Shown: piece by piece, positions 1 to 64,000 of the stretch
How positions within the stretch are numbered: position 1 is the stretch's first letter
Layout of the letters: each line of letters starts with the position of its first letter
From: Kappaphycus alvarezii
Taxonomy: Eukaryota > Rhodophyta > Florideophyceae > Gigartinales > Solieriaceae
Assembly: GCA_002205965.3 (NCBI GenBank)
Contig: NADL03000590.1
Location: 749,001 to 813,000 of the forward strand
DNA length: 64,000 nt
Direction of reading: 5' to 3'
Program-made: the position numbers and the translations under genes
The notes under the pieces: generated by a model
What the model was told of the DNA's origin: nothing
Seen by the model: only the letters and a program-made list of their open reading frames with translations
The model's database searches: none

Positions 1-472
1 GAATGACGCTTAATTGTTTGTAGGCAAGTCCGCACTAAGCAGGACCTCAGGTTCTGCTAGACGGACGACTGTTTACAAAGTCAATTACGAAATGGCGATC
101 ATGGAAGAATTAGATTCTTCATGGAGATAGTATGCAAATAGTTACGAATGGGCAAAGAGCGTACACACCTGCAGAGATGTCCACGTGATTCCACCTGCAA
201 CGATCCAACAGAAATACGGATCTATTGGAGAGTGTAGCTCGAGTCTTCATCTCTGATTAAGATGAATTCAAGAGCAGCTGCTCATGGAAGCCAATTCATA
301 TCATGCAATGGCTTCCGAAATCTGTTGGAGTGCGCTACGAATATCTGGCCAAGGGTGGTCAGAATGTCAAAAGCGTATGGTCATCTTTGTGGATTCAGAG
401 TGCACACAAAAGTCCCTATGGTATTGATTGTCAACGACTTGGTGATCAATCTGCTCATTCCCTCTATTCCAT
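1..472. other. Left flank, no gene recognised
   Basis: Short overlapping open frames only, with no recognisable domain, and stops interrupt each. The stretch is the target-side flank of the LINE, whose 3' tail ends at about 472. Confidence 0.4.
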
Positions 473-1414
473 CTACAAACAAACAAACAAACGCTTTATT
501 AGATGTTCACTAAACCGAGCAGGGTCACTCACGCATATGGTGATGCGAGAGACAAAGCATGGCGAGCTACGGCATGGGCCGTCAGCTGGAGAACGAGGAA
601 GGAGAGGGTAGTGACCAGGCGGTCGTATTCGACGGCAGCGGTAGGTAGTGCCGCGTCTTGTGAAGAAGATTGCGGCTATCTTCCCTAGCGCGTGTGGAGC
701 AGAGGAGCCCAGTGCCCCGTGTGTGTCAAACCCGAGGGAGAAGAAGTCGGCGTGTAATGTTGCGCAAAGGTCTGCGTAGCGTGCCCTCTTCTGGGTCTCC
801 ACAGGGGAAGTGGCGCCGCCTGGGGTCTTGCGGGCGTGGGGGATGGCGGAAGCTGCGTACGGACCTGCGACAAAGACATCTATTGCGCAGGGACGAGGAG
901 AGAATTCGTAGTTGTTGATTAAGATGTCCATCCTGCGACGGTCTTGGGGCGAGAGGTGGTTTTCCGCGGGAAAGGTGTACTTGAGGGTGGGGTTGAGCAT
1001 TGCGGATGGGTGCCGATGTAGGGAGAACAGCTTGTTCCGTAGGTGGTTGTGCCTTCGGAGAAATCCTTCCATAGTTGGGCAGTGAGTCGCGTGTCTGCCG
1101 AGCGGGTCAAGGATGGGCAGGGAGCGAGCGTCGGAGAGCAGACATCGAGGGCACCGGTCGAGGCCACTGAAGACCGGGTTGCCGAGGCGCAGTAGGACCA
1201 TGTACGTCCAGATCTCGGGGGAGACTCGAGTAGAGCTACGTGAGTCCGGGATTGTGAGGAAACGGGAGTTGGCAGAGCGGGTTCGGCAGCTAAGATTCCT
1301 CGCGAGGCGTTGGGTTGCAATTTCATGTTGCGGGGTAGAAGTTAGGTATGCTTGGAGGAGTTGCTCGTGAATGGCAGTGGTGATAGTTGGCTGGACGCCT
1401 TGCGGGGGTCCCAC
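473..1414 (-). pseudogene. LINE C-terminal CCHC knuckle and REL-type endonuclease
   Basis: This 313-codon open frame is the tail of the LINE polyprotein. Counting from 1414, C88, C91, H108 and C112 form a CPRC...GRHATHC knuckle. It is followed by an RHN motif near residue 121, RRMDILI (D163) and CAIDVFV (D179), then a Lys/Arg-rich stretch that matches the PD-(D/E)xK core spacing of restriction-like endonuclease domains. Such domains nick target DNA for target-primed reverse transcription. The nominal start is only where the frame opens after a lesion; in the ancestral protein it continued from the RT upstream, across a stop near 1420. Confidence 0.65.
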
Positions 1415-1506
1415 CGTTTAAAGGCGGGCGAGCAGGGGCTCGAGCTGGAGGTGGTCGGGGAGGAGGGACCGGTCGAGGGAGCTGTGCGTTCTGCTGACGG
1501 CAGAGG

Positions 1507-2640
1507 TTAGGAGATGGCGTCCGTCTTCCGGGAGTAGGTCGAGGATGATGTGGTAGGTACTGAGCATGGAGCATAGATGGCAGCGGCATCAATTGAGGAT
1601 GTAAGTGTGAGCCCCAGACCGCCCATTGTGAATGGAATTGTTGCGCAGTGCCAAGAAGCCTGATGAAGGTCGCGATGAATCCTTTGGAAAGCCCCTTGCA
1701 GTTCTTCATCAAACGCATTTGATAAAGAAAGGGTTAGGTGCGGCGGGGTTGTCCGAAGGGTGCACACGAGCTTGCATGCGCTTGCGCAGTGGCGAAGGAG
1801 GTGGAAGGAAGTTTGGGGATCCCGGAGGGCTGGAAGGGCTGCCCAGATGTTCCGGGCGGAGTGGAGGCTGTGTTGGTGGAGAGAAGAGCATCCGCGGTCA
1901 GTTCCGATCGGGGACCCGAGCACTGTAGTGGCCTCGGCAGTGACGATTTTGCAGGGAGGGGGGAGGTTGTCCTTTCCGAACCACCATGCTTCAGTCTTCT
2001 GCAAGTTAATAAACATTCCTAGCTGCCTGCCATCCCTCTCGATTGTGTGCAGTAGATCCGGGGAGTCACGGGAGGGAAGGATGATGTTGCCGTCGTCAGC
2101 ATACCATGCGTGCACCGCGGCTGCGGGGAAAGATGTGTGCAGATGGCGGAGGAAAGGTTGGATGGCGAGTGCGTACAGGTGCATAGCGAGAGAGTCGCCT
2201 TGGTGTGTACCTGTGGCAGACTGCAGGACGTAGGGGCCGAAATGCAAATCCGAGGCCCGCCCGTAGGTTAGGTGAACGAACCTGGCCGCCTGTGGGGGGC
2301 GTAGTCGATGACCGAGCGGAGAAAACAGGAGCGCTCCACGCTGTTGAAGGCGTTGGAGAGGTGGATTTCCAATAGGACGTAGTCTTGATCTTTGAGGGCA
2401 GAAGCCGTGAGGCGAAGGGCGTGTATGACAGCTTCAATGCCGTGTTTAGAGCCAACTGCGTGTTGCAGCGGTCGTAGGTGCGAGAGAAAGACGCCGTAGT
2501 TGCGGAGTCTAGCTGCGAGGAGCCGTGCAACAAAACGTCTGTATAGGATCCCGATTGCTATGGGCCGTAGACGTAGGGTGTCAGGTGAGCTTTTCGGATT
2601 GCGATCAGTGATGCGGCGGAGAGGCAGATTTGGAGTGAGG
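1507..2640 (-). pseudogene. LINE reverse transcriptase domain, catalytic Asp lost
   Basis: From about 2640 downward the translation gives the RT fingers and palm: an LRPIAIG motif at about 2570, a HGIEAVIHALR segment, motif A at about 2347-2370, then THQGDSL and the catalytic YADD at about 2090-2106. In motif A the usual Asp before LSNAFN is His (EIHLSNAFN; CAC in place of GAC/GAT), which should abolish polymerase activity. The frame is broken at the G6 run 2294-2299; one more G would join motif A to the YFxx/YADD half. A second +1 shift lies near 2596. The element is therefore non-functional as written. Confidence 0.75.
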
Positions 2641-3953
2641 TGGGTACAGTGCCGTTTGCTAGCTTGTTGACGAAGTCCGTTAGGGCTGACAGTGCGTTTG
2701 CTTGTGGTTCTGCGCCCGCTGGAGCCGTAGAGAGGACGCGAACGATGGAGAGGCGCATGCCATCTGGTCTGGGTGCCGAGTGCCTATTCAGGGCTTGTAA
2801 CGCTCGAACTGTGGACTCTGCGAAGGGGGTGATGGTGGGGAGTTCGGGCTGAGGGGTTGGCGTGGCTTCGTGGAGGGGCGAGGGGTGAAGGTTTTGGAGG
2901 CTGGGAAGTGTGGCTGGGGAAGGCGTCGCCGGTGGCGTAGTCTGTAGGAGGGCAGCCGTTGCTTTGGAGAGACATCCGTCCCGGACGTATCGTTGACATC
3001 GTTGTATTGGTGACTGGGTCGCCCTCTGCGGCGCAGTGGAGTGTAGCAGTGATGGAAAGGCGTCAGTGCAGCGCGTGTAAAGCTGTTGCCACTGTCCTTG
3101 CCTAGCGAGGTGGATGCGGTTGCGGAGGGTTGAGATGAATGCCAGTGAAGAGCGAGTTCGTGTGTCGTGCCGGCCATTCCTTCGAAGAACTAGTTTTGGC
3201 GTTGCCAGGATGCAAGAGAGTGCGTCAGCTTGGGTGTCTTGTGTGCAGGCTGAGTTGTATCGGGAGTAGAGATCGTGGAATAGGCGATGGAAGTCTGCGC
3301 CGAGGCTGTTGGGTAGGTATTTCAACGTTGGGATCCGCAGTTGATAGATAATGTCGGGTGTCGGGCATGGTTGGGGGGTCGAGGATGTGGGTGATGCACT
3401 CATTGGGAGGTGACCATGTCAGCATCAAGTGCGGGCGGTGTGCGAAGCGGGTCGTGGGGAGGGGGCCGTCGATTTCGAAGTCGTCAAGAACACTTTGAGG
3501 GGGAGGCGGGGGGGCTGGGGGATGTCGGTGGCTGGGGAGGGCACAGGTTCGAGAGTCGGGGGGTCAAGGGCGGGGCCCTTGCATACGGGCGGGTGGGGTC
3601 CCGGTGGGGGCTTGGGTAGGGAGGAGTGAGTCGGCGATTTGGCGAAGGGTAGCGAGGAAGTCGTGGCGCAAGCGCCATTTGCACTCGTCAGAGGAGAGGC
3701 GGTCGATTCCAGCAGTGATGGTTTGACGGAATGCGGCGAGGTCGGCGTCAGATCGGCAGGCTTTGCGGGGATTCTGTATTTCCGTGAACTGCAGCTTGGG
3801 TACAATGAGGTCCTCAGTGGTGGCTTGATGGCGGAACCTACTGTATGCATGCGGGATGAGCGGGACAGCACGCTCGGGTGCGATCAGGAAGAAGATCGAA
3901 GGAGTGGCGGACTGGAGCACAGCAAGAGGTGCACGCAGTCCTCCCTCGCGCAA
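2641..3953 (-). pseudogene. LINE N-terminal and pre-RT region
   Basis: Two or three overlapping minus frames carry LINE-like sequence. One (about 3564-3953) reads FFLIAPERAVPLIPHAYSRF followed by an arginine-rich helical stretch. A second (2558-3403) runs straight into the RT, containing SAPRPDGMRLSIVRVL, the standard SAPGPDG motif that opens LINE RTs. The segment between is Pro/Ser-rich. I cannot identify a gag-like or zinc-finger domain. The frame changes between pieces mean no single intact protein exists here. Confidence 0.5.
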
Positions 3954-4193
3954 GGCGTGACGGATGTGAGATGGGCTTCGAATTCGTCCAGTGGTTTCGG
4001 TAACTTGAACATGGATGATTCGGCACGGTTCAGGTGCACAGAGCCTGCGGGCGGTGGAAGCGATGGTGGAGCGGCGCGACGGGTGAGAAGTGTTGGGTAG
4101 TCGGGATCGTCGGCGGTGTCGGCCGGGGGACGTCTTGAAGGCGGAGCGCCGGGAGGGAAAGCGCGGGGCGCGTAGTGCGGGGCGAGCGGCGAC

Positions 4194-4433
4194 TTAGGCG
4201 TACGAGGGAGTGGCGTTGGCTGTCGCGTCGACGTTCTCCGAGCTCACGGGTGAGTCGGGTGAAGCGGCTTCGGGGAAGAAGGCCGTGGACAGCTTGTGCA
4301 GCAGTGCAAATTCCTGCCGCATCATGGTTTGGATAGCGTGGAAGCCAGGTTCTTTTTTCATGGCTGCTGCGAAACGAGAGACGGCGTTGTCGTCTCCGAG
4401 GTCAAAGGGGCAAATGGCGGTACGGAAGGACAT
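4194..4433 (-). CDS. 79-codon ORF at the 5' end of the LINE, unknown
   Basis: An ATG at 4433 opens a frame beginning MSFRTAICPFDLGDD and ending at a stop at 4194. It is acidic/mixed with no recognised domain. It lies head-to-tail upstream of the LINE coding region on the same strand and could be the start of the element's first ORF or an unrelated host exon. Further upstream the frame stays open but has no convincing protein character. Confidence 0.3.
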   Translation of the reverse strand: MSFRTAICPFDLGDDNAVSRFAAAMKKEPGFHAIQTMMRQEFALLHKLSTAFFPEAASPDSPVSSENVDATANATPSYA

Positions 4434-5735
4434 CGCAAGCTTGAGGAAGGAGGCGGCGAAGGTCTCCGGCTGGAGGGAAGGTGGGGGGAGTGGGCATGAT
4501 GGTTTCCATCTACTCTTGCAGTACGTATTCACCAGAACCCCCTCCCCGTGACAATAATTCGAAACCCAGATCGAAACTCGTTGGTAATATCGGAGCTCAT
4601 TCCAAGGTCCAAAAAAAATAACCGTCAAAGCGCACGCCACTTTCCAAAGCACCGGATGTAAACGCCCGAACGCACATAGTGGGTATATCGCGCAAATCAA
4701 ACATGTCAACGGGCGACGAAGCGCGCCTGCCACGTCGACTGTGCACCCAGTGTAGCAGGGTACAGGATCAGCGACGCATGAGAATGTAAAGTGAAGCAAG
4801 CCAGAGTTGTAAGGCGTTGTCTAGCGGAATCGCAGTGACTTGTGAAGAGAGAGCAGCGTCGCGTGGCGTTCCTGCGTGTGGCGGATGGTGATAGGCTTGG
4901 TCGGGGGCAGCGCGCGGTGTGTATGGAGGAGGGAGTTGATGTGATGAGATTGGTGAGAGTCAAGTGAGTGTGCAGTATTTACTGCCGCAGGTGTGCTTGC
5001 AGTTGGCAGCGTTTTGCTGCGTGCAAGCAGTGGGAGAGCTTAGTGTGGAGTCATGTTTGAGAAGGAGTGTTGATTGAGGGGAAATGGGAGGTTGGTTGGT
5101 TGGGCGTCTTCATCTCACTGAGTGACACGACTGTGTGTGTGTGACCTGACTGTAACCTTTGGTAACAACGGTGGGAGGGTTGGTCATGCAGAAACATGCT
5201 GCCTGTTGGGGAAAGGTAACATGTCAACGTCTTTCACAGAAAGACGTGTCAAACTCCACTGTGGTACATGCAGCTTCTGTGCAACCACTCTTTGACATTA
5301 TTGATGGGCTGTGGGTCACGAGAGAGTTGGGTGGAACAGTTTCATGCGTTTATCGACTCTGCGGCGAGAGGCAAGCTCGCGCAACCGACCACATCTTCCA
5401 TGCATTAAAATAACCCAAAAATTTCCCCCGGTGATACACTCTTTTGCAACTGTTTTTTGGGGTCACCGCGCCTGCGGTACCCACGTGGTACATTATTAGT
5501 TCAGGCCTAGTCATGCACGAGACTCGACCATGACCATGAACAAAACTGTAATCCCTACAGCAACCATAAAACTGTCAACGCCAAAGTCCACTCTCCCGCC
5601 CTTGCACCGCACTCTGTATCACAACTTTGCCACTGCCACCAAAACCCGTCACATACGTCACAAGTTACTCTGCGCGTATACAGTCACACATTGCACTGCG
5701 TTGCACCCCTCACCTGATCACTCAACGCCAACCAG
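4434..5735. other. Intergenic, no gene recognised
   Basis: Only short frames with no domain. The plus strand becomes C-rich from about 5.5 kb. Nothing further seen. Confidence 0.4.
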
Positions 5736-6233
5736 TTGCCCCATGCACCAACAGTGTTCCATACTCATCATCGCAGTTGCAGGTCACTTCCCGTGATTCA
5801 TGACCCAGCGCGATTTGACGCACTGACTGTGCACCTCTCCACCGTTGTCAAAGGCATGGCATCGCTTCCGATTGCCCGCGACCGCCAAACCGTAACCCTG
5901 ACATTCCCTGTACCCTCCAAACGAGGCCACCCTACACTAACTATCCCCCGCCCAGTCTTCACCCCTTGTCAAAAACGGCCGAAACACTCTTTACAAAGCT
6001 ATCTCCAGCCTATATTACCAGCCCTACTTCCGCGGTTCAATTTGCTCACCAGTGACAAGTGCCTAGCAAACAATGCTCTTGTCTCCTATGTCCATGATGC
6101 AGCAGCCAAAGTGGCACATGTGACTAAAACTCCCGTGCCCTGTCCACAATCAATCCGACGCAGTCTCCTTGTCAATGCTCTCGTTTGCTCGGGACAGTCC
6201 TTTCTTCTCGTTCCCGCCGCTCCCCTGCACTAG
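5736..6233 (+). CDS. Candidate exon or gene, unknown protein
   Basis: An open frame of 165 codons with protein-like composition: mixed hydrophobic and basic, including SYVHDAAAKVAHVTKT and repeated beta-like segments. It has no ATG near its left edge (first in-frame ATG at the MASLPIARD segment), so it would be a downstream exon; possible acceptor AGs lie around 5758-5785. It ends with TAG at 6233, 30 bp from the stop of the convergent DnaJ-type gene. No family recognised. The C-rich strand bias keeps several frames open by chance, so this may be spurious. Confidence 0.3.
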   Translation: MPHAPTVFHTHHRSCRSLPVIHDPARFDALTVHLSTVVKGMASLPIARDRQTVTLTFPVPSKRGHPTLTIPRPVFTPCQKRPKHSLQSYLQPILPALLPRFNLLTSDKCLANNALVSYVHDAAAKVAHVTKTPVPCPQSIRRSLLVNALVCSGQSFLLVPAAPLH

Positions 6234-6262
6234 ACGTCGCCCCACCTTGTAATCTGTTGTGT

Positions 6263-7500
6263 TCACAAAATCGTAGTCCTGCCCACACTCGCCTTTATCT
6301 TCCTCAGCGGGCTTCGTTTCCTTCTGGTTACCTCCGCAGCTTCTGGCACCAATCTCGGCAAGTCGGCCTTGCTCTCAGCCATCCCCTCCTCTTTGAGCTG
6401 GCCTTCTATTCTTGTTTTGCTGGGCCTCCCCCGTTTCCTCTTCTTCTTATCAACCTCTGCCACACTCTTCCCTTTCTTCCCCTTTCTCCCTGGTCGCTTC
6501 GCCTTTTTGGCCCTCATCACAATAGTCCCATCCACACCCACCTCAATCCTGTCCCTCTCCTGTTTCAATAAAGATTCAAAATCAAACGCCTCGATGTCCC
6601 CATCCTCGAAACTACTCTCCGCCTCATACCTACCCAATTCCTCTCCCCCTGCCCTTACCGTACCCATCCCATAACATGTCACACAGCGCTCCTCTTTCAG
6701 ACCCCCGCACAGGGGACAATGGTATATACTCCCCATTACCTTTTTCGGCATCGTCAAAAAGTTATTCTCAAACTCCTCTTGAAATTTCTCCCCATTCTCT
6801 CCCAAGTCCACGAACCCCTCCCCCTTACAATATGAGCAAGTCGTCATGCCACTCCCCCCGCACGTCTTACATGTCTCCTCCTTTTCTTCCTTCAACCTGA
6901 ACGGCCTCAAATTTCGCAATTTCCCTGAATTGCGATGCATCGACGCAAACAAATCCACCGCCGCACATATCTTGTCATACGTTTCCTTCTCCTCCCCGGT
7001 GCGCATCCGCTTCTCCTCCTCCTCGCGCTCCGCCTTTGCAAGTATCGGCAACAACTCTTGCAAAAAATCCTCTGGCTCCGACCCGTCCCCACTGCCCACC
7101 AATCCATTCGGCGCCCGTGCTAACCTATCATCCATGTCGGTCCCAGCGCCCGTCCACATTCCCTTCTTGACCCCATCGCCAATTTTCACGCCTTTCTTCG
7201 AGGCTTGCACCTGTGACGCATTGGCATGCGGCCCCTGTCGACGAGAACGGCGTTTCGGCGATGTTTGTTTGGACGATTTGGCAGGGGGTGGTGCCTTGGG
7301 AAGCAGATCTGATCGCGACGGCTTGGAGTTGAGTAAAATGTGAAGGTATTGCTCGCTGGATGAGTCGTCGATTAAACGGAATCGTCAAACGGTTCGAATG
7401 GAGACGAGGTATGGCGAGACGCACTGCACACAGGGGGTGCGAAGCGAGGAGTTTTGGCACGGAGAATGGGAAGGGGTGGGGTTGGCAGAAAGGCGCGCAT
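6263..7500 (-). CDS. DnaJ-type zinc-finger protein with AT-hook, probable organelle leader
   Basis: Four CxxCxGxG-like units mark a DnaJ/Hsp40 cysteine-rich domain: CKTCGGSG, CSYCKGEG, CPLCGG and CVTCYGMG, at about residues 114-183 counted from codon 7210. No J-domain is present. The C-terminal part is highly basic with an AT-hook core (KRKRGRPSK), and an acidic coiled stretch precedes the zinc finger. Such J-less zinc-finger proteins often assist protein folding in plastids; the AT-hook adds possible DNA binding. The protein-like frame continues upstream of 7210 to about 7380 (FRLIDDSSSEQYLHILL). A second frame from ATG 7500 (MRAFLPTPPLPILRAKTPRF) looks like a transit peptide and would join it if one base were added near 7380-7388. 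A TATAAT lies at about 7556 on the minus strand. Confidence 0.65.
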
Positions 7501-7670
7501 GCGAATGGAGGACGGGGACGCTTGAGACGGCGGGAGGCCGCAAAAAGTGTCACAGATTATAGGCGGCGCCTTGCGACGACATAAGCCTGTAGCGGGTTTC
7601 GCTGCTTGATAGGATTGTCAAAAAGGCGAAATAGAGAGGAGGATCTTCGCTGGGTGTAAATGCCGTTCCG

Positions 7671-7969
7671 TCAGGCGAACGAGATGCCGAAATATTTCAC
7701 ACCGGACAGACGGGCAAGTGAGGTATTCGGAGAGTAAGGCGCCGAAGGTGATACACCTATCAGTTTGCGTGGCTCAGCTGCAGCTGGATGTGCGCTGCGC
7801 TGCCCAGGTCGGGGATGGAACCTTGATCGGCACGACTGTGGCACTGCGGCGCCAAGTATTGTATGGAAGACGCTGAGTTTCTTCCTTGCCCTGTACATCC
7901 ACCATCTTTCAAACTCTTTTTGCTCGGCTGTCAGCTCGCTGCAGTGGCGGTCTTTAAGTAGCGACAACT
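7671..7969 (-). CDS. Candidate terminal exon, unknown
   Basis: About 98 codons open from a possible 3' splice site (CCTGTCAG just above 7969) to a stop at 7671. The first half (LTAEQKEFERWWMYRARKKL) is helical and protein-like; the second half is Pro/Ser-rich. There is no ATG at the left edge, so it needs an upstream exon I cannot locate. No domain recognised. Confidence 0.25.
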
Positions 7970-8040
7970 CTGACAGGCTAGGTTATTTTTTTTCGGCGGC
8001 GCGCCTCTGAGGTCCGAATATCACATCTCGTACATATGCA

Positions 8041-8063
8041 CTGTACAATTTTACAGTACATCA
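8041..8063. repeat. TGTACA/ACAGTAC inverted motif
   Basis: CTGTACA and ACAGTACA are separated by a short AT spacer, forming an imperfect inverted pair. It is one of a dispersed family in the gene islands. Confidence 0.5.
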
Positions 8064-8351
8064 GGCCTGTTATAGGACATTACGTCTGTAATAGGACAAC
8101 TGCAATGCGGTGAGCAAACATTCTGCAACTACGACACTCAAAACGATCTTTACACGCATATCTTTGCGAATCCAGCGTCGGGAAACGGTACAAGGCCTAC
8201 CAACGCGGCTCAAACTCACCGCCATCATATTCTACCGACGTTGAACCCACTCTACACCCCCCTACATCCGACATTCAACTACTCTCACCTACATATTTGC
8301 ATACAAGACTCAACTCCTAAAAATACACCCACCCCACGAACCGCCTAACGT

Positions 8352-8654
8352 TTATCCGTAGACGGGGTAGTCGGCAAAGATCCGGGCAACGAGTTTGTCT
8401 TGAGCAGAGCGCCATGCGGAGAAACTCTGGAGGCGATGCCAAGCGGGGGCGGCGAGGGTGGAGTGGCTGACAGGGCCGGGGGGGAATGGCCGGTGGGAGA
8501 ACCTGCTTCTGCCTCGAGTTGGGAGGCGGAGAAGAGTCGTTTGCCTGTCCAGGTGTCGATGTAGTAGTGGGATCGGCCGGTTGGGGTCTGGAGACAGCGG
8601 ACTTCGAAGCGGGACGCTCGTGGAGCTCGGGGTTGAAGGTTCGAAGAAAGACAT
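8352..8654 (-). CDS. 100-aa hypothetical protein
   Basis: The ATG at 8654 opens a frame beginning MSFFEPSTPSSTSVPL, Ser/Pro/Arg-rich in the first two thirds. It ends with a more ordered tail (LQSFSAWRSAQDKLVARIF) and TAA at 8352. I prefer this ATG to the longer open frame because a TATATAA at 8813-8819 lies about 160 bp upstream and the leader between is C-rich on this strand, as for the kinase and coiled-coil genes in this window. No family recognised. The arginine-rich N-terminal half would fit an organelle presequence, but that is only inference. Confidence 0.45.
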   Translation of the reverse strand: MSFFEPSTPSSTSVPLRSPLSPDPNRPIPLLHRHLDRQTTLLRLPTRGRSRFSHRPFPPGPVSHSTLAAPAWHRLQSFSAWRSAQDKLVARIFADYPVYG

Positions 8655-8812
8655 TGTGTGGTGGGATTTGGGGGGTGGTTGGTGTTGAACTGGGTGGCAG
8701 GTTAAGGGATGAAAGTAAGAATGAGGGTAGCTGTTTGTGGGGCAGGTGATCGTTGATCTTCTGAAGGGTGGCTTGATGGAGATGGGGGTGAGGGAGAGAT
8801 GACTGGCAGGGA

Positions 8813-8819
8813 TTATATA
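8813..8819 (-). promoter_or_regulatory. TATA box for the 8352-8654 gene
   Basis: TATATAA on the minus strand, about 160 bp before the ATG at 8654, with a C-rich leader between. Confidence 0.45.
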
Positions 8820-9640
8820 GGGACAGGTAGGTACGAAGTAGATGTTGGGAGCTGACTGTACGACGTCATCGTCAGCAATAAGATGGGCGGGCACTGGAAG
8901 TGTATGCTGATGAATGGTGTTTTCGTGCACTGGTGTAACCATGTAGATATGTAAATGCATGTAGCGCGTGACGGTATGCACATAAAATGTGTGTGTTTCA
9001 GCGAGGGTGACAACGGTCGATAGGATGTTGGTAATGACAGAGATGCAGTGTTCTTCAGTAGAGGCCCAAGCAAAGACTTAATCATTGACAGATTGTGGGA
9101 TATCGGATAGGAAAAATATGATAGGTATCTATATTGTTTACAAAAGATTGTGTGGGCGAGGAGGGGGGGCTAGACTAGCGGTTTGCAGGCGGCAAGCGGT
9201 TGTCGAATGGAGTGTGGACAGCACTGTATACAGAGTTTCGGTAAAGTTTGCGGGGATGGCAGGTAACTGAAGAGTGTGGCGGGTGTTGATGGGAAGGGGG
9301 GCAAAGTGTGTGTCACATGCTCGCCAATGAGAGTGGAGGTTTGTGAAGAGACGATTTGCTGATTTGGTGCAAGCTGCGGGGGGTGATCGAGTGGAATAAC
9401 TTGAACCAAGTTGGAGTGGCGAGAGCGATAACTCTTGGGCATGGGGAAAGAGGTACAAGGGGAAGGTATGAGGGTTTATCTCGGTTATGAGGTCTTTCTG
9501 CTTGAAATACAGGTAACACTATTTTCATACAAGAGTGACAAAGTGTGGGTATTACCTTGTTTGTGTGACATTAGCATGTAACGACCAATAAGAATGCATG
9601 ATAAAAAGTAGAAAAAGATCTGGGAGATTTACATAAAAAT
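8820..9640. other. Intergenic, no gene recognised
   Basis: Short frames only on both strands; mixed composition turning C-rich on the minus strand around 9.1-9.5 kb. Nothing further seen. Confidence 0.4.
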
Positions 9641-9649
9641 ACTTGAAAA

Positions 9650-11550
9650 TTCACAGTCACCACTCGTCCCACATCTCGCCGACACCACAAATTGCACAAA
9701 TCGGTGTCACCCCACAAAACTCATCGGCAGATTGCACCCACTCCACTCCACCCATTCGGCCCAATCCCTTTCACCCATCACATCCATGCCCACCAATCCA
9801 CCGCCACCGCATCATTCCATAGCTTCCACAGCGTGCCACATCTTGACCACCACCCACACCACAACCCACCACCATTTGCGGACCCCAATCCACCACCCCT
9901 GCATCCATTTGCCGCCTTTCACAGCCGTCAACACCCCACTGTGCGGCCCCAATTACAACCCACCCCAGATTTTTTCACCCCAATCCAGATATTGCAAACT
10001 ACAAAATCTACCATTCCCCCCCCCTCCACAACCTCTTGCCACCCTTTCTACACCCAGAAAAAAAACCATCACGTCCTTCCAAACGCCACCACGTCAACTA
10101 CCTCATCAAACGACCTGCCCTTCTATATTCCACCCGAAAAAATCACAACAAACAACCACCCTTCTTCACAACCGATCCCGTGTCAACGCAACTCACCTTC
10201 CTCCACTAATCCACCCAACTCCCCGTCACATCCCCCCAACCCTACTGCGTCCACTGCTTCAACCGTTGTCACTTTCACAGCCTGAGGCAACCCTAACCGA
10301 GTCTATGCAATAGCGCAGCTCCACAGAGCATGACGCTCTGCCGGTAAGCCCAACTTCCTCGTGTACTACACTGTTGTCATTCATACCACGCCGGCTAGAT
10401 CGTTGCATTTTCCTAGCCATTCAATTCAGCAGTGTGTGACGTGCCCAGCTTGTCCAAACGGCAAGCAACCGCATGGCGCTCTGTGCAGCACGCTTTGGCA
10501 CTGGCAGTGGGAGGTTGCTTTTCTTACAGTACAACTCCTGTAATTTCCTGACTAGGCGCCATAATCCACCCTCCCCGACCCTTCCACACAGCGTCCGACC
10601 GCTGTCATCCCCTACCACAACTCCCCCTCTCTCAAGACCCTTCTATCATCGCACCCTTACCCCCACTCCAACCACAACACCAGGGGTTGGGATACGGACG
10701 GCGCGATAAAACCACCCCTATCCCGTCACCCATCCAAACCAATGCATCTCGAATACCCCGAATCAACCCCTGATTCACAACCCTGCCCGCCTGCCATCTC
10801 TCCGAAAACCATCCCCAACTTTCCAACTTCCACCCCCAATCTCCCGCCCTCCACCGCCCAAAACCCACCCCCTCCCCAAGACATCCCCCAACCCATCCAT
10901 CAGACACCCCCTCCAATTTCGGACACCTCACCTCCAAAAAAAACTTGTCAAACGCCACCCACCACCCACCTCCCGCCTCACGTTACCACATGTCACCCGC
11001 TCCCCCGCACCCCACTCCCACCCCCACCACGTCACCCCTCTACCCCCCCCACGCCTCCAAAAAAAAACACATCGCGCACCCCACCCTTCCACACACCCCC
11101 CCGCACACACATACCCCAAAACACCAAAGCACCAAACAACCCATTACCAATAACCTTTCACACACACACTCCAAAACCCCGCCAGTCCCCGCAACATATA
11201 CACACCCCCTCTCCCTTCCCGCTCCCCCTACACCAAAACCAAAACACACCCACCGCACCAATAAATCCACAATGTTCACGTTATTTAACATACGAAAGAC
11301 ACACTCTGCAGTCTCCACATCGCACGGAGTGCGTCGCGCACGACATCTCATCCCCAGCAAACACAAAATGTTCCACCACACAATCCCCCAATCCACCGCA
11401 ACCACCGCACCCTGCACACCACAGCACATCTACACTGCGCGCACGCGGCGCCACCCGCCCGGTACCGCATCCGCATGTCCTCGTTCATTCGCGCCGCGCT
11501 ACAACGCCGCTGCGGCCGTGTCCCCTTGCGGAAGATGTAGGGTAGGGTGA
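9650..11550 (+). other. Long C/A-rich, G-poor tract
   Basis: For about 1.9 kb the plus strand is dominated by C and A with very few G. This leaves long frames open by composition alone (His/Pro/Thr-rich, no domain), so I do not call them. The same bias marks leaders of genes elsewhere in the window, only much shorter. At its right end an ATG at 11474 begins an Arg-rich 21-codon frame (MSSFIRAALQRRCGRV) that resembles a mitochondrial presequence and could be a first exon, with GT dinucleotides just after it. I could not find the next exon. Confidence 0.4.
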
Positions 11551-12229
11551 CTCGGGGTTTGTTACGCCGCTTGTAAGGGGGGGGGGGGCGTCAAGTGGGT
11601 GGGGGATGGTTGTGGCGCGTGGGAGGGAGGGGTGGTTCGTCTGGGGGTTGGAGAGGAAGGGGGGTTACTGGGGTGGTCGGGGTTGGGAGTGGTTTGTGTC
11701 AAGGGGGGGTGGTCATGCTGCGATACGATCAGAGCGGTTGCGCCTTGGTTATGTTGGAGACATGCACTCTCTGACGGAGTATCGACGGGCGGAGAGCAGA
11801 ACGACATTCATTCAGCGTCAGCAAAAATGCAGAAGACTGCGCCAATGATGTTAAACGCGAGCGGGACGTCGTAATGATTTCTTGCTCATAGGGTACTTTG
11901 ACTAGACTAATATTACCGTTGGGAGCCAACCGCATGGGTCATATCAGCATCATACGACGGGGCCATGGACGGCATAGCCATCGATCGAAACGACAGATGG
12001 CGGCTCTGACGCGTGGACGGATCTCACGACGAGCCACTCCGGAGTCGGTGAAAAAGACGGGCAATGTTCGGCGTAAAATCGGAAGCGTTGACCACTTGTC
12101 AGTGGAAGTGGACAGGGACGATGACACGTCGTACAGGTAAGCCACGTGTGATGACGTATGAACCTAGGCAGAAATAAATACCAGGTTACTTCGCACATAT
12201 CGCAACGGCGCAGGCGCGTACGGGACGTT
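11551..12229. other. G-rich tract and unassigned frames
   Basis: A G12 run at 11579-11590 starts a G-rich stretch to about 11.72 kb. A short frame from an ATG near 11763 (MHSLTEYRRAESRTTF) and another from 11934 ending at a GTAAG-like donor near 12136 look partly coding but cannot be assembled into a gene. Confidence 0.3.
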
Positions 12230-12303
12230 GTCTCCATAGCTCAGCTGGTTAGAGCGCGGGACTGTTAATCTCGAGGCCGTGGGTTCAAGCCCCACTGGGG
12301 ACT
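12230..12303 (+). tRNA. tRNA-Asn (GTT)
   Basis: The cloverleaf folds throughout. Acceptor stem GTCTCCA pairs with TGGGGAC (one G-T wobble). The D arm is TAGCTCAGCTGGTTAGAGC, the anticodon loop CTGTTAA gives GTT, and the T arm is GTGGG-TTCAAGC-CCCAC. There is no intron and no encoded CCA, as expected of a eukaryotic nuclear gene. The A and B boxes lie in the D and T arms for RNA polymerase III. Confidence 0.95.
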
Positions 12304-12310
12304 ACTGATC

Positions 12311-12315
12311 TTTTT
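12311..12315 (+). terminator. RNA polymerase III T-run terminator
   Basis: TTTTT begins 8 bases after the tRNA 3' end, the usual Pol III stop. Confidence 0.8.
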
Positions 12316-12480
12316 GGGTGGGTTGTCCTGGCCGGTTTACAATTCGCTAGAACTGCCAACGAAATTACTCTCGGGAAGAAGAGGTTTCTTATATTTCACA
12401 ACTCCTCGGGGGGAATACGGAATTTTTTACTCTTTACTTATCTTGAGTGTAAACCGAATGACCGACTATTCAGTTAAGAG

Positions 12481-12982
12481 CTAACTGGATGGGCCACATC
12501 GGTCACGTGCAGTGGGGCCCGCGATACGCTGGTAGATGCGTGTGCGAATCGTAGCGTCCGAGGTGTGGCATTTCGTGGCTACACGTGGCGCAAACTCTTC
12601 AATAAATAATGCGGTGTGCGGAGAAGGGGCACCGAGTAGTCGAAAACCAGGGGCTGGAATCGGAAACCTGGGTCGCGGGAGGGCAGAGAGGGGGGACCAC
12701 GCGCCTTGACAGCTTGTGCTGTAGGTCCTGGATCTTGCGATGGTGCATGAGGACGGCAGCCCCACCGGCGACTTGCGTCGCTTTGGTGATGGAGGTCTGC
12801 TTCAACGGTGACGTGATGGCGACGTTACATGCAATGGGTGGGTCTAGTAGGTCAGCATCAGTGTCACGGGGGGGATGCACGAGGAGAATGTCAGCGGGCC
12901 TGTAGTCCATCCCGGGGAGGAGATTCTCAGCTTCGAACTCGTAGTCAAGGCAGGCGGCGCGGAACACGTGCAACGCGAACAC
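12481..12982 (-). pseudogene. LINE tail fragment with REL-type endonuclease
   Basis: The minus-strand frame from 12982 contains MDYRPADILLVHPP then ACNVAITSPLKQTSI and an Ala/Gly-rich stretch with a Lys-rich helix. This is the typical PaDI...DVaitSPL pattern at the end of REL-endonuclease LINEs, with the second Asp replaced by Asn (CNV). A second frame (to 12481) continues with GAPSPHTALFIEEFAPRVAT, matching the final helix region of these proteins. The frame change shows decay. It is not a copy of the 473-1414 tail: the residues differ throughout, so a second LINE family is present. Confidence 0.6.
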
Positions 12983-13019
12983 ATTGCGAACGGAGTTGTG
13001 GCGGTGAATGCGCCCAGGA

Positions 13020-13568
13020 AAAGGGGAAAAATTGGGGTGTTTTAATGATTGAAAAATAGGTTAGCCTACAGTACAGAGTGTTCCGAAGCGCATCAAGTAA
13101 TCTCCGTCCCTGCGCAAGTTAGGCCTCTTCCCTGTTATGTCTAGTTCCACCCTGTTCCCCCAATCTTCTACCAGTCATCCGTTTCAGTATAAACCCCTTT
13201 TTATACCAACCCATTCAAGTAATTGGTACAGGCGGGGGGATAAGGCATGAGCCTCGGTTGCAGGACAAATGATGGAATACCGGGTGTGCGCAGTTTTCGT
13301 TGATTCAGCATGACCGCGGTGTAATGTAGGAAAAAACCGAGACACGTGTCTTGAGAACCCGGAATTAAGAGGGGATGCTTCATGCGGTACGGTACAGTGC
13401 CAGTTTCATTTACTGAACATCTGGTTAGTTCTTAGCCGTGTAGTAAGTCCTGCAGTGTACACGATAGATACTCAATGGAGTAATGTTTCTCTTTGAGTAT
13501 TTTAACTTTATCATAGGGAAAAAGGCGATGTCACTTTAACCGTTTGCCGTCTGGTTTGACGATATTCT
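13020..13568. other. Intergenic, no gene recognised
   Basis: No coding signal. ACAGTACAG-type motif at about 13070. It ends where the 411-bp inverted arm starts. Confidence 0.4.
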
Positions 13569-13979
13569 GCCTTGCCGTGTATGGCTATCCTGTTCAAGGG
13601 CAGCCGAAGCAACCTCGACCATTGCAAGGACCCTTTCAAGCGTCTCAACATTTCAACGGCAGTAAAATGCCGCATTAAACACTTACCTGTCCATCGAGCA
13701 TGGAACAGAGATCGACGCACTCGTGTTTTGTTTTCTGGCATCTCGTTCACGCTCCTTTTGGGCCTTCTCTCTGTAATCCTTCGCACAGCACACAAAAATG
13801 TGCTGATGGTCGACAACACCGGACTGCGAAGCATCGAGAGCGTTTCGATCTTCATGAGCACATTGTTGAGGTTGTGCATCAAAATTTTCCACTTCTTTAA
13901 CGAGTTACACCCTTGCAGTTCAAAGTAATCCTTGAACTCATCAAGCCGGCACTCCTGCGCAAGTTTATTCGCAATGAAA
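13569..13979 (-). repeat. 411-bp inverted repeat arm A'
   Basis: It is the reverse complement of 18572-18982 over its full 411 bp in the parts I compared. The plus strand of its right end supplies the start of the Harbinger-like frame that continues into 13980-14308. The minus strand holds a long frame with SGVVDHQHIF and an REKAQKERERDARK helix, reminiscent of the Myb-like accessory protein of Harbinger elements, ending near a strong GTAAGT donor. The frame identity is unresolved because several frames stay open. Confidence 0.9.
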
Positions 13980-14308
13980 CTCAGGGAGCAACTGTTACTC
14001 CAGAGGTTATGCTATGTATCATGTTACGGCTTCTAGCCGGTGGGAGCTATTTAGAGAGTTGGGAATACGGTGTAACACGAGCGACGGCGTCTTCTATTTT
14101 CGATGAGGTATTGGCTGTTTTAAATTCCTGTTTGCGTCCCCTGCGTTTCCCGATTACTGAAGAAGAGTGCAGACATGAGTCGGATTCGTTTCGAAGGGCC
14201 CATCGGAGCTCGCCTTCTGGAATCATCTGTGCATTGCACGGAATCGCTATTGAGATTCAGCAACCAAAGTTCAGTGACACTCCTGATCCCTGCAAATACT
14301 ACTATTAA
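13913..14308 (+). pseudogene. Harbinger/PIF-like transposase fragment
   Basis: It reads LLAGGSYLESWEYGVTRATA, then LRFPITEEECRHES, then IICALHGIAIEIQQP and DPCKYYY. This is the order of the Harbinger helical region followed by the first catalytic strand, where active proteins have G-A-x-D-G-x-x-I-x-I. Here the Asp is His (ALHGIAI), so the catalytic triad is lost. The frame stops just after the YY motif, where RKG would follow. A possible exon start is the TTGCAG at 13906-13911. The transposase begins inside arm A' and ends in the 366-bp segment unique to the left side; the rest of the gene is replaced by module R. Confidence 0.6.
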
Positions 14309-14444
14309 AAGAAGCGCCGTTAGCATATCCTCAAATTCCGTCGTTTTCAAACCAGCTTTTTGGAGTGCTTTCTCTGCACTCGTCACATTTGCTGGCACAA
14401 GCCATCGAGGGTCGATATTTTCATCATCAAGCACCACAGCACCG

Positions 14445-14819
14445 TCAGTTCCTTGGGTAAGTTGTGATCCAGTCACAACTGCTCTGTTTCGTCATGTGTT
14501 GATGGTAGAGGTCCTCTATTGCCACAGGCTCGCGCCGCAGCTCCAGGAGGCGGACGACCGGACCTGACTTCTTCCTTGTCTGGCGTTTGTCTTGATTCAC
14601 CTTCCGTAAGATCGAGGATAAGGGAAGCCGGTTGGGAAGGTTGTAACAGGTTCCTGTCGGCCTGGAGTCGCTCAGGGTGTCATGGACTCCGCCGATATTT
14701 ACAGAATCTGGTACAGGCTGCATTATGGTAAGAGGCGTAGAGATGTAGGGAAGTTGTGAAAAAGGATCCGTGATGGAATGAGGAAAAGGCGGAGGACCGG
14801 AAGATGGTTCCGTAGTCAC
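14445..14819 (-). CDS. Module R left-end ORF, copy 1 (frame-shifted)
   Basis: It starts at ATG 14819 with MTTEPSSGPPPFPHS, Pro/Ser-rich. Compared with copy 2 it lacks one G at 14675-14677 and changes frame after VNIGGVHDT, ending after LRREPVAIEDLYHQHMTK. Function unknown. Confidence 0.4.
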   Translation of the reverse strand: MTTEPSSGPPPFPHSITDPFSQLPYISTPLTIMQPVPDSVNIGGVHDTLSDSRPTGTCYNLPNRLPLSSILRKVNQDKRQTRKKSGPVVRLLELRREPVAIEDLYHQHMTKQSSCDWITTYPRN

Positions 14820-15443
14820 GGTAAATGCGGCGAGAGGTCTATGGGAGCAAGGCAGTTGATGGTAAAATTAAAATGTGTTTCTCTGCCCTGCTTTCAAGCT
14901 TTTTTTTGTCTTTTTACTCGTTTTCTGTGCGGCGGGGAAACGGAAAGTTTCAACTCCGTACAGGAAATTTGACATTGTGAGAAAACCAAGTGAGAACCTC
15001 TCATTGGCTATTGTTAGTGTCTTTCTTTTTTGTTTTCGCATTTCGACTCGAATTTTTGATCATGGAACGCCCCTCAGATCCCAGTTGGAGGCATTCTAAG
15101 TAAAGAATAAGTTTACCATTACGGATATTAGTCCATTGCAGTACGGCACTATCCTTAAAAGCGCTTTTCTGGACAGAATCTCTTAAAAAATTATCTATCA
15201 GTGATACAATCTACTATAGCAACAGTCTCCGTGCTGATCGCAGGCTGCGAAACTATGACTTCAAAGCGACAAATCTCTTTCTCGTCCTATTCCGCCAACT
15301 TGATCCCTTGCTAATTCCCAAACCTCCATCAGCTATAACATAATAGGGCCATAGGTACGTATGACAATTCCGCAAGTCGAATGAAGCGAATCTGAAATAC
15401 AGGTGATTATAGACAAAGACTCAATTGCGTCATACTTCTTCAT

Positions 15444-16701
15444 TCAGCCTACAAGTAATGTAAGCGTGAACAGGTAAAAATCACTATAGAGTTGTATAAA
15501 GCAAAATCTAATTATGGGAGGAGTGGAAATCGCGTAAAAGTTTTTGAAACAGTTATGTCCTGTCTCTGAATGGCATATCCAGACCTCTTTGTTTAGCTTT
15601 AAGCACTCAGAGCAGATAAATTTGGAATTCTTGCAAGATTTGCAAATTTTGCATCTGCTTTGAAGCACAGCTTTAATCGGAGCTCTATTGGCTCCTTTGC
15701 GCCTTATCGCTGTGTGCACCAGATAGATTCCAGTACTGCAGAGCAATGAGGTGATATAGTACTCTGAAACGCTAATGTCATACCTGCGGAGGCCCGTAAA
15801 ATCAAATGAATTATCGATGAGTCGATCTTCAATTTTTGCATTATGTGACACGCAATTTCTTGCAACCATCACGCCCTTGTATAGTAGCCATGCGTCAACG
15901 ATGCAAGTTGCAATCAAAGATATATTAACCCGTAACGTCCAATTATTGGCCTCGTATTTACTCTCCAGGCAAACATGATCCTGTATGCATATGTTATACA
16001 TGTAAATCTGGGGGTGCGTCTCATAATATGTACTGAAAACCTCCGGAACTGCAATTTTCATTTCTATAAGCACAGATTCATTGCCAGCAAACCTCCAACG
16101 AGATCTTCTCGTAGGCTTTGACGGAAGTGTTGTAACCGGATGTACTGACAAAATAACTTCTGTCTCTATCCATTCATAGCACAGCAATCATAGAGGGGTG
16201 GATATTCTTCCCCTTCATTACAAGAAAAATATGATTTTTGCGCCTAAAAGGTTCCAAACTTAACAAAAATGACGTAGGAAACTGTCTTTTTGCAATCTTT
16301 ACGACCCCCGTAAACCGCAGAAAGTACTCGAAAAGTATATTTGGTGTAACTACAGATGAAAATGCTGAATCTTCACGAACGAGTCGATTTTGAATGAAAC
16401 CGAGGCTCTGTATGGCGAAGAAGTATGGAAGTCCCATGTTGGAAACTCGAATCTTAACGGAGATTGCTGATGTCTGATGTGGACAAGACAATCTCTAAAA
16501 TCAGTACAATGCCACTGACAGCACATTATGAAGTCTTGAATTCAAATTCATTTTTAAGCTTACGGCCCATATCAACATAGTGCGGGAGTCGCTCTGATAT
16601 ATAATTCCCCCCATTCTGTACGATTGAGAAATACTTTCATCCGCGCAAATTCTCTCCAATGGCAAAGAAATGGCCCTCCTATGCCGCTTTATTGCGTCCA
16701 C
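15444..16701 (-). pseudogene. PiggyBac-like (DDE_Tnp_1_7) transposase, copy 1
   Basis: Minus-strand pieces in order: ICADESISQSY (first catalytic Asp region), then GLPYFFAIQSLGFIQ and FLRFTGVVKIAKRQFPTSF, then KNIHPSMIAV. These are followed by a 247-codon frame with TLPSKPTRRSRWRF, PEVFSTYYETHPQIYMYN, NWTLRVNISLIATCIVDAWLL and a final cysteine cluster (CKICKSCKNSKFICSECL...CH...C). This matches the second half of the DDE_Tnp_1_7 family, with its VNxSL...DAWLLY segment and C-terminal zinc knuckle. Frames break near 16.6 kb and at about 16.18 kb, and the normally conserved D/N before the RQD-like segment is altered (YMYNICIQDH), so it is inactive. Confidence 0.7.
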
Positions 16702-18412
16702 GAATCTACTGGCTGGGGACCATCTTCTGCCAGTGCTTTCATTTTCCGTGTAACGACTGAAGGTAATATATGGGAGCAGTGCTTCGAAACTGTTCCTCGA
16801 AATTATTATTCCGAAAATCGGCGACGGAATGTATTTAGGTAATTTTTTTGGATTCCAAAGTCAATTTATGTTCGTGAAATCGAATCTACATAGCAATATG
16901 AGAATTCCAAGGAAAACAGAATTTCTCCGGCTGTTACATGCATACCCCCACCATTGACGACATTCCAGGTTTAAGTTCAGTAATTGCAGAAAGATGGTAC
17001 AGGGGGAAATGCGAAGGAAAAAATAATTCGGGTCCCCTCATACCCCTTATGACCTTGAACGATTGTTGACAAAGATTCCGGCTGTTGACAGGGGTCATTT
17101 GAATTCATCGTTATTGGAAAATTTTTATGATGGTAACAAACTTATCGCATTATCAAGTGAGTTGTCGAGGTCTAAACACCATTGTTGCACGTTTGACTAT
17201 CTAGGAGTGCATTTAGATATGGTGAAAGCTAATAATGTTATTCTTTAAATTTTACAGATAAAATCTAGCCGTTAGAATTATGTACTCATCTGAGTACAAT
17301 TTTCCTTTGGAAACTAGATCAATAACGGAAAGAAGAAATCAAAGTTCTTCACTCTGTTTGTAAACCAACTATTTTATTCGTGAGCTACTGTTACCGCACG
17401 AGCTGTTCTCAAAATGTTTCTCCACATGTTTAATATTTCCATTTTGAGTCCTAAATATGCCTTTGAACGCCTCTAGTCTGAAAGGAGTCCTTAAGGTTCC
17501 AAAGCTTGAAAATTGTTGCAAATTCACTCGCATTGTAACCGAGGATAATCAACACGCAACATAGTGCTCGTCACTACTTTTGGCCATAATTACCGGCACA
17601 AAACACTGCCCATCGCATCAACTGATCAATTGAGCATTATGGGGCAAAATTCGCGACTAGAAAAAGTATCAAAAGCTCCACTTAAGGACCAAATCTTACC
17701 ACTAAGAATGCTGAAAGTGGGGTGCCCCAGATCGAAGTCTCAAACACCGATGTGCTCAAGTTTAAGTCGAATTTATTGCTCTAGATCTTTTATTAAGGTG
17801 CCAAAATTCCGCCTACAACTTAACTGACTTTATACAGGGTGAGAAAGGCACCTTGCAGCCGAAATTAGACGAAGTTAAAAAATGATGATACTATAACTGA
17901 GCGGGCTTTTAGTAAAATAGAGTCGGCCACCTTTTTGACGTTCTTTTTTTAGATGACCGAGAGATCAAAAAATTTCCGAATATACTTCTCATGCGGCTAT
18001 CCTACCAACTGACGGCCCATTCACATGTCATGTAACTTGTATTGCAAGTTTCTAGTCCTATAGTCGGATCCTGCAGTGGACACCGTAGAAAAAAATTGAT
18101 ATAACTTTTCCCTTCCAACTGTGTACAAGTGGAGTCTGTACTCGCCAGAACTTGGAAACTTTGTCGAAACCCACAATTTGGTATGCAATTGATCACATCA
18201 TGCTTTGGGAAATCGAAGCCAATTTATCTGAAAATCACACCTACTAAATATACGCCTGTAACTGTGATGAGATAATTATAATACTTCAATACACTTATAA
18301 ATAAGTCGATTGTGCTTGTCTGTAAAACTTTTGGATATATCTAACATATCGTCCAAGGATAAAACCCCCAAAACTTACTCCCCTTACAAACGTTAATCAC
18401 TTAGTTGCTCCT

Positions 18413-18571
18413 TTAATTATCGAGTCTCTCCGTTTTCGGCACGATTAAATCAGTTCTCCCTGGCTTTTTATTGCCGCGGTCTTCTTTTGCCCAAACAGCC
18501 TTGAACCGCGTTGATTTGCAATCCGTTCTGAAAGAACCCCCTCCCGTGCCCCTACGCTTACCATATTCGTC
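18413..18571 (-). other. Right-end basic frame of module R
   Basis: A Lys/Arg-rich frame (KRRGTGGGSFRTDCKS to KPGRTDLIVPKTERLDN, stop) occupies the right edge on the minus strand in both R copies. Its upstream part differs with the flank, so it is a truncated gene tail or chance. No family recognised. Confidence 0.25.
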
Positions 18572-18982
18572 TTTCATTGCGAATAAACTTGCGCAGGAGT
18601 GCCGGCTTGATGAGTTCAAGGATTACTTTGAACTGCAAGGGTGTAACTCGTTAAAGAAGTGGAAAATTTTGATGCACAACCTCAACAATGTGCTCATGAA
18701 GATCGAAACGCTCTCGATGCTTCGCAGTCCGGTGTTGTCGACCATCAGCACATTTTTGTGTGCTGTGCGAAGGATTACAGAGAGAAGGCCCAAAAGGAGC
18801 GTGAACGAGATGCCAGAAAACAAAACACGAGTGCGTCGATCTCTGTTCCATGCTCGATGGACAGGTAAGTGTTTAATGCGGCATTTTACTGCCGTTGAAA
18901 TGTTGAGACGCTTGAAAGGGTCCTTGCAATGGTCGAGGTTGCTTCGGCTGCCCTTGAACAGGATAGCCATACACGGCAAGGC
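18572..18982 (+). repeat. 411-bp inverted repeat arm A
   Basis: It sits exactly between the two R modules and is inverted relative to 13569-13979. Together the two arms flank the 366-bp transposase fragment plus R copy 1. The plus-strand frame is open across the whole arm (KLAQECRLDEFKDYF ... NSLKKWKILMHNL), and a second frame carries the SGVVDHQHIF/REKAQKERERDARK piece up to GACAG|GTAAGT at about 18865. Confidence 0.9.
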
Positions 18983-19109
18983 TTCAAACCAGCTTTTTGG
19001 AGTGCTTTCTCTGCACTCGTCACATTTGCTGGCACAAGCCATCGAGGGTCGATATTTTCATCATCAAGCACCACAGCACCGTCAGTTCCTTGGGTAAGTT
19101 GTGATCCAG

Positions 19110-19457
19110 TCACAACTGCTCTGTTTCGTCATGTGTTGATGGTAGAGGTCCTCTATTGCCACAGGCTCGCGCCGCAGCTCCAGGAGGCGGACGACCGGAC
19201 CTGACTTCTTCCTTGTCTGGCGTTTGTCTTGATTCACCTTCCGTAAGATCGAGGATAAGGGAAGCCGGTTGGGAAGGTTGTAACAGGTTCCTGTCGGCCT
19301 GGAGTCGCTCAGGGGTGTCATGGACTCCGCCGATATTTACAGAATCTGGTACAGGCTGCATTATGGTAAGAGGCGTAGAGATGTAGGGAAGTTGTGAAAA
19401 AGGATCCGTGATGGAATGAGGAAAAGGCGGAGGACCGGAAGATGGTTCCGTAGTCAC
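19110..19457 (-). CDS. Module R left-end ORF, copy 2 (115 aa)
   Basis: ATG 19457 opens 115 codons beginning MTTEPSSGPPPFPHS and continuing through ASLILDLTEGESRQTPDKEE to TEQL and a stop. The product is hydrophilic, Pro-rich and probably disordered. A following frame (TGSQLTQGTDGAVVLDDENI) also looks coding and would join if one base were added near the stop. I do not recognise the family. It could be the N-terminal part of a transposon accessory protein. Confidence 0.4.
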   Translation of the reverse strand: MTTEPSSGPPPFPHSITDPFSQLPYISTPLTIMQPVPDSVNIGGVHDTPERLQADRNLLQPSQPASLILDLTEGESRQTPDKEEVRSGRPPPGAAARACGNRGPLPSTHDETEQL

Positions 19458-20081
19458 GGTAAATGCGGCGAGAGGTCTATGGGAGCAAGGCAGTTGATGG
19501 TAAAATTAAAATGTGTTTCTCTGCCCTGCTTTCAAGCTTTTTTTTGTCTTTTTACTCGTTTTCTGTGCGGCGGGGAAACGGAAAGTTTCAACTCCGTACA
19601 GGAAATTTGACATTGTGAGAAAACCAAGTGAGAACCTCTCATTGGCTATTGTTAGTGTCTTTCTTTTTTGTTTTCGCATTTCGACTCGAATTTTTGATCA
19701 TGGAACGCCCCTCAGATCCCAGTTGGAGGCATTCTAAGTAAAGAATAAGTTTACCATTACGGATATTAGTCCATTGCAGTACGGCACTATCCTTAAAAGC
19801 GCTTTTCTGGACAGAATCTCTTAAAAAATTATCTATCAGTGATACAATCTACTATAGCAACAGTCTCCGTGCTGATCGCAGGCTGCGAAACTATGACTTC
19901 AAAGCGACAAATCTCTTTCTCGTCCTATTCCGCCAACTTGATCCCTTGCTAATTCCCAAACCTCCATCAGCTATAACATAATAGGGCCATAGGTACGTAT
20001 GACAATTCCGCAAGTCGAATGAAGCGAATCTGAAATACAGGTGATTATAGACAAAGACTCAATTGCGTCATACTTCTTCAT

Positions 20082-21339
20082 TCAGCCTACAAGTAATGTA
20101 AGCGTGAACAGGTAAAAATCACTATAGAGTTGTATAAAGCAAAATCTAATTATGGGAGGAGTGGAAATCGCGTAAAAGTTTTTGAAACAGTTATGTCCTG
20201 TCTCTGAATGGCATATCCAGACCTCTTTGTTTAGCTTTAAGCACTCAGAGCAGATAAATTTGGAATTCTTGCAAGATTTGCAAATTTTGCATCTGCTTTG
20301 AAGCACAGCTTTAATCGGAGCTCTATTGGCTCCTTTGCGCCTTATCGCTGTGTGCACCAGATAGATTCCAGTACTGCAGAGCAATGAGGTGATATAGTAC
20401 TCTGAAACGCTAATGTCATACCTGCGGAGGCCCGTAAAATCAAATGAATTATCGATGAGTCGATCTTCAATTTTTGCATTATGTGACACGCAATTTCTTG
20501 CAACCATCACGCCCTTGTATAGTAGCCATGCGTCAACGATGCAAGTTGCAATCAAAGATATATTAACCCGTAACGTCCAATTATTGGCCTCGTATTTACT
20601 CTCCAGGCAAACATGATCCTGTATGCATATGTTATACATGTAAATCTGGGGGTGCGTCTCATAATATGTACTGAAAACCTCCGGAACTGCAATTTTCATT
20701 TCTATAAGCACAGATTCATTGCCAGCAAACCTCCAACGAGATCTTCTCGTAGGCTTTGACGGAAGTGTTGTAACCGGATGTACTGACAAAATAACTTCTG
20801 TCTCTATCCATTCATAGCACAGCAATCATAGAGGGGTGGATATTCTTCCCCTTCATTACAAGAAAAATATGATTTTTGCGCCTAAAAGGTTCCAAACTTA
20901 ACAAAAATGACGTAGGAAACTGTCTTTTTGCAATCTTTACGACCCCCGTAAACCGCAGAAAGTACTCGAAAAGTATATTTGGTGTAACTACAGATGAAAA
21001 TGCTGAATCTTCACGAACGAGTCGATTTTGAATGAAACCGAGGCTCTGTATGGCGAAGAAGTATGGAAGTCCCATGTTGGAAACTCGAATCTTAACGGAG
21101 ATTGCTGATGTCTGATGTGGACAAGACAATCTCTAAAATCAGTACAATGCCACTGACAGCACATTATGAAGTCTTGAATTCAAATTCATTTTTAAGCTTA
21201 CGGCCCATATCAACATAGTGCGGGAGTCGCTCTGATATATAATTCCCCCCATTCTGTACGATTGAGAAATACTTTCATCCGCGCAAATTCTCTCCAATGG
21301 CAAAGAAATGGCCCTCCTATGCCGCTTTATTGCGTCCAC
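20082..21339 (-). pseudogene. PiggyBac-like (DDE_Tnp_1_7) transposase, copy 2
   Basis: Same pieces, order and breaks as the copy at 15444-16701. The C-terminal 247-codon frame, the 105-codon middle frame and the 66-codon upstream frame translate identically in both copies, so this is a recent duplicate of an already dead gene. Confidence 0.7.
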
Positions 21340-23209
21340 GAATCTACTGGCTGGGGACCATCTTCTGCCAGTGCTTTCATTTTCCGTGTAACGACTGAAG
21401 GTAATATATGGGAGCAGTGCTTCGAAACTGTTCCTCGAAATTATTATTCCGAAAATCGGCGACGGAATGTATTTAGGTAATTTTTTTGGATTCCAAAGTC
21501 AATTTATGTTCGTGAAATCGAATCTACATAGCAATATGAGAATTCCAAGGAAAACAGAATTTCTCCGGCTGTTACATGCATACCCCCACCATTGACGACA
21601 TTCCAGGTTTAAGTTCAGTAATTGCAGAAAGATGGTACAGGGGGAAATGCGAAGGAAAAAATAATTCGGGTCCCCTCATACCCCTTATGACCTTGAACGA
21701 TTGTTGACAAAGATTCCGGCTGTTGACAGGGGTCATTTGAATTCATCGTTATTGGAAAATTTTTATGATGGTAACAAACTTATCGCATTATCAAGTGAGT
21801 TGTCGAGGTCTAAACACCATTGTTGCACGTTTGACTATCTAGGAGTGCATTTAGATATGGTGAAAGCTAATAATGTTATTCTTTAAATTTTACAGATAAA
21901 ATCTAGCCGTTAGAATTATGTACTCATCTGAGTACAATTTTCCTTTGGAAACTAGATCAATAACGGAAAGAAGAAATCAAAGTTCTTCACTCTGTTTGTA
22001 AACCAACTATTTTATTCGTGAGCTACTGTTACCGCACGAGCTGTTCTCAAAATGTTTCTCCACATGTTTAATATTTCCATTTTGAGTCCTAAATATGCCT
22101 TTGAACGCCTCTAGTCTGAAAGGAGTCCTTAAGGTTCCAAAGCTTGAAAATTGTTGCAAATTCACTCGCATTGTAACCGAGGATAATCAACACGCAACAT
22201 AGTGCTCGTCACTACTTTTGGCCATAATTACCGGCACAAAACACTGCCCATCGCATCAACTGATCAATTGAGCATTATGGGGCAAAATTCGCGACTAGAA
22301 AAAGTATCAAAAGCTCCACTTAAGGACCAAATCTTACCACTAAGAATGCTGAAAGTGGGGTGCCCCAGATCGAAGTCTCAAACACCGATGTGCTCAAGTT
22401 TAAGTCGAATTTATTGCTCTAGATCTTTTATTAAGGTGCCAAAATTCCGCCTACAACTTAACTGACTTTATACAGGGTGAGAAAGGCACCTTGCAGCCGA
22501 AATTAGACGAAGTTAAAAAATGATGATACTATAACTGAGCGGGCTTTTAGTAAAATAGAGTCGGCCACCTTTTTGACGTTCTTTTTTTAGATGACCGAGA
22601 GATCAAAAAATTTCCGAATATACTTCTCATGCGGCTATCCTACCAACTGACGGCCCATTCACATGTCATGTAACTTGTATTGCAAGTTTCTAGTCCTATA
22701 GTCGGATCCTGCAGTGGACACCGTAGAAAAAAATTGATATAACTTTTCCCTTCCAACTGTGTACAAGTGGAGTCTGTACTCGCCAGAACTTGGAAACTTT
22801 GTCGAAACCCACAATTTGGTATGCAATTGATCACATCATGCTTTGGGAAATCGAAGCCAATTTATCTGAAAATCACACCTACTAAATATACGCCTGTAAC
22901 TGTGATGAGATAATTATAATACTTCAATACACTTATAAATAAGTCGATTGTGCTTGTCTGTAAAACTTTTGGATATATCTAACATATCGTCCAAGGATAA
23001 AACCCCCAAAACTTACTCCCCTTACAAACGTTAATCACTTAGTTGCTCCTTTAATTATCGAGTCTCTCCGTTTTCGGCACGATTAAATCAGTTCTCCCTG
23101 GCTTTTTATTGCCGCGGTCTTCTTTTGCCCAAACAGCCTTGAACCGCGTTGATTTGCAATCCGTTCTGAAAGAACCCCCTCCCGTGCCCCTACGCTTACC
23201 ATATTCGTC

Positions 23210-23850
23210 AGTATGTTTGAAGACTGCACTCAGGTACCAATAATTATTCTGAATCGAAAACGCACAATTATTTACACCGCCCAGGGCACCCAAAATGGTA
23301 GCCTCGCTGGTATGCTGCTCTTCTCATTAAAGATGGTCCGGTTACGAGGAATGGGTGAGGAAAATGGAGTCCTCCTGAATCAGTCGTATTCTATGAAGGG
23401 ACCATTATTGGGATGTTGGACGATCTCCACAGATCTATCCACTTGATCAGTCTCCACGGACCATTTCTGGAACTCTTCCTCAACCTACAGAAGACCAGTA
23501 ACAGAACCATGTATTATGGTCGCACGAAGTGGAATTTGACCGGGCTGCCTTACTTACCGAGCTCCTGCTCGCTCTCTGAGTGCTCCAGTGCCTGATTTTT
23601 CCTGCTGGGCATCCCGATTTGCAACGCAACGTTTACAAAGGCCTCTCTCCGGGGCAAGATTGATGGATTTCGCTGCTCTTTTGCCCTCCTCCAACATATC
23701 CGCAACCCACAGGCCCGGTTCCACATGCACCGTATGTATGCATCTGCTTTCCTGGTTACATATCCGTTCATGCTCGCCGAATCACAAAATGCAGTCGACC
23801 CCCCCACCGAAATAATTACTTCCAGCGGTCCGGACTCGAGGCTCTTCAAA
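23210..23850 (-). pseudogene. Ty1/copia protease-integrase remnant
   Basis: On the minus strand, a protease-like stretch (GGGVDCIL...ERICNQESRCIHT) near 23.75-23.80 kb is followed by a C-x2-C-like LCKRCVANRDA. Around 23.40-23.48 kb come EEEFQKWSVETDQVDRSVEI and IVQHPNNGPFIEYD. The last matches the copia integrase SDNGGEF strand with Asp replaced by Asn. Stops and frame changes separate the pieces. The element is cut on its downstream side by module R copy 2. Confidence 0.5.
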
Positions 23851-26800
23851 AATTTGCCCTCTCGGATACCGTTTGGATCTAAGGCAGTCTCCCGCTTCGC
23901 CTTAGCGGTCAGATTTTTGGCTGATGTAGCCTTTCCTTCACGGCCCGTTTGCTGTGATTATTCTGGATGCTGTCTCTGCTAGCCACCGAACGGCTACGTA
24001 CACAATACCCCGCTCCCTCACCATGCTCGGCGGCTGCACCTGTGGAGACCAGTCCTTTCTCGTCGCCCAAGCCCGATTACCACTTCGCTAATATGCACTT
24101 ATCGTTCCTTTTAATCCCTAAGCAATCCCTATTGGTCCCTTTGGCCCTTCCATGCGTGCTGGAATCCCCGTCACCCTGCGTTATCATCTTAATTAGGCGC
24201 ACCAAGAGGATGATCGCTGGTAGGATGTTCTTAGTCAAACGCCTCACAGTCCCGAAGCTACACTTGATCTTATGTGTGGTCTCGCATTTTACCACATCGT
24301 TTCCATCTTATCCCTAAAATGGCATCCATGCATGGCGAGCAAAGTTTCTGCTGCGCACTGTAGCATCATGCACTGTCGCTATTTGATCAACATGGAGTCG
24401 ATTCCGTTGAAGTTTCACTACTGGTAGAAACACTGGATGTGTATGGTGACCACGCTATAGATCTCTTCCCCTCTGAGTTTGGCCGCTTAAACCGGCATAA
24501 ATCCATCCGGAGTGCCCTTACATAACATTTGTCCCCCGCGGCTTGGGACTGCCACTTCCAATTACTCCTCATAATTCCTGGAACATACCTATGCCCTGCT
24601 GACCTCCTTGTGCATCTGTTACAAAAGAATATATCTACCAGTTTTAAGGCTTCCCAGAATTCGGATAGTTGATCTATATTCACAAGCTATATGCGTAATA
24701 GCATTGGCAACTACTTCCAACTTGAGAAAACTCGAAGAGTTCCCAAAAATGAGAATGAAATTATGACCAGGCGTCGTTGTTCTTGAACGTGTACATTTCC
24801 ACTGGCTGCACAACTTGGCGGGTTTCCTGTCAACATCTGCACATAAACTGAACAACAACACTTTTTGTGCACAACGCAAACGTCAAAATTCTGGATCGAA
24901 TATTTCGTGGTCGTGAAACAAAATAACTACCTTATGACTGGATAGCAGAAATTGAAATGGTAGAGGATTACAAAAATTCCTGACAGCATCCCCCCTCTGT
25001 CATCGGCTTAAGAGAATGGCCTACCGGAGAGTTGTAATTTTCGAACAACTCAAAAACGAAGAGGTTTTACGTAAGGTGGGGAGGAGTGAACTCAAAAACG
25101 TTTGATCGTCGTAAATTTCCTCTGTAAGGATCTGCATTTCTGACTCGTTCATTCGCATCGCCAGCCTTAATCACAAATAAAGTTCAACCGATTTTACTCT
25201 TATTCCTTTTTTAAAGAAAAGGTCATCTCTTCCTGTCCTTCTCCGAGCAATCGTCACAGCAATGGTCGCGTATCTTCTTTTGATATAAAGAGGTTTAGTC
25301 TGTTTGCCACTTGGCTGCAATCTACTCCTTTCCGTTATATTAAACCAACATAAGGGTTTGATAACTCCATTTTGTTTATCTCCTTCTACTCAACGCTCAA
25401 TTCTTGATCATTGGTCGGTCTCAAAGGTTTAATGGGGGGGAAAATTACTTTTCAAATCGCAATCACGAGCGAATTTTTCTCTAGAACCTAGGCCTGGAAA
25501 TATTATATTTCGAAAGTTGTGGAGTAGACGGTACCTTTTCATTCCAATTCACCTTCAGCTTGATGACGAAATTTTCTCCGCAATGCCAACATAAGTGCAC
25601 TGGGACGCCTTCATGTTTATTTTTTGCTAATATTGCTGAAAATACCCGATAATTTTGAGATTTCCAACAAAACTATTGCTGTTAACTAAGCAGCAAGGAA
25701 TAATAACGCCTCTATCGGATCTTTGCCGTGGTACACAAAATTTTTTTTCCTTTTTTTACATCTTGTTTCCCAAAATACAGTGAGGTTGCGTCGTTGCCAT
25801 TTCTAGAGATGTACTCCAGAAAAGCATGGTATTTGAATAACATAATACCCTCTGCTGTTTTCGCCGTTGAAATACCAAAATAATTGTCCCATTTTTCTAT
25901 TTAGACACATTCGCGGCAAATAAGTAACTTCTCGAAGATGAGAATAACTACTCGATCATCAAGGAAAATATTTTCGATCGCGTTGTTGAAGAATATGAAC
26001 CTCAATACATCACCCATTAAGCCTTGGATGGTTCTGCTGAATGAGATGAAAATATTCTGTGAGAAGGCCGTATTTGGAAACAACGCCAAGTTTGACCAGC
26101 TTCATACTCCTGTTTGCCGTCATGAAGAACTAAAGTAGCTCCTGGCCTTTCGTTTCCCGAGGAATTATGGTGAAAACATGACGGCTTTGAAATACTTCCA
26201 CCCTGATCGAATCATATTTTCGAGAACCTCATCTCGGCCGCCCAAGATCAGCCCAATGAGACCGATGGTTCCTGTTCCTCCCAGACTCTTGCAAAAAGGG
26301 TATCGATAATAAGGTGCACGTCCTAGCAGAAAATATTTCCCGCTTGGTTCTTTTCATCAAGCAGAACAAAGTAAGAGCTCGAAATTGATAGCCGGGCCTT
26401 CTGCTTCGAACCAACGGGCAAAAATCCCGTGATTCTCTTCCCACTGTCGTGAGGCGGGCATATATCTTCAAAATGCCAAAAGAACCTGTACCACAATCAT
26501 CGATGCACTTTATTCGGCAAGCTGGACCATTTTAAGACAACCTCTTGGACAGCAGCTCGCAATAAGAGGCAGTAAGTCGCCGGAAAATAAAAAGAATGTA
26601 AAAATAAAAAAGGAGGCGAACCGGTGAGTTTCATTTGTGAGGATCTGGCTGAAGACGAAGCGACTGTCAAGGAGATATTCAGTGCAACGTACATGAAAGC
26701 TGACGTTAAAGCATTCCCAAAACAGCCTAGGCGAGAAGAACATGGAAGAATCGCAATATCCATCCAACGTCTCTAATTCTTCGAGAAGTGTTGCGAGTTG

Positions 26801-27162
26801 AATATCACCCTAAGATTATTAATAAAAGAGCAACCAAGAAAAGGAGAACTCAATAAAGATCCAAGGTTATGTCGGAAAACGACGTGGTATCTGATCTCGC
26901 GAACGCCAATTGTGGCCTTATATTTGGTCATATCTTCCATGGAGACGCTGATAATGCTGAATAATTCATGTGTCGCCTGCTGTAAAAAAACTTTGCGCCT
27001 ATAATCACAGTCTTTTCTGTTATCCCGCTCCGATAACGCCCGCTCGTCCAACTACATATTTACAGGACGGAGGAAAGGGATTTATTAGATTCTACAGCCG
27101 TTCCCGATATTATATCAGCAGGAATATTCTGCTGACTTTATGTAACCCCGAATTGTACCAAC
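23851..27162. other. AT-rich decayed sequence, partly gag-like
   Basis: No intact gene. Minus frames at 24.1-24.9 kb may be the gag part of the copia element. A plus stretch at about 26.64-26.75 kb (EDLAEDEATVKEIF) may belong to the gag of the Ty3/gypsy element that follows. Both assignments are weak. The rest shows no recognisable protein. Confidence 0.3.
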
Positions 27163-29165
27163 GAAACATAACCGTCTCAAATGTAGAAAGCTTTTCGTTT
27201 TTCGGTTCGTTGCTGAATGCTCCGAAAACGTTTGGGATTCAAGCAGTCAAGCTAGACTACATTATCCTAGACAATTCCCGTTTTGACCTCATAATTGGCC
27301 TCCTGACGCTCTCGTCCACGTGCGCAAATTTTTACTCCTGAACGTAGAGCTTTCGCCTTTAAATCGGATCAGAGGAAGCGATATTACCTTTCGAGCCCGA
27401 TTCGAGGGCCGCCGAAAATCATCTCCTGATATTTGAATAAATTGGATCACTGAGCGAATACTTTCATACCGATAGCGATGTTGGTCCCGCCTCCAAAGAG
27501 TCACCGGAAGAACTAGTGATTTCTATCCGAGATGATGGCAACAGAATATTCAATAGCGCAGAAAAGAGATTAACCGAGAATTTCTTGGCCGCCGTAGTGA
27601 ACGCTTGCCTTAAGTAGACTATTATATGCATGGATGCAAGGAGAGAGAAACGCTGCGTTTCGCGGCTCTGGGAACGTTGCACAGAAAATCGGATATCTTC
27701 GCCCTGCGTCGGTACCGACTATTTACTCATTTGAGTTGAAGTATTCAATTACCATCTGCCATAGTGCCCGTCTGATATCCTCTCCTCACAGCTAGATGGC
27801 TCTTCAGGAGATCGAAAATATATTAGACGCTGGAATTATCACACTCGCGTCTTCTATTTTGTCCTTTCCCGTCGGAATCGGCACTAAAAAGGATTGAAGA
27901 CTCCGTCTCTTCGTTAATTACTGCACGGTGAACTGTAAAATGGAAGGTAATCGTTGTCTATTTTGGAATATAGAAGAAATATTTGAAGATATGAATGATA
28001 GTTCCATCTTTACTACTTTACTGTGTATTATTACTCTACTGAGTAGAAGATCTATTTTCTGTTTATTGGAAAACTTATAGGAATATCAGAATGAGAGAGC
28101 GATGCAAGGAAATAACCACATTTTTCTGTCGCTCCGGTTGAGACAAGCTCGAAGTAATGTCATTCGGCTTTGTGACGCTCCATCTATGTTCCAACGAATG
28201 ATGGATCCGATTTTGAGAGACATACCTTTGGCTCAGATTTTCTCGGAAAACGTCGTGATTTTCTCAGTATTTATCAAAGGGCGCCCTGGAGCGACTTCGT
28301 GTAGTTTTCGAAGCAATCTAGAAGGCCTGAATGAAGTAAAATATCACCATGTGCAATTTTGCGAGGCTATGTGTCAAACCAATGTGACATTATGTCATGT
28401 CAAGAAAAAATGGTGTAATTTCAATGGAGAGAATATTGTAGTGGTCAAGAGCGCAGCAATACTGCCAAAAACGACGTAGTTGAAAGTGAAATTGCTTTAG
28501 CGAGATATTATCGCCGCTTTACTAATTTTTCACGGAGATATCAGGTTCTCTGTATGCCGCGACCCCATTTAACCTGTGATCCGTTGAACTTGATGACGTA
28601 CCACTAAGAGCTCCGCTATTTATTTAGGAAGAACGAAGTCAACGAAAGCTTAGCACGCCGGATGGAAATCCTGCCCGAGTATGAGCTCGATGTTGATTAT
28701 CTTCCATTCTCTAGCACCAGTGCCGCCCATTAACTGTCGCGCGAGGTTCCGCAGGGCTCCTCTGAATATGACTATTGCGAAGGGGAGCTTATCGAAGCTC
28801 TAGAACTAGTAAATTAAGGAGACTTTGGAATGTTACAGCCGTTTCTAGCCGATATAAGCCGTCATTTTCGATGAGAATATACATTAGAACAGGATGAGCA
28901 GAAGCGCGGGTCGATCAACTATTCGGCTAAGAATTTCGTGTTATGGGAAGGCCGACTTCTTAGGGGCACAAAGAATGGCCTCAGGTTCATCCCAGTCATC
29001 AGGAACAGAGATTTAGTACTTCTTACCTTCCACGACGAATTCAGGTCCTGCAAAAAGGAGTAAATATAGAATTTCGTCCTCGATCACTACTCGTGGCCGC
29101 AAGTTCATTAAGATATTCAAGATTATGTGAAAAGTCGCGACGGGTATCAGAAGAGAAGTCCATGT
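27163..29165 (+). pseudogene. Ty3/gypsy pol remnant (protease, RT, RNase H, integrase zinc)
   Basis: The plus-strand order is exactly that of Ty3/gypsy pol. Protease tail: IILDNSRFDLIIGLLTL (about 27.25-27.31 kb). RT start: LQEIENILDAGIITLASS then FPVGIGTKKD followed by a stop where Gly is expected (27.80-27.89 kb). RT palm: CDAPSMFQRMMDPILRD and ENVVIFS (28.17-28.27 kb). RNase H/connection end: RRMEILPEYELDVDYLPF and LSRE (28.66-28.75 kb). Integrase H2C2 region: LWEGRLLRGTKNGLRFIP, LLTFHDEF, then SWPQVH and IQDYVKSRDGYQK (28.94-29.16 kb). Many stops and indels; no LTRs recognised. Confidence 0.75.
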
Positions 29166-32100
29166 AAATTTTAATTAAGTAAATATATATACGAAAAGGG
29201 CACAGTACTGCAACTGATCTTATAAAAAATTAATCATCCAAACGAAGTTCTTGATTATTTGAACCAGAACTATTGATACCTGATCTAATTATATCTTTAC
29301 ATATTCTCACTTAGGAACCACTAGGTTCCAACACTCACTTTCTTCAGTAATAAATAAAATTGAACCCATTTTAAACTGCTGTCATGAAGAAAACTTAATT
29401 GCAGCCCTTTTGTCCTCCTTTTACCTAAAAGAAGATAACTGACTAGTACTTTTCCCTTTTAAATACTCATCATTAAACTTCCTAATACGTCGTTTCAACT
29501 GGATTGGATTGATTTGCATAAGTTTCTGCTCAAGTTTGCATCAATTCTCTCAATCTGTATGGTCAAGATGAATCAGTTTCGCAATTGTTATATGAACATA
29601 GGAAAGATAAAAATGTTTTGAGACCATTACTAAAAAACCTTTAATTTAGTTACCGTTCATTACTTCTTGGATAAAAACATTGGCATTTGCCTGAAGCTCC
29701 TCCCAACAGTAGACGCATTCCAGGTTTCACTGATTTTCATAATTTTCAGCAAAATTCAGAGTAAAAAGTTCGCTTTTTTAAGTACCTTACAAAGTTGTGA
29801 CTACGTTCATGAAAGATATTTGAAAATAACTTTCATTCCTGATAATACATATCAAGAAACCTCTTCCTGATTAATTGTAGTAGTTCTTTGTCGTTCATGC
29901 GGCCAATTTGCAGTTCCACTAATAGCTGGATTACAATATTGGAGAAAAAAAAGTAGTAAGTTCCGTACTGTGCAAGTATTATTTATATCAAACAATAAAA
30001 GCATTAATCATTAGTGTGCGCCAGTTTGACTCGCAGAAACCCAGAATATAATACCTTACATAGTTTCACGAGCATTGTAAGAACTTTTTTCCGTGCAGAT
30101 ATAATATTAGTAAGCTCACATACTCATATAACTCTCAAGCCCAAAAATTCGGGAATTTTCACCAAGCAAGGATCAGTAAACTATAAAAAATCACCACCAT
30201 TTTTAGCAGATATGAATCTGTACTTCCACGTTCTGATTTCATATCATAGCACTGACTTCAAATCACCGTTGTACACTGTTTCCTTAACAGAAATTTTTCT
30301 GTTTGGACATTTGTAGCATTTTTGGATATGTAAAAAGTTCCTGTTATTGCCTTCTGTCTGTACTATTTCCCCTTTTTTCAAGAGAAACAAATTATGTACC
30401 CGAATAGTTTGCTAGATTTGCATGAGATATACTTAAAGTCAAATATATTGATTTAATATATGGAACACGCCATTGTTACATATTATCTACGTTTATTCAG
30501 GAAACTCAATCTATATTTTACACAGGCACACATTTTATGCTTGTTTACGTAGTTTAACTTATAACGGTATGGTTGAATACAAACTCTCACCAGGTGGAAT
30601 CGAAATGCGAAACCGCAGCTAGAACCCAGAGATTTGATCAGCTTCGGGAGCTGCATATACGATTGAAAGATTCAGCCGTGTTGAGAATAGGGAAGTACAG
30701 AGCGAGACATACACAGCCGTTCTAAGAGCTTACCAGAATTTGGTGACACCGCTTTGTCTGCGGTAGCGCATTAGAGACCTGTTGAAAGGTAGATTGGCTC
30801 ATAAAAAGGGTCACCGCGAAGAGTTTCAACAAAGCGAAAAGAGAAGAGAGTTAAATCTAGGGCGTAAGCAGCTTTCTGTTTCATTTTCATGCTCTTCAGT
30901 GGAGAGATGTTACAGACATTTACTCTGAGAGATTCTGGAAACCCCTTTTGTACCGATGACAAAATAGCGTGTGCCATACTATAACATTTTCTATATTAGT
31001 AACTATTATAAATTATTCGTTCAGCTGCTGCAAATTAATATCCCTTACTTTGCAGAGTTCTTGCAGGTCACCAAAGTTCACAATATTTGAAATTATTGAT
31101 CAACCCCTGACTCGGGATTGTAACATGCTGATAGAGTGCCCTGTCCGTTTTATGAACATTTGGGATTTAAATGCACACAATACAGTATTGAAATGATTCG
31201 ATGACCTACATTCAAATTCATTGGACCTGAGCGAGCAAAGGAGGGGTGCGAACGAAGGCGATTCATATTTCACTGAGTAGGGGAGAAAAGGCAGATAATA
31301 AATGATAATATCAATAAATGTACTGCCCTGTTCTCAGCGATTACTTAGCTCCCTTGAGACACTCCCTTCTGATGACAGGAGATTAAACATTATTCAAACA
31401 TAATGTCTACACTACTGCGCCTTGCAATTGATGCACTCGTGAAACCTTCACCAGGCATATCTCCATTCCCGAGCAGAGTGCAAATTTCACTTGGTGGCCA
31501 CCTCGTTATTTTCATCGAGACAGGAATTCCCGTAAAATATATGAAGAATTGAACGGATTTTTTAAACAGGTTATATGTCGTTCAAATTCACCATTAGATA
31601 CTGGAAAAATACATGCCCATTTGACTCTTCGACATTTACGGTTTCGGCATTCGTGGTACTTTTAATATGCCTCAAAACTCGATTGAGAATCTTTTAACCA
31701 CTGACTCTCAGTTCAACGTCAGTGTGCGAGCAGATGAGAGCCTCATCAAAGAGACTCGCTCTGTTTTATCCAAACCCGAAAGGCTGTCAAACCAAACTGT
31801 CCTCTTCAATTTCTTTAAATCACCTTGCTTCGATATTTTAGAAAAAGTATTGCTGCTTCGATTCAAAAATAACTAAAATCTCATTCCATAATCAGATTTA
31901 TCGCTAACCTTCGGTAATTTGTTTTCAATATCTTATAAATAACATTTCGGCCTTCTAGAAGATTACTATCAAAATAAAGTTATCAAATCCAATATTATCA
32001 CAATTTAATACCTTATTATGAAATGCAAATAAATTGAAGTATCCAGATGAATGATACTGCGCGAAGAAATACGTTCTGAAGGGAGGTAAAATGGTTCGTT

Positions 32101-34676
32101 CTCCGTCAATAGCTTCTAATTTACTATCCAGGTTCAAGAACTCAACAAACTTCCTTATTTTAACGCTGAATACACAAAAAATATGTATTTGATGGCATTT
32201 TCGGTCATACCAAACGAAATTAAGTTGATAACGAGCTTAAAAGTCCAGCAGAGAATGATTGATTAAACCAGCGCTCACCAGAATCAAAATGTGTATGTCT
32301 GTTCATTTCAATTGCTCGTTTTGGCCAGATTGGTTGAAAAGTTGTTTCAAATATTGCAGGAAAGCAAAGTCTCTCCTGTGCGCCGCAATAAATATAACTA
32401 TCTCAAAGTATATGCCATCTTTAAGATATTTGCGATTTATTTTATTATTAATGGCTGAAAAGATATCTTGAAAGCCGCTAAACCTTGAATAAACGCTAAA
32501 AAATATTTCGCGATACGAAACCCTAAAAACATGAAAAGTATGGATCTTCCTATACTAAGGTATAAACTTTTTTGCTATATTCCTTTTTCTGATCGTTACC
32601 CATCCTCAATGATACGCTTACCTCATATTCTATGCGGTATTGGGTTCAATTAAGAGACCTGACCTTCGCACGATCCCTGCGACAAAAATTGACATTTTTT
32701 AAAAACGACAAGAAGGTAATAAAGAGGACATATTGGACTTAATTTGGGTTTTCTTTTGTAAGAAGGATAATTCCGGCCAAAATCTCTTTTCAGTTGAAAA
32801 TCATCGACATGCTGAGAGTCACTTCATCACCCTAACGCAAAAGTGCATATACATTACCCTGTTTTCTGTAAATAGTATGACCCTATTTGCAGTAACATAC
32901 TTCACTGTCACAAATTGACCGTTGAAAGGTCATAAATTACATCATGCTGGCAATCATTACCCCCTGATCCGTCCAACGAACTACTCGACACAAATCGAGA
33001 GATCTTATATATTGGGAGGAGAAGGCGAAGAGGGGTGGTATATTATCAGAGGCACCACGCGACTCACTGATAGTACGAAAACTTGAATTTTTTTGCAGTA
33101 ATCACCCAGGTACATCCTCTTATCCATGAAGCGCTTTGTAACTGGTGCCATTACTGAGGATAACGGAAGAAACAGCGAGCTTTGATTATAAAAATTCGTT
33201 TCAATGGAGTGTATTCAAATGTAGTGTGAACTAATCGGAATGAATTGCCTAGTTGCGAATCAATGAAAAATTTACCCTGCTATACGATTATGAGCAATGT
33301 GAGTGTGATTTTTAGGGAATCTTGGAAATAGTTTATAGATTCTGCTACAGAGAATTCGGCACCTCAGACGGAAAAGTAGGATTACCTTTTCCTTAAATGT
33401 TCAAGTTGTTAATATGGAAGTAATTTGACCCGATGTTGAGGACTTAAAAGTTATTTTCAAACTTCTTCGATATTTGAACGAAACTGTCCAAAAAAAACCA
33501 TATATATATCAACACGGTTCAAAGAGATAGCACACTACAGTCCTAGATTTATATTACGGATGAAGCTCCAGCAAATTCCCAAAAATATCGCAGTACCCGA
33601 CGTAGGCAGAAAACATGCAAACGGACAGCATGCATTTTTTGTACTTTACGGAGAATTTATATCTACTACATTGTATCCTTCAACTAGGCTAATCAAACTT
33701 TTTGAATGGCCTGAAAATAGATTTCTACGGAGCTCGCAGTAGCATTATTGTACTAAATTTTAGTCTTTGGATACTAGCCAGGCAGAAAGACTGCTACCAA
33801 AGTGTACTCTGTTTCTCACTACTTTTTACGGTATCAGAAAAGATATTCCGTACAGTAATATCACATTAATCCAAATATGGACTCTAATAGATGTGTAGAT
33901 CATAAAAAACCAGATTCGTTCTTTGTTTCCTTGCTATATTTGTAGAGTGGTACTTGTAATACTGCATTTCTGTTTAATTTTTCGCTTCCATACAAAAAAA
34001 TTGTTCGATAGCGATTTTGGTTGAAGAAACGCAGATTAAGTCAAAGAAATATCATTTCCCCTTCAGATACAGTGCTTGGGGTGAACGAAAGTATCCCTAG
34101 AAATTTCATACTGTGCTATCCTGATCCCGACTGGGTTGATTGAAAGAAAATCTCTAAAAAGTTTTTCTTGGTGCATTTTTTAATAATAAAGAATAATGTT
34201 TCTAAGCCAAAAAAAGTAATATATGATCTATGAAAGTGAGGCGGTTTACTATTTCTATGGAGTTTAAAACTCGCTTGTCGTTTCAATTGTACAATGACTG
34301 GCCGAATATTTATATTTGCACGAGAGAGGTAACGACAGGAGATATTTAACACAGAGGTCATATTCAAACAGAAAACGGTTGCGAAGATCCTTTTTGCTGG
34401 TGAAAAATATATTTGTAATCATTCTCGCCATTTTCACCGCTCCTATGCGATTTTACTTCTCGAAATGGTAATTAAAATGTCTTGAATAATTGAGTTATGG
34501 GTGCAAAACAGAAGAAAAATCTTTGAACTCCCTGTTTAAATCACTTCATTTATTGAAACATGGTGTATCTTTAGAAGCAGGTATGTAAAGTTTGAATTAA
34601 AATAAGTATTAGCTTCATTTGGACTTAAATTAATGACTAGTCAACATCAACTGCAACTGAGTACATTTCTCGTGGA
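29166..34676. other. AT-rich desert, no gene recognised
   Basis: About 5.5 kb of AT-rich DNA with only short frames and no recognisable domain. It is probably very old transposon debris. I see nothing else in it. Confidence 0.45.
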
Positions 34677-34889
34677 AATAAATTACTACAAGTTACAGCA
34701 GCAATATCTTTAAGCTTCAATAAAGTTGGATCGCGTAACCAAAGGACCTTCCGAAAATCCTTATTTCTTCAAATAAATCTCATAATAAATTACTACAAGT
34801 TAAAGCATAAATATTGTTAAGCTTCAATAAATTTGGATCGCGTAACCAAAGGACCTTCTGAAAATCCTTATTTCTTCGAATAAATCTCA
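34677..34889. repeat. Tandem duplication, period 107 bp, two copies
   Basis: AATAAATTACTACAAGTTA to about AAATAAATCTC is repeated from 34784 with a few substitutions and one small rearrangement in the middle. Both copies contain AATAAA-like and GGATCGCGTAACC segments. Confidence 0.9.
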
Positions 34890-35039
34890 AAATTTATGGG
34901 AGTAAAGTAATACATATGCTCATGCAATTTTGAAACATGTCCCATTAAAGATATTATCGCTCCAGTATTGAAGAAAGGCCTCAATACCATAATGTAAAGG
35001 GCTATCCAAATCCATCTCGTATACGATTTCGCTGGGAAA

Positions 35040-35913
35040 GTGTTACTGCCTCATCTGCTTCGGCAACCAGGCCAACTTCATTTTGTAACTGGCTTAAAGT
35101 TTGACTTCTTCGGAGTGTGCAGTAGTGTAAGAAAGGTCTTTTATGTGTACGGACTTCCCGCAGGCCATTGGCGTAATAACAAACCAGCTAATGAAGTAGC
35201 ATCTATGGTGCATCATGCTCTCCAGCAACACCGTGTTTCTGGGTCTCCTTCCGAAAGTAAGTCGTTAAATCTACACGCAGACAATTGCAGTGGTCAGAAT
35301 AAGAACCGCTTTATACTGTGGTATTTGCTTTGAAGGGTGTGTATGGATTATGAAAGTGAGATCTCACTTCGGATTCTTGTGGCTTGGCACACTAAAAACC
35401 GTTGTGATTCCGCACTTGGATTGGTCAAGCAGCGTTTGAAGCAATTCAACGTGTTTTCACCGCGAGAAATGATGAAGGTCATTGACGAAAGCTATGTTTC
35501 AAACGGCGTTGTTTGTGCTACTGAAGTCGATTTAATTGATTGCAAGCGTACACTATCGCATTATTACACAATTCCAAACCTTTTCAAGCTTTCAAAGTTT
35601 CATGTGCTAAAGTGTTCGAGTACAAATAAGGAAGGTGTGTTGGTGAAGGCTCTATCTACTGATGTTAATTGGTGGAAGTACAAGCTGATGAAGAACAGAA
35701 TCATAATTCAATCGCTTTTGAATGAAAGCGTACGTCTGCTTCGTGATTCATTGGTGGCGCTTCCTATTACGCCTTTGTGATGAGTCCCATCAGCACAAAA
35801 AAACAGCGAGAGAAGCCTATTTTGTGAAGAATGTGCTTGATAGATATTACAAGGACGATATTGAGCGCAGAAGCGACTATTTCGGTAGCGGTAATAACTG
35901 GGGGAATGGGTAA
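35040..35913 (+). pseudogene. DUF7869-type transposase-like gene, broken by a nonsense codon
   Basis: Two adjacent in-frame halves match the DUF7869 pattern. The first has QLHFVTGLKFDFFGV and LNLHADNCSGQNKNRF. The second begins RVCMDYESEISLRILVAW and continues HTKNRCDSALGLVKQR, with KVIDESYVSNG and LFKLSKFHVLK later. They are separated by a single TGA at 35331-35333, where relatives have Trp (W-R-V), so a TGG to TGA change alone split the gene. The tail (about 35.72-35.91 kb) has moved to another frame. The conserved Asp in HADNC and the H-T-K-N motif are retained. The biochemical role of this domain in transposons is not something I can state. Confidence 0.6.
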
Positions 35914-36600
35914 AAGTTTGTCCGTGGTGCCTTGAATCTTGTTTAAGGCATATCTCGGTGAATACAACTACAATTTTATTTCCGTTTGCTGGATATGAGA
36001 GCTGAGATTGTTGGCTTCAACTTTGGTCTCGGTTGCCAGAAGTCGTTTTTGGAACCAAACCAGTCATATTTCAGTTCGAGTCAAAGAGCCATTGTGAATA
36101 TTTGAAATTATTTGTTGCACAAATTAGAAAATCATTAAAACAATATACTAATTTTCTTCAGTAAAGATTCATTCCTCATTCAAATCCGTCTCTATGATCA
36201 ATTTCTCTCTATGAATTGATATTCTCCAGTTAATTTTGTAGTTTCAATACGCCGCCTGTAATCTACGGGTGTTGCAATACATTTAGAGTACCGAGTGAAA
36301 AGGAGTGGGTAAAGTTGATTCTGACTGGGAATCCAAGTACTTACTCCATCGCCCCTTAGCCCTCATCTATCTGAACCTTTACTCAGCTGACTTTCCCTCT
36401 CTGACTGTCCCACCTCATCGACATCCGCCTCCCGCTGCGCCAGATGGAGCGGCTTTACTGGCGAATTGTCGGATGGCAAAGCAAGCCGGGAACGAAAGTC
36501 AAACCTGAGACAAAGAACGGCAAAAGTTACTCCTAGAATGGCGAGGGAGGGTGGTGAAGGTCTGCGGAAAACATCGTTAAAGTGGCTGATTGGGCAAGTT
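35914..36600. other. No gene recognised
   Basis: Transition from AT-rich to balanced composition; short frames only. Confidence 0.4.
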
Positions 36601-37070
36601 GCGAAGCTTGCTAAGAAAGGTTGGTAAATCTGAGCGGTATTGCAAGTCCTAGACGAAAAAGGTTTACGAGAATAGCACAATAGTATAAAGTGTCCGGTGC
36701 AAAGATCTCACAGTCAAATTCCCTTGCGGATGACGAGTTTCTTCGACAAGCAGTATTTGTATACCCAGGTAGATGTCTAAACTTCGATATGGTCCGCTGC
36801 AACCCCGGTGGCCCGCAGGCATCTATTCCGTCATCGATGATGGTGACGAGAATACTAGGGCTATTTCTCGCCATTACATAGAGCCTTCTATCAATTCATT
36901 GGGAAGTATATTCATTGTGAAATCCAAGGAGCAAAAATATGTTGCCTTGGCTGGGTTAAAGACGTCAACTGCCTAGAATACCTTTTCGGGCAGATTGTGG
37001 TCGTCTGGAAAACTATGGGATAGATCGGATATCTCTTCCAAAAGTAAAACACTCAAACCTTTCCCCACTG
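36601..37070 (-). pseudogene. Ty3/gypsy reverse transcriptase remnant
   Basis: On the minus strand the sequence SFPDDHNLPEKVF is followed, after one stop, by AVDVFNPAKATYFCSLDFTM. This is the RT motif A context (YFSSLD) of Ty3/gypsy elements, with the catalytic Asp retained. Next come WREIALVFSSPSSMTE, a stop, MPAGHRG and YRSLDIYLG, matching the PFGL/MPxG strand. Two stops interrupt the run. A weak cluster of related minus frames lies up to 38.7 kb and may be the upstream gag/protease. Confidence 0.5.
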
Positions 37071-39400
37071 CCTAAAACGCACGCTTACTAAACGCTTTGG
37101 CAGAGTCGTGAAGAAATTTAGTCACACGTTCCCACCGATGCAGTACATTAACGTATACCGCCATCCCTTGCCGTCATTCGCTTCCGTTTTGACAACTTCC
37201 GGTAGTGAATATTACTCTTCTCTATCCCGTTAAAGATTTTCCATCCGCCCTTGTTGATGCAATTGCAGTGTAACGCAACGCAGGCAAAGATGAAGAAAAG
37301 AATGTGATCCGCCGAATATTTGTACCGTAGGTCAGGGCCGGTAATTTTCCCTTCAACATCCAAAGAACTTACTCTGCTCTCGAACACTCGCAGCCGCACC
37401 ATTCCACTCTTTTGAGGTGCGGATTTGCTTGTCTCTTCTGCTCGGGGCACGTCTGCCTAACAGTAAATGAAAGCGGGAAGGCACAATCGCCCATCAGGTA
37501 TTGTCGCCCAGCTACGTCTCCTCCCATTCAAGTTGATTGGGTATCAGCCAGCTTTCCTGTTGCAGTAAATGAACCCCCCGTGCTCCCGCATCTGTTTGAA
37601 AGCAAGGTAGCTGTAGCCAAAGCTGCCGCCAATCGTCTGTGTTTTCCCGCAGCGTTAATCTGTCACATGCAGCATATGTTCGATTGTTTTGGGGAGTATC
37701 TCTGCATTGCGTACACGGATGCCACAGAATACAAAGACATGATCGTAAAGTCTATTTGCTTGCCCAGGACCTACAGAAAGGTGCTCTCCACCCCACTATT
37801 GAGCCGAGGGATTGCCTTCATCGCAGTAGGCTGGACTTCAGGGCAATGGGAAGCACTGGAGGCACGGATTTCTTCGATGTCACATATGTCAACCCACTCG
37901 CGTCCTCTAAAAGGATACGTACCTTTAACCCGCTCGCATCCTTCAGCACAGGAAAGGCAGCGAAGAATAGAACATAGAAGTCTTTTATCGCGACCAGTGC
38001 GAGAAGCAGACTCATGCTCATCCCTATACCCACCCTCGGAGTTTGGCACCAAGACGCCTATGCAGTGCTAACCGACGTGTCCAGGAACGTGGCTGTTAGG
38101 GCAATGGAGACGTACCGAAGGTGTCGAGCGGTTTTAACCCAAAGGCAGGCGACAGCAGCAGTTATGTCCAATGCAGCGTGCCTGCTTGCAGGCTGCCAGC
38201 CAGCCGTCCAGGCGAACTTTTGCCACACTACCTATTATCTTGAACACGTTTGGAACATACCGGGGGATAGCCAACCCGCACCTTTCAGATATTAAAGAAC
38301 CCAAACACTGCTCCCTACTTTCAAATGTCCCAGCAATTCTGGTCGCTTTATCAAGAAATGTAAAACGTCGACCTGCCGTTGAGGATGCAAACGTAACCAC
38401 GTTCGTGAATCTCTTGTGATAACGTTTCTCTCAACGACTGATCAGCTGGGGGCAAATTCCACAGTATTTGCATGCCAGTTATCTCGCCATTGCGAGAAGC
38501 CAAATCGACGAACTGCCGAAATCCGTGCATTCCCTCAGCCACCTCGGGTAAGGTGGCCTCGCCCAGCAATCTAGCATGTTTTTTCCCGTTCCCAACTGCC
38601 GCATTTGGTCGAATACTGACTAGCGACTGCTCCATGCCCTCTACAACAAAGCCGACCCTAACTCCTAAACATTTATATACCAAACGTTTCCCCACTCGTG
38701 TTGTGCCGTCATAAACGCGACCTCATCTACGTCAACTGCGCAAGTTTACACACAAACTCATGCACCGCGCTCAGCACGATCTTCTTTCCCATGCAAAACT
38801 GCAACGCTATCTTTTCTCTTCTGCGGCAGCTATTTTCTCCATGGGAACAGGCGCGTGCTAACTTGTGTGTTTACGCACAAGATCGGGCTCGAACCGGGAG
38901 CAAAGGCCATCTACTAATGGCAGGCGAGACACGGAAAGGGTCCCTCGAAATAACGCCGCGTGAAACAGTTCACTTTATGCGGCTTTTCCCGCGCAGCTGC
39001 GGCTCCAGGTAGCTACAGTGCTTGGCGCCTGTGGTGGCCAAGAGCACAATAACCCCGCTCGAAGCGCTGTAAAAACATCAGCAGATCGGCGTCTGTTAGG
39101 GCACTCGATTGCTGCATTGAGAATGAGGCCAACCGCGGAATACACTCCCTGACTTGAACCCTAAGAAGATGGTTGTATATTCTCACCTTGCCCGCGAGCT
39201 TTAAAGCTGCTTTTCAAATCTGCGGGGTTGTTAGAACAGGGTAGAGCACAAGCATGATTAGACAATACTCTTGAGATAAATTCATTCAGATCAGGAACAA
39301 CGTTGAGCACAGTTATTTCTACGAATGTGCTGGCCTTGCCTATCTTCACTGGCCCTGACAGTTCATGCAAAGCAATTAAACATTACCAAAAATACCATTC
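37071..39400. other. Unassigned frames between retroelement remnant and kinase
   Basis: Long frames exist on both strands: plus 37412-38071, and minus 38351-38695 beginning MGKRLVYKCLGVRVGF. None shows a domain I can name. The minus frames could be the upstream part of the Ty3/gypsy remnant. Confidence 0.3.
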
Positions 39401-39419
39401 CTACGATACCCCCATTCCT

Positions 39420-41684
39420 CTACATATGCTCACCCCTGCCTCCCTTGTCGAGCGCCATGGTGCGCATAGACAGCAGAGAAATATTCCCCCGCTCCGCACT
39501 CCTCGGGGTTACCGGCGACGCAGACCCAACCATCTTTTTCATCAACATCCGGTGCTTCTTTCCAAACAAAGAAGAGGGTCCGCAATCCTCCACCCCAATC
39601 ACATCGCTATCATCAACATCCACCAAACCCAGCGCCTCCAACCCAAGGTCCAAATCCAACGCCTGACCTCCAACGCTCCCCTTTCCTTTTTCGTCCGACC
39701 CAAACCCACCCCGACCCATCAACCTGCGAGATAACTTTCGAACAGGCGCCAATCGATTCCCGTTCTCCCCCCCAACGCCGCTTTCAACTTGTGCCTCAAA
39801 CTCCCCTTTCGTGGGTACAAGCCTGCACCAAACCCATCATCTTCAGGCATTTGTATCGGCGCTTTCCACTTGCGTCCCGAGTATCGCGGCTTCGCATCCT
39901 GGTCATACGACTGTCGCAACTCTCCACTATTGCCCCTTGTCGCTTCTCCCCGGCTTCCTTCTCCCTTTGTCGCTTTCAACGTTCCTGCCGCTTTACCACC
40001 CTTGCTACCCGCTTTGCCTTTCCACGTCAAACTGCTTGGCCCCGCCCATCCCGTCCCCCACGACTTGACGCTTCCCTCTTCTTCTATGTCACTCTCTTCA
40101 CAAGCCAGTTCAAAGTCATCACACCCCTTGACCCTGGCGGACCCTTCATTCTGCATATCCGAAATAGAATCCTCCATCCATGTCCCCGCACCTCCGCGTT
40201 TCCCAGTTGTCACCCCCATGGCCAACGCATGTTTCCCCACAGGATCCTTGTACAAAATGCTGACAAGTCGTCGAACCGCTCTCACCGCAATAACTCCCAC
40301 TATCCACCTTTGCTTCGCCTCCGCCCGTTCTTCCACCCCCCTTCCAGATCCTCACTCTCCGGCATAGTCAACTGCCCGCGCATCGTCACAAGCGATTCCT
40401 GCTCGATAATATACTGCGAGATGCGTCCATGCGCGGCAATCTTACTCGACATATCGGGACGTTGCTTCTCCAACCATGGGTGCACTAGACAGCCCAACGG
40501 GGTCAATCGCTTCTCGGCGTTATAGCACAACAGAGCTCGCACAAAGGACCGAGATTCTGCGCTGTACTTGGTCCACTCCTTCTCGCTAAACGTGAGATGT
40601 AGCCCACGGCGCAACTGCGACACCATATCCGTGCCTTCGTCAAACGGTAGACGTCTGGCTATTGCATTGTAGCAGAGCATTCCCAACGCCCACATGTCAA
40701 CTTTTTCGGTATATGGCTGGCGGTTTGCAATCTCGGGTGCAATAAACTCGGGGGTGCCAATGACCGTCGACATGAGCATTTGGCTGCTACCGCATATGCT
40801 CGATAGGCCAAAGTCGGAGATTTTGACATGAAACGGGGGCTTTTTGCTTGTGCAAAGCACGTTTTCCGGCTTGATATCGCGATGTGCAATGTGTTGATCA
40901 TGTAGATAGAGAATACCGTCTATAATCTCACGCATAAACTGGGCGACGTCCTGCTCCTTGAAACACACACCATCTTCGATAGCATCATAAAGCATTCCAC
41001 CTTCCATATACTCCATGACAATATGAATCTTGGATCGCGTCTCATAAACATCATACGTCTTGACAATATTCGGGTGCGTCACACGCTTAATGATAGCAAC
41101 CTCGCGGCCAAACAATTTTGCATTATCCTCCGTCTTGGTCATCGTCTTGATTGCACACAAGGTGCCGCTCTTTCGGCACCTGCCAATACGCACCTGTGCA
41201 AAACCGCCCTCTCCAATCAACGGACCCACCTCATAGTCGTTTTCAAAATTGCGATTAGCGGCATAGCGAAGGGCAGCGACCCAACTTTTGCAGTCGTCCT
41301 CAGTCTTTGCATACAAAATAAGCGTATTTTCCTCAAACTCATACGCCACAGACAGCGTCTTCTCATCCTCACCACCCTTCAACACGAGAACAAAATGCGT
41401 ACGGCCCAGTTGCAACACCTCGGCTCCCTGGACATTGACATCCCAAGCAGGTTCAGAGGCCTTTAAAACCGAAAACAGTTTCCAAATGTCAGTACACGAC
41501 GGGTGAATCACGCACGACAAACCCAAAAAACCAAAACCACACCCAACTGTCCCATGGTGAAAAGCAAACCACCTACCTCGTTCAAATGCTTTGAAAAAAT
41601 AGCGCCATGTAGCTTGTAAAAGCGCTTGCGACGAAGGCCCTTGGACTTTCCGTTCTTCCCGGCGCGGCGAAGAAAGCCGTGCAT
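39420..41684 (-). CDS. PH-domain serine/threonine protein kinase (CAMK-like)
   Basis: Exon 1 is 41577-41684 (36 codons, MHGFLRRAGKNGKSKGLRRK onward); the intron is 41461-41576 (116 bp, GTAGGT...TTAAAG, phase 0); exon 2 continues from 41460. The spliced N-terminus is a PH domain (residues about 3-104, ending in CKSWVAALR). The kinase domain follows at about 111-366 with GEGGFAQV, catalytic CAIK (K141), RE (E156), HRDIKPEN (D231), DFG (D252) and GTPEFIAPE. All catalytic residues are present, so it should phosphorylate Ser/Thr. PH plus kinase suggests recruitment to phosphoinositides. The tail (about 330 residues, disordered, Lys/Gly/Ser-rich) breaks at two C runs on the plus strand, 40336-40341 and 39767-39773; one extra base at each restores a continuous frame to the stop at 39420. 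As written, the protein stops at 40300. Confidence 0.85.
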
Positions 41685-41850
41685 TGTTTCTCAAGAAACG
41701 CGTGCACAAGACGCAACACAACGAACAAACGAGGCAGCAGGAGAATCGGATGAGGGTTGACAAGGAGGCCGGCAGATTGCACAAAGCGTCGTTGACGAAA
41801 TGAAGAAAGTGAAGTGTGGGAATGCGTGGAGACAGGGTGGGGGGACGGGA

Positions 41851-41856
41851 TTTATA
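41851..41856 (-). promoter_or_regulatory. TATA box of the kinase gene
   Basis: TATAAA on the minus strand, about 167 bp before the ATG at 41684. The leader downstream and the region upstream are strongly C-rich on the sense strand. Confidence 0.5.
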
Positions 41857-41859
41857 AGG

Positions 41860-43341
41860 GGGGTGGAGGGAAGACTCGCGGGCCGCATGTGGGGGTTGGG
41901 ATTGCAGGGGTGGGTCACATTTCTGGGGAATGGGGAGTGTTGGGGATGGAGGGAGTGGGGGATGCTAGTTGGCAAGGTTGGGTGTGACAGGAAACAGGGC
42001 GGTTGTAGGTGCGGTGATGGGGTGGGGTGGGTAGATGAGGACGGGAGTGCGGTGTACACGTTGCGGGGAGGACGGGGGGGGGTGTTTCAGGGGGGGGGGA
42101 TTTTGGGAGTGTGGTTACGTATTGGGAAATATTTCGTGTCGTTCTTGGGGGATGGGGGGTGGATTGTGGGTGTGGGTGTGGTTGTGATTTGTTTTTTGTG
42201 AGAGTTGGCGGTTGGTGGATGTGGAGGATGGGCAGGCTGGGTACCCTTGAACCCTTGAAGGGTAGCCTTGAAGGGTATTGCGCAGAATGGTTTTGTCGAA
42301 TGTATACATCGTGTAGTAGGAAAGTGTTGGGATATTTGAAAGGCGACTCTTGTTTGCCTGCATCAGTTGCATGGCAAGACGAAAGCAACGTCAGATACCG
42401 AAATGGAACACGTGTGGGCGGCAGGATGCAAGGAAGAGGGGAGTGGACAAAGGGGTGGGGGATGGAGAAATTGGGCGACGGTGGCTTGGAATGAGAGCCC
42501 GGATTGGTTGGATTAACGGTAGGCGGCCTTATGTCGACGCGTGTGCCCGTGTCTCGTTTTCTGTTGCGAATGTCGCCGACAACTGTACTGTACTGTACAC
42601 TTTTGTACAGTGGCAAACCTATTTTTCAATCATTACAACAACCTCAATTTTTCCCCCTTTCCCTGTACAGGTTCAAAGAATTGAACCATTCTCACAAGTA
42701 GCCGTCAGAACCGCTAGAGCTACCGGTCCACGGACTTAGTTTCAGGCACGGTCCGAGGAAGGCCTTCCATTCACAAACATTAAAAATCAAACAGGATTTG
42801 TACCAGAGCAACCATCTCAACAGTCCTTACCCGAAAATTTTCCATAGCCTTGCACGTCTTACAGAAACAGTAATTTCGAGAAATCTGCATCTGTGGTTAC
42901 TATGTATGCAACGTGCGTGAGCGCGCAGTAAAATGAAATCGGAGAGAAATTCTCAAAATGCGCACTTCACTGCCCAACAAGGAGGAAAAACAGGGTAATT
43001 CATGCCATTCTCTCGCTCCATTCACTTCATGCACACCCACAAGAGTGAGCTGACGCATTTCAAGAATGGGCCAGAATTCTGGAACCTGTGCGCACACGTG
43101 GCATGGTAATCCCCGGCTGATTTCAATCACCATATTTGATTTTGGCCTCCGTGCACAATTGTAAGTAATACTGTACTCGTAAAGGGTATCTTGGCATTTT
43201 CCGTGATAGCCATAGCGGTTCCCAAGCCAGGATGAAGCACAAGCATTTGAGGCCAACTACGGTACCTGCAACGCCATTCCAGCCGTCCATTGCGCTGTTG
43301 TACCGACTATTGCAAAGCGTTTCCTGACCCGCTCAGAAAAC
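41860..43341. other. Promoter-side and intergenic region
   Basis: The plus strand is G-rich to about 42.2 kb (the C-rich sense leader of the kinase gene). No gene is recognised from 42.2 to 43.3 kb. Confidence 0.4.
42582..42610. repeat. ACTGTAC tandem/palindromic motif
   Basis: ACTGTACTGTACTGTACAC followed by TTTTGTACAGT: three direct ACTGT units and an inverted partner. Member of the dispersed gene-island family. Confidence 0.6.
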
Positions 43342-44434
43342 ATGTCTCTTTTCGGCACTGCAGCGGCCACTGTCGCTGTCGTATCCGAATACGCTGCATG
43401 TCAGCATCAGTCTAACCTTTTACTAGATCCATTTGCTCGCATAGCACTGACTACCTTCACTTTTAACTTCAATCGCTTCAGCGACGGAGAAGCTCTAACA
43501 CTGTTCCGCTTTTGTAATGCGGACATCATCGAATTCAGACCGTTACTAGGATGGCCTGCTGATAAAACAAGCACTAGCCGTAATCGCTTTGAGACATTAC
43601 AGCTGGTAGTTACAAGTGTTGTGTCACGGCGAACGGTTCTACCAAATAGATGGGAAGATGCTTGCTTGTTGTTTGGAAAACACTCTTCTCAGTTATCCAA
43701 GATCTTCTGGGAGTCTATGGAACACTTTATAACTACAAAAGATGCTCTCTTACTCGGACCTGTTCCGCATCAGTACCTGAGTGAAAGACCTCATAAGTTT
43801 AGCAAGGCTATCGAAGAAAAGGGACGCGCCCCCTAATTGCATTGGCTTAATAGATGGGACTGTGTTCGGCATTGGACATCCAAGGGAGATATGCGACAAC
43901 TGGTAGTCTACAATGGACACAGGCGCAAACAAGTCCTCAATTACCAGACATTTAGCACTCCGGATGAAATCATTCGTCATGGTCATGGACCGATACAAGG
44001 TCGGAGACATGACTGCTTTATGTATTTGTACAGTGGACTGGAATTGAACCTTGTCGAAGTACTAGTAATAGATAGAGTGCATTATGTGATCTATGGTAAC
44101 TCAGAATACGACTGGAGACTCTTTATGGAAGTTTCTTTTTAAAGTAGCAACCTGAACGCTTATTAAAGAGAATTTCATAAATCGACGTCAAAGGTGAGGA
44201 TCAAAGTGGAATGGCTTTTCAAAGAAACGAAGATTAACTTCCCAGTTTGCGATACGAAAAGAAAGATGAATCTTCTTGAATAGCCTGTTGGTTTACTCTA
44301 TCTAGGAAAGCTACTGATGTACCACTTCTACAATTGTTGCTATCTGAACCAGATACCTAAATATTTCGGGGTCACACCTCCAAGTCTGAAAGAGTATGTA
44401 TCATGTAGGGGAATGATGGTTCCTGAAGAGTGAA
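43342..44434 (+). pseudogene. Harbinger-like DDE transposase, nearly complete
   Basis: The N-terminal helical part has FSDGEALTLFRF and DIIEFRPLLGWP, and WEDACLLFGKHSSQLSKIFW corresponds to the recognition helix region. Then come CIGLIDGTVFGIGHP (first Asp), VVYNGHRRKQVLNYQTF, GPIQGRRHD (second Asp), VEWLFKE (Glu) and a C-terminus near PPSLKEYVSC. All three catalytic residues survive. Lesions: frame change at the C5 run 43829-43833, another at about 43890, and two TAA stops after MEVSF and NAY at about 44.14-44.16 kb; the second fits a CAA to TAA change. It ends at TGA 44432. Confidence 0.7.
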
Positions 44435-44839
44435 ACAAAATTTTTTCGTTGTGCGAGCTGCAAAAAGAACCCAGGAATAACTTGCAAGGGCGGAATCTAT
44501 GGGAATATGTCAGTATTTTTACACATAGCATAAATACGACAGCAGAAATACGAAAGCATTAGTAACTACAGCGTAAATAAAAAAGTTGCAAAAGAGATAT
44601 GGGATCGATCAGGAGGGGAAGAAACCACAGGAAAGGATCGGGAGCCTTTGTAGGCTCCAAAAAGGAAAAAAGCGCAAATAAATAGAGGAAAATGAAGACA
44701 TAGCTGGCGGTAGGGGGGAGATGGAGGTATAGGGGTGAGATGAGGGATATTGTTGCTGGGATTTGCTTTGCTTTGGATTTGGCTGGGCGGGAAGTGATTT
44801 GAAGTAAGTACTCTGGTTGGTTAGTTTAATTGTTTTCAG

Positions 44840-45909
44840 AGAGTTGGCGTAGCGGTGTGCGGTGGTTCGAGTAGCAGGAAAGGCTACGCCAGTAAAAGTT
44901 CAGTTCTGCGATAGTTGTCGCTCTTAAAGTACCAAAATCACCTTTTTTGTGCTTGTGGATAAGTTGTACCATCATCTCGGCCGTTTTTAATTCCAGGTTA
45001 TTATATACATTTTGCTCCTTTTGACGTAACCAGGATCTCTTCCAGATTCTGGTTACATTCTTTCAACTCCTTTGCATACTTTTCGAATTTCAAAGTTCTG
45101 CCTTTACGATTCTAACGCCATTCTTACCATATTCGCTTCCTTAAGTCGCTCCTTAAAAGACGATAGACCATCTGTCAAGTCTACCCCTTCTCTCTTGCGA
45201 CGCTTTTGCTTCTTCCTACCACTATTCTAGCCATCATATCTGTCAACTTTCTCCCCACCACTCTCTTCACCGCTTCCGCACGAATCTGAACTGCTGTATT
45301 GCCTCTTTCGAAGAAGAACCATCTCAAATACTTAATGTATTTCAAAATATTTATAAATTTACTAATTTTAATAGTAAAATTATGGACGAAAAAATTTATA
45401 AAAAAACCAAGCTTCTTCTTCTCCTCCTCGTTTAGATTCCTCTTTTCCTTCGCCGCATTATTCTCTTTGACAAAATACTACTTCTCCTCCCTTATCTGCG
45501 ATAGCGCTTGATACAGCTCCCCCATCTCCCCTCCTGCCACTACAGAAAGTCCTACATTTCGAGTATCGTCGACGTTCAAATCGCCCTGCAGACGATTTTA
45601 ATGGTCCTGAAAGGCCTTCCACGTTACCTTCTGCGTCACATGTGGGTTCATGTTTACCTTACTTGCCAGTTGTTCATACCTCTGCTTAACAGTCCCGTAT
45701 ACTGCTATGTGTACGTGTGTAGCTGTAACCTCCCTGACCATGACGAGATCTTGTAGGGGGAGTTGCTTTCTTCTCTTCTTCAGTATGCATGGACCATCTG
45801 AGCTGACATTGAAGAGAGCATCGCTTGTTGTCAGGGCTATAACACCATATGAAGATGCAGATACGTGGGAGGGAGGAAAGGAATCGGTTGGGTTGATAAC
45901 TTCTGCCAT
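44840..45909 (-). pseudogene. Harbinger-associated Myb/SANT-like protein, broken
   Basis: I place the start at ATG 45909 (MAEVINPTDSFPPSHVS). A SANT-like helix set follows: KKRRKQLPLQDLVMVREV, then HVHIAVYGTVKQRYEQLASK and TQKVTWKAFQDH. A TAA then interrupts, after which RLQGDLNVDDTRNVGLSV and GGEMGELYQALSQIREE complete the usual accessory-protein pattern. A Lys-rich segment (KKQKRRKREG) and a coiled-coil tail (LKTAEMMVQLIHKHKKGDF) are readable down to about 44.85 kb in shifting frames. Such proteins bind transposon ends and help nuclear import of the transposase. The AT-rich stretch around 45.3-45.45 kb looks inserted. Confidence 0.55.
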
Positions 45910-46304
45910 GTCGCTGGTGCTGTTCCATGTAGCAGGTAATGGAGCTCTCAGAGTGTTATGGAACTGCAGTAGATGAAATTTCCGCCAACTACCCAGACAA
46001 CTGTCCACATACGCACACAGAAAAATAGTGAGCAACAGGCCACATTTCAGCATAACAGCGCATAGTTCTGGGCAGAATTCTGTACAAAGCTATCAGCGGT
46101 GTATTTTTTTGTGAGAGATTTATCTCCCTACGGGCACACGTTCACATGCGTAAGCTCACTAATAGAGATAAGTGTACATTGTAAAAGGTCTCAGCTTTCA
46201 GGTGCAGCTTAAACTTCCTCAAGCTGACGCTTCATGGAAGAGATACAAAATCGCCTCCCTTCTCACTTCCTCTCGCCCCTTTATGCTTACCCATAGCTAG
46301 CATT

Positions 46305-48668
46305 ATGGCGGATAGTGATCTGAACAATGTTTTTCGTCAGTCCCAAGATCAGTCCCAAGATCGTTTCTTACAAACAGCACAAGCTTCAGGTCCGAAGGGA
46401 TACTGCAATACAGCCCACACGTTGCAGCGCCCATGTTACAAACCGCTTGGAGAAGCTCGACCACGACCGCGGAGCAATTATCGTCATTTGTCAGGGGCAG
46501 TGGTTGTGGCACGGCTGGAAACCGAAAAAGTATCGAGAACACGAAACGAAAATGATCCATCCAGGGTGCCACATGTCGGACCCGAGGTCTCATAAATTGT
46601 TGTTGTGCGTAATTTTGAAAGAGACGTACTTTGAGAGCGAGCCTGATTGTTTTGATGCTCAGCGATGGGATAATTTAAGATGATTTGCATAAATAAGTAC
46701 CTTTTTCTAGAAGCGTGTACTATAACTTCTGATGGATAAAGTAATCTATATATGTCGAGAATGGATTAATGAAACAATTTTCCGTTTCTAGCTCTGGAGC
46801 TCTTGCAAAAAGAGTTGATGATCTCTACTGCTACGTTGCGGTACTAATACTGTCTCATCTACCCGGAATGAGCTTCGAGAAAACGGCGAATCTATTGAAT
46901 GAGCTAAACTGCACACTTGCATCTAGGACAGCTACGAATGATTATTTATAACATTCTTTTCTACTTAGATTTGGGATGTGGTAATATTGCAGGCGAAAGC
47001 TGGAACACACAGCAGGATAAGACGCAATATATAGCAGAGTTTTAGAAAGCTGCTTTTCGCATGCCACGAAATATTTTTTCCGCACTGCACATACCTTTTC
47101 CACGTTAGACGATGATTTGTATGATACGAGGTCAGTAAAAACCCCAATGAGGAATCTGAGGGTACGGAAAGTGGATCAAGAAGATCATACAGGCAATGTT
47201 GTAACCGATGCATTGTTTTACTTAACGTTAGCAGTGAGATTACGTCGACAGAAGGAGAAACAATCTGAAAACGTGTCCCTACTGCTGGATACTCTGGTTG
47301 ATCGTAGAGGTAATCTGAGCCTTTATGAACTCATAACTATGGCGGATGAAGGATATAGGAGTACGGAACTAGGTGAAGGAGTAATGCAACATGACGCAGG
47401 GCTATAATGATCAGGCCGTCGCACTTCTTAAGATGCCACCCTTATGTGGTTAGATCTTACCTAAGCTACATTAGAAACCATATTGAAGACGAAAGGAACG
47501 AGCGATACGCAAAAAAACAGAGATTGCTGCGAATAATGGGTCCAACTCCGCGCATGTAACTGATGAGTCCGAGGACCTATCTTTAAGTGCCCAGTTTTAC
47601 AGGCGGAGTGAATTTTTAAATGCGAATGACCAGGATGCAGGATTGTTATCCAATTACGTAATGAAGAATGTTAAAGTAGGTGAAGAACACAGCAGCACCA
47701 AAATGTCACAGCTTTCGCTATCATCGAAAGCGGCACAAATAACTCCAGCAACAGTATACGAATACTGTAAAAGTAACGGGAGAAGACTAAAATAGTAAAT
47801 TTAATAGAATGACATAGTTGTACATAAAAAGAGAAAAAGAGAAGAGTATAAAGAAATTAAAATTCTCCTTGCAAAAGAGAATAGAAAAAGCAGAGAGAAG
47901 CACAGTACCTCTAGATGTTTAAAGCAATATTCAGAAGTGGGTACCTGTGCAGACATCAGAATTGGTAACGCAATCTTTATTTTTAGAATCTTGATGACAA
48001 AAGAAGGACCATATTTACAAGGTATGAGTCAAAAATGACAAAAATATCATAGAGAGACGTCTTAAGAAAAATATTCGATACTGAAAATTGCTCAGAGATG
48101 CACAGACGGTATCGTACACTTACAGTTTCATCAAAAGGCTACAAAAGCAGATCTATTGTTCCCCTAGTTTCGTCTGATGGCTGCTAAGGCAGATATATTG
48201 TTTTTGAAGTTTCGTCTGACAGTGACTAAGGCAGTTTCTTTTGTTCTTTATGACAGAAATATTAAAGAAATGATGGGATTAGCTGAAAGAAACGCACTAC
48301 ACTGCACCCAAGCTTCAGTTTTGGAAGCGATGATGGAGGGGTTGTTTACAGCAGCACGCTCAAGAGAAGCACGATTTGTGGTACCGCTTATGAGCCGGCA
48401 AAGTATGCAGTGTTGCATGAAAAGCGGTCTATCCTGACCTATTTAATTTTGGCCTGCTTTTAAAAGCAGATGATTAATTATTCTCTTGTTCTACTGCTAG
48501 TGTAGAGGATGTAAAACTGGATTATTTGAGGTTTGGCATAAGCAGTAAGAGATCTCAAGGAGATTACTGGACAATGGTGAAACCAAAAAGTGTCCTTAAG
48601 TCCAGTCTAGAGAGAGCAATTGCTCTCAAGATGATGAATTTCATTTGCGATACTACTGGAGACGGTTA
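46305..48668 (+). pseudogene. Large transposase-like gene, family not assigned
   Basis: Collinear protein-like pieces run along the plus strand. GWKPKKYREHETKMIHPGCH is at about 46.5 kb and YVAVLILSHLPGMSFEKTA at 46.85 kb. VVTDALFYLTLAVRLRRQKE and ITMADEGYRSTELGEGVM (a DRGYGS-like strand seen in DDE transposases) are at 47.2-47.4 kb. RPSHFLRCHPYVVRSYLS is at 47.42 kb, ESEDLSLSAQFYRRSEFL at 47.57 kb, and NIKEMMGLAERNALHCTQ with SVLEAMMEGLFTAARSRE at 48.27-48.37 kb. GISSKRSQGDYWTMVKPK follows at 48.54 kb. Frameshifts and stops separate them. The whole would exceed 600 residues. I cannot name the superfamily. Confidence 0.5.
48137..48234. repeat. 42-bp tandem repeat, about 2.3 copies
   Basis: GGCTACAAAAGCAGATCTAT... 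recurs at 48179 as GGCTGCTAAGGCAGATATAT... and begins a third time at 48221. The period is 14 codons, inside the transposase-like gene. Confidence 0.75.
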
Positions 48669-51600
48669 ATTAAAGAAAAAATACCGGAGATGCAAGTAGG
48701 ACAACATTGTATCAGATTTTCTTGACTTTTCTCACTTACGAGGCTAATTTTTCCGCTTCGGAAATAGGAACACTGTATATTGTTATAGTAAAATAATCCA
48801 CAATGGATTCGACGTCAATTTTACACATTGTTGAGAGTAGTAGTTAATTACAATCTAGCTTGAGCACACAAATCCCCACCGCAAGTCCCATATTTTTTGA
48901 TGACAAGATAAAAAGACTTTTATTTGATAAAATTTCTTTTTGGTTAACCATATGTGTCAATGTAAAAAATTTAGCCCTTTAACTCCTCCAAAACTCTTCA
49001 AACTTGACGTGCAAAGCCTGTACTCTAATAAAAAGGAGGTTTGGATGGAATTACACATCAATGAGATGTTCTAAGCTCTTCAACTTCATCAATGGAATGG
49101 ATGCAACATATAGTTTCGCAGACGCTCAAAAATAATTTTCATAAAAGTTTTCGTATTTGGGATAGTGTCAACTAAAGAATTACTGCTGGATTCTAAAGAG
49201 GAATATAATCACATGGGTCAATACCGCCAGACTCTAAATGAGGTTAATTATTTTGCGGATTACGCTTTGGATTTCTGCCAAGAATTTATTTTCTAGGTCC
49301 ACAATAAGAAGAGCTCAGGAAATAGTTCTTTGGACATTGATGGATATGAATTTTTCCTCTCAAATATCAGGTATAGAGATTATCAGGCAGCAAAATCTAG
49401 CGATGAACCGCAGGAAAAGGAGGGTGTCATACTTTACGTCGGAATATTGAATTAAGCTACACCTTAAAATAGCACCAAAAAATTAAAAGAAAATTCCTGG
49501 ACTAAGTACTATGCCCTACGTGTAAGAAGCGCTCCACAGCAGCGAAATCATTTACATTTCTCACGAGCGATGGGAATATGTGTGCGATGGTCTTTTATGG
49601 ACAGAAAAGAGCCGATATGAGGCCTGAATCGAGACTTAGATGATTGGGGGCATGCAAGTAGAGCATCAGGAAGTGTAGAGCGCAGAAGTTCTATATCAGT
49701 GTTTTCTATAATCGAGCAAGAGAGTATCACAAGAAATCTTTCCTAGTGGCCAAGAACAAGGCAAATGATTAGTTATACGAAGAAGTCAAAGTGGCATCAC
49801 GAATGTTTAAGAAGAGAATAGTGGTCCAAATGTTACTCTAAGGCACGAATAGCTGCTCATTTTGATAAAGTTTACTATTTATTCGAGAATGATTTGTCCA
49901 AACTTCAAATAGCGGCAACCTCGTGAGAAATCTATTTTCCTACGTCGCTGTTCCTCTAAATTTTTGAAGTCTTTTCCAGCATAATGATTAAAGGGAATTG
50001 AAAAAGAGTCTCGTCTGAGGAATTTGCAGCCAACTAAAAATTTTGCGCACTAAAATATTCATGGGAAATTCATAATCGGGGTATTAAAATGACGTAACAC
50101 AAGTAGCTAGCCTGTACTTAAATAATGAGTTTACCACTAAAATAATTTAATGGTCTGACAAATCTCAGGAAATTAGAAAAAATATTATATATGTCAACAC
50201 TGCCTCAGAGACCCTTACAGAGGCACTTCGAGATGTGCTTATGCACCTTCGATCTTATCCAAGAAAGCTTTCCTTGCCTCTGCACACTATCCCCAACCAT
50301 ACTAACACCAGGAATTCCGACATACATTGCCTCCAGTGACGTGGTAAACGCCCACAGGAGCAACTGATTCCGCCTAGAAGCACCGCGGAGTAAGGCACAT
50401 CCTTTAGCGCTTGAATCTATTTCGGAATCTTCCCTCACCATACATTAAGCTCCCGCTGAGAAATATTCAGTGTATAAGCTCGTTTCTGAAGTAAGAAGAA
50501 GCGAATTAGTTTCAACCTCGCGGAGGACTACTGTTTTCTTCAGGTGGTGTTTTTAGCGCGCAAAAATGTGATGCCCCATGGGGAATCGAGTCGAAGATAC
50601 GAGGAGACCGCACAAACGTTATTGGAAACTGCTAGGAGTGTATAGGAGAACAATTTGACCTCTAAGATGAAGAATTTCTGTGAAAATCTCAAGAAATTCA
50701 TCTAAACGCGCAAAGATGACGTCAACGGGACTTCGAAAGCACCGGTACTTTTTGCAGAAAGGGAATCTAAAGGAGAATTTATGGACCCAATGATTCTCGA
50801 GACTTAGGGCCATGTTTGAGATGAGGCAAGGATGTGGAGCGGACTGTGGACAAAAAACCAACCGGTTCATGGGACTAGAGAAGATGTTCGAAGGGGAGCT
50901 TCGTCTCTTTTCAAAGGATAGCCAGGTGTTTGCTCGAAAATAAGACGCAGTGGAGCGTTCTAATAGAGCCAGAAGTGAACCTGGACACGTGTGGCTTTAC
51001 CGCACGCAAACAGCGGCGCAAAGGTCGGGCAATAAAATTGGGTTCCGACGGCGACAAGCGTGATGTTTGTATTAATGAAATAGACCATTTAAAATGGGCA
51101 GATAAAACGAAACATGAATATAGAGGAGGAGAGGCTTGAAATTGATAAGACTTACTGCTAGAGAAAGGGAAGTGACAGAAGCTTGGCGCGAGGAGTGTCA
51201 CTATAGAGGGAAAATTCATCCAATTTGACGATTGCAAGCACTGGGTATTATTAAAAGAGCGTAGGGATGGTGCGGGAGGAGGAGAATGACACGGCTCATC
51301 TTATTTCAGCTTCAGTCAAGAAGCTGTAGCATCAGTTGAGAAGCTGTAACAGCTAAGTGCTTTTCGCAGTTCTCGTTCGCCATCTCGTACGAGATGCGAA
51401 CGAGAATCTAACGAGCAGAGGGAGTAATAAGAGCTTTGCGCCTTGAGCTTCGCTCAATCCTTCTGATTCGTTTATCGGGAGCCGAAGTACTTCTGCAAAG
51501 ACGGAGTTTGACACAGAGAGTTAAGACCGAACTACCCTCCAGCTTACAGGCATGCCTTAAAGGTGTTAATAAAGGTAATATACTGTACACCAACGCAATT

Positions 51601-54600
51601 AGTTCTTTACGTATGGCAAGAAATCGATTTCCACCTTTCTATTAAAATTTCTGCTTAAGTTTGTTTTACAACCAGTCCATTTATGCCCTAAACAAGCCCA
51701 TTGTGGCTTTGGAAACAACCAACACTGCAGTCTCTGGGTCTTACGACCAAGCCAGTAGTATTTAGACTGAATATCTGCATAGGGTGTGGTGTTTGCCGTT
51801 TATATACATATCGGCTGATAGAAAGCCGGGAAGACTATTTTATGTAAAAGTTTCATATCATGCCTCCTCCCAGACTCCGGCCCCTATAGAATAAAATCCT
51901 GTCTGAGATGGATTTCTGATATATTAGCCACTAAAATCTCTTGGTTGCGGAGTATTACCCGCGCTGGAGCTCCCCATCTGCACTAGGTTGGGTCATCTCC
52001 ACTATTGCGAAATATAAGAAGCCCACAATACAAGACAATGGGGCTTTTCTGTTTCGCACAGTTTTGCAAAACGCTTCGACTTCCTAAACATTAAGACTGC
52101 TTGGAATTATAGAATATTTTTCATTGAAAAGACAAAACGGGTTTAGTCTCCAAGAAGATCTCGTGCAGAGCATTAGCATGCTTGCCGAAAAAAAAGATAA
52201 GAACAGCCCATTAGAGTTGTAGGGAACCACATTATAACGAAGAAAGACGCAATAGGGCTGGTCCGATAACAGTTGCGCTTCGTTTTTCGCCAGAATTCAT
52301 GATTTGGGCGATTTAGGGGTTTTTGCTTGTGGGGAAACGGGACGATCTAAGGGTTTGTTGTTCAATTAAGCCGTCTAATTTAAAGAACACGGAGCTTATT
52401 TACTCAAATAGAATGCAGAGTTTCCACGGCTACCTATTACTGAAAAAAGAGACTGTTGAGTCACTCTCAACCCTCAGTCGCACGTTCGGTGAGCATCGCA
52501 AGCCGAAAAAGCCAGTGAAGCCTGCGAAGAAGGGTTTCAAACTTGCATATTTCATAGGAATTTCTTTCATGTATATGCGATGGAAATATGGCGGAAGTCA
52601 CAGACAAGAGGCGTAATATTTTCAAAAAGAAGTATATAAATAAATCGTTACTTTGCTACCAACTTTTCGGCTCAGATCCACAGCGAAATTTAGATGAGAA
52701 TATCGCATGGAATAAATTTCGAAAGACCTTTGTTCTGTTCGTAAAGAGAAAATATTCAAGATATAATTTAAGGTAAAAGATGTCAAAACCTTGTTCTTCT
52801 CGAGAATTGGCGCTATTAAGTACTCAAAAAATGAATCTTATCTCTAAACTAAGAGAGTATTTATAATTGGAGACAATGTAATAAAGTTTAAACACGTTTG
52901 ATACTAGGTTTGCACATGTCCGAATTGGATGAATAGCCGAAGATAGAGATAATTACTCAGGAATATATTTTTGGATATCCAGAAAATCTATTCCAACACA
53001 TATCAAATTATTATAAGACTATCAGAGCAGTAAGATTCAAACAATTATAGGAAAGAAATTATTAGTTTATAAAACTTGGAAAAATTTCCCAAACTCCGAA
53101 TAACAAAAAATACAATTAGAGACTATTGAAATATTAAAAGGTACTATAAAGTAGTTTCTAGAATCACGAACGGAAAAAAGTAACTATGCCATCGGAGCTC
53201 GTTGAAAATTTAAATTCAGAGCCCGATTCAAGTCGAATTCGTTAACGATAATCATGATTAACTACCACATTGACTATTTAAGCGCACAAATAAACATCTA
53301 TCCGAGGAAGGGAAATTTCAAGAAAATTTGCCCCTAATACGGAAGAATAAGAATATTTCTCAAGATCGATGTTTTTTGAGAGAAGAAATTATAGTAGAGT
53401 TCTTAGGACTGACTTCATCCTTATTGCGAAACCAGGACGTCAGTTTTTGAAAGAAAATTGGAGACAAGAAGCTCAATACTCTGACTATGGTATCTCTCCA
53501 TGTGATCAAGGAAAAAATGAGGTTCAAAAAATAGAAAATACAATTGCATCGAATGAATCAATTTTATGTCCTCGAAGGGTTTAAAATTACAAAGAGGAGA
53601 ATAATATACTTGACTCGACCACTTATGATTAGTTTTAGGTGCTATTACAGGTCAACAGTTACAACTATGCTGCCTAGCCTGCGTAAATATGCTTTAATTC
53701 TACAAATTCTGGAATTTGAGAGCTTCACACTTCAAAAGGCGAAAATTAGAGCTTAGGTATTCACTTTTTGACACTTGAATCAAAGGAGAAGCCAAAATCG
53801 TTTTACGGTGCATGGAAACAGCGAAAGGTGGGACAAATGAGAAGTTAAACAGTGAAAATGCTGCATTAACATCTATTTTCAAAACAATATGGATTTTAAG
53901 TCTCGGTAAAAGCACGAGAATGTACAAAAATTTGTTCAAAGATCTTCGAAGTAGGTCAAAGAGCTCCTAAATGTCTGAATGTTGACATAAAGGTTCTACT
54001 TCAAAGTGTAAGAGATTTGAAACATGGTTGTAAGAAACCGCAGATAATATAAGGTAAAAATTCAAGGTTTAAACACATAATAAAATCGTTTCCATTGGTA
54101 GAGATGTGACGGGGAATGGTTTAAAACAGAAAATACCAAAAAATATATTGCATGGTAGTCAACTGTTCCGACATTGAAGTGTATATACTGCCAGTGAATG
54201 CTTCAGTCAGAATAATTCTCCAAATAATTTTACTGCAGAAAAACGAGAAAGGGATGATGAAAAATATGGTGAATGTATTTTCGATCAAAAATAAAATTAT
54301 TTTTGACGAGCCTATGCGATCGTTCCCTTTTGTTTCGGACTGCGAAAATAAATTAACGTGTGTTCTGGGATATTCAGAAAGTAGTCTGGATATGCCGCTT
54401 ATTAAAAATTTATGGGCTGCATTCGCCACAAAATCAAAATCAAATAAATCATGAAATATTCTTGATTTGAAAACCTTAATCCAAAGTGACTAAATTAATA
54501 TGATTATAACATCTACAGAAGTCGCCAAGGCTATTCTGCAAAATTTTAAGAAATCAAATATCTGAATATATGTAGGTTTCATAATTTTCCAATTCAAGAA

Positions 54601-56407
54601 GTCGAAACGCGATCCGAGATACATTTTCACATTTTATAGAGATTAATTGAGGCTTTTGGTAGAGTTAATGACACTTTTACTAAAGACAACAGCAAATAAA
54701 CGAAGAAAGGCTTATATCAGCTCAATCCCAAAACAGAAGAAGATTTATTTTATTCCATGAATGCACTGTAATCAATTTTTTTTGTTGTAATAAAGAACTT
54801 AAGAGCCGTAAAATGGTCATTTAACGGGAAAAGATACCTTCGTTACTAGATCCTCTTCCATTTGAGCTCTACTCTTTATAATTTTTACTATGAAGTGCTG
54901 ATGAAAACTTCTTGAGAACAAAAACGAACAAGATGAAGAATAAAGATTTTGAAGAAAAAAATATGGTTTGTCTGTTAAGCTCTCAAAACTGATAGAAACC
55001 CTTTTCTGAGCCATTGTTGAAAATATGAAGGGAATAAGAGTGTATATATTTTTGCTAGCGGGTTCTTCGCTTCATAAAAATATGAGAATTCTGTCATTTG
55101 TTACTGAAGTAATCGAACGAGCTCAAATATATTGGATACAGTACAAGAATATTAGCTCATTCATAACGCAAATATGAGAAAATATGTTGAAAAAGATATA
55201 GAGGGAATCTAAAAAAATAGCTGTGAACATCTCTAGTCCCCTAATTTTTATTTTCAATTCAAAAAACTAATAATAAGTACCTTTATTTTTCTTTTCAGTC
55301 ATCTCGATGTAGTGGATTGGAAGAGAGTTAAAAATATTCTTAACATAACTTCTCTTGATTCGATGCCAAGTACCATCAATCCTCTACTCTAGATCCTACA
55401 TACATGCAAACTTACCAATGATATCGACATAACTCAGGCGTAAAAGATGCCGAAAACTTTTCAATTGGATTCAAAAAAAGATATTTGGCATACCACGGAA
55501 GGTCATAAGATTCAATTCCTTCCAACCAACCCTTTGAGCAATTGCTTCTGTACGTCGCAAAATCATTATGCTGCGAAATATAGATGTCTCATGCCTACTT
55601 ACCAGCAAAATATGTAATATTCTCATGGAAACATTCTGAAAATCTTAGAATACAGTTATTACGATAAAAAAATTGGAATGTTACACTATAATTAAACAGA
55701 CCAAAACATTACGGATTTTCCCCATGCAGACGAGATGAAAAAGTTCGGGTTTCCATTCTCAAGTCGTGCTAAAATATGCAAAAAGTCTGAGCTCTGTAAT
55801 TTAAACTTATTTCGTCGATAAAAATAACTTCACACGAGTAAGATACGCTCTGAGGTAAATTTGGCTCACAAAGACTGTTTTTATGCCCGATCTTCATCAC
55901 TGGAACTGTTTTCATTTTATACACCAAATGATCACCACATAACAGCAACTGCTAAAATATGCGTACAATTAACGGCTGCTGCACGGTTTTTGTAACCCCA
56001 TTGCGCTATAATTTGCAGTTGGATGGTAATTGAATATAAATTGAACCTTTTTGTAGCATATAAGATCACAGCCAAGCTTGTATCGATTTTAGTGAAATAC
56101 ATGAAGCACATGTGGATGATCTGGACAACTGTTTAGATCGCAGCTGGGGAAAAGACCAAGACCAAGACTTAATCTAAAGTGGAGCGTAAAATAAGTATCA
56201 TGACGACGGGGACTAACCATTGGAGTATCAAGCGTCCACTGGTTACATTCTCCCGCTGGAATGTAATTCTAAACGGGGCGTTTTCAGACGATAGCTTAGT
56301 CTTCTAACAATACTTAAGGATAGAATGGTTAGCTAGCTAGTTCTAAAGAAAAAAATGGGAACCCGCACACACACACACACAACCGACCATTAAACTCGTT
56401 CGCGACT
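48669..56407. other. AT-rich desert, no gene recognised
   Basis: Nearly 8 kb of AT-rich DNA with scattered short frames. The most protein-like are minus 50205-50441 (LLLWAFTTSLEAMYVGIPGV) and plus 52323-52776 (Lys-rich KPKKPVKPAKKGFK), neither with a known domain. Probably old transposon debris. An (AC)n run lies at about 56366-56381. Confidence 0.4.
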
Positions 56408-57050
56408 GTCGGAATGACTCAGCAGTGAGTCATCCAAAATCTAATTACCGAGAACGGAAGAACGGATCCTCAATGGAGTGGGAATTGGCGCATGTCGTCT
56501 TTCTTTTATTTGACCATGTCGGAATTTCAATGTGGCAACAATTCACCGGTAAGGAGTAGTCTCCTTATATTCTGTGATCGTTTCACTTATCCGAGTGGTG
56601 TGTCTTTACGTTCTGTGATGCTCTCACTGCGTCAGCAGTAGTTAGTCCGTAAGGGTAAGTTAGAATCATTGTAGTGACTTTCTTGGACTTTTGTTCAAGT
56701 CGTTACCGATCGGTTAGTATTTAGTTTGACTTAGTAGGTCAACTTGCTCCCGACTCGGGGACCGAAGCGGTAAATCAACCCTTTCTATTCGACAGCGACG
56801 ATCACTCTTGTTGCATCTACGTGCTTTGTGCAAGCCCTGGATATCAAGTTCCCGGCGAGCACAGCGCTCTGTGAAGGTATTTGGAGGCCCGACTGGCCCG
56901 GGGAAGTCCTGTCCCCTGAAATAACGCACTGTATTCACCTGGACCAAACAATTACGCCGGGATACGTCATCCCTGAAATAACGCAGGTTACAGGATTAAG
57001 TGTTACCGTTAACCACCCCGAGGCAAGTCTCTGAAGTAACAAGGTATTAA
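56408..57050 (+). other. Possible LTR and leader of a retrotransposon
   Basis: It starts TGTCGGAATGACTCAGCAG and includes ATGACTCA-gcag-TGAGTCAT, a pair of inverted AP-1/Gcn4-type sites at 56413-56432. A GTGCA at about 56832 is followed by TGGATATCAAGTT, which faintly resembles a Met-tRNA primer site. Downstream, CCCTGAAATAACGCA occurs twice, at about 56918 and 56969. No second LTR and no coding were found, so this is only a candidate. Confidence 0.25.
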
Positions 57051-57405
57051 CTCCTGATTTCTCTTGAAGCGTTGTTCTGCAAGACTGGGTACTGGTGTTT
57101 ATTTTGTACTGGAAAGCTTTTTTTATCACCTTATCCTTCGTAGCAACCAAGTTGTGCATCGCGGTTTAAAACTCGCCGACAAATTCAGCAATCTTTCTTT
57201 CTTGAGTTCTCCCGAGGAAAAAGGCTAGAATGACACCTTTTGGTTGATCAGTGAACCTTGAAAGTATTTCTAATTTGTTGATGGATTTTTGGTTTACTGT
57301 GAGTATTGGAAAGGTTGGGACTCCAAAAGTAATAAAATTTCTGCACGTGGATTGATTTAACGTTTTCGGTATAAAATTTGAATAAAGCTCTTTTCTGCTG
57401 TGGAT

Positions 57406-57565
57406 AGTACAGCACAGTACTGTCGTGTACAGTACTTTGCAACACTGCACTGCACTGTATGAAAATTCGCAAGACCCCAACCTTTGCACCACTTGCAGGA
57501 AACCAAACCTACAGTACAGTAGAACCTACGGTATACAGTACAGTATCTACGGTACCCTAGCTCAA
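57406..57565. repeat. Cluster of GTACAGTA-type motifs
   Basis: AGTACAGCACAGTACTGTCG, TGTACAGTACTTTGC, CTACAGTACAGTAG and ATACAGTACAGTATC occur within 160 bp. Confidence 0.6.
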
Positions 57566-58508
57566 CAATACAAACCCCATACACATGTACAGTACCTAGC
57601 CTAGAACCTCCATTCTCATGGTACCTCAGTCGCCAAGGACATTAGGCCTCATCTCCGTAATTTCTAACTCAACTCCACTCTAACATTGATCCTTGACAAT
57701 AAAAACCCCATTCTCCCATTCATCATTCTTGACACAAAAACTCAATTTAACCCCCTCAACCCTGCGCTGTATACGCTATATCTCTGCAGCACTGCGCAGT
57801 ACGTATAGCTGACACAGTATTGAAGCCTTTACGTATTTGCCACTGACATTTTACTGTAATGGGGATGGGATCGCTGTAAATTAGTTGTCTATTCAGCTCG
57901 AAAATTCCTCAATTGTAAGATACCTTTGCACCACCCGCAGTGAACCAAAATCATTTACCCTCGGCACAAGCAAACGCTGGCAGACAAAGAGAAAAAAATA
58001 CTGTTACAACCCCAACCCAAGGAACCCCTCGACCCAAAAAACAAAAAACCGCACCAAACACCCACACCAAATCCCCAAATCCAACGGATTCCTACGCAGA
58101 AAAACCGGCGACACCCCCAAAACGGCACGCCATACCCCTCCCAGATACAATACAAATCCCTCAAAAACCGCCACCCGTATGTAAGAGTCAAGCCATCCTC
58201 ACCCCACGAAGAGAGATACTACTGTACAGTACAGTACAGTACGAAATGAAACGCCCCGCCATTTTGACCCCATAAAACGCCACAGTATGAAAACCACAGA
58301 CGTTCTCCCTCATCCTCTACTTGTACACCACACCCTAGTCCAATGACACCCCGACAGCTTACAACCACCATCCTCCACCTGGCCACCAATCATTCACATC
58401 ACCACTCAAACCACCCGTCACCCCCCTCTCGCAACCGCCCCGAACCTCTGCAACACCCCCGACCCCCCTAACCCCATCCCCCATCCCGAAACAAAATCGC
58501 TCCCCACC
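57566..58508. other. C-rich leader and intergenic region
   Basis: From about 57.95 kb the plus strand is C/A-rich up to the ATG at 58509, with CATAAAA at about 58270. No gene recognised. Confidence 0.4.
58221..58242. repeat. ACTGTACAGTACAGTACAGTAC motif
   Basis: A perfect run of overlapping ACAGT units with palindromic centre CTGTACAG. Member of the dispersed family. Confidence 0.7.
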
Positions 58509-58724
58509 ATGCATACGACCAGCGTACCGCGTCGCACTCGCCATTTCAAAGGTGCGTGGAACCCCGAGCGCAGAAGGTTGCGGCTTACCAAGGAGATGGG
58601 CACGCTACCTAGCGTGAGTAACAGCGCCGCGCTTGCACCGGGTGGTGCGGGGGAGGCGCTTGTGGCCACGTCGGTGTTATTGGCCGCCTTTGTGTCGTTT
58701 GCGCGGATGTTGGCGCGGATGTGA
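58509..58724 (+). CDS. 71-aa tail-anchored small protein
   Basis: ATG 58509 lies in a good context (CCCACCATGC) and opens MHTTSVPRRTRHFKGAWNPE. The first two thirds is basic and polar; the end (GEALVATSVLLAAFVSFARM) is a single predicted membrane helix followed by LARM and TGA. This is the layout of a small tail-anchored or organelle inner-membrane subunit. A C-rich leader of about 500 bp on the same strand supports the start. An antisense frame of similar length exists but lacks such context. No family recognised. Confidence 0.5.
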   Translation: MHTTSVPRRTRHFKGAWNPERRRLRLTKEMGTLPSVSNSAALAPGGAGEALVATSVLLAAFVSFARMLARM

Positions 58725-58898
58725 GGGGGATACACGGCTCTGTAAAACATGAGTGTTTAGTTAATGATGTTCCAAGTAGTACGGACGGGGGGGTTTTGAA
58801 TGCGAGGTAAAATTCATTCTATGTTACAAGCGTCGACCATTGCACAATGGTCACCGCGCAAATCCCCTGTTCTGTACAGTGCGCAGTCTCCTACGTAT

Positions 58899-59983
58899 CT
58901 ACTTTGTGGCGATCATATCCTGCAACAAATCGGCCCGCACTCTAGTAAGCTCGTCCGACGTTCGCTTCAAGTCATCCGAGTACCTTCTCACCCTCCCATC
59001 CAACTTTTCCACAACCTGTTTCTGCACCTCCAAACTTTCCAACACCGCCTCCAACACATGCTCCACCGATTTCACACTCTTTTCAATCGTCGCCCGGATG
59101 ATCAAGTCCGTGAGAAATCCATCCAACACCACATCCGCAAATGCCAACACCGCACCTCCATTCACCTTTGCCGCCCTGGTCAGCGGCAGCTTGGGGCTTA
59201 GACTTACCACTTCCTCCACCTTCCGCCCGCACTCCTCGCCATCTCCATTGCTTCATTGATCCGATATTGCGTGCTAATCCCCGCCACAAACCCGATTCCA
59301 CCTCCACTAAATAAATCTACAGTGTTACTCATCTGGGCATCAAACAGACTCTTCCTTGCATTTGACAGCTCCACGGCCGCCTGTTTCAAAAGACCATATA
59401 CATGCTTTTGTGCGGTAAGCCTGTCCTTTGCCTTGCCCGTAACAGCGACCAAGCGGTCCCTCTCGGTCTCAATACGATTCTCAGCGACACTACCAACATC
59501 ACCACCAAACACACCCTCCAAAATATCCCTCCTCTCCTTCTCCGATGCCTCCAACAAATCCGCATCCCCCTTCAAGTTTCTACAAAACTCTGCATCGGCC
59601 TTTGCGACCTCCCGTGCCTTCATAGCCTTATGTTTAGCAACGGCAGCATGTTCACTAACCGCCTCCAAGCTCTGTTCCAGCTTGACGGTTTCCGCAGCTG
59701 CCTTTTTGGGAAACAGTTTGTTTCGGAGTTTCTTCTTCTTGAGTGATTCTAATTGGGTAGAGATTTGTGTCTCGGTTTCTCGGATTTTGGCCAAGGTGTG
59801 TTTGGCGTGCTTGGCATGGCGGGCGCTCTGGTGAGCGCGAGCGTTTGCTACCTTGAATTGCTCGTCCTTGCCGGCCAACTCGGCGACGACTGTGGTGTGG
59901 TGGAGGTAGAGGTTGCGACATTCGGTGCTGACGCGGGTGGGGGAGGGTTGGTCTGTGGGTTCGTCGGGGTTGGATTCGGTCAT
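58899..59983 (-). CDS. Coiled-coil protein of unknown function
   Basis: I choose ATG 59983 (MTESNPDEPTDQPS) because the codons further upstream are C-rich leader sequence. The protein has long heptad-rich, Lys/Glu/Ala-rich helices (KKKKLRNKLFPKKAAAETVK, KERRDILEGVF) and a Gly-rich hydrophobic turn (FSGGGIGFVAGIS). In the next frame, it has another coiled coil (HVLEAVLESLEVQKQVVEKL, TSDELTRVRADLLQDM). The two halves join if one base is added at about 59231-59242; as written, the first half stops at 59204. The full product would be about 360 residues. There is no known domain; the central GGGxGF segment might associate with membrane. Confidence 0.65.
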
Positions 59984-60176
59984 GGTGTTTGTTTGTGGGG
60001 TCGTGGGGAAGGGGGGGTAGGGGGATTGTGCGCGTGTGTGCTTTGGCTGTTGCGTTACCTTCGGATAACGTTGAAAGGATTGCGTATAGTGGTGATTCGA
60101 GTTTGGATACAGCAGTCGAGATGGGGAGACTCCGACTCGGGGCGGGGACATGGGGAGCGGCAGAGAAGACATTTGG

Positions 60177-60183
60177 TTTTATA
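60177..60183 (-). promoter_or_regulatory. TATA box of the coiled-coil gene
   Basis: TATAAAA on the minus strand about 195 bp upstream of the ATG at 59983, followed by a C-rich sense leader (G-rich on plus, about 59.99-60.03 kb). Confidence 0.5.
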
Positions 60184-60239
60184 TCCAGATTTAGAAGAGG
60201 TGTGATGGGTGCCAATAGGGACGTTACGGAACGTTTGAC

Positions 60240-61641
60240 AAGGGCAAGCCTAGTGATGCTCTAAACTTGTGGCGGTTGAAAGTCCAATTTTTGAGACTTT
60301 GCGAGATTCGAAAGGAAAGAAAAGAAATTACAAAAAATTTTATTAAAATTGATTCAATAAAATATCATAAAAAATACATCCCAGAACCTAATAGTTACAC
60401 ACTAGTATGAAAATTTATCGATAATGCCCAGATGGAAATCCATACATGACAAGTGTACGATACCTTTCCTCCTTTGTATTGCGACACGGAAATACTATTT
60501 TTGTCGATTAGTATTTTCCTAATAAACTGAAACCTACAGTCACCTTTCATGACTCTGCGAATGTGTGAGCATTCACTTACACTTTCATGGCCAGGTCACC
60601 AGAAAAGAACCATCCTCAATGGCTTTCTGTCTTGCTGACGTTCCGGACGTGCCTCCACAAGTATTGCTCATTTGCACCCATCCAATGTCCTCTTCCTTCC
60701 ATTCAAATATCCACCGTACTACGACAGTACTGTACTGCATAGTATAGCACAGTACTGTATAGTACATGTAAACATCTTGTTGGACCTCACACCAGGCGTT
60801 CCACTGGTCGCTCCCAATGGCTAGCCACCTCTTTGCTTTTCATTCTGTCGTCATTTAGGTCTAGCACGTGTTACACTCTCATCCCTCTTGTAGGCAAAGG
60901 ATAATGGGACCGCTTGTGCTCATGTGTCTTTTACCTCTCGATTGATTATAATGATTTAAATTGCTCACTGCCAGCAAAACGCCACCCGGCTGATTTTCGT
61001 CAAAATTCCTCCCCCACCCCGAAGGTGTACACCACTGTACACTACTGTACACGAGCATCGATTACTTGCAGAGTAGGCAGTTGACCATCGCAGCCCGCCA
61101 TCGAATCACTTCGTTCCATGACACATGCCAAACCTCATATCCCCTCATTATCCTCTTCCCTCCCATTGGCTTCCATGTAACCCCTGCAAACCCACAGTGC
61201 CCCGTCACTGCTCATCACCAAAGACAGTCCCACCTGACTCTCTGTCTCCTTTCTCTGACTTTATCTCTTTCTCAGAACCTCTAATCCACCGAACCGCCCC
61301 CCACGTGTCCGGAAATAGCCGTCCGACACTTGTAATCAGTAAAGCACCCCAAACCCCTCCCCTTACATGCCCCTCCCATCCCTTCACACACCCACAAATT
61401 CCACAAACCTCCAACCCACCCAGCATGCGCTGTCCCACACCATCCAACAACTCATCAAAAAACCCCCGAATGCCCTCCCGTAAAACCTCCACCCACCATC
61501 AAGCACCCTCTTCCGCATGAATGCTGCACGATTACCAGCAACCCACCCCTCGAATCACACCAACCGCACAAATGCTTATCACCCACCATCTCACCAAATC
61601 ATACAAACACCCACCTCATCCAAATGTCCACCCTCCCCCCT
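60240..61641. other. Intergenic; C-rich from 61.1 kb
   Basis: AT-rich at 60.3-60.5 kb, then mixed; plus strand C-rich from about 61.1 kb. No convincing gene. Confidence 0.4.
60721..60770. repeat. Cluster of ACAGTACTGTAC-type palindromes
   Basis: GACAGTACTGTACTGCATAG, GCACAGTACTGTATAG and TAGTACATGTA within 50 bp. Confidence 0.65.
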
Positions 61642-61647
61642 TATAAA
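61642..61647 (+). promoter_or_regulatory. TATA box with C-rich surroundings, target gene unclear
   Basis: TATAAA in a C-rich plus-strand tract. The first ATG downstream is at 61724 (ACCATGC context) and opens MHPSPPQPRPIPPYHW before a TAG at 61772. It could be a first exon with a GTAGGG donor at 61771. No following exon identified. Confidence 0.35.
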
Positions 61648-62493
61648 CCCCATCACACCCACTCCGATCACCCCGTACTGCACCCTCACACACCCGCCTG
61701 CAAACACACTACACCCCCGCACCATGCACCCATCCCCACCTCAGCCACGCCCCATTCCCCCGTACCACTGGTAGGGTGCATTCGGGGTGCGGTTGGCGCG
61801 GGTACGTTGTTTGCCGAGTAATTGGTGGTGGAATGAGGTGCGATTTGGTGGGTGGATTTGATTTTACAGCTCGGAGAATTGAGCAATGTGTTATGATTTT
61901 CGAGGGTTTGTTCTTGGTGTTGCCGGATGGTGGGGTAGCCGCCTCGCGTCTTTTCGGTGAATTGCGTTGCACTCATGAGCCGGCTTGTCTTGCGACCATA
62001 GTCCTCTATTCGAGGAGAAATGGGCGTGTTTCCACCTGGTCACACCTGTACAGTAGAGTACACTTTGGTCAAGGCATGTGCTGCTGTGCCCCTGATAAAC
62101 GTCTATCCTTGTTTGGGCGAATTTAACCTAATTTTAACTACAGCGTCGGCTTGTTTAGGGTAGAGTCCTGAATTGCTCATTACAGTTCAACTGTACGAGC
62201 AACCTGGCGCTGTATAGAGTAACACTATCGTACAGTAATCAAATACTGCACTGTAGTCTACAGTGCCCGAAATCGTTTCCTCCACTTGAGACAAATTTAC
62301 GTCAATGGGAATGTATCGTGCTCCATTCAGGGTCAAGTGAAACTTACAAGCCAGGAAGAGAAAAGCAAGACTCCTTGTGGGAAACCAACAAAGGATTGCC
62401 TCAATTGCACTCAATCCACACAGTCTCGAGGTCATGAGTAAGAAGGACCGGAGATCAATCCCGATTGATCCAAAGTACAAAGTGTAACAAACT

Positions 62494-62817
62494 ATGAAAA
62501 CATGGAAAGTTTTTTTTGCTGCGAGCGCCGATGGAGAAAAAGTTTTCTTTACAGGCAACGCTGATATGACTCCCCATTCATACGATATACAGTCGTACCG
62601 TAACGCGTATAATACACCAGGAGGGGGGAAATCTTTTAATGTTCAAAAACCTGAACCATGCAGGTACTGGTTACACGAGGAGGCGTCATACGGCGATAGT
62701 TACCCCCAATCGGTTCACACATGTAGAACCCTTACGAATACCGCAATTCAGAGACAGCAATCATCCCAAGGTACCGCTACTAGGAGGTTGCACAAGTACT
62801 TGTCGAGAGGCGGTTAG
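62494..62817 (+). CDS. 107-aa hypothetical protein
   Basis: ATG 62494 opens MKTWKVFFAASADGEKVFFT, then a Tyr/Asn-rich middle (SYDIQSYRNAYNTPGGGK) and a polar tail to TAG at 62817. Composition is protein-like for the first 75 residues. No signal peptide, helix or domain is evident. An antisense frame (62187-62558) is also open and hydrophobic, so the strand is not certain. Confidence 0.35.
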   Translation: MKTWKVFFAASADGEKVFFTGNADMTPHSYDIQSYRNAYNTPGGGKSFNVQKPEPCRYWLHEEASYGDSYPQSVHTCRTLTNTAIQRQQSSQGTATRRLHKYLSRGG

Positions 62818-62900
62818 GAAACAAACATTCATCGTTGGTGGCGTTTGTGTGTCGCAGGGATTCGTATTTCATCGCAGTACCCAGAACTTGATTTCTCAGC

Positions 62901-63400
62901 TCATTTTCTTGAAGACTTTCGTGCCCAGTGCCACCGACCTCTGGCCCGTAATACCGAACCGTCGCAATTGGGATCCCACCATGAGGTTTCCTGTTCAATC
63001 TTGTGTCTTCCGCGGGGTGCCTGCGACTGTACAGCGCCGCAACTCTTTACTTTGTCATTAAAGCCTGCGTGCTGCAAGAACTTTTGAATTCGGCACGCAT
63101 ACCATACGCCAAGGCCACTGTCCTCGTCGGTATAGTACACTGGCTGGTCCGAATAGCCCGCTTCCGCAAAAAGATTAGCACTTTCGATATTTTGCGCGGG
63201 AAAGCAGGCGGAATGGGGAAGGTCGGTAGAATCGGCAAGGTCAGAAAGGTATGAGAGGTGGCGAGTTTTGAGGAGCAGTTTGGCAGCTTCTGCAAAATCA
63301 GCGTCTGGTAAAGGAGGAACAACTCGAACTTGATGTAAGGTAGAACGGGGTAGATATGAGGGTTTTATTGTGGCGCACGGAAGCAGATACGGTTTTCTTC
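62901..63400 (-). CDS. Candidate exon of an unknown gene
   Basis: The minus frame is open from about 63.41 kb (after a TAA) and reads LHQVRVVPPLPDADFAEAAK, KLLLKTRHLSYLSDLADS, QNIESANLFAEAGYSDQPVY and YTDEDSGLGVWYACRIQKF, ending at 62901. This is strongly protein-like, with acidic helices and aromatic residues in a natural mix. No ATG occurs at its left edge, so an upstream exon is needed. After FNDKVKS a second frame (PHGGIPIATVRYYGPEVGG) also looks coding. No family recognised. Confidence 0.4.
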
Positions 63401-64000
63401 TTGTGGAACACGAGGGGTTTTATTGGGCTCTGTTGGGGCAATGGGGTTCGTTTACAGCACTGTAAAAGACCGATCGACCACTCCTATTCGACATGGAACT
63501 TCAAACAATAAAGCGTCATTCTTCTTCTGTAAAAGACAGGCTGGCTGATACTCAGTCAGCTAGCTTAGACACTATTTGCTGTACAGTACTGTAAATGAGT
63601 AAGCATTACGGCACGTTGTATGATCTTTACTTTATGTTGTATAAAGGGCGTACAAGCCTAGGTGACAGTGTAAGCTTAGATAGTTGAAGTTCGTCGCTTA
63701 AGGTACGTGGTGTTGTACTGTACAGTACTGTCCTGCGCTGTGCCTCTGCACGTGGCCGACGTGGAACATCCGCTTCACCCAACCGAGTAGCCGGACAAGT
63801 CACAAGTTGAATTGGAGATATTGAATGGAGCACAATACCCCCTCGTGGTCATGTAGTGCGTGAATTTGGCAAACCAAGTTGAATCTTCCGGACCGCAACA
63901 GGCCATATCTTTCAAATATTAAAGCATCCCACATTTCCCTCCACTTGAATCATTTAAGGTCCCAGTTTCTCGTTTGCAATAATGTTCTTCGCTGTAACTG
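63401..64000. other. Right edge, no gene recognised
   Basis: Mixed composition with several GTACAGTACTG motifs. The short minus frame 63627-63833 may be an upstream exon of the preceding candidate but lacks support. Confidence 0.35.
63581..63735. repeat. TGTACAGTACTGTA palindromes
   Basis: GCTGTACAGTACTGTAAATG at 63581 and TTGTACTGTACAGTACTGTC at 63714; both contain the palindromic core ACAGTACTGT. Confidence 0.7.

Follow-up and report, generated by a model that had tools for sequence, protein, structure and literature searches.

Complex local duplications in which one of the extra copies is inverted have been described from several systems. The closest appears to be the DUP-NML-INV/DUP rearrangement at the human PLP1 locus, in which a single-copy interval lies between two duplicated segments, one extra copy is inverted, and one of the two joints connects the far ends of the segments and the other the near ends (as described in PMC6902434). 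According to its authors, three structures satisfy these two joints, and their own two cases of this type could be any of the three; the intervals given for three cases, two of them DUP-NML-INV/DUP, range from 3084 to 7863 kb (PMC6902434). A described class of copy-and-paste rearrangements in cancer genomes likewise shows gains together with inverted joins; it includes the PCAWG local 2-jumps, which are somatic tumour events with two local joints that combine inverted rearrangements with gains and can be phased to one derivative chromosome (PMC7025897). On a much smaller scale, small inverted triplications with a DUP/IN/DUP layout, reported with median lengths of 148/160/148 bp and a 6-bp microhomology, have been explained by errors of replication that involve template switching (PMC13334657). 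Finally, local inverted joins also arise as chimeras during phi29 amplification (MDA) of DNA (PMC1855051).

A comparable arrangement was found in Kappaphycus alvarezii, in a 64-kb stretch of DNA that was analysed as a whole (GCA_002205965.3, contig NADL03000590.1, 749,001-813,000, forward strand) and is called the window below; all positions are those of the window. The segment order, which can be read directly from the sequence together with two new joints, is x-A'-T-R-A(inverted)-R-y, where x and y are the left and right flanks. The features are as follows.

13569..13979, + strand: A', the 411-bp copy taken as original from the adjacency argument given below; exact reverse complement of 18572-18982, right end joined to T
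13980..14345, + strand: T, a 366-bp single-copy, copy-neutral interval between the duplicated segments, with no second copy in the window
14346..18571, + strand: R1, the putative original 4226-bp segment (self-BLAST, sequence script, adjacency argument)
18572..18982, - strand: A, the putative derived, inverted copy of A' (self-BLAST, sequence script, adjacency argument)
18983..23209, + strand: R2, the second R copy, 4227 bp (self-BLAST, sequence script)
18571..18572, no strand: J1, a blunt, strand-switching joint of the far end of R to the far end of A (sequence script, joint comparison)
18982..18983, no strand: J2, a blunt, strand-switching joint of the near end of A to the near end of R (sequence script, joint comparison)
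13901..14305, + strand: a 135-residue stop-to-stop frame across A'|T, by eye only a Harbinger-type transposase start; no Pfam family, fold prediction unusable
15447..16860, - strand: a frame-broken, decayed relic in R, possibly of a piggyBac-like transposase, seen by eye and with a Pfam match below the cut-off

When the 64-kb window was compared with itself by BLAST (pieces longer than 80 bp, E up to 1e-10), 13569-13979 aligned with 18982-18572 in inverted orientation at 411 of 411 positions, and a direct sequence script confirmed that A' is the exact reverse complement of A. The same search aligned 14346-18571 with 18983-23209 at 99.976% identity with one gap, the sole difference between R1 and R2 being one extra G in a run of G residues (GGGG versus GGGGG, with the break at position 14678 of R1). 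No second copy of T (13980-14345) was found in the window at these thresholds, so that A and R are each present twice and T once. These analyses reproduced, to the base, the six boundaries and the A'-T-R-A-R order of the initial annotation, as well as its net single-base difference between the R copies. Chance falls far short of explaining perfect repeats 411 bp and 4.2 kb long. There are no substitutions in the 4637 duplicated positions (4226 in R and 411 in A), which by the rule of three (our own calculation) limits the substitution divergence between the copies to at most about 0.065%; the event is therefore recent, or else the copies are an artefact. The only other self-BLAST repeat in the window (over 80 bp, E up to 1e-10) was a 110-bp tandem pair at 34677/34784, which corresponds to a 107-bp unit in two tandem copies (34676-34893) within AT-rich DNA.

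The probable ancestral order was derived from the adjacencies, by listing all walks from x to y that use only adjacencies present in the assembled sequence. Exactly one of these walks, A+ T+ R+, uses each segment once, which implies that A'|T and T|R predate the event, J1 and J2 being the sole new joints. On this argument x-A-T-R-y is the parsimonious ancestor, two joints would account for the entire structure, and T would be single-copy DNA that lay between A and R in the ancestor rather than an inserted fragment. The description of A' and A as terminal inverted repeats is accordingly misleading, as the adjacency argument makes A a derived inverted copy of A'. The 135-residue frame at 13901-14305 crosses A'|T undisturbed, in agreement with A'|T being original; this is weak evidence, because a frame of 226 residues (18417-19097) likewise spans both J1 and J2. 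Three orders use the same joints with A and R twice and T once, namely A+ T+ R+ A- R+ (as assembled), A+ R- T- A- R+ and A+ R- A+ T+ R+, and a choice among them can be made only by reads longer than R. There is just a slim chance that two or three of these orders coexist, either through a 4.6-kb circle of R plus inverted A recombining at R or through flipping of T-R between the 411-bp arms.

At J1, position 18571 is joined to position 13979 in inverted orientation, and at J2, position 13569 in inverted orientation is joined to position 14346. No bases have been added at either joint (sequence script), and the microhomology is 0 bp at both, the sources sharing no base on either side of the break. 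For a wider comparison, words common to the 30 bases around each break were compared with those in 4000 random pairs of stretches of this kind. For J1, no common word of at least 5 bases was found within 30 bases of the break, as was also the case in about 11% of the random pairs. For J2, a 9-bp word, TCAAACCAG, is common to the donor, where it starts 9 nt past the break, and the acceptor, where it starts 1 nt past it. Words of at least 9 bases were shared by 1.05% of the random pairs, and two joints were tested, so that this offset word is only suggestive. The word belongs to an inverted 9-bp pair, CTGGTTTGA / TCAAACCAG, with one member just outside A' (13551-13559) and the other at the start of R (14347-14355); the only further site in the window is the R2 copy at 18984. 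This inverted pair may be a trace of the formation of J2.

The locus shares with the PLP1 DUP-NML-INV/DUP rearrangements the presence of two duplicated segments (A and R, two copies each) flanking a single-copy interval (T, one copy), with one extra copy inverted, and it shares their joints, as J1 connects the distal ends and J2 the proximal ends. The assembled order corresponds to that one of the described structures which has two direct copies of the distal segment, with the proximal segment inverted between them (PMC6902434). The segments of 0.4 and 4.2 kb and the 366-bp interval are much smaller than in the PLP1 cases, and the joints are blunt, without microhomology and without a repeat-mediated joint. 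The resemblance to the PCAWG local 2-jumps lies in the two local joints, in the inverted rearrangement with gains and in the phasing to one derivative chromosome, although those events are somatic. The DUP/IN/DUP layout of the small inverted triplications is also found here; in those the segment is triplicated, whereas A originates outside R and is merely duplicated.

The locus is most likely the outcome of a single recent, local event, either a template switch or templated end joining. We consider it on balance probable that a recent local structural rearrangement by template switching, rather than transposition, acted on an ancestor x-A-T-R-y. A strand growing in replication or break repair would have copied through R and left its template at R|y. 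Synthesis would have resumed on the opposite strand, at the inner end of A, and run backwards for 411 bp before a second switch returned it to the original strand where R begins; from there R would have been copied once more and on into y. This would leave R duplicated in tandem, with an inverted copy of A templated between the two copies, and the source of this inserted copy lies only 366 bp from R. The copying mechanism is proposed by analogy with known rearrangements of the same form. A template-switch product had been among the options named in the initial annotation, and it is the best-supported one with respect to the segment order and the DUP-NML-INV/DUP joint pattern, but not with respect to the joints themselves: microhomology at the joints, the usual although not obligatory hallmark of MMBIR/FoSTeS, amounts to 0 bp at both. 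Blunt joints fit end joining better than replicative template switching. Among the PLP1 join-points, only 19 of 159 have at most 1 bp of microhomology (PMC6902434), which likewise counts against template switching.

End joining could yield the observed product from two broken sister chromatids, with breaks at R|y and T|R and capture of a 411-bp reverse copy of A; this would amount to unequal end joining that produces a tandem duplication and takes up a templated filler. The two blunt joints agree with this, blunt ends making up 35% of the natural copy-number breakpoints in one Drosophila set (PMC4056370). However, two breaks and a third source for the insert are required, and 411 bp is long for a filler; of 50 insertions in the Drosophila data only 2 are tandem duplications, and the extra bases mostly lack a match in the reference, unlike the fully templated A (PMC4056370). 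We hold this variant to be rather improbable, while noting that template switching and end joining are inseparable by sequence alone. An origin of R-A-R from a circle or by unequal exchange, as initially suggested, is formally possible, as R-A-R equals one pass, opened at R, through a circle of R plus inverted A (4227 + 411 = 4638 bp), present or past, which might have integrated through recombination at R or been merged into the contig by the assembler. Formation of the circle would itself require J1 and J2, so that steps are added and nothing more is explained; furthermore, the Pfam scan, which covered selected ORFs and frames of A, T and R, gave no match above the cut-off, and no replication gene was seen there. 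We regard the circle as very doubtful. The earlier suggestion of an unrecognised composite mobile unit, either A'-T-R-A bounded by 411-bp terminal inverted repeats or R as a module, has in its favour the perfect inverted arms and, weakly, the possible transposase relic in R. This relic is frame-broken, and one local copying event explains the arms, of which no further copy was found in the window by self-BLAST. For 11 candidate units the flanks and the outer 30 bases were compared. None of them showed an exact target-site duplication of at least 3 bp, nor one of 4 to 10 bp when shifts of up to 2 either side were allowed; exact 2-bp flank matches occurred for three (R1, R1-A and A'). Except for A'-T-R-A, no unit tested, including R, T-R and A, had terminal repeats of its own in the outer 30 bases, and the only terminal inverted repeat found was that formed by A' and A, for which the copying event accounts. 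The composite unit was rejected on the absence of target-site duplications, and with T as apparently ancestral single-copy DNA it now seems extremely improbable; the notion that R or A is a transposon in its own right was likewise rejected, as the unit comparison gave them neither target-site duplications of at least 3 bp nor terminal repeats in the outer 30 bases.

The main residual doubt concerns the presence of the structure in the organism itself, as the assembly may be wrong. An amplification chimera or a wrong path through the assembly graph could have given rise to both the inverted A and the second R, in which case the organism would carry x-A-T-R-y or either of the other two orders with the same joints. 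The copies are near identical and differ only in how long one G-run is, an error typical of consensus sequences, and two orders besides the assembled one (A+ R- T- A- R+ and A+ R- A+ T+ R+) are compatible with the same six joints. Inverted joins also dominate among phi29 amplification chimeras (406 of 475; PMC1855051). On the other hand, 93.5% of the inverted chimeras of less than 10 kb reported there have complementarity at the joint, counted from at least 2 bp (PMC1855051), while neither J1 nor J2 has any (0 bp at both); two such joints would be expected in about 0.4% of cases if independent (our own calculation). This complementarity is usual but not obligatory for short-range inverted joints. 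The blunt joints are evidence against an amplification chimera, and they do not count against an ordinary assembly error. A contig with strand-switching joints would imply reads crossing J1 and J2, unless a gap was filled. Taken together, an artefact is unlikely, though far from negligible.

If real, the rearrangement described here would be a clean, base-resolved and recent example of the complex local duplications known from work on human disease and cancer. Taken alone, it is a structural variant of an ordinary kind, and no function of it is apparent. Given more events in the same genome, such blunt joints could be of use in telling end joining and template switching apart.

The content of the segments looks like decayed, transposon-rich DNA. 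The frame across A' and T resembles, by eye, the start of a Harbinger-type transposase, a label which we take to be plausible but not established: Pfam gave no family for the 131-residue ORF of A'-T at E up to 1, nor for the 135-residue frame, a short fragment, at E up to 10. A single-sequence fold prediction of 13913-14308 had a mean pLDDT of 48.5, which is too poor to use, and another single-sequence prediction had a mean of 45.3. The minus-strand relic in R is possibly piggyBac-like, again by eye and not as an established label; it includes a DDE_Tnp_1_7 match at 16504-16860 (E 0.071, 12.8 bits versus a cut-off of 22.4), and no Pfam family was matched by the 247-residue ORF of R or by 16177-16494. 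Two other matches below the cut-off were taken as chance, i.e. Transglut_core3 (E 0.015) in a minus-strand frame of 166 residues over A', and CggR_N (E 0.14) at 14175-14567. An exact 26-mer from R had no match in viral contigs, and protein-guided searches of viral contigs with two ORFs gave 7 and 1 pattern-matching stretches, none of which was confirmed. No match to a plasmid collection was obtained with megablast, and searches of solved structures with two ORFs gave matches at chance level (best E 1.2 and 0.54).

Several other features could be identified in the window. Minus-strand frames at 473-4200 resemble a decayed non-LTR-type retroelement, with an RVT_1 match (E 1.2e-7) at 1507-2433; the adjoining frames were assigned by eye, and 473-1417 matches no Pfam family. 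The only Rfam family found at gathering scores was tRNA, and a tRNA-Asn (GTT) gene was identified on the plus strand at 12230-12303 by both Rfam and ARAGORN, about 1.3 kb left of the rearrangement. Finally, an uninterrupted stop-to-stop frame of 554 residues on the minus strand (40300-41964) contains a protein kinase domain (E 6e-69), while its PH-domain match is weak and below the cut-off (E 0.0037); the frame looks like a eukaryotic gene.
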